Below the pieces are notes generated by a model, which was given only the letters and a program-made list of their open reading frames with translations, was not told where the DNA came from and ran no database searches. The translations under genes and the position numbers were made by a program. Source: a virus. From it: a DNA stretch of 20,724 nt. Each line of letters opens with the position of its first letter. Position 1 is the first letter of the stretch. Below, in pieces: positions 1 through 20,724 of the stretch. The DNA lies in the IMG/VR virus record IMGVR_UViG_3300042320_001320, positions 1 through 20,724 of that record; one strand, written 5' to 3'.

Positions 1-295
1 TGCCATAGGACAAATCGATCATGCGTCCCCCGTAGTATGGACCGCGATCAAGGATGGTCACCACAGTCTGCTTTCCATTGTCACGGTTCGTTACAAGGAG
101 GCGTGTGCCAAATGGAAGCGATGGGTGGGCAGCAATGGGGCCATAGGCATTGAATCGAGCACCACTAGCGGTGCGCTGCCCGTCGTAACCATCTCCAATG
201 CCATAGTGCGAGGCAGTGCCGCATTGCCTTGCGTGAGCAGGCGTTGGGAAAAGGGGAGCGAGGAGCAGAAGAGAAAAAAGAAATCGTGAAAGCAT
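1..295 (-). CDS. rlpA: RlpA-like exported double-psi beta-barrel protein, partial
   Basis: The C-terminal part lies off the left edge; about 98 residues are visible. Translation from the ATG at 295 gives a classic signal peptide (MLSRF followed by a Leu-rich core and a PTPAHA cleavage region). Mature sequence follows with ASHYGIGDGYDGQRTASGARF, AYGPIAAHPSLPFGTRLLVT and DRGPYYGGRMIDLS, the hallmarks of the RlpA double-psi beta-barrel (ASYYG, A.H..LPFGT, DRGP...RIIDLS in the family). RlpA proteins are exported peptidoglycan-binding or lytic transglycosylase proteins. It reads out of the window, away from the phage-like genes, so it could be a flanking host gene or a phage cell-wall gene. No clear Shine-Dalgarno sequence precedes the start; the signal peptide decides it. 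Confidence 0.8.
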   Translation of the reverse strand, partial: MLSRFLFSLLLLAPLFPTPAHARQCGTASHYGIGDGYDGQRTASGARFNAYGPIAAHPSLPFGTRLLVTNRDNGKQTVVTILDRGPYYGGRMIDLSYG

Positions 296-363
296 CAAGC
301 TGGTGAAAAGAACTAGAGAGGCCCATCGCCATCGCTGACGACAGTCTTACCATTGTGCCATGT

Positions 364-392
364 CTGTCAAGGGGCTTGCTGGATGCTATGCT
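364..392 (+). promoter_or_regulatory. Candidate sigma-70 promoter for the 398-612 RNA
   Basis: CTGTCA (364-369), 17 bases, then TATGCT (387-392). On the opposite strand the same spot carries a perfect TTGACA (370-365) that could serve the RlpA-like gene, although I see no good -10 for it. Transcription would start near 398. Sequence match only. Confidence 0.3.
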
Positions 393-397
393 TTGAA

Positions 398-612
398 AGC
401 AGTCGGTTCTAGCGGCTTAATTGCTGCTCCTGTCGCAAGGCGGGCCGTAAGGGTGAACGGGCATAGGCAGTGTGGGTGATGCCGTATGGCTTCGCCAAGG
501 AGCTAGTCATTCTCCTGAGAGGCACACTGCCCTTCTAGGCGAGGAGATTTCCCCTAGTTGTTTTGTTTATCGGAGACTGCGCAAGGGAGGGAGGGCGAAA
601 GCCCTCCTTTCT
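398..612 (+). ncRNA. Candidate structured non-coding RNA ending in an intrinsic terminator
   Basis: No convincing ORF occupies 296-667. The stretch holds a nested set of inverted repeats: GGCAGTGTG (466-474) pairs with CACACTGCC (523-531), and inside it lie TGGC/GCCA (487-490/494-497) and AGGAG/CTCCT (498-502/512-516), making a possible three-way junction. A further stem CTAGG/CCTAG (535-539/553-557) follows, then a strong terminator hairpin at 590-607. A promoter-like sequence lies at 364-392. I do not recognise it as tmRNA, 6S, SRP RNA, RNase P RNA or a tRNA. The boundaries are estimates. Confidence 0.3.
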
Positions 613-613
613 T
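590..613 (+). terminator. Intrinsic terminator
   Basis: GGAGGGC (590-596), GAAA tetraloop, GCCCTCC (601-607), then TTTCTTT. The stem is perfect, and only the plus direction has a T tract. No protein gene precedes it on this strand, which is why a transcript from the 398 region is suspected. Confidence 0.75.
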
Positions 614-618
614 TGTGC

Positions 619-660
619 CTATACAAGACTGGCCGACAGTAGGCTATACAAGACCAGCCG
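619..660. repeat. Two tandem imperfect direct repeats, 25-base period
   Basis: CTATACAAGACTGGCCG (619-635) and CTATACAAGACCAGCCG (644-660) match at 15 of 17 positions. Each copy contains TATACA, which resembles a -10 box, and each can fold on short flanking GGC/GCC arms. They lie directly upstream of the ATG at 668. They may be paired operator or promoter sites. Confidence 0.5.
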
Positions 661-667
661 ATTTTCC

Positions 668-868
668 ATGAAAAGGAAACTTCCTGCAGAACAAGAACGC
701 GAACGTCTTGCGCGATGGCTAGGAAAAGGAGAAGTTTACATTCCACCAAGTGAGGAGATGTATGATCCTCGCAATGAAGATGATTTTGATACGTGGTCTG
801 TAGGCATGGAGCCTATTCCTGGCGATCATACGTGGGCAAAAGAAAAGGCTCCTGATGGAGCCTTTTGA
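668..868 (+). CDS. Small hypothetical protein (66 aa)
   Basis: A 66-residue ORF starting MKRKLPAEQERERLARW, charged and rich in Glu, Lys and Asp, with no membrane segment and no family I recognise. An upstream in-frame start at 563 would have to read through the terminator at 590-607, so the ATG at 668, just after the tandem repeats, is preferred. It has no Shine-Dalgarno sequence. Its last codons lie inside the terminator at 842-865, and it converges on the end of the long minus-strand unit. Coding status is moderately supported. Confidence 0.45.
   Translation: MKRKLPAEQERERLARWLGKGEVYIPPSEEMYDPRNEDDFDTWSVGMEPIPGDHTWAKEKAPDGAF
842..866 (-). terminator. Terminator closing the long minus-strand unit (also works on plus)
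   Basis: AAAGGCTCC (844-852), TGAT loop, GGAGCCTTT (857-865). Read on the minus strand it is followed by CTTTT; on the plus strand it ends in TTTT. It lies 23 bases past the stop codon of the 77-aa gene, so it ends the minus-strand transcript and probably also the plus gene at 668. Confidence 0.75.
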
Positions 869-888
869 TTAGACATTAGCGAAGATGG

Positions 889-1122
889 TTATTGGGATTC
901 AAGCTCGTCAGCGATAGCGAGGAGTTTTTCGCGGACGGAATCATGCTTTTCGTACTGAAGTATTTTCCCATCAGTCCACACGTCCTCATAATTGAGGGGC
1001 GCCACTTGATCCGCAGCAGCTCGCAGGGCGGCGGCAGCAATAGACGCGGGGGTATCAGTACTTTGCCAAGGGTCAAAGGCAGCATCTAGCACTGCTTGTG
1101 CGGCGGCGGAGAGGTTAGTCAT
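889..1122 (-). CDS. Small hypothetical protein, MTNLSAAAQ family (77 aa)
   Basis: The start is set at ATG 1122 (MTNLSAAAQAVLDAA), which overlaps the upstream gene's stop by 8 bases; a longer frame to 1185 would run deep into that gene. It has an Ala-rich helical N-terminus with a repeated ALRAAADQV segment and an acidic C-terminal helix (REKLLAIADELES). From memory, proteins with this MTNLxxAAQAV...ALRAAADQV pattern recur in cyanobacterial genomes and their phages without assigned function. It is the last gene of the minus-strand unit. Confidence 0.75.
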   Translation of the reverse strand: MTNLSAAAQAVLDAAFDPWQSTDTPASIAAAALRAAADQVAPLNYEDVWTDGKILQYEKHDSVREKLLAIADELESQ

Positions 1123-1432
1123 CGGGCAGAGCCTCCAGTGCGCGGAGAAGAATGTTGTAGTGGGCTGAGTCCAGTTCAGCGTCATCTAGAACTGCGATGG
1201 CCTGTTCCTTCAAGCTCGGCGGCTTTGGGCGGCGGTCGGCGCGGAGTTCATCGACAAGTTCTGGATCGGCTTTGAGCCACTCACAGCACGCCTCCAGCTC
1301 TTGGTCGCTGCCCCAGCGGGCGGCTTGAGTGGCAACGTGGTCAGCGGCAAGTCCGCGTTCGTACTCTTCACTTAGCCACTGCCGCACCAACTCAGGCGGT
1401 GGGACGATAAGGAAAGAATGATTCTCAGTCAT
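1115..1432 (-). CDS. Hypothetical protein, ELVRQW / DQELEACCEW family (105 aa)
   Basis: ATG at 1432 gives MTENHSFLIVPPPELVRQWLSE, then ATQAARWGSDQELEACCEWL and a C-terminal RPKPPSLKEQAIAVLDDAEL...ALEALPDD. The pattern matches, from memory, a small protein family found many times in Synechococcus-type genomes and phages, with no known function. It overlaps the upstream stop by 8 bases and the downstream start by 8 bases, so translation is probably coupled. The conserved Trp and acidic residues suggest a small helical scaffold, but this is a guess. Confidence 0.8.
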   Translation of the reverse strand: MTENHSFLIVPPPELVRQWLSEEYERGLAADHVATQAARWGSDQELEACCEWLKADPELVDELRADRRPKPPSLKEQAIAVLDDAELDSAHYNILLRALEALPDD

Positions 1433-1646
1433 TTTCGATGCCAATAGCCTGTTGGTTTGCATAGTCACTGTGCGAATATTGCCAGCGAAGAAGCGATGGA
1501 ATGGAAGCTGGTTCAACTCCCATATCTTCCAGCAGAAGTTCAAACCATTCTGCCATTGTGTCAATCACTTCCACCACCTGCTGATCATCGGCCCTCTTAT
1601 TAAGAGCCTCTCCTAGCATTAATTGAAGCTTGGTAAATTTGCTCAT
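1425..1646 (-). CDS. Hypothetical helical protein (73 aa)
   Basis: ATG at 1646 gives MSKFTKLQLMLGEALNKR, followed by QQVVEVIDTMAEWFELLLEDMG, predicted largely helical. A TTG two codons earlier is possible but weaker. It begins 2 bases after the upstream 57-aa gene and overlaps the downstream ATG by 8 bases. No family recognised. Confidence 0.65.
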   Translation of the reverse strand: MSKFTKLQLMLGEALNKRADDQQVVEVIDTMAEWFELLLEDMGVEPASIPSLLRWQYSHSDYANQQAIGIEND

Positions 1647-1648
1647 GA

Positions 1649-1822
1649 TCAAATGCCAGTGGCAGCACGGTAAAGCTTAAGGCACATATCCTCATGCTTT
1701 TGTTTCCATAGCTCTAAACGACCCTCCAGTTGATGGAGAGAAAGCTGCCTGTTTAGGCGTTGAGGGCGTTCCCAGTCAAGCTCAGGATCGTTGTCGTAAT
1801 CACCATCAGTAAAGAAGGCCAT
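1649..1822 (-). CDS. Small hypothetical protein (57 aa)
   Basis: Translation from ATG 1822 gives MAFFTDGDYDNDPELDWERP, then a charged helical second half (QLEGRLELWKQKHEDMCLKL). The start sits 2 bases past the upstream stop (1825) and its stop sits 2 bases before the next ATG (1646), so it fills the gap in the operon exactly. The acidic N-terminus and basic-acidic helix give no clear function. Confidence 0.65.
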   Translation of the reverse strand: MAFFTDGDYDNDPELDWERPQRLNRQLSLHQLEGRLELWKQKHEDMCLKLYRAATGI

Positions 1823-1824
1823 GC

Positions 1825-2160
1825 TCACAAAGCTCCTTCTTTGATGGCACGTGCATAAGAAAGCAAATATTCTTCCAGATCTGCGCCAGTAGGAGCTTCT
1901 TCGACAAGGGCTTCATGGTCTTTCTCGTGGTGCTGCAGGGCTGCTTCAAATACGTGGCGAATGGCATCAAGAGCAAATTGTTGCACAGCATTAGGCTCTT
2001 CATCAGAAGCCTTTTCTAATGTGCAAATAAATTCTTGTAGCTCTTGAAGGCTGATATTGACATTCACCATGGGAGAGCCGAGGCTCATCACAAGATTGTT
2101 GCCATGAAAGGCGCTAATACCGCCTTCTTCGCCTAACCAATGATAGAACCTTGTAGTCAT
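1825..2160 (-). CDS. Hypothetical acidic protein (111 aa)
   Basis: Start chosen at ATG 2160 (MTTRFYHWLGEEGG), because the longer frame to 2247 passes through the terminator hairpin at 2176-2203. The N-terminal third looks beta-like (FHGNNLVMSLGSPMVNVNIS); the rest is acidic and helical (LQELQEFICTLEKAS, then HHEKDHEALVEEA). No Shine-Dalgarno sequence, as for most genes here. Function unknown. It ends 2 bases before the 57-aa gene. Confidence 0.65.
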   Translation of the reverse strand: MTTRFYHWLGEEGGISAFHGNNLVMSLGSPMVNVNISLQELQEFICTLEKASDEEPNAVQQFALDAIRHVFEAALQHHEKDHEALVEEAPTGADLEEYLLSYARAIKEGAL

Positions 2161-2167
2161 TGCTTTA

Positions 2168-2203
2168 AAGAGAAAGGGCATGCAAGCTCTCGCCCGCATG
2201 CCC
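2168..2203 (-). terminator. Internal intrinsic terminator or attenuator
   Basis: Perfect 8-bp inverted repeat GGGCATGC/GCATGCCC (2196-2203/2176-2183 read on minus) with a 12-base loop, followed on the minus strand by TTTCTCTTT. It lies between the 146-aa gene (stop 2232) and the 111-aa gene (start 2160), so it would partly insulate the distal part of the unit. Confidence 0.65.
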
Positions 2204-2231
2204 AGTAGTATGCCGCCTTCAGCAGGCCAGG

Positions 2232-2672
2232 TCAAGCGTTGTAACAATTCTTAACAGAGCCCGCCTTTTCCCTAAGTTCCAGCGTGGTGCGATACGCAGC
2301 CTTATGGCTTGGCAATGGCCTGTCCCGCCATTTGGTGGCAATGCAGTGGCAAGCGCCCATAGGCTCTAGCACGACATGCCTATTAGTCCTGTCAAGCAGA
2401 ATTTGCAGGGCCTGGCGCTTCCGCTTGGAAAGACCAGGCTCGGGCTCTTCAATACCCACCCTTGCATAGTCTGCCAGCTCAGACAGATCGTCCAGCAAGT
2501 TGGTCGTTATTACGAAATGACGACCGCGATGCTGTGCTTTAGACCATGCAGGATGCACGTTTTCTGCTGCTAGAGCCTTGGCATCTTCCTGAAGCTCAGG
2601 AGGAAGCACAATGTGAACTGTGGGGGCCAGTGGTGTGCCTTCAACAATGAAGGAAGGCTGATGCGTGTCCAT
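2232..2672 (-). CDS. Hypothetical protein (146 aa)
   Basis: ATG at 2672 gives MDTHQPSFIVEGTPLAPTVHIVLPPEL. The middle contains LLDDLSELADYARVGIEEP and a basic KRKRQALQILLDRTNRH segment; the C-terminus has MGACHCIATKWRDRPLP with a CHC cluster. I recognise no family. The start lies 6 bases past the stop of the 55-aa gene upstream. A plus-strand frame over the same region is longer than chance would favour but has no start context. Moderate confidence in the gene, none in function. Confidence 0.65.
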   Translation of the reverse strand: MDTHQPSFIVEGTPLAPTVHIVLPPELQEDAKALAAENVHPAWSKAQHRGRHFVITTNLLDDLSELADYARVGIEEPEPGLSKRKRQALQILLDRTNRHVVLEPMGACHCIATKWRDRPLPSHKAAYRTTLELREKAGSVKNCYNA

Positions 2673-2678
2673 GAAGAA

Positions 2679-2846
2679 TCAATGGAAAAGGAATTCACGG
2701 CTTTTGAAGATAACCAATGTATTGCCCCATGTGCGACGAGGGAGCAACGCTTGAGCGCCTAAGCTATTTTGCCAACTAATAGAAAGCGGGCCGAACCACA
2801 TTGTTCCCCAATCACTTGTGCAAATTAGGCCAATGAAATCATTCAT
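2679..2846 (-). CDS. Small Trp-rich hypothetical protein (55 aa)
   Basis: The ATG at 2846 overlaps the upstream TGA as ATGA. Translation gives MNDFIGLICTSDWGTMWFGP and later RRTWGNTLVIFKSREF, ending in FH. Four tryptophans in 55 residues, alternating hydrophobic and polar positions, and no predicted long membrane helix suggest a small beta fold. The stop lies 6 bases before the next start. No homologue recalled. Confidence 0.6.
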   Translation of the reverse strand: MNDFIGLICTSDWGTMWFGPLSISWQNSLGAQALLPRRTWGNTLVIFKSREFLFH

Positions 2847-3019
2847 TGCAATTCCTCGGGAAGGTCTTCAGGAAGAGGCTTGATTTCTTCAATCAAGGCA
2901 ATTTTAATGTCGGGGCGCATTGCAAGCATAAAATGTTCAGCTTGTTTAGGAGACATTGCGCCCAAAGCAATAGTTTTACCTTCGGAAGTAGTTATCTTCC
3001 AAGTGCGACATGGAGTCAT
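2843..3019 (-). CDS. Small hypothetical protein (58 aa)
   Basis: ATG at 3019 overlaps the upstream stop as ATGA. The sequence starts MTPCRTWKITTSEGKTIALGAMSPKQAEHF and ends in an acidic, Pro-rich tail (EEIKPLPEDLPEELQ). The first half reads like a short beta hairpin plus helix. Translation is probably coupled on both sides. Function unknown. Confidence 0.65.
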   Translation of the reverse strand: MTPCRTWKITTSEGKTIALGAMSPKQAEHFMLAMRPDIKIALIEEIKPLPEDLPEELQ

Positions 3020-3450
3020 AAACAATCTTCCTCGATGTGTTCAAGAATGGCTTGAGAGAGTTCCTCTTCCAGCATAATTTTCCAATCTTGATCACCGCCG
3101 AGACTTCCCACTTCACAAACAAGATGAAGACTGTCTGAAATGCGAGTGGCGTCCATCATGCAAGCCACTGCTTCTGGCATCTGCCCAGTGGCAAACAAGT
3201 CTTCTGCTGCTTCCGTATGGGCCTCAAACCATTTGCCCAGACAGTAAAGCGCCACTTGCCTATAAGCCTCGTCTCCATAGCGCTCTAGGAGCTTGTCGAT
3301 GCTCTGGTGGAGCTGAGGCGGAATGCCTACAGTGCCATGATCAGCAAGGTGGGGAGCAATGGAAGCGGAGATGGCATCACGCTTATTTTGCTTGGCTGCA
3401 GCAGCCTCTCGCAGAAAGGCTTCGGCAGTGGAGAAGGTGAAATCAGACAA
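3016..3450 (-). CDS. Hypothetical acidic helical protein (144 aa), TTG start
   Basis: The frame opens at TTG 3450 (SDFTFSTAEAFLREAAAAKQ); there is no upstream ATG in frame and the next Met is past the middle, so TTG is the likely start. The protein is helical and acidic, with IPPQLHQSIDKLLERYGDEA and DDWKIMLEEELS-like segments near the end. No family recognised. It follows the TerS-like gene by 45 bases and couples to the 58-aa gene by ATGA. A promoter-like sequence (3471-3499) precedes it. Confidence 0.65.
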   Translation of the reverse strand: MSDFTFSTAEAFLREAAAAKQNKRDAISASIAPHLADHGTVGIPPQLHQSIDKLLERYGDEAYRQVALYCLGKWFEAHTEAAEDLFATGQMPEAVACMMDATRISDSLHLVCEVGSLGGDQDWKIMLEEELSQAILEHIEEDCL

Positions 3451-3470
3451 GAGAGGAAGGCAACAATGAC

Positions 3471-3499
3471 AGTGTGCCCACGCTAGCGGCGTTTGTCAA
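3471..3499 (-). promoter_or_regulatory. Candidate promoter between terS-like gene and 144-aa gene
   Basis: On the minus strand a perfect TTGACA (3499-3494), 17-base spacer, then CACACT (3476-3471). The -35 overlaps the stop codon of the TerS-like gene. The -10 matches consensus at only three positions. Confidence 0.3.
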
Positions 3500-4245
3500 T
3501 AGTCGTCTTTATTAATTGTTTGTAAAGGAATGGTTTCAGGCCATTCTTCTTTTTCTGGCTCTGCATCAAAGCTCACTTCCGCCGATGCAGGCAAGGAATT
3601 CTTCCTGCGTTCTTCAGTGGCAGTGGCTTCTTTTTCTTTTGCAATGGTGGTGGAAAGATCCTTCAGGAATTTCCTGTAGGAATTGTCTTGTTGTGATTCT
3701 TGTTTGATCTCATTGAGGCCGAGCAGTTTCGCTTGCTCAACCAGGGAATTCTTTGCCACATTGAGAAACGATGCGTCGCCAGCACTTTCTTCAATTTTGA
3801 TCATCTCCTTGCTCCCATCGTCGCCACCTTCCATCATTGTTATCACGCGCTTCCTTTTGCTCTTTTCAAAGCTATCTAGAGCTAAATCTTTTAAGTCCAT
3901 TTGCTCTTTCAAGAGACGTGCTCGATGCACGTCTTGATTCTTGAGAATTTCTTCAGTGTATAGTTGCCTATTGAAATGCCTGTCTCCGTTGACTGTTTCT
4001 TTGCTTAGCTTTAGAACATTTGCTATTTGACGATTGCTCATCTTTGCAGCAAGAAGCTCTTGCACCATCCACCGCCTAAGACCAAGCATTTCTTTTGAAT
4101 AGCCAGCAGCGCCATTACCGCCATTTACTTTTGTTTCTCTTACGGCTTCAAACTGCGTCAAGCTAACGCCTGCTTTTTTTAATGCATTAGCAGCATATTC
4201 AAGCTCTTCTTCTGGCGAGGTAAATTCAATCTCAGGCTTAGCCAT
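3496..4245 (-). CDS. Terminase small subunit-like DNA-binding protein
   Basis: A 249-aa charged protein. Residues 55-90 (GLRRWMVQELLAAKMS, then NRQIANVLKLSKETVNGD) form a clear helix-turn-helix. Residues 155-177 (AGDASFLNVAKNSLVEQAKL, then LGL) match the end-of-core signature of many phage terminase small subunits, where a helix ends in AKLLGL. The C-terminal 70 residues are acidic and probably disordered (EKEEWPETIPL). TerS binds pac/cos DNA and feeds it to the large subunit. No large subunit is visible nearby, which is unusual. A DNA-binding regulator with a similar HTH is the main alternative. ATG 4245 follows the 58-aa gene by 16 bases. Confidence 0.5.
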   Translation of the reverse strand: MAKPEIEFTSPEEELEYAANALKKAGVSLTQFEAVRETKVNGGNGAAGYSKEMLGLRRWMVQELLAAKMSNRQIANVLKLSKETVNGDRHFNRQLYTEEILKNQDVHRARLLKEQMDLKDLALDSFEKSKRKRVITMMEGGDDGSKEMIKIEESAGDASFLNVAKNSLVEQAKLLGLNEIKQESQQDNSYRKFLKDLSTTIAKEKEATATEERRKNSLPASAEVSFDAEPEKEEWPETIPLQTINKDDY

Positions 4246-4261
4246 TACGTAGCTCTATTCT

Positions 4262-4438
4262 CTAACGAATTGTATCTCCTTTTCCATGGAGAGAACGAAC
4301 AAATAGTTCAGTGAAACGTTCCATTTTTGCAGTGGCAATGCTCGCTGGGTAGCCATCAATGGCTTCTTTCAAGCTGCACAGCTCTTGCCATTCTTCTTGC
4401 GAAAGCTCTTCTTCTGACGATGCAGGGAAAATGGTCAT
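4262..4438 (-). CDS. Small acidic hypothetical protein (58 aa)
   Basis: Translation from ATG 4438 gives MTIFPASSEEELSQEEWQEL, then CSLKEAIDGYPASIATAKME and RFTELFVRSLHGKGD. It is a compact helical protein. Similar short proteins with a SQ(E/D)EWQELC...K.AI..YP pattern are, from memory, common in cyanophage genomes, without a known role. It starts just after a terminator (4442-4464) and lies 16 bases upstream of the TerS-like gene, so the two may share an internal transcript. Confidence 0.65.
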   Translation of the reverse strand: MTIFPASSEEELSQEEWQELCSLKEAIDGYPASIATAKMERFTELFVRSLHGKGDTIR

Positions 4439-4441
4439 AGC

Positions 4442-4464
4442 AAAAGGGGCGCCCCAAGCGCCCC
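4442..4464 (-). terminator. Internal intrinsic terminator
   Basis: On the minus strand GGGGCGC (4464-4458), 5-base loop, GCGCCCC (4452-4446), then TTTTG. It lies 11 bases beyond the stop of the 78-aa gene and directly before the 58-aa gene upstream of the TerS-like gene. Confidence 0.7.
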
Positions 4465-4475
4465 GTTCTAGAAGA

Positions 4476-4712
4476 TCAATGATACTGCCAGAAGACTTGA
4501 TCCATCAAGGCATCTAGCTCAACTAGGCGCTTGGGACAATATTTCCTTACAAACTCCTCCATTTCTCCATGGAAGGAACTGACAATTTCCGCATAGGCAG
4601 CATCAAGTCCAGCAGGAATTAGCTCTTCGTCTGTTTCACGACGATAGGCAACTGCCATGCAGGATTTAGGACTCTCGCAATATTCGTTCTTCATAGCCTT
4701 TTCATTCTGCAT
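4476..4712 (-). CDS. Hypothetical protein (78 aa)
   Basis: ATG at 4712 gives MQNEKAMKNEYCESPKSCMA, followed by AYRRETDEELIPAGLDAAYA and a helical C-terminus with VRKYCPKRLVELDALMDQVF. It has three cysteines without a zinc-ligand spacing. It overlaps the upstream stop by 11 bases. No family recognised. Followed by the terminator at 4442-4464. Confidence 0.65.
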   Translation of the reverse strand: MQNEKAMKNEYCESPKSCMAVAYRRETDEELIPAGLDAAYAEIVSSFHGEMEEFVRKYCPKRLVELDALMDQVFWQYH

Positions 4713-4941
4713 CGCTTTGCTCCTGAGCAGCAAAGCCACTATCAATCAGCTTTTCAATTTCATGCAGGCTAGAGCGCCAGTGGCGCTCTCCATTATTATC
4801 CCGTGCTCCATAAAGCGTACGGGCCGCTGGTTGCGGCCCTTTCCTAGGAGAAGAAAAGCCATAGTGAACAATAGGCAAAATTTCAGTGCCGTTATGTTCA
4901 AGCAAGGGCAAGTGATCTACTGCTCGTGGAGCGTTAAGCAT
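4702..4941 (-). CDS. Hypothetical protein (79 aa)
   Basis: ATG at 4941 gives MLNAPRAVDHLPLLEHNGTE, ILPIVHYGFSSPRKGPQPAA and an acidic tail (LIDSGFAAQEQSDAE). The middle RTLYGARDNNGERHWRSSLH is basic. No recognised domain. The stop overlaps the 78-aa gene's start by 11 bases. The start lies 26 bases beyond the 64-aa basic gene. Confidence 0.6.
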   Translation of the reverse strand: MLNAPRAVDHLPLLEHNGTEILPIVHYGFSSPRKGPQPAARTLYGARDNNGERHWRSSLHEIEKLIDSGFAAQEQSDAE

Positions 4942-4967
4942 TGTTCAGGATTTTATCCTTGGCAATG

Positions 4968-5162
4968 CTAAGGAGAGTTTTGTCCATTGAAGGCTTCTTT
5001 GCCTTGTGTAATGAACGTTTCGCCCTTGGGGGGCTCCACTCTGGCTTGAGCGGCATTGCGGAGGTTTTTGGTCTTGTACAGGCTTTTGTTCTTTTTAGGG
5101 AATCTTGGCCTGCTGGACTGACCGCTCCGCCCTTTGGGGGCTCCGCTCTGGCTGGTGGCCAT
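4968..5162 (-). CDS. Small basic Pro/Lys-rich hypothetical protein (64 aa)
   Basis: Start taken at ATG 5162 (MATSQSGAPKGRSGQSSRPR), continuing FPKKNKSLYKTKNLRNAAQA, RVEPPKGETF and ITQGKEAFNG. It is strongly basic, probably disordered, and could bind nucleic acid. A competing minus frame over 4934-5185 ends MDKTLLSIAKDKILNNA and overlaps the next gene's start by 8 bases; I prefer this frame for its codon choice. An imperfect direct repeat in the DNA encodes the two PPKG/APKG segments. Confidence 0.45.
   Translation of the reverse strand: MATSQSGAPKGRSGQSSRPRFPKKNKSLYKTKNLRNAAQARVEPPKGETFITQGKEAFNGQNSP
5021..5155. repeat. Imperfect direct repeat pair within the basic gene
   Basis: CGCCCTTGGGGGGCTCC (from 5021) and CGCCCTTTGGGGGCTCC (from 5128) begin two copies of about 27 bases that both continue into CTCTGGCT, 107 bases apart. 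They give Pro-Lys-Gly segments in the minus-strand protein. Partial internal duplication is the simplest reading. Confidence 0.5.
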
Positions 5163-5282
5163 GCCTGAGGAGGCTGGAGAGCCAAGCGCTGAATTTTGGG
5201 TGCGCTCGGGACTTTCCGTAACCAGTCTATGCACAGCCACCAAATTTTTACAAGAGGGCCAGTCCTAAAAGCGTCACAACAT

Positions 5283-5305
5283 AAAAAAAGCGGCCCTCAG
5301 GCCGC
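5283..5305 (-). terminator. Strong intrinsic terminator
   Basis: On the minus strand GCGGCC (5305-5300), TGAG loop, GGCCGC (5295-5290), then seven T residues (5289-5283). It lies 4 bases beyond the stop of the 45-aa acidic gene. It is the best terminator in the minus-strand unit. Confidence 0.8.
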
Positions 5306-5309
5306 CTGC

Positions 5310-5447
5310 TCATTCTTCATCGTCGTCTTCTTCTGCTGCAATCTCCGCTTGCATCTCAGCAAAGAATCGTTCAATTTCAGCTTCAGTCTCAAGAACAAGC
5401 GGCGCTACAGGCGCCGCGCTCTCGCTATTGTCCCAAATGATTTTCAT
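5310..5447 (-). CDS. Small acidic hypothetical protein (45 aa)
   Basis: Translation from ATG 5447 gives MKIIWDNSESAAPVAPLVLE, TEAEIERFFAEMQAEIAAEE and a DDDEE terminus: a short, very acidic helix. A strong Shine-Dalgarno sequence (GGAGG, about 5475) sits ahead of a minicistron (ATGGTTTGA) that ends 3 bases before this ATG, so translation may be by reinitiation. It lies between the primase-helicase and a strong terminator, which suggests a separate role such as a DNA-mimic or regulatory peptide; this is only inference from charge. Confidence 0.6.
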   Translation of the reverse strand: MKIIWDNSESAAPVAPLVLETEAEIERFFAEMQAEIAAEEDDDEE

Positions 5448-5498
5448 GGTTCAAACCATTCTTTCCTCCATCGTACTAAAAAAGCTAAACTATTGAAA

Positions 5499-5555
5499 GC
5501 TGCTCGCTACGGTAAGCAGCGGGGAGGCTGTGCAATAGAGCCTCCCTCCTATTGC
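5499..5555. other. Cluster of alternative hairpins after the primase-helicase gene
   Basis: Three inverted repeats: GCTGCT/AGCAGC (5499-5504/5515-5520), GGGGAGGCT/AGCCTCCCT (5521-5529/5539-5547) and GCAATAG/CTATTGC (5532-5538/5549-5555). The last two share bases and exclude each other. No T tract follows on the minus strand, so this is not a plain terminator. Confidence 0.4.
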
Positions 5556-5562
5556 GAGAGAG

Positions 5563-7599
5563 TTAGAACCAATCCTCCTGGTCTTCCTTTTCGGGAAGAT
5601 TTTCATTGGGAACAATGTAAGTAGGCGAAATGATTGGCAGTTCTTCCTTGTCGGGAACAATATTCTGCTCTTCATTGGGAGAACCAAAGTTCAGATCGGG
5701 GCCTTGGTAGTCCCATGAGTGGTACATGCGCGTGCGTTCATCGTGAGGGCCAACAATGAAACTGCTGGTGATAAGGCCTTGACGGCGTGCCATCTCCAAA
5801 AGCTTGCCAGTGGTGACATTCTCATTCATGCCAGTTCCCAGCGAAACCTGCTGCTTGCTAAACCGCTCATGCGGACGCATGTTCACATAGTTTGCCACGC
5901 GATCAAGTTCAGCAATGGAATTACCAAGTGGACCAGCATAGTCCCATCCATAGTTCACGGCATTCCGTTTTAGAACGTGCTTGCCAGCTAGGCCACTGCG
6001 GCTCTTCACCCATTCCAGAACAAACTGGTTTTGATCAAAGTTGCCCTCTTGGCGATAGAGCTTCACCACTTCACTTACGTTGTCAACAAAGCTAGAGCTA
6101 TCACGCAAGCCCCCTTGACGGTTCAAGTGGTGAAGAATGACGATGGAGCATTTGTAAACATTGGCCATGTCGCGCAATGCATAAAGAGAATCGCCCGCAT
6201 TGCTCTTGATGAGATCAACGTTCATACCAGCGAAACATGCAGTGAGCGAGTCAATGACGACAAACACTGGGCGGTGCTTTTTAATGAAACGCTCAAGCTG
6301 TTGCATATGAGCAAAGCGCCAAGTTTCCCAGAAGGAAATCATGCCAGGCTGAATGTTGGCTTCTTGGTAGCCAATGATGGAAAGCTTCTCCTTGGTGTCT
6401 GACAATGGTTCGTCAGCAGAGATGAGCAGGCATTTGCCAGGCAGGCAACGCCGCCCAGACCATGAAGAGCCAGTGGCCACGCCAAGAGCCCAGTTGTAAA
6501 CAAGAGAAGTTTTACCAGTGCCGCCCTGCGCAGCAAGAAGAGTGACGCTACCAAGCGGAACGATGCCAGCAATCAGCCATTCACGAACGGAATCATCATC
6601 AATAAGTTGCAGTACGTCAATCGTTTCAATTTCTTCCTTGCCAAACAAACGAGAACGCGCCTCGTCAATCATCTTGTCGATATTTGATTGCGGCATCTTC
6701 ACGCCATGAGCTTCTAGCCATTTAGAAGCTTCAAACGCCACGCGAGCATCATTATCGAACAGTCCGACCATGCGCTCGAAGGTGCCAATGATTTCCTCGT
6801 AGGAAGGAAGACCATCTTTGCCTTCATGGCGATCCTTTGAAACAATGGAGGAGAGGATAAGTTCTTGATCTGCACCATCATCAAGCCAATCAGCTAAGTC
6901 ATAGCCTCCGTTCTGAGGCAGACTATCCCATTCAAAATTGCCAGGATCGGCATAAAGCCATTGCGCCCCAGGATTATCTGAGGCCACTTCCCGCATGAGA
7001 GCAATGCCAGGCTCATCACGATCAGGGCATAGAACAATCTTCTTGCCGCGAAATAACAAGGAGTAGTCGCCGTTGGCCCGATACTGACCGCTGCCACCAA
7101 GGAAAGTGACCGAGGGAATCCCGATCTCCCATAGCCTGTCACAGGTGAGTTCCCCTTCAACAATGAAGATGGGAAGTCCAGTCACCTGTGAAGCAGTAAG
7201 AGCTTCATCAAAGCGATAAGGAAGAATGGTGCTTCTTATTTCATCAATGTATGCTTTACGTTGATGCGTGCCTTGCGGTACTGAAGGATAGCTTTGTTTA
7301 ATTGTTTTCTTGCCACTTGCATCATCGCGATGCACGTTAATAGTAGTTTCGCCTTGCCTATTTTTGTAGGGGAAAGTGTAAGACTGTGGTTCACGAAGAG
7401 GGCGCTCCCAACGATCAAGCGGAGCAAGGATGTTACGAATTTCGGCGCGGTGCTTTGCTGAATCATCATTGAAACAGTTGTAAGCACCATTGCTGGTGTT
7501 GATGGAGAGGTCGTTACCTCCGCATGCTGGACAGATGTATTTCCCTGGATGGTCGCTTGTCTCAAGCTTCTCAATGTGGTCCAGGATGGAGAATGCCAT
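5563..7599 (-). CDS. Primase-helicase (TOPRIM plus RepA-like ATPase)
   Basis: A 678-aa replication protein. A zinc-finger primase N-terminus carries CPACGG with C23, C26, C42 and H50. A TOPRIM domain follows (FIVEGE with E149; CPDRDEPG with D193/D195). The C-terminal half is a RecA/RepA-type (AAA_25) ATPase: Walker A GGTGKTS at 359-365, Walker B FVVIDS at 446-451 and ILHHLNR at 488-494. A winged-helix-like tail follows. The layout is that of phage/plasmid primase-helicases which synthesise primers and unwind the fork. Start set at ATG 7599 (MAFSILDHIEKLE), since the 16 upstream residues look non-coding. It begins the minus-strand unit, divergent from the plus-strand early genes. No DNA polymerase is visible, so a host or other polymerase is probably used. 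Confidence 0.9.
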   Translation of the reverse strand: MAFSILDHIEKLETSDHPGKYICPACGGNDLSINTSNGAYNCFNDDSAKHRAEIRNILAPLDRWERPLREPQSYTFPYKNRQGETTINVHRDDASGKKTIKQSYPSVPQGTHQRKAYIDEIRSTILPYRFDEALTASQVTGLPIFIVEGELTCDRLWEIGIPSVTFLGGSGQYRANGDYSLLFRGKKIVLCPDRDEPGIALMREVASDNPGAQWLYADPGNFEWDSLPQNGGYDLADWLDDGADQELILSSIVSKDRHEGKDGLPSYEEIIGTFERMVGLFDNDARVAFEASKWLEAHGVKMPQSNIDKMIDEARSRLFGKEEIETIDVLQLIDDDSVREWLIAGIVPLGSVTLLAAQGGTGKTSLVYNWALGVATGSSWSGRRCLPGKCLLISADEPLSDTKEKLSIIGYQEANIQPGMISFWETWRFAHMQQLERFIKKHRPVFVVIDSLTACFAGMNVDLIKSNAGDSLYALRDMANVYKCSIVILHHLNRQGGLRDSSSFVDNVSEVVKLYRQEGNFDQNQFVLEWVKSRSGLAGKHVLKRNAVNYGWDYAGPLGNSIAELDRVANYVNMRPHERFSKQQVSLGTGMNENVTTGKLLEMARRQGLITSSFIVGPHDERTRMYHSWDYQGPDLNFGSPNEEQNIVPDKEELPIISPTYIVPNENLPEKEDQEDWF

Positions 7600-7651
7600 G
7601 GAGGGGAGTGGGAATGCCTCCGTTGTAGCAAGGAAATCAAGAAGCAACAGA

Positions 7652-7659
7652 CTTATAAG
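7652..7659. promoter_or_regulatory. Candidate shared -10 element of a divergent promoter
   Basis: The palindrome CTTATAAG lies between the divergent primase-helicase (start 7599) and plus-strand early genes (from 7668). It offers TATAAG to both strands. No convincing -35 was found on either side, so an activator may be needed, or this may be chance. Confidence 0.35.
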
Positions 7660-7667
7660 CTAAAACC

Positions 7668-7835
7668 ATGCGAGACGGGAGAAACGATAAGCAGCGACAA
7701 TGCTTTAGATGGTTGGCAAGGCTGAAAACTATGGCTAGTCTGGCCATGTTCCCGATGCCTCTCGTCAATGGAACTACTTCTGGCCGCCATCATCGGCATT
7801 TCTTTTGCCTACCTCGTTGTCTCCGTGATGTATGA
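7668..7835 (+). CDS. Small basic hypothetical protein (55 aa)
   Basis: ATG 7668 gives MRDGRNDKQRQCFRWLARLK, then TMASLAMFPMPLVNG and a His/Arg/Cys-rich tail (GRHHRHFFCLPRCLRDV). It ends with an ATGA overlap into the RHH gene at 7832, which supports it as the first plus-strand gene. It competes with a membrane microprotein frame at 7768-7842. No Shine-Dalgarno sequence. Function unknown. Confidence 0.4.
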   Translation: MRDGRNDKQRQCFRWLARLKTMASLAMFPMPLVNGTTSGRHHRHFFCLPRCLRDV

Positions 7836-7842
7836 CGAATAG
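7768..7842 (+). CDS. Candidate membrane microprotein (24 aa)
   Basis: ATG 7768 gives MELLLAAIIGISFAYLVVSV plus MYDE: a single hydrophobic helix with an acidic C-terminus. It overlaps the 55-aa frame by 68 bases and the RHH gene by 11. Either or both may be translated. No Shine-Dalgarno sequence is seen. Confidence 0.35.
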   Translation: MELLLAAIIGISFAYLVVSVMYDE

Positions 7843-8074
7843 TAACAAAGAACTGAAGAAGGGCAGGCATTTCAGCTTGACTGACACTGCCTACGCCCAT
7901 CTTGGCAACATCGCCCACGAAGCTCGATTGAGCCTCAGCGAAACCCTAGAACGCCTCGTTCGTTCTACGCCCATCTGGGAAGGTAGCGCCACCTTGGCAA
8001 ACGGCGCCTTCGATCTCATCGAAGACTATTCCACGTCCCTTGAAACCGATTTCAATGAAAGTTTCCCAGCTTAA
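7832..8074 (+). CDS. Ribbon-helix-helix (CopG-like) DNA-binding protein
   Basis: An 80-aa protein whose residues 10-45 fit a CopG/Arc ribbon-helix-helix: a basic strand (KKGRHFSLTDTAYAHL) followed by two helices (NIAHEARLSLSETLERLV) with the typical S-x-S-E-T turn. The C-terminus is acidic (IEDYSTSLETDFNES). RHH dimers bind short operators and often repress their own promoter. Its place at the head of the plus-strand unit, beside the divergent primase-helicase, suggests control of the early switch (inference). It overlaps the next gene's start by 20 bases. Confidence 0.6.
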   Translation: MTNSNKELKKGRHFSLTDTAYAHLGNIAHEARLSLSETLERLVRSTPIWEGSATLANGAFDLIEDYSTSLETDFNESFPA

Positions 8075-8318
8075 ACTTGCTTGCGAAGAATTCCTTCTTG
8101 ACCATGGTGATCAGGAAGTGAAGCTTCTATGGGAGCAAGGAGCCATTGATGAAGGCTTCGATCCTAAATACTATGAGCTTCCTACTGACATTCGCGCAGT
8201 TGCCGATTGGCCTCTTCCTGGCAAGAGCATCATCACCAAGAACGAGGGCTCTGAAATGACCACGCATTTCGTCATTATGTATGGCGAATATGCATGCCTT
8301 CCGCAATCCAAGCAATGA
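8055..8318 (+). CDS. Hypothetical acidic protein (87 aa)
   Basis: Start at ATG 8055 (MKVSQLKLACEEFLLDHGDQ), which overlaps the RHH gene by 20 bases; five further upstream codons are possible. The middle has LLWEQGAIDEGFDPKYYELP, and the end has MTTHFVIMYGEYACLP, perhaps a beta strand. No recognised family. The stop overlaps the next start as ATGA. Confidence 0.65.
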   Translation: MKVSQLKLACEEFLLDHGDQEVKLLWEQGAIDEGFDPKYYELPTDIRAVADWPLPGKSIITKNEGSEMTTHFVIMYGEYACLPQSKQ

Positions 8319-8503
8319 ACAAGCCTGATCTCACGACAAGTGAACTTACGGAAAGGCTTAAAGAGCTTGATTTTGCCATTGTCCATCGGCTCGACGAATT
8401 TGCTTCTGACACTGGCATTGACATTGCCGAGTTGCACGTCAAGTATGACTACGATGCCGATGAATTTGTAATGGACTATCGCCTTGCATTCCCAGAAGAA
8501 TGA
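8315..8503 (+). CDS. Small acidic hypothetical protein (62 aa)
   Basis: ATG 8315 (MNKPDLTTSELTERLKELDF) overlaps the upstream TGA. It continues HRLDEFASDTGIDIAELHVK and YDYDADEFVMDYRLAFPEE. It is very acidic with helix-then-beta character. The stop overlaps the annealing-protein start, so the two are probably translated together; a partner or regulator of that protein is possible but unproven. Confidence 0.65.
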   Translation: MNKPDLTTSELTERLKELDFAIVHRLDEFASDTGIDIAELHVKYDYDADEFVMDYRLAFPEE

Positions 8504-9462
8504 ACCATTCCTTTATGCTCTATTCCCCGTCTGATTTTTCTTCCATGGACCCTGCTAAACAAGCCGCAATGGACCGTTACAACGGTATCTTCTCCCCTCT
8601 GGAGATCAGCGCTGAAGCCTTCAAGGCTGCTTACGATACGCCTGACATCGGGCCTCACATCGAGAAGGACTACAAGGGCTTGTCCTATCTGTCCTGGCCT
8701 TTTGCTTATCGCTATTTGAAGGAGCATTTCCCCACCTATTTTGTCGCCTTTGAAGAAAAGACCGTTGGGGAGGTGGTGTTTGGCACGCCAGGCGCCTACT
8801 ATCTCCGCCCCTACCTCACTGATGGCTGCCGCCGTACTGTTGCCTTGATCTTCCCGATCATGGACAGGAAGCACAATTCCATTAAGGAGCTTGATGGTCG
8901 CGCCATCTCTGACAACTGCCAGCGTGCTGCTGTAAAGGCTATTGCCACTTTCACTGGTCTTGGTCTGCGTCTCTATGCAGGCGAAGACATCCCTAAGGAA
9001 GATGAAAAAGGAACGCCCAAACTCCCGCTCCAACAGGAAGCTCCGAAGCAAACTACGCGGGCAAGCAAGGCACCAACGGGAGCTAAAGCTCCTTCTGAGC
9101 CTGCTGGAGAAGGAGGGAATGCTCCCACCGCTGCGACAGGGACCAGTGATGAAGCATTTGATGCCAAAACTGCCCTGACCACCATTTGCAAAGCCAATCC
9201 ATTTGGTTATGCCGATGAGAAGAACAGCATGGCTCTTGGTAAGGCTGCGCTGGAAGCTATCGGCCTGTCTCGCGCCACTGAAGTGAAGACGTGGCAACAG
9301 TTTGGCAATGTGGCAGCAGCCATGATGACTGTCTGGGCAAAAGAAGAGCAAATGGTCATTACCAAAACGGAGATGACCAAGGAAATTGATCTTGTTCGCG
9401 CTTGCGATACAACGGAGGCAATGGTTGAAGCAATGAAAGCTTTCGTTGCAAAAAAGCCATAG
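8500..9462 (+). CDS. DUF1071-type single-strand annealing protein (Rad52-like)
   Basis: A 320-aa protein. Residues 57-165 carry the DUF1071/Sak signature: KGLSYLSWPFAYRYLKEHFP, a beta region with GAYYLRPYLTDGCRRT, FPIMDRKHNSIKEL, then DNCQRAAVKAIATFTGLGLR and LYAGEDIP. This family includes phage single-strand annealing recombinases that pair complementary strands, usually beside a 5'-3' exonuclease and an SSB, both of which have candidates downstream. Residues 166-215 are a Pro/Ala/Thr/Lys-rich linker, and the remainder is a helical C-terminal domain. ATG 8500 overlaps the upstream stop as ATGA; ATG 8515 is an alternative. Confidence 0.8.
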   Translation: MNHSFMLYSPSDFSSMDPAKQAAMDRYNGIFSPLEISAEAFKAAYDTPDIGPHIEKDYKGLSYLSWPFAYRYLKEHFPTYFVAFEEKTVGEVVFGTPGAYYLRPYLTDGCRRTVALIFPIMDRKHNSIKELDGRAISDNCQRAAVKAIATFTGLGLRLYAGEDIPKEDEKGTPKLPLQQEAPKQTTRASKAPTGAKAPSEPAGEGGNAPTAATGTSDEAFDAKTALTTICKANPFGYADEKNSMALGKAALEAIGLSRATEVKTWQQFGNVAAAMMTVWAKEEQMVITKTEMTKEIDLVRACDTTEAMVEAMKAFVAKKP

Positions 9463-9472
9463 ATCTAGCAGC

Positions 9473-9495
9473 GGCCCGCTTTGCGCGGGCCTTTG
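9473..9495 (+). terminator. Intrinsic terminator after the annealing-protein gene
   Basis: GGCCCGC (9473-9479), TTTGC loop, GCGGGCC (9485-9491), then TTTG. The stem is strong and the T tract is short, so partial readthrough into the following genes is likely. Confidence 0.55.
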
Positions 9496-9513
9496 CTGGA
9501 ACCATTTGCCTTA

Positions 9514-9654
9514 ATGAAGACAATGCCCCTCTTGATTGCATTCCTTCCAGCCTCTTTAGCTGATGATCCTCTTGGCTTGTTCCTGCTGGTTGCTTTTGCT
9601 TCTACAGCTCTAGCCTTGCTCATTTTGTTCCTTGCAAGCTTAGTTCTACCATGA
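9514..9654 (+). CDS. Small membrane protein (46 aa)
   Basis: ATG 9514 gives MKTMPLLIAFLPASLADDPL, then GLFLLVAFASTALALLILFL and ASLVLP. It reads as two hydrophobic helices around a short ADD turn, or a signal-like helix plus a membrane segment. The stop overlaps the next start as ATGA. It sits apart from the lysis genes, inside the replication-recombination unit, so a holin role is only one possibility; a host-envelope or superinfection role is another. Function unknown. Confidence 0.6.
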   Translation: MKTMPLLIAFLPASLADDPLGLFLLVAFASTALALLILFLASLVLP

Positions 9655-9902
9655 ACGATTCTTCTCTTTCTCCATGGAAACATTCGTGGAAGCATTCAAT
9701 AACTAATCGCTATGGTGATCCAAGCTTTGATATTGAAGTGACAAGCTACAAGGCAACCATATACGAAGTTGTCGAGGACTTTGCTTGTTATTTAATGGGA
9801 TGTGGTTATTCACGCTCTCTCATTGTTGATGCTTTCAATGCACAGGCAGAAGAATTTGCAGACTTGGTGAAAGATGCTGACAAACAGACGAACGCTGATT
9901 GA
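9651..9902 (+). CDS. Hypothetical protein (83 aa)
   Basis: ATG 9651 overlaps the membrane-protein stop. Sequence: MNDSSLSPWKHSWKHSITNR, then TIYEVVEDFACYLMGCGYSR and an acidic helix FNAQAEEFADLVKDADK. It looks like a small alpha-beta protein with two cysteines. No family recognised. It overlaps the next gene by 29 bases in another frame. Confidence 0.65.
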   Translation: MNDSSLSPWKHSWKHSITNRYGDPSFDIEVTSYKATIYEVVEDFACYLMGCGYSRSLIVDAFNAQAEEFADLVKDADKQTNAD

Positions 9903-10197
9903 TGCCTGCCATGAAGCATTCTGGAGCTTTCCTGAAGATACGCTTGGCAGTGATCGACGTATTGCTGCAATTCTGCTCGCTATCGCTGAACATCCTTTCA
10001 CTGATCGCGCTTTTCTTCGTCAAACTGCACGCACTATTCTCATGGCTGATCATGCAATGTGTAAGGGCGACGAGTGCCCTGTCAAGGAGGACTGTTGGCG
10101 TTATATGGCGCCCTCTGGCATTTGGCAAACTTACCTTGCAACGCCGCCTTATACAGAAGAGGGCTGCGACTATTTCTGGGACATGAATGAAAAATGA
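9874..10197 (+). CDS. Cys-cluster phage protein (107 aa)
   Basis: The N-terminal 55 residues are helical (ILLAIAEHPFTDRAFLRQTA). The C-terminal half has C63, C68, C74 and C98 in MCKGDECPVKEDCWRYMAPS and the closing EEGCDYFWD, a pattern I recall from short phage proteins (CxGdxCPxxxxCyRy...YF). The spacing suits a zinc or iron-sulfur site, but no cofactor is proven. It lies between the 83-aa gene and the oxygenase-like gene, which it overlaps by 4 bases. Confidence 0.6.
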   Translation: MLTNRRTLIDACHEAFWSFPEDTLGSDRRIAAILLAIAEHPFTDRAFLRQTARTILMADHAMCKGDECPVKEDCWRYMAPSGIWQTYLATPPYTEEGCDYFWDMNEK

Positions 10198-10667
10198 AAC
10201 CCTTTATCATTGCCTCATTTGGTGGTGGTCCCCAATTCAACAAAAAATGGTTGGTGCCGCGTGAATCGTTTAATCGTTTCAAGAGTCGCTACGAACTTGG
10301 TGATGTAGAGGGGTTTGGAGCTTCTCCCAAAGAATGGGACTTTCCATTTTTTGTTAACGCTTTAGCGTCTACTGGCTTTAGTCCCCAAAAGCGCCTCCAT
10401 TACTCATCTTTTGACTTTACTTTTGTCAATCAATCAGTAAGTTGGCACAAGGATGATGGTTGTGGAATTTTAGTCGCGACATTAGTTGCACAATCTAAAA
10501 GCAAAGATCGCTGCGTGGGATCACGTCATGCGCTAATCACAAAACACGGAGAACTGCCTTTACAACTAGGAGATATGTTTGTATTTAATGCATCATTACA
10601 TCATGCTTGGATTTCTTACGAAGCATGCGTATTGGCTTGTATAACAGTCAAGCGTAAGCGCAAATAA
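10194..10667 (+). CDS. 2-oxoglutarate/Fe(II) oxygenase-like protein (157 aa)
   Basis: The protein shows an HxD...H iron triad: SWHKDDG gives H85 and D87, and GDMFVFNASLHHAW gives H136 or H137, with the beta-strand spacing of double-stranded beta-helix oxygenases. A basic C-terminus (TVKRKRK) may supply the 2-oxoglutarate-binding Arg/Lys. Such enzymes hydroxylate or demethylate proteins, nucleotides or DNA; the substrate is unknown. The gene looks clearly AT-richer than its neighbours, suggesting a recent cargo gene. Its ATG overlaps the upstream stop and its stop overlaps the exonuclease start (TAATG). The call rests on motifs only. Confidence 0.55.
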   Translation: MKPFIIASFGGGPQFNKKWLVPRESFNRFKSRYELGDVEGFGASPKEWDFPFFVNALASTGFSPQKRLHYSSFDFTFVNQSVSWHKDDGCGILVATLVAQSKSKDRCVGSRHALITKHGELPLQLGDMFVFNASLHHAWISYEACVLACITVKRKRK

Positions 10668-11467
10668 TGCCCTGTTACGATCTATGTCTCGACGCCCTTT
10701 CGATGCCTTCTCTCGCCCGCTACGAACCCAATCGGATTCAGCTCAACGGCAAGCGGAATTACGTTTTGAACGGTTTTCCAAATGCCCCAGAAGGCATTGT
10801 TTTGCCCTCTGTGACAACTATTGCGAGCGCGTGTTCGCCGCCTGGCAAGATTGCAGCGCTCATGAACTGGAGGAAGAAAGTAGGCAATGAGGAGGCAAAT
10901 AGGCGCACACGCTCTGCCGTAGAACGTGGCAATTGGCTCCATGGTGTGCTAGAGGATTTCTGGAACGGCGAGGACATCAACTGTCACCTCGATTCCCATC
11001 CATTGTTCGTTCCTTATTTCGACAGCATTGCCAACTTCCTCACTGGTGTGGCTAGCCCCCTTTTAGTGGAAAGCGCCATTGCTTGGTATTGCCCCTCCAC
11101 TGAAACTGGCTACTCAGGCACGTTTGACATGCTTGCCACCATGGGCAACGGCAATATCGCCTTGCTCGATTGGAAGACAAGCTACAAGCAAAAGCCTGAC
11201 ACGCAGCTAGGTGACTACCGCATGCAGCTCGGGGCCTATTCCCAAGCCATTGAGCAAATGTACGGCATTGAAATCAACGAGGCGCATTGCGCTATTGCCA
11301 TTTACGACCCTGATACTGGCGAAGGGCAAGAGGCTCAAATTGTGAGCCTTGATGGCACTGATCTTGCCATGCAGGCGGGTATCATGGCCCAGAAAACGCA
11401 GCAGTATTTTCTTGAGCACTATCCAGGTGGACGCCCCTTAACCATTTCTATGGATAGGGGAGCTTGA
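10667..11467 (+). CDS. RecB-like PD-(D/E)XK nuclease (likely exonuclease partner of the annealing protein)
   Basis: A 266-aa Cas4/RecB-type nuclease: RGNWLH (88-92), E135 in LLVESAIAW, GTFD (151-154), the catalytic LLDWKTS with D168 and K170, and MQLGAY with Q187. This motif order matches the PD-(D/E)XK family used as phage exonucleases. With the annealing protein it would form a Red-like pair that resects and pairs DNA ends. The TAATG overlap with the oxygenase-like gene indicates tight translation coupling. Confidence 0.8.
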   Translation: MPCYDLCLDALSMPSLARYEPNRIQLNGKRNYVLNGFPNAPEGIVLPSVTTIASACSPPGKIAALMNWRKKVGNEEANRRTRSAVERGNWLHGVLEDFWNGEDINCHLDSHPLFVPYFDSIANFLTGVASPLLVESAIAWYCPSTETGYSGTFDMLATMGNGNIALLDWKTSYKQKPDTQLGDYRMQLGAYSQAIEQMYGIEINEAHCAIAIYDPDTGEGQEAQIVSLDGTDLAMQAGIMAQKTQQYFLEHYPGGRPLTISMDRGA

Positions 11468-11538
11468 CTCCTCGTCTGCACCAGCTATGCTTCTAGAGCC
11501 CCTCCAGGGCCGACCACTCTCCTTCTGAGGAACACTAC

Positions 11539-11814
11539 ATGCCCTCTGGCAATCTTCCCGTTTTCAGCGGTACTGTCGATCTCACCCCCGACATTCTGAA
11601 TGCAGCCAAAAAGGCTGGTCCCAATGCACAAGGAAACTACAGCTTCCGCGTGGCACTGTGGAACAACGACAAGCGTGATAAGGACACTGCCCCTCATTTC
11701 AAAGGGCAAGTGACTGTCAACAAGATGGAGAATAGCCCTAAGGCTTATTCTTCCTTCTGGCAAAACGGCGAAGCCGCAATGGCTTCATCTTCGTCTAGCG
11801 ACGATTTGTTCTGA
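11539..11814 (+). CDS. Small SSB-like protein with acidic tip (91 aa)
   Basis: MPSGNLPVFSGTVDLTPDIL starts a beta-rich domain (NYSFRVALWNNDKRD, FKGQVTVNKMENS). The C-terminus is a Ser-rich linker ending SSSSSDDLF, similar to the acidic tip of single-stranded DNA-binding proteins (DDDIPF), which recruits partners. GAGGAA stands 8 bases before the ATG. Its location right after the annealing protein/exonuclease pair fits an SSB role. The OB fold is not certain; it could be another small DNA-replication accessory. Confidence 0.45.
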   Translation: MPSGNLPVFSGTVDLTPDILNAAKKAGPNAQGNYSFRVALWNNDKRDKDTAPHFKGQVTVNKMENSPKAYSSFWQNGEAAMASSSSSDDLF

Positions 11815-11839
11815 CGCCTTCTTCCATCGTTGTTTCTTG

Positions 11840-11863
11840 GGGGCGGCAACGCCCCTTTTCTTT
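11840..11863 (+). terminator. Intrinsic terminator before the Dcd/Dut-like gene
   Basis: GGGGCG (11840-11845), GCAA tetraloop, CGCCCC (11850-11855), then TTTTCTTT. It ends just before the ATG at 11865, so the downstream genes would be expressed by readthrough or need their own promoter. Confidence 0.7.
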
Positions 11864-11864
11864 C

Positions 11865-12452
11865 ATGCTTCTCAACGACAAGCAAATTAGCATTCTCGCT
11901 GAAAACGACATCATCTTTCCTTTCACTGGAGAGAAGCGTCGTGAACTAGACAATGGTACGAAAGCATTGTCTTATGGCCTGTCTCATGCTGGCTATGACC
12001 TGCGCCTTTCTCCTGAAGGCTTCATGGTCATTGATAACAGCGTGAGCAAAGACTTTCCTCTTGACGTGAAGAGCTTTGATACGGAGCTAATGGAAGAGCA
12101 GCAGCCTCGTCAAGAAAATGGCAGCACGTTCTTTGTACTTCCTCCGTTTTCATACGCTCTTGGCGTTAGCCTTGAACGCATCTCGATGCCTAACAATGTG
12201 ATGGGCATTACGGATGGGAAGTCAACGTATGCTCGTCAAGGCACAATCATTAACGTTACGCCAATTGAGCCTGGCTGGTCTGGCTATCTCACTATTTGTA
12301 TTGTCAATCCCTTGGCTTTTCCAGCAAGGATCTACGCTAATGAGGGGATAGTGCAAATCACTTTCTACCAGCTTGACAGTGACGTGGCCAATGCTTACGG
12401 CGATGGCAAGTACCAAGATCAAGGAGCTAAAGTGGCCTTTGCTGCTGTATAG
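11865..12452 (+). CDS. dCTP deaminase/dUTPase-family protein with altered active site
   Basis: A 195-aa member of the Dcd/Dut superfamily: SHAGYDLRLSPEG (40-52), GKSTYARQGT (118-127), NVTPIEPGWSGYLTI (130-144) and the terminal NEGIVQITFYQ (159-169). In dCTP deaminases the segment after PGW/FxG reads LT-hydrophobic-E, and that Glu activates the water. Here it is LTICIVN, with Cys145 in its place. So deamination may be lost, or the protein may act on dUTP or another nucleotide, or regulate. It sits in the nucleotide block with ThyX and DUF3310. Confidence 0.75.
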   Translation: MLLNDKQISILAENDIIFPFTGEKRRELDNGTKALSYGLSHAGYDLRLSPEGFMVIDNSVSKDFPLDVKSFDTELMEEQQPRQENGSTFFVLPPFSYALGVSLERISMPNNVMGITDGKSTYARQGTIINVTPIEPGWSGYLTICIVNPLAFPARIYANEGIVQITFYQLDSDVANAYGDGKYQDQGAKVAFAAV

Positions 12453-12455
12453 CTT

Positions 12456-12818
12456 GTGAGTGCTCTCGAAGATCAGTTTCTCGGGCTTTGGCAAGCTCAC
12501 TACCCCGACCTTTCATTGATTCGGGAATTCAGCGACGTTGAAGCTTGGGAAACTGATTTTCAGGAGCGCTATGCCAAAAGCAAACGCTCAAAACGTTACA
12601 GGGCAGATTTTGCACATCTTCCTTCTCGCTCTCTCATTGAAATACAAGGCGGCACTTTTAATCGTGGCCGTCATGTTACTGGCTCTGGCTACGAACGAGA
12701 CGCCCGAAAGTTTAACTTAGCCATGCTTTGTGGCTGGAAAGTATTTTTGCTTACTTCCCAAACGGCCAAAGAAATCGCCTGGCTTGAGAAGATTGCTGCT
12801 GTTCTGCGAATGTCTTGA
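12456..12818 (+). CDS. Phage PD-(D/E)XK-type endonuclease (120 aa), GTG start
   Basis: GTG 12456 follows the Dcd/Dut-like stop by 3 bases. The core reads YRADFAHLPSRSLIEIQGG, then GRHVTGSGYERDARKFNLAM and CGWKVFLLT. D51, E62 and Q64 form a PD-(D/E)XK-like site with Q in place of the usual K. This pattern (E-x-D/Q-GG, GRH..G.G...D..K.N....GW.V) is one I recall from small phage nucleases thought to nick or resolve DNA. The C-terminal 67 bases overlap a minus-strand gene tail to tail. Confidence 0.65.
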   Translation: MSALEDQFLGLWQAHYPDLSLIREFSDVEAWETDFQERYAKSKRSKRYRADFAHLPSRSLIEIQGGTFNRGRHVTGSGYERDARKFNLAMLCGWKVFLLTSQTAKEIAWLEKIAAVLRMS

Positions 12819-13128
12819 TGGCTTCACCAGCTTCGCCAAGCAAAGCGTCTGCTGCTTCTAAGTCCATTTGCTGAATCTGCATGGCTTGACGCAGTTCAAG
12901 GTTTTCCTTAACAAGCGAAGCAGTGGCATCTTGCATGTTGCTCCAGCCCTGCATCATATTCCATGCCACCTCCTTGAGCTTATCAATGTCGTTGCATTCT
13001 TCCAATGCCTTCTTATTGGCGACAAGGGCAAAGTCCCTTTCCATGCTCCGTTCAAAAGGCCCCATCTCAGCAATGTAGTCGCGTCCGTTGTAGCTTAATG
13101 CTACTGGAATGGAAAACATTCTTGACAT
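12751..13128 (-). CDS. Hypothetical coiled-coil protein (125 aa), antisense within the plus unit
   Basis: ATG 13128 has GGGAG four bases upstream; ATG 13119 is possible. N-terminus FSIPVALSYNGRDYIAEMGP is beta-like; the rest is helical and heptad-like (LVKENLELRQAMQIQQMDLE, EAGEAIKTFAEQQQSSQ) and ends RRFLWPFGK. It is the only minus-strand gene inside the plus-strand 7.6-14.5 kb unit and shares 68 bases with the nuclease gene end. Function unknown; a separately expressed regulatory or structural protein is plausible. Confidence 0.6.
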   Translation of the reverse strand: MSRMFSIPVALSYNGRDYIAEMGPFERSMERDFALVANKKALEECNDIDKLKEVAWNMMQGWSNMQDATASLVKENLELRQAMQIQQMDLEAADALLGEAGEAIKTFAEQQQSSQARRFLWPFGK

Positions 13129-13158
13129 AGGGCTCCCGTCGTTTGCTTTAGCCTAGCG

Positions 13159-13488
13159 ATGCAGAGAAATGGCAGGCAGTTTGTTTACGCAGTGGACGAT
13201 GGAAGGAAAGCCGAAAAGCTTGGTACGGCTTCCTTCAGAGCCCTCCCGAAAACGCCAGTGTCCCACACTTGGGAAGTTGGGCAAACCGTCGTGTATGTGC
13301 AGCCCACTGCTGCGGGATGGATGCCCACAAGCCTCTTGGGCACCATTGCTGCCATCGTGAAAGACGGAAGACAAAGCAAAGCTCGCATTATTTGGCACGC
13401 TGAAACGAAGCTGGCGCCTATTATTGGCTTCCAGAGGCTCCGCCCTTTTCTGTTGGTTCATGACTTCCTCGCTCTCTCAAGCCATTGA
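13159..13488 (+). CDS. Hypothetical protein with SH3/KOW-like segment (109 aa)
   Basis: ATG 13159 gives MQRNGRQFVYAVDDGRKAEK, then SHTWEVGQTVVYVQPTAAGW and SLLGTIAAIVKDGRQSKARI, with alternating strands like a small SH3/KOW barrel. It overlaps the ThyX start by 29 bases. Minus-strand frames over the same bases look like shadows. A TTGACA at 13122-13127 lies upstream but its -10 is weak. Moderate confidence in coding. Confidence 0.5.
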   Translation: MQRNGRQFVYAVDDGRKAEKLGTASFRALPKTPVSHTWEVGQTVVYVQPTAAGWMPTSLLGTIAAIVKDGRQSKARIIWHAETKLAPIIGFQRLRPFLLVHDFLALSSH

Positions 13489-14179
13489 TCCCCTCTGTGA
13501 CGGTATTAGCTTTGTCAGGCTCATTGATTGGATGGGAACTTCGCTTGACATCGTTTGTGATGCGCGGCAAAGTTTCGATCAAGCCTCTCTTGAATGGACT
13601 GATAAAGATCAGAAGCTTCTTAACTATTTGGTGAAGCATCAGCACACTAGCCCCTTCAGGGGCGTTGTCACGAAATGGCAAGTGAAAGCTCCGCTGTTTA
13701 TTGCTCGTCAATGGTGGAAGCATGTTATTGGTGGCACCTATGCCAATGATCAACTTGGCTGGAACGAAAAAAGCTTTCGCTATTGCGAAGCAGACGACGA
13801 CACGTATTACATGCCTCGTGAATTTAGGCAGCAAAGCACCAGCAATAAACAGGCTTCTGCTGGCCCTCTGGAGCTGTCTATGAATCAAATGGCGATGATC
13901 GAATATGCCAAGGCATTAGAGCAGGCTAAGCAGGCTTACAGGGCGCTCCTGACGCTAGGCGTGAGCAAAGAACAGGCTCGTGGAATCATGCCAATGAGCA
14001 CCTACACAAGCTTCACTTGGACCTGTAGCTTGCAAGCCCTTCTGCATTTTCTCTCATTGCGCGACAAGCCTGATGCGCAAGGTGAAATCCAATGCTACGC
14101 TCAAGCGCTGGCCACATTGGCCCGCCCTCTCTTTAAAGAAGCCTTCCAAGCATTCGAGGAAAATGGCAATGCCTTTTGA
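13460..14179 (+). CDS. thyX: Flavin-dependent thymidylate synthase ThyX
   Basis: A 239-aa ThyX making dTMP from dUMP with FAD and methylene-tetrahydrofolate. Recognisable segments: VRLIDWMGTSLDIVCDARQS near the N-terminus, APLFIARQWWKH (78-88), NEKSFRY (102-108), RGIMPMSTYTSFTWT (174-188) and FLSLRDKPDAQGEI (197-210). The canonical RHR-x7-S motif is altered: KHV plus an insertion of about eight residues (GGTYANDQLG) before NEKS. Start chosen at ATG 13460 (MTSSLSQAID), because the 12 upstream residues look untranslated. Confidence 0.85.
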   Translation: MTSSLSQAIDPLCDGISFVRLIDWMGTSLDIVCDARQSFDQASLEWTDKDQKLLNYLVKHQHTSPFRGVVTKWQVKAPLFIARQWWKHVIGGTYANDQLGWNEKSFRYCEADDDTYYMPREFRQQSTSNKQASAGPLELSMNQMAMIEYAKALEQAKQAYRALLTLGVSKEQARGIMPMSTYTSFTWTCSLQALLHFLSLRDKPDAQGEIQCYAQALATLARPLFKEAFQAFEENGNAF

Positions 14180-14549
14180 ACAAGCCCCTGAAGCTTTCCA
14201 TCCAGTGGAGCGCCCCATTCATTACGCCAGCGGTGGCTTAGAAGCTATCGAGGCAATGGAAGCAAGTATGACGCCCGAAGCTTTTCGCGGCTTCCTGAAA
14301 GGCAACATTCTGAAATACGTTTGGCGCTATGAGCAGAAAAATGGCCTAGAAGATTTAGAAAAAGCCAAGTGGTATCTTGGTCAGCTCATCTTCGCTCTTG
14401 AAACTGATCAAGAGCGTGAAGCTCTAGCTGCCATTGAAAACAATGTTGACAATGGTTGCAAAGATGGCTTCTGTCCAATGCCAGGCATTCGTTACGATCT
14501 CCCTGGTAAACAAGTGCTATTTGATCCCGTCCCAGTAGATAAAGCCTAA
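14169..14549 (+). CDS. DUF3310 family protein
   Basis: A 126-aa phage protein with the DUF3310 core: HPVERPIHYASGGLEAIEAM, FRGFLKGNILKYVWRYEQKN and GLEDLEKAKWYLGQLI. The family, often listed as phage nucleotide-kinase or SaV-like, sits near nucleotide genes but has no proven activity. The C-terminal 40 residues are less conserved and hold two cysteines. GAGGA (14156-14160) stands 8 bases before ATG 14169; ATG 14163 is possible. It overlaps the ThyX stop by 11 bases and is followed by a terminator. Confidence 0.75.
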   Translation: MPFEQAPEAFHPVERPIHYASGGLEAIEAMEASMTPEAFRGFLKGNILKYVWRYEQKNGLEDLEKAKWYLGQLIFALETDQEREALAAIENNVDNGCKDGFCPMPGIRYDLPGKQVLFDPVPVDKA

Positions 14550-15028
14550 GCTGCCTGCCATTCTGTATAACAAAAGCCCCCAGAAATGGGGGCTTCTTCT
14601 TTTGACGGTGGAATGTAATAATCACGCTCCTCCGCAAATGCTTCAATATCCTGCAAGGAAGTGTGGGCGCTAACAAAACTATTGTGATGCACCCACGCCA
14701 AAAGAATTTCTTCCCGCTTCTCAGTCCAGAAGCGCTGTGGGCGCCACCATTCAAAAATAGGCTCAGCTCCTTTTAGTAAATTACATGCTTGACAACTTGG
14801 CACTAAGTTATATTTTGCGAAATGAGGCCCGCCCTTGCTCTTTGGCACAATGTGATCAATAGTCAGCTTTTGATCCCATCGCCCGCAATATGCACAGGCG
14901 CATTGCCCGAGCGGTCCTCGCAAGGGATAATCCTCGAAAATGCTCTTACGGAATCTTCTTCTAGCGTCTCCAGGGCGAAGTTCAATGAGAGAGTAAAGCA
15001 GCTCATCGGGACCATTCGCTCTTGGCAT
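14546..15028 (-). CDS. HNH endonuclease (160 aa)
   Basis: A zinc-bound HNH nuclease: CAYC (45-48), TIDHIVPKSKGG with D58/H59 (57-67), NLVPSCQACNLLKG with N74, C79, C82, N83 and K86. The C-terminal half (FWTEKREEILLAWVHHN, then EERDYYIPPSKEE) is unrelated. Start chosen at ATG 15028 (MPRANGPDELLYSLI). Free-standing HNH genes are usually selfish homing enzymes or, next to terminases, packaging helpers. It faces the DUF3310 gene and diverges from the lysis cassette. Confidence 0.8.
   Translation of the reverse strand: MPRANGPDELLYSLIELRPGDARRRFRKSIFEDYPLRGPLGQCACAYCGRWDQKLTIDHIVPKSKGGPHFAKYNLVPSCQACNLLKGAEPIFEWWRPQRFWTEKREEILLAWVHHNSFVSAHTSLQDIEAFAEERDYYIPPSKEEAPISGGFCYTEWQAA
14574..14603 (+). 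terminator. Terminator closing the plus-strand nucleotide unit
   Basis: AAGCCCCC (14574-14581), AGAAAT loop, GGGGGCTT (14588-14595), then CTTCTTTT. It lies inside the 3' end of the opposing HNH gene and ends the plus-strand transcript 25 bases past the DUF3310 stop. Confidence 0.75.
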
Positions 15029-15089
15029 GGCACTATTTACTTTTTCTGCAAACAATCTAACGGGCAACAAGCAAATAATGCGTTTTAGC

Positions 15090-15098
15090 TAATATAAA
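15090..15098 (+). promoter_or_regulatory. Candidate -10 region for the lysis cassette
   Basis: TAATATAAA (15090-15098) contains overlapping TAATAT and TATAAA boxes 18 bases ahead of the first lysis-cassette ATG. No -35 consensus lies 17 bases upstream, as expected for activator- or phage-sigma-controlled late promoters. Confidence 0.35.
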
Positions 15099-15115
15099 AA
15101 TTGCAGGGAATCCCC

Positions 15116-15325
15116 ATGGAACCATTCAAGCAAGGCATGGCCAATTTTGTGGCCACTATCACGGCTGGCATGCTTCTTTCCACGGGAGCCATGCTTATTA
15201 CTGTCGGCAATCAACAGGCCAAAGTGGCAGTGCAAATTGAAAGCATTACGGAAAAACTTAGCGCTCTAACGGACAAAATGAGCGATATTGAAACAAGAGT
15301 GCGCAGCCTTGAGATTAAACGCTAG
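15116..15325 (+). CDS. Membrane plus coiled-coil protein, holin- or spanin-like (69 aa)
   Basis: ATG 15116 has AGGGA upstream. MEPFKQGMANFVATITAGML runs into LSTGAMLITVG, one membrane helix, then a heptad-rich tail (VQIESITEKLSALTDKMSDI, ETRVRSLEIKR). A membrane anchor with a short coiled coil fits an inner-membrane lysis accessory (holin or i-spanin-like), supported by its place before a small TM protein and the endolysin. No sequence family is certain. Confidence 0.6.
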   Translation: MEPFKQGMANFVATITAGMLLSTGAMLITVGNQQAKVAVQIESITEKLSALTDKMSDIETRVRSLEIKR

Positions 15326-15366
15326 GCTTTAGGAACTCCCCTTTCCCATCTTTTAGGAGAATCATC

Positions 15367-15510
15367 ATGACTGGCGTCGAATGGTTCGTTGTTGGTGGCA
15401 TCATTGTTGCTGCTCTTGATCAAATTATTGAGCGCACTCCCTACAAAGAAAACAATATTCTGCAACTGCTTCTGACTGGTCTTAAGGCTATCTTCCGCGT
15501 GAAGGACTGA
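15367..15510 (+). CDS. Small membrane protein, holin candidate (47 aa)
   Basis: AGGAGA (15355-15360) precedes ATG 15367. MTGVEWFVVGGIIVAALDQI has one hydrophobic helix, then IERTPYKENNILQLLLTGLK and AIFRVKD, a shorter amphipathic segment. It stands 4 bases before the endolysin gene. Size, topology and position support a holin-type role; short TM proteins of this type are common in phage lysis cassettes. Confidence 0.6.
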   Translation: MTGVEWFVVGGIIVAALDQIIERTPYKENNILQLLLTGLKAIFRVKD

Positions 15511-15514
15511 AGCC

Positions 15515-16459
15515 ATGTGGGCTTCTAATAGAGCATTCTGGGATGAATGCTTTGCAATTGCCCGTAAATGTGGTGCTCGCTATCCAGAACTTGTTGCTGC
15601 ACAATGCTGCCTAGAAAGTGGCTTTGGAAAGCACACCTCTGGGAAAAATAATTTTTTAGGACTAAAGGGTGCGGGCACCACCACTTCCACTCAAGAATTT
15701 TACGATGGTCAATGGGTGACAATCAAAGCAGGCTTTATTGACTTTCCCAGTCTTGCCGCTTGCATTGAATATCTTGTTGCGCGTTGGTATAAGGATTATC
15801 GTCAATTCAAGGGCGTAAATAATGCGCCTAATCGTTATGCAGCGGCACGCATGCTGAAAGAGCAAAGCTATGCCACTGATCCAGAATATCCTGCAAAGCT
15901 TTCAAAGCTTATGAAGGAATACGCTCCAGAAACTACGCAATTTACTATGATTGGTCCCAAGAAGCGTCCTCAAGATTTTGGCTTTAAGCCTGGTGATTCG
16001 CATTTAATTGTGAACGATGCAGTGGAAACCATGAAAGCTTTTTCTTATGAAGGAAAGCTGCTGTGGGAAATTCCCTGCCTTGCTCGCGGGCAATATAGTG
16101 ACTTTGAATGGAAAATTACAAACTCTGACACGCCCGTGGGGGTATACGTGTTCGGAGAGGTATATAAAGACTACGAGCGTGTAGGCGATAAGCCTGCATA
16201 TGATCGCACTCTAATGGCGTATGGCTGGTACACCTTCGACATGATTGACTTGGAGGGTCAAGAGCGGAATAATGGTAGAGCTGGTATCGCGTGTCATGGC
16301 GGTGGTAGCGCTAATGGCTGGCCAGGTGCATGGGCACCTAATCAGCCCCTAGTTCCTACACATGGATGTATTCGCCTGAAAAATGTTGACCTTCGTGACA
16401 AAATTCTTCCTCTTTACAAGAAAGGTAAAATATTTTGTTCGGTTTTCCAGGAAGGCTAA
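15515..16459 (+). CDS. Endolysin: glucosaminidase domain fused to L,D-transpeptidase (YkuD)
   Basis: A 314-aa two-domain cell-wall enzyme. Residues 5-135 resemble GH73/FlgJ-type glucosaminidases: AQCCLESGFGKHTSGKNNFL with E34 as probable acid, then GLKGAG and YAAARMLKEQSYATDPEYPA. Residues 155-310 form a YkuD L,D-transpeptidase: PVGVYVFGE, H261 in IACHGGGSANG, and PTHGCIRLKNVDL with H283 and catalytic C285. The first cuts glycan strands; YkuD enzymes form or exchange peptide cross-links through meso-DAP. No signal peptide, so release would depend on the holin-like proteins upstream. It ends 4 bases into the opposing HNH gene. Confidence 0.8.
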   Translation: MWASNRAFWDECFAIARKCGARYPELVAAQCCLESGFGKHTSGKNNFLGLKGAGTTTSTQEFYDGQWVTIKAGFIDFPSLAACIEYLVARWYKDYRQFKGVNNAPNRYAAARMLKEQSYATDPEYPAKLSKLMKEYAPETTQFTMIGPKKRPQDFGFKPGDSHLIVNDAVETMKAFSYEGKLLWEIPCLARGQYSDFEWKITNSDTPVGVYVFGEVYKDYERVGDKPAYDRTLMAYGWYTFDMIDLEGQERNNGRAGIACHGGGSANGWPGAWAPNQPLVPTHGCIRLKNVDLRDKILPLYKKGKIFCSVFQEG

Positions 16460-16983
16460 TCAACGTGTTTCCATATTTTGCGCAAACGAACAGCGCTAAT
16501 AACTGCTTGGCTTACTCCGTAGATCTTCGCTAAATCAACCTGCCTTTCATTGCTTGCACGTATGCATAGCACATCGACTTCAGTAAGTTTACTGGCAGGG
16601 TTCGCCGTGCCGCAAAGTAAGGTTCCATGCTTGACTTTATCTGCTTCGTTTTCTGCTTTAGTGCCCCATGCCAAATTATCAAGCCTATTATTGCTAGGAT
16701 CGCCATCTAAATGTCTAGCTTCGCAATTGTCTGGCCGTGGCCCGACAAAAGCCTCCAAGACTAGCCGATGAACAAGATGTTGCTTGTCCGGATTGCGCAA
16801 AAGAACTTTCTTGTATTTTCTGCTTTTTCCCGATGGTGATGGAGTGAAATAGCGAACTCCAGTTCTCCTGCGACCAGAATTAGCTCGGACCCATCGGTCT
16901 AAACTTCGCACCCGACCAAGATTGCTTACCTCGTAAACCCCTTCGTATCCAACGACGGGGCGCCATTCTTCTATCATGAACAT
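16456..16983 (-). CDS. NUMOD4-HNH homing-type endonuclease (175 aa)
   Basis: N-terminal NUMOD4-like EEWRPVVGYEGVYEVSNLGR and VRSL (5-28), an HNH core with HLVHRLVLEAFVGPRP (69-84) and EARHLDGDPSNNRLDNLAWG (88-107), and a C-terminal HTH (VDLAKIYGVSQAVISAVRLR, 149-168) that would bind the target. ATG 16983 is chosen for the strong Shine-Dalgarno sequence 7 bases upstream. It stands minus-strand between two plus-strand genes, as expected of a mobile homing gene. Confidence 0.85.
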   Translation of the reverse strand: MFMIEEWRPVVGYEGVYEVSNLGRVRSLDRWVRANSGRRRTGVRYFTPSPSGKSRKYKKVLLRNPDKQHLVHRLVLEAFVGPRPDNCEARHLDGDPSNNRLDNLAWGTKAENEADKVKHGTLLCGTANPASKLTEVDVLCIRASNERQVDLAKIYGVSQAVISAVRLRKIWKHVD

Positions 16984-16990
16984 GATGCCT

Positions 16991-16997
16991 ACCTCCT
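16991..16997 (-). promoter_or_regulatory. Strong Shine-Dalgarno sequence fixing the HNH start
   Basis: AGGAGGT on the minus strand, 7 bases before ATG 16983. Nearly every other gene in the window lacks such a site, which points to a different origin for this HNH gene. Confidence 0.75.
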
Positions 16998-17009
16998 TTA
17001 GGTGTCCGT

Positions 17010-17045
17010 GGGCAGGGAATTGCACTTCCGCTGCCCTTTAATCTT
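17010..17045 (+). terminator. Candidate terminator downstream of the lysis cassette
   Basis: GGGCAG/CTGCCC (17010-17015/17031-17036) with an inner GGAA/TTCC (17016-17019/17026-17029) and a 6-base loop, then TTTAATCTT. It would stop plus transcripts that run from the lysis genes through the antisense HNH gene. Confidence 0.5.
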
Positions 17046-17064
17046 AGACGATACTGAAGAAAAT

Positions 17065-17469
17065 ATGACTCGCGAAAGTTGGTTTAATGCTCTCTGTTAC
17101 GAAGCAGGACTTTGGGCCGTCTCACGATGGCCCTCTCTTGCTTTTAATCCATGGTTCAAACTGCTCATGGAACATTGTCGTCCAGACTGGACAGAATGGA
17201 AAACTAAAATCGCCATGGAAGCCATTGATAAACAAACTGCTTCTCTCGTGGAACAATGGGAGAAAGAAGAGAAGGAAAATAAAGCCAATGCTCTCGCATG
17301 GGAAGCTCATAAGCTTTTTCCTGAAGCCAAAATCACTCCCCTTCCCAATGCCATTACTCCGTCTGTTCTTATTGAAACAGCCCCACCAGCAAACGCTAGT
17401 GAGGCTGTAAAGGCACTAGGGGGAGAGTTGAGGATTACGTACCAGCTCCCCAGTTCAGAAGCGCCCTGA
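17065..17469 (+). CDS. Hypothetical protein (134 aa)
   Basis: ATG 17065 (MTRESWFNALCYEAGLWAVS) is preferred over the longer frame from 17002, which crosses the hairpin at 17010-17036. A Trp-rich helical head (RWPSLAFNPWFKLLMEH) is followed by a charged coiled-coil-like segment (LVEQWEKEEKENKANALAWE) and a Pro/Ala-rich tail. No family recognised. It converges with the 67-aa minus gene, overlapping by 35 bases. Confidence 0.6.
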   Translation: MTRESWFNALCYEAGLWAVSRWPSLAFNPWFKLLMEHCRPDWTEWKTKIAMEAIDKQTASLVEQWEKEEKENKANALAWEAHKLFPEAKITPLPNAITPSVLIETAPPANASEAVKALGGELRITYQLPSSEAP

Positions 17470-17638
17470 GGCGCTTCCACTTAGCTAGTTCCTTCTCGTG
17501 ATAGTTTTCCCAGCTAGCAATGGCTTCGCTGAGCCCTTTAATGGCAACAGCGGGATCATCATCAGTGAGAAGCTCCTGAAGAGCGTCTGAGATGTGATCC
17601 ACTTGCTGCTGATGCCACTGGTCCTTAAACGCATCCAT
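17435..17638 (-). CDS. Small helical hypothetical protein (67 aa)
   Basis: ATG 17638 gives MDAFKDQWHQQQVDHISDAL, then LLTDDDPAVAIKGLSEAIAS and a basic end (EKELAKWKRLRALLNW). Amphipathic helices throughout. It begins in the T tract of the terminator that follows the structural gene, and its end overlaps the plus gene at 17065-17469. Function unknown. Confidence 0.55.
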   Translation of the reverse strand: MDAFKDQWHQQQVDHISDALQELLTDDDPAVAIKGLSEAIASWENYHEKELAKWKRLRALLNWGAGT

Positions 17639-17658
17639 AAAAAGAGGGCGTGAGCCCT
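17639..17658 (-). terminator. Intrinsic terminator after the structural gene
   Basis: AGGGC (17658-17654), TCAC loop, GCCCT (17649-17645), then CTTTTT on the minus strand. The stem is short but the T tract is good. It lies between the 407-aa gene and the 67-aa gene. Confidence 0.5.
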
Positions 17659-17670
17659 TAGTTTAGCTGG

Positions 17671-18894
17671 TCACACTACTTCCACCCAGCCAATCATGCC
17701 TAAAGCTTTAGCGTTCACGTCAGTGTCCACGGTAAGAATCAACGTGTCGCTAACGCCAGAGGCATTTTGCCCCAGCGCTAAGCGAATGGCTTCTGCCACT
17801 GCATAGTTATTAGCACTGCCCTGACTGACAAAACCAGAATCAATCACAGTGCCCCCCGTAGCAGTGCCGCTTGTCGTCACTTCTACATTGCCCCTACCAT
17901 TGCTGGCTGCGCTCCAAGTAACGCCAGAAAGCGTAGGGTTTAACCGTAGTCGCCACAACACTACGTCACTAGATCCAGTAGTTGTAGAAATCCTCACGGG
18001 AAGAATGACATTACCAGTGCGACCACTGGCCATACGAATGCCAGCAGTAATGCGTTCTCCAGAAGTGTTGGGTACTGTTGAAAGACTATGCGACACTGAA
18101 TAAATGGCACCATCTGGCTCGTAGCCGCCTTCGCTCAACAAGCTACAACAAACATGCTTCATTGTCGCTGAAGACGTTTGAGCACTGGCATTATGAATGC
18201 GATAGGACAATGGCAGGATAGCTGTTGTCATATAGACGCTATCCAATGCATTGAAATGTTCAAACTCATGGCAATAAACTATTTCTCCGTCAATAACAAA
18301 GCCACACCTAACACGTCCCACTCCTAACCATTCCAAATCGGCAGTAAAGATTTGCGCCTTGGCAAAATCAAGAGAAGAAAGCGTGTCGATGTTCCAATCG
18401 CTTTGATTTACCACGTCTTCATTAATAGTGCCAGATGCATAACTTCTGACAACGAATTGCACCGTGGCACCACTGGCGCGTAGCATCACGCCATTTTGAT
18501 CATTAAAAATCCCCACTTCTTGAATGAGACCAGAAGCAAGAGGAGCACCAACAAAGCTTTGCAAAAGCATCATGCTTTTACCTGCCTGATACGGGAAGTT
18601 CTGTTTAGTACGACGAAGAACAGTATCTCCCGATGCAGTGGTGGTGCTCATTGCCACACTGCTTTGATGCGTTAAAAACGTAGAAGTGCCACTACCAACA
18701 ATGCTGTCAAACCATTGATCAGGACGTTTGTCATAGCGCATTGTGCTATCAAAAAGCGTATAGGGAGCACTCGTGCGCTGTCTGCCGAAGGCATCTACGC
18801 TGCCACTATCGGGGCCTTTTTGTAAAATCTTTCCTCGATAATCTGCCTCAATATGAGTTTCAAACTGTTCACCGCCTCTAATTACTTGTCCCAT
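17671..18894 (-). CDS. Phage structural protein, tail or fibre-like (407 aa)
   Basis: The N-terminus has GSVDAFGRQRTSAPYTLFDS (31-50) and TMRYDKRPDQWFDS (51-64), the signature (DAFGRLRVS.PYTLFDSQ...) I recall from a widespread phage structural protein of fibre or collar type. The rest is beta-rich with many Ser/Thr/Gly/Val repeats (TASGDTVLRRTKQNFPYQAG, GTATGGTVIDSGFVSQGSAN), few charges, as for particle proteins. Possible receptor-binding or decoration role. It starts after the terminator at 18925-18951. Confidence 0.65.
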   Translation of the reverse strand: MGQVIRGGEQFETHIEADYRGKILQKGPDSGSVDAFGRQRTSAPYTLFDSTMRYDKRPDQWFDSIVGSGTSTFLTHQSSVAMSTTTASGDTVLRRTKQNFPYQAGKSMMLLQSFVGAPLASGLIQEVGIFNDQNGVMLRASGATVQFVVRSYASGTINEDVVNQSDWNIDTLSSLDFAKAQIFTADLEWLGVGRVRCGFVIDGEIVYCHEFEHFNALDSVYMTTAILPLSYRIHNASAQTSSATMKHVCCSLLSEGGYEPDGAIYSVSHSLSTVPNTSGERITAGIRMASGRTGNVILPVRISTTTGSSDVVLWRLRLNPTLSGVTWSAASNGRGNVEVTTSGTATGGTVIDSGFVSQGSANNYAVAEAIRLALGQNASGVSDTLILTVDTDVNAKALGMIGWVEVV

Positions 18895-18924
18895 GAGAAT
18901 AATGTCTTTCTTTTATTGTACGCG

Positions 18925-18951
18925 CAAAAAGAAAGGGCCTTTCGGCCCTTT
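18925..18951 (-). terminator. Intrinsic terminator after the small basic gene
   Basis: AAAGGGCC (18951-18944), GAAA tetraloop, GGCCCTTT (18939-18932), then CTTTTTG on the minus strand. It lies 2 bases past the stop of the 45-aa gene and ahead of the structural gene. Confidence 0.8.
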
Positions 18952-18953
18952 GC

Positions 18954-19091
18954 TTATTTGCCCTGTCCTTTGCGCAATTTCCTGCCGTGACTAGCTTTGC
19001 TGTTTTTGCCGTTGCCCTGGCGAGTCATTTTAGGTTTACCAGGCGTAAAGAGCTTTTGTCCGCTAATGCCTACTTTGCTTCGGGCTGCCAT
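18954..19091 (-). CDS. Small very basic protein, SGQKLFTPGKPK family (45 aa)
   Basis: ATG 19091 gives MAARSKVGISGQKLFTPGKP, then KMTRQGNGKNSKASHGRKLR and KGQGK. About a third of the residues are Lys or Arg. From memory, near-identical short proteins occur beside structural genes in cyanophages. A DNA- or RNA-binding or virion-internal role is plausible from charge only. Followed at once by a strong terminator. Confidence 0.7.
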   Translation of the reverse strand: MAARSKVGISGQKLFTPGKPKMTRQGNGKNSKASHGRKLRKGQGK

Positions 19092-19114
19092 GGAGAAAAG
19101 ACGAAAACAGAAGT

Positions 19115-19429
19115 TTAGCTAGCCCAGGGCAGGCCAGTGCCTTTAGTGGGGGCAGCTTGCTCATCAATTTGAGCTTGGAGGGCAGCTTCAATTTCAGCCA
19201 CTTTCTCCTCGCCAAATTTATCAAGCAGCCAGCCCACTACAATTTCTTCCGTGAGATCAGCAAACGGAATGGCTTCATCTTCCTCTGGCGCCTCAAGACC
19301 AAGAGAGCCGTACGCCGAGGCACGATAAGTGCCATCGAAGGCTTCAATCGTATAATGCAAAGTGTAGACAATGCCGTTGGAAAGCTGACGCTCAAGCTGA
19401 GCAATCTTCCATTCGTAAGTAGTAGCCAT
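19115..19429 (-). CDS. Tail-associated small protein, ASAYGSLGL type (104 aa)
   Basis: MATTYEWKIAQLERQLSNGI is followed by VYTLHYTIEAFDGTYRASAY, GSLGLEAPEE, PFADLTEEIVVGWLLDKFGE and a helical end with LQAQIDEQAAPT, then GLPWAS. This beta sheet plus helix arrangement matches, from memory, a family often found next to tail and fibre genes (sometimes listed as DUF7936). Function is not established. It lies between the integrase and the 45-aa gene on the same strand. Confidence 0.65.
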   Translation of the reverse strand: MATTYEWKIAQLERQLSNGIVYTLHYTIEAFDGTYRASAYGSLGLEAPEEDEAIPFADLTEEIVVGWLLDKFGEEKVAEIEAALQAQIDEQAAPTKGTGLPWAS

Positions 19430-19466
19430 GATTAATCAAGATGGTCTTAGTTAGTTTAAGAGGGGA

Positions 19467-20318
19467 TCACAGCACTGGCATCTCGTATTCTTTTGTTGTA
19501 TTGCAATAGTGTTTAAAGATGATTTCACTTGTGTTGCCTGCCCATGCTGCAACTTGCGGCACTGGAATGCCAGCCTCCACCCAACGACTAATGGCAGTAT
19601 GGCGGCAATCATACGGGCGATACAAATGGGAAATGATTTCAGCTTCATGCAAAGGCATTAGCTTTTTCCTGAAATAACTCTGAAATGCAAGCCTATCCCA
19701 CGGGAAAATATATTCATTGTCTTGCGGAAGCTCGTCAAGCATTTCTTGGCAGCGACTATTCAAGGGCACCCAACGGCGCTTGTTTGTTTTAGTGCTGTTT
19801 TTCAAGCCATGAGTGAGTGTATAGTTTGAATGAACAAGAATCTTTCCATCCTTGATATCAACCCATTTTAATGCCCTTACTTCTCCAGTGCGCATTGCAG
19901 TTTGCAGCATAAATTCTGTATAAATTGACCAGTTTACGTTGCGATAGGTGCGCTTTGCTTCCAATGCCGCCAGCACTAGTGCCGTTTCGCTGCGAGGGAT
20001 GACGATAATTTCTTCATCGCGCTGAGGGGCTTTTGGCATTTTGAAACTTGCTAGCGGGTTTTTGTCAAGAATACCAACGTCTTCTTGCGCTGCCCAGCGA
20101 TACATCGTCTTCACGTACATTGCCACGCGACGAGAAGAAAGCACTGGCTTTTCTCCTAAAGTCCAAATCATTATTTTCCTTGCATCGTTAATATTTTGAA
20201 TGGGACAACGACCAAGCCACTTTTCTACTTGTTTGTAGTCAGAAGTGAGACTGGTAGCACATAAAGAAATGGAGCGCTCTTCCATGAAGGCGCTCCAGAG
20301 TTGAGAGAGAGTGGTCAT
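19467..20318 (-). CDS. int: Tyrosine recombinase (phage integrase)
   Basis: A 283-aa integrase: an N-terminal SAM-like core-binding domain (about 1-95) and a catalytic domain with R143 (AMRTGEVRALKW), a Lys near 177-183 (TKTNKRRWVPL), R239-H240-T241 (YDCRHTAISRW) and the nucleophile Y271 (IIFKHYCN). Two conserved His positions differ: Y236 before the R239 box and N262 in WAGNTSE, both seen in some active members. It would integrate or excise the element at an att site. A good promoter lies upstream (20339-20367). No attachment site or tRNA is visible nearby. Confidence 0.9.
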   Translation of the reverse strand: MTTLSQLWSAFMEERSISLCATSLTSDYKQVEKWLGRCPIQNINDARKIMIWTLGEKPVLSSRRVAMYVKTMYRWAAQEDVGILDKNPLASFKMPKAPQRDEEIIVIPRSETALVLAALEAKRTYRNVNWSIYTEFMLQTAMRTGEVRALKWVDIKDGKILVHSNYTLTHGLKNSTKTNKRRWVPLNSRCQEMLDELPQDNEYIFPWDRLAFQSYFRKKLMPLHEAEIISHLYRPYDCRHTAISRWVEAGIPVPQVAAWAGNTSEIIFKHYCNTTKEYEMPVL

Positions 20319-20338
20319 GGTCGATGGAGAGACCAGCC

Positions 20339-20367
20339 AATGTACCAGGTTTGCCCTTGGCTGTCAA
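20339..20367 (-). promoter_or_regulatory. Sigma-70 promoter of the integrase gene
   Basis: On the minus strand a perfect TTGACA (20367-20362), exactly 17 bases, then TACATT (20344-20339); transcription would start about 14 bases before ATG 20318. A GCCAA...TTGGC inverted repeat spans the spacer and -10, a possible operator. The -35 overlaps the stop codon of the gene upstream. Confidence 0.65.
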
Positions 20368-20724
20368 GGGTTCAGGATGAAAAGCCCGCCGGACGAGTCA
20401 AGACCAATGGTTAGGTATTCTGTTGTGCCTTGAACAAGATTACGACAGGCTTTCTTAAATTCAGAGGTTTCTTTTTGTGGATACTTGGCTTCATACTGCA
20501 TTGTTTCTGGGTTCAAAACATTACACTCTGGATCTCCAAGATAAAAGCAATTAACAGCTTGTCGCGCTTCTTTTTGTTGTTCAATGCTTAAAGAGAAAGT
20601 AACGGGAACCTTGAATGTTGCAATTAAGTTCATGATGGCGGCAGTCTCTTTTTTGATGGCTTCTGTTTCTTCTCGCGTTTGTTTAATGCGACGATCAAGC
20701 GGTTCTAGCCAGTTGTGTTCAGAC
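20364..20724 (-). CDS. Hypothetical protein, partial, start beyond the right edge
   Basis: The frame is open through the right edge: before the Met at 20633 it continues back in frame through SEHNWLEPLDRRIKQTREET and EAIKKETAAI, a charged coiled-coil-like helix. The C-terminal part has FKVPVTFSLSIEQQKEARQA and YLTIGLDSSGGLFILNP. So the ATG at 20633 is probably internal. No family recognised. Its stop lies in the integrase promoter's -35. Confidence 0.6.
   Translation of the reverse strand, partial: SEHNWLEPLDRRIKQTREETEAIKKETAAIMNLIATFKVPVTFSLSIEQQKEARQAVNCFYLGDPECNVLNPETMQYEAKYPQKETSEFKKACRNLVQGTTEYLTIGLDSSGGLFILNP

Follow-up and report, generated by a model that had tools for sequence, protein, structure and literature searches.

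The window analyzed here is a 20,724-base virus fragment (IMG/VR record IMGVR_UViG_3300042320_001320). The virus is a cyanophage, and the hosts are freshwater and estuarine cyanobacteria. Positions 15116-16459 hold two small membrane protein genes followed by a gene whose product joins a GH73 glucosaminidase domain to a YkuD (L,D-transpeptidase-fold) module (Table 1).

Table 1. Features of the cassette and of the fusion endolysin
Feature	Position	Strand	Basis or remark
69-aa small membrane protein	15116..15325	+	One N-terminal TM stretch; C-terminal part charged, coiled-coil-like
47-aa one-TM protein	15367..15510	+	Directly ahead of the endolysin gene
GH73-YkuD fusion endolysin, 314 aa	15515..16459	+	ORF call and Pfam
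GH73 glucosaminidase domain, residues 23-136	15581..15922	+	Pfam PF01832
Catalytic Glu34	15614-15616	+	In the GH73 domain
YkuD (L,D-transpeptidase-fold) module, residues 145-314	15947..16456	+	Unit shuffled between architectures
His261, catalytic base of the YkuD fold	16295..16297	+	Invariant, 151/151 modules
THGCIR active-site loop	16358..16375	+	His283 variable; Cys285 invariant nucleophile; Arg287 invariant, transpeptidase-type

A lysis cassette conserved among cyanophages

The small proteins each have a single hydrophobic stretch, with KD-19 values of 1.77 for the 69-aa protein and 1.71 for the 47-aa protein. The former, which has a homolog in the equivalent position of phage S-CBS4 (gp065), is probably a holin- or spanin-like lysis protein. 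The latter matches phrog_22542 (E 5.7e-5) and is a candidate holin; a weaker homolog, S-CBS3 gp21, lies two genes ahead of the S-CBS3 endolysin. When 137 loci with the GH73-YkuD fusion were compared, the 69-aa gene was found upstream in 125 and the 47-aa gene in 124, with a gap of mostly 4-10 nt between the end of the 47-aa gene and the endolysin gene. Because these small one-TM genes are kept upstream of the fusion, and because PHROGs groups the 314-aa protein with endolysins, the reading of this region as a lysis cassette, already proposed in the initial annotation, is well supported, with the holin part a putative one. The cassette is flanked on the opposite strand by two HNH endonuclease genes, at 14546-15070 (-) and 16456-17025 (-), the second of which shares 4 bases with the end of the endolysin gene. 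A tyrosine-type integrase gene (phrog_1) at 19467-20318 (-), close to the fragment end, suggests that the window phage may be temperate.

The fusion itself was likewise borne out by a Pfam domain search, in which both domains scored above their curated cut-offs. The glucosaminidase domain matched with an E-value of 1.1e-17 and 65.3 bits (cut-off 30.2), its predicted fold matched Auto, FlgJ and the T. maritima endo-GlcNAcase (Z 12-14.5), and Glu34 was kept in 87/87 distinct GH73-YkuD proteins. An AlphaFold model of the whole 314-aa protein had a pLDDT of 86. No signal peptide was apparent on this protein, which ends with the YkuD domain and has no NTF2-like C-terminal domain. A chance fusion or assembly artifact was rejected, as the fusion is present in 82 distinct full-length proteins as well as in the isolated phage S-CBS4.

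Fold and active site of the YkuD domain

Known L,D-transpeptidases build or trim the wall or tether proteins. The YkuD profile (PF03734) covers residues 179-294 of the fusion with an E-value of 7.2e-6 and 27.1 bits against a cut-off of 23.4. A separate AlphaFold model of the YkuD part (pLDDT 92.4, pTM 0.88) placed Bd1075 (2.6e-6), Pgp2 (2.4e-5) and B. subtilis YkuD (8.5e-5) at the top of the Foldseek ranks, and the DpaA structure 8ikr was also among the matches (E 6.8e-3). The structural search had been named beforehand as the result that could overturn the YkuD assignment, and it supported the fold: B. subtilis YkuD (1y7m) aligned over 113 residues with a VIA-align Z of 13.4 and an rmsd of 2.2. 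With this independent support from the separate domain model, we regard the predicted YkuD fold as settled. When PDB sequences were searched with the YkuD profile, zero relatives were returned, so the link to solved structures is one of fold comparison only. In a comparison with profiles of canonical host L,D-transpeptidases, the alignment was limited to 27 active-site columns (probability 87%). The carboxypeptidases Bd1075 (Z 13.2), Pgp2 (12.8) and Csd6 (12.7) tie with B. subtilis YkuD; mycobacterial transpeptidases reach about 11, and Tlde1a reaches 10.7 (rmsd 3.1, 126 aligned, 12% sequence identity). Given this tie, the fold does not decide the direction of the reaction.

Among 151 distinct YkuD modules, H261, G262, G263, G284, C285 and R287 are invariant. 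Position 283 is H, L, M or Y; THGC, the form in the window, is the most frequent motif among phage copies, while Leu occupies the position in every chromosomal copy sampled. E34, H261, H283 and C285 are all present as originally described, but H283, listed there as catalytic, is not invariant. The canonical L,D-transpeptidase motif is HXX14-17(S/T)HGC (PMC9638812), and the phage module departs from its spacing (15-18), with 20 residues between H261 and T282. Median pairwise dN/dS is 0.057 for YkuD and 0.069 for GH73, a sign of purifying selection. The idea of a degenerate YkuD domain was rejected on this residue conservation and low dN/dS, and with H261, C285 and R287 invariant and dN/dS about 0.06, the domain almost certainly functions as an enzyme. 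The same evidence bears on whether YkuD merely binds the cell wall to position GH73. In endolysins, the second domain is often a binder, and the motif residue H283 is variable, but Cys285 and His261, neither needed for binding alone, are invariant in all 151 modules, dN/dS is 0.057, and YkuD occurs as a separate gene too; we therefore consider a non-catalytic role very improbable.

Comparison with characterized enzymes of the same fold brings out one residue in particular. Arg two positions after the catalytic Cys (C+2) is typical of transpeptidases; DpaA-like hydrolases lack it and have Ala or Asn instead (PMC8263019), and in Csd6, Pgp2 and Bd1075 the position is occupied by Ala or Val (PMC8938487). 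All 151 modules carry Arg at C+2, as cross-linking transpeptidases do and in contrast to both DpaA and the Csd6/Pgp2/Bd1075 group, which counts against a hydrolase reading. The window YkuD shares its Cys/His pair with Bd1075, Pgp2 and Csd6 but differs from them in lacking the NTF2-like domain, in retaining this Arg and in sitting in a phage endolysin. It shares fold, Cys/His pair and C+2 Arg with B. subtilis YkuD and LdtMt1/LdtMt2, differing from these in a longer His-to-Cys loop (24 positions), in the lack of an apparent signal peptide and in its fusion to a glycosidase.

A module with three glycosidase partners

The closest relative in the phage collection is S-CBS4 gp063, an 84% identical full-length homolog with the same two small genes upstream, whose record says only lysozyme/endolysin and leaves YkuD unmentioned. 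The YkuD half by itself also matches S-CRM01 and phage B23 in that collection. Phage B23 has the reversed order YkuD-GH19, with GH19 below the Pfam cut-off (E 7e-4). S-CRM01 has two adjacent ORFs, one a GH24 endolysin and the other starting with an apparent GH24 end followed by YkuD; both frames combined (g113/g112, L004 4234-5543) can be read as one GH24-YkuD protein split by a frame change.

A pattern-limited scan of IMG/VR gave ~360 relatives, and the best 80 for each query were retrieved; many of the retrieved contigs are near-copies, some of them retrieved repeatedly. Among these best 80 per query, we observed 145 GH73-YkuD ORFs plus 10 that were cut, 46 with YkuD alone plus some cut, nine YkuD-GH19 fusions and seven in which an N-terminal extension precedes GH73-YkuD. 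In 16/27 distinct cases, the end of a stand-alone YkuD gene overlaps or abuts the start of a GH24 endolysin gene. The other 11 copies have no endolysin gene directly behind them; the GC-rich phages in this group have a GH24-like gene at a greater distance downstream (confirmed by Pfam in L093, with similar ORFs in L102, L108 and L113), and for three stand-alone copies (L170, L173 and L206), GH24, GH19 and GH73 were not detected in the available phage-contig stretch. The module is thus combined with three glycosidase families, GH73, GH24 and GH19, either fused to them or as an overlapping separate gene. Because related viruses pair it with three different wall-cutting enzymes, YkuD is probably a working part of lysis.

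The two halves of the fusion appear to recombine. Relative to the window, one homolog (L023) is 64% identical in the GH73 half and 90% in the YkuD half, another (L215) is 92% and 77% identical in the respective halves, and across all pairs the GH73 and YkuD identities have a correlation of only 0.65, a pattern as expected of exchanged modules.

Bacterial genomes yielded 26 loci, 100% of them cyanobacterial, with GH24-YkuD and short N-domain-YkuD forms. The conserved chromosomal GH24-YkuD proteins of Cyanobium and Synechococcus (L229:3098-4510, L228, L230-L237, L251 and L252) have TLGC in place of THGC; at the loci inspected, a ~200-aa ORF lies ahead and the genes behind have no phage-family match. 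These genes are possibly domesticated lysis genes. Host genes were not upheld as a clear source of the phage module: an unrooted tree placed the chromosomal copies in separate clusters but does not show direction. A 'PQQ' pattern marks a small domain, either N-terminal or a linker, that recurs in YkuD proteins of chromosomes, in GH24 endolysins and in YkuD-GH19 fusions (L238-L250, L003 and L166-L183) and perhaps binds the wall.

Those module-bearing phages whose hosts are named infect Synechococcus; a freshwater reservoir was the source of S-CRM01, and the host of S-CBS4 is CB0101. In the family of one chromosomal carrier, YkuD domains are found in 75/151 genomes; the listed genomes that lack YkuD are mostly small (1.3-2.2 Mb), and those that bear it are mostly larger. 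As relatives in the host clade encode YkuD enzymes, L,D chemistry is probably present in the target wall, although we found no information on 3-3 links in picocyanobacterial peptidoglycan. The pattern hints at a possible link between these host enzymes and the YkuD of the phages. S-CBP3 grows on CB0101, as S-CBS4 does, without a YkuD module, which indicates that the module is not required for lysis.

Possible roles of YkuD in lysis

The architecture of related endolysins provides the strongest clue to function. PSS2, S-EIV1, S-CRES2 and S-CBP3 have the GH73 family and the two-activity layout of the window protein, but with C39 as the second domain (slightly under the C39 cut-off in S-CBP3). 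The S-CBS3 endolysin has the same layout, with GH24 and a recognized peptidase, M15, rather than YkuD. Since related cyanophage endolysins pair a glycosidase with a C39 or M15 peptidase, the most economical reading, by analogy, is that YkuD is the half that attacks stem peptides.

We therefore propose, as a reading we hold to be just probable, a bicatalytic endolysin in which YkuD supplies a stem-peptide-directed second activity whose chemistry would be net lytic, the exact bond being our assignment. In this model, the small membrane proteins would open the inner membrane and GH73 would, as its family suggests, cut the glycan strands. Cys285, aided by His261, would attack the bond on the carboxyl side of the meso-Dap L-centre, and the acyl-enzyme would be resolved by water or by a free D-amino acid. 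Tetrapeptides would thereby be trimmed, 3-3 and perhaps 4-3 cross-links opened, and the donors that the host needs to re-seal its wall removed. The activity would be that of an L,D-carboxy/endopeptidase or a D-amino-acid exchange. Besides the architecture, the top Foldseek ranks of the L,D-carboxypeptidases Bd1075 and Pgp2 and the replaceability of H283 by L, M or Y speak for this model, whereas the invariant C+2 Arg resembles that of transpeptidases.

Transpeptidase chemistry, not hydrolysis, might be the lysis activity of these cyanophages, with free D-amino acids or other molecules accepting the stem peptides so that cross-links are uncoupled or repair is blocked; we rate this as rather unlikely. 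In a related reading, YkuD would swap the terminal D-Ala for free D-amino acids, leaving stems unfit as donors and blocking wall repair. An invariant Arg is as expected for acyl transfer to an amine, and a precedent comes from Tlde1a, in which changing the His before Gly-Cys spared D-amino-acid exchange and greatly reduced cross-linking (PMC9638812). The natural variation at position 283 parallels that mutant, and Tlde1a, likewise a YkuD fold aimed at the bacterial wall, is among the structural matches. Tlde1a is an antibacterial effector secreted by a type VI system, and Tlde1 effectors are marked by a capping subdomain and D-amino-acid exchange; the resemblance seen here is one of fold (Z 10.7). 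Against this reading, sequence identity to Tlde1a is low and its Z lies ~2.5 below that of B. subtilis YkuD. Such capping would also require free periplasmic D-amino acids at lysis, and we judge it unlikely.

YkuD could instead make genuine 3-3 links that stiffen the wall ahead of lysis or delay lysis until the holin fires, with GH73 later overriding them. This reading is favored by the invariant Arg287, a feature of cross-linking enzymes, by B. subtilis YkuD as a top structural match and by THGC as the most frequent phage motif. Against this, several phage lineages have another residue in place of H283, every chromosomal copy sampled has Leu there, and YkuD occupies the slot where other cyanophages carry peptidases. 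Moreover, with no apparent signal peptide, and with YkuD fused to or overlapping the endolysin, YkuD and the glycosidase would be released together. We find this cross-linking role quite improbable. Of the three mechanisms suggested in the initial annotation, cutting or capping of stems best fits the comparative evidence, while wall protection draws on the transpeptidase-type Arg only.

A spanin-like job, in which YkuD would sever or form the bonds that join outer-membrane proteins to peptidoglycan, was also considered, as the host is a diderm and DpaA, a YkuD-fold enzyme that appeared in our fold search as 8ikr, detaches Lpp (PMC8263019). The DpaA-type loss of the C+2 Arg was not seen, however, Arg being present in 151/151 modules, and a covalent outer-membrane link in the host was not found in this analysis. 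DpaA-like detachment is weakened by the invariant Arg, and we hold the spanin-like role to be highly improbable.

The preferred bicatalytic endolysin has partial precedents in catalogs of lytic proteins. PhaLP lists YkuD as a rare endolysin catalytic domain, with 10 occurrences, under peptidases (PMC8310338), YkuD-containing lytic proteins are reported from Yellowstone viromes (PMC5017753) and a GH25-choline-binding-YkuD arrangement from gut phages (PMC13284279). These entries, like our analysis, count YkuD as an enzymatic endolysin domain, and they come without activity tests. The domain, first described as unexpected in an endolysin, is therefore already catalogued; in the literature searched, with most subscription journals outside its coverage, we found no tested phage YkuD endolysin. 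Nor did we find, in the literature consulted, a description of the cyanophage YkuD set with its three glycosidase partners and overlapping-gene version. New here are the breadth of this cyanophage YkuD set, its pairing with three glycosidases in two gene layouts, the invariant YkuD residues and the peptidase-slot argument.

As an enzyme for cyanobacterial peptidoglycan, GH73-YkuD is compact and open to testing, and the H/L/M/Y differences that occur naturally beside the catalytic Cys provide a ready set for the question of hydrolysis versus exchange versus cross-linking. If the proposed role is true, viruses would have adopted L,D-transpeptidase-fold chemistry for wall breaking, pairing it separately with GH73, GH24 and GH19.
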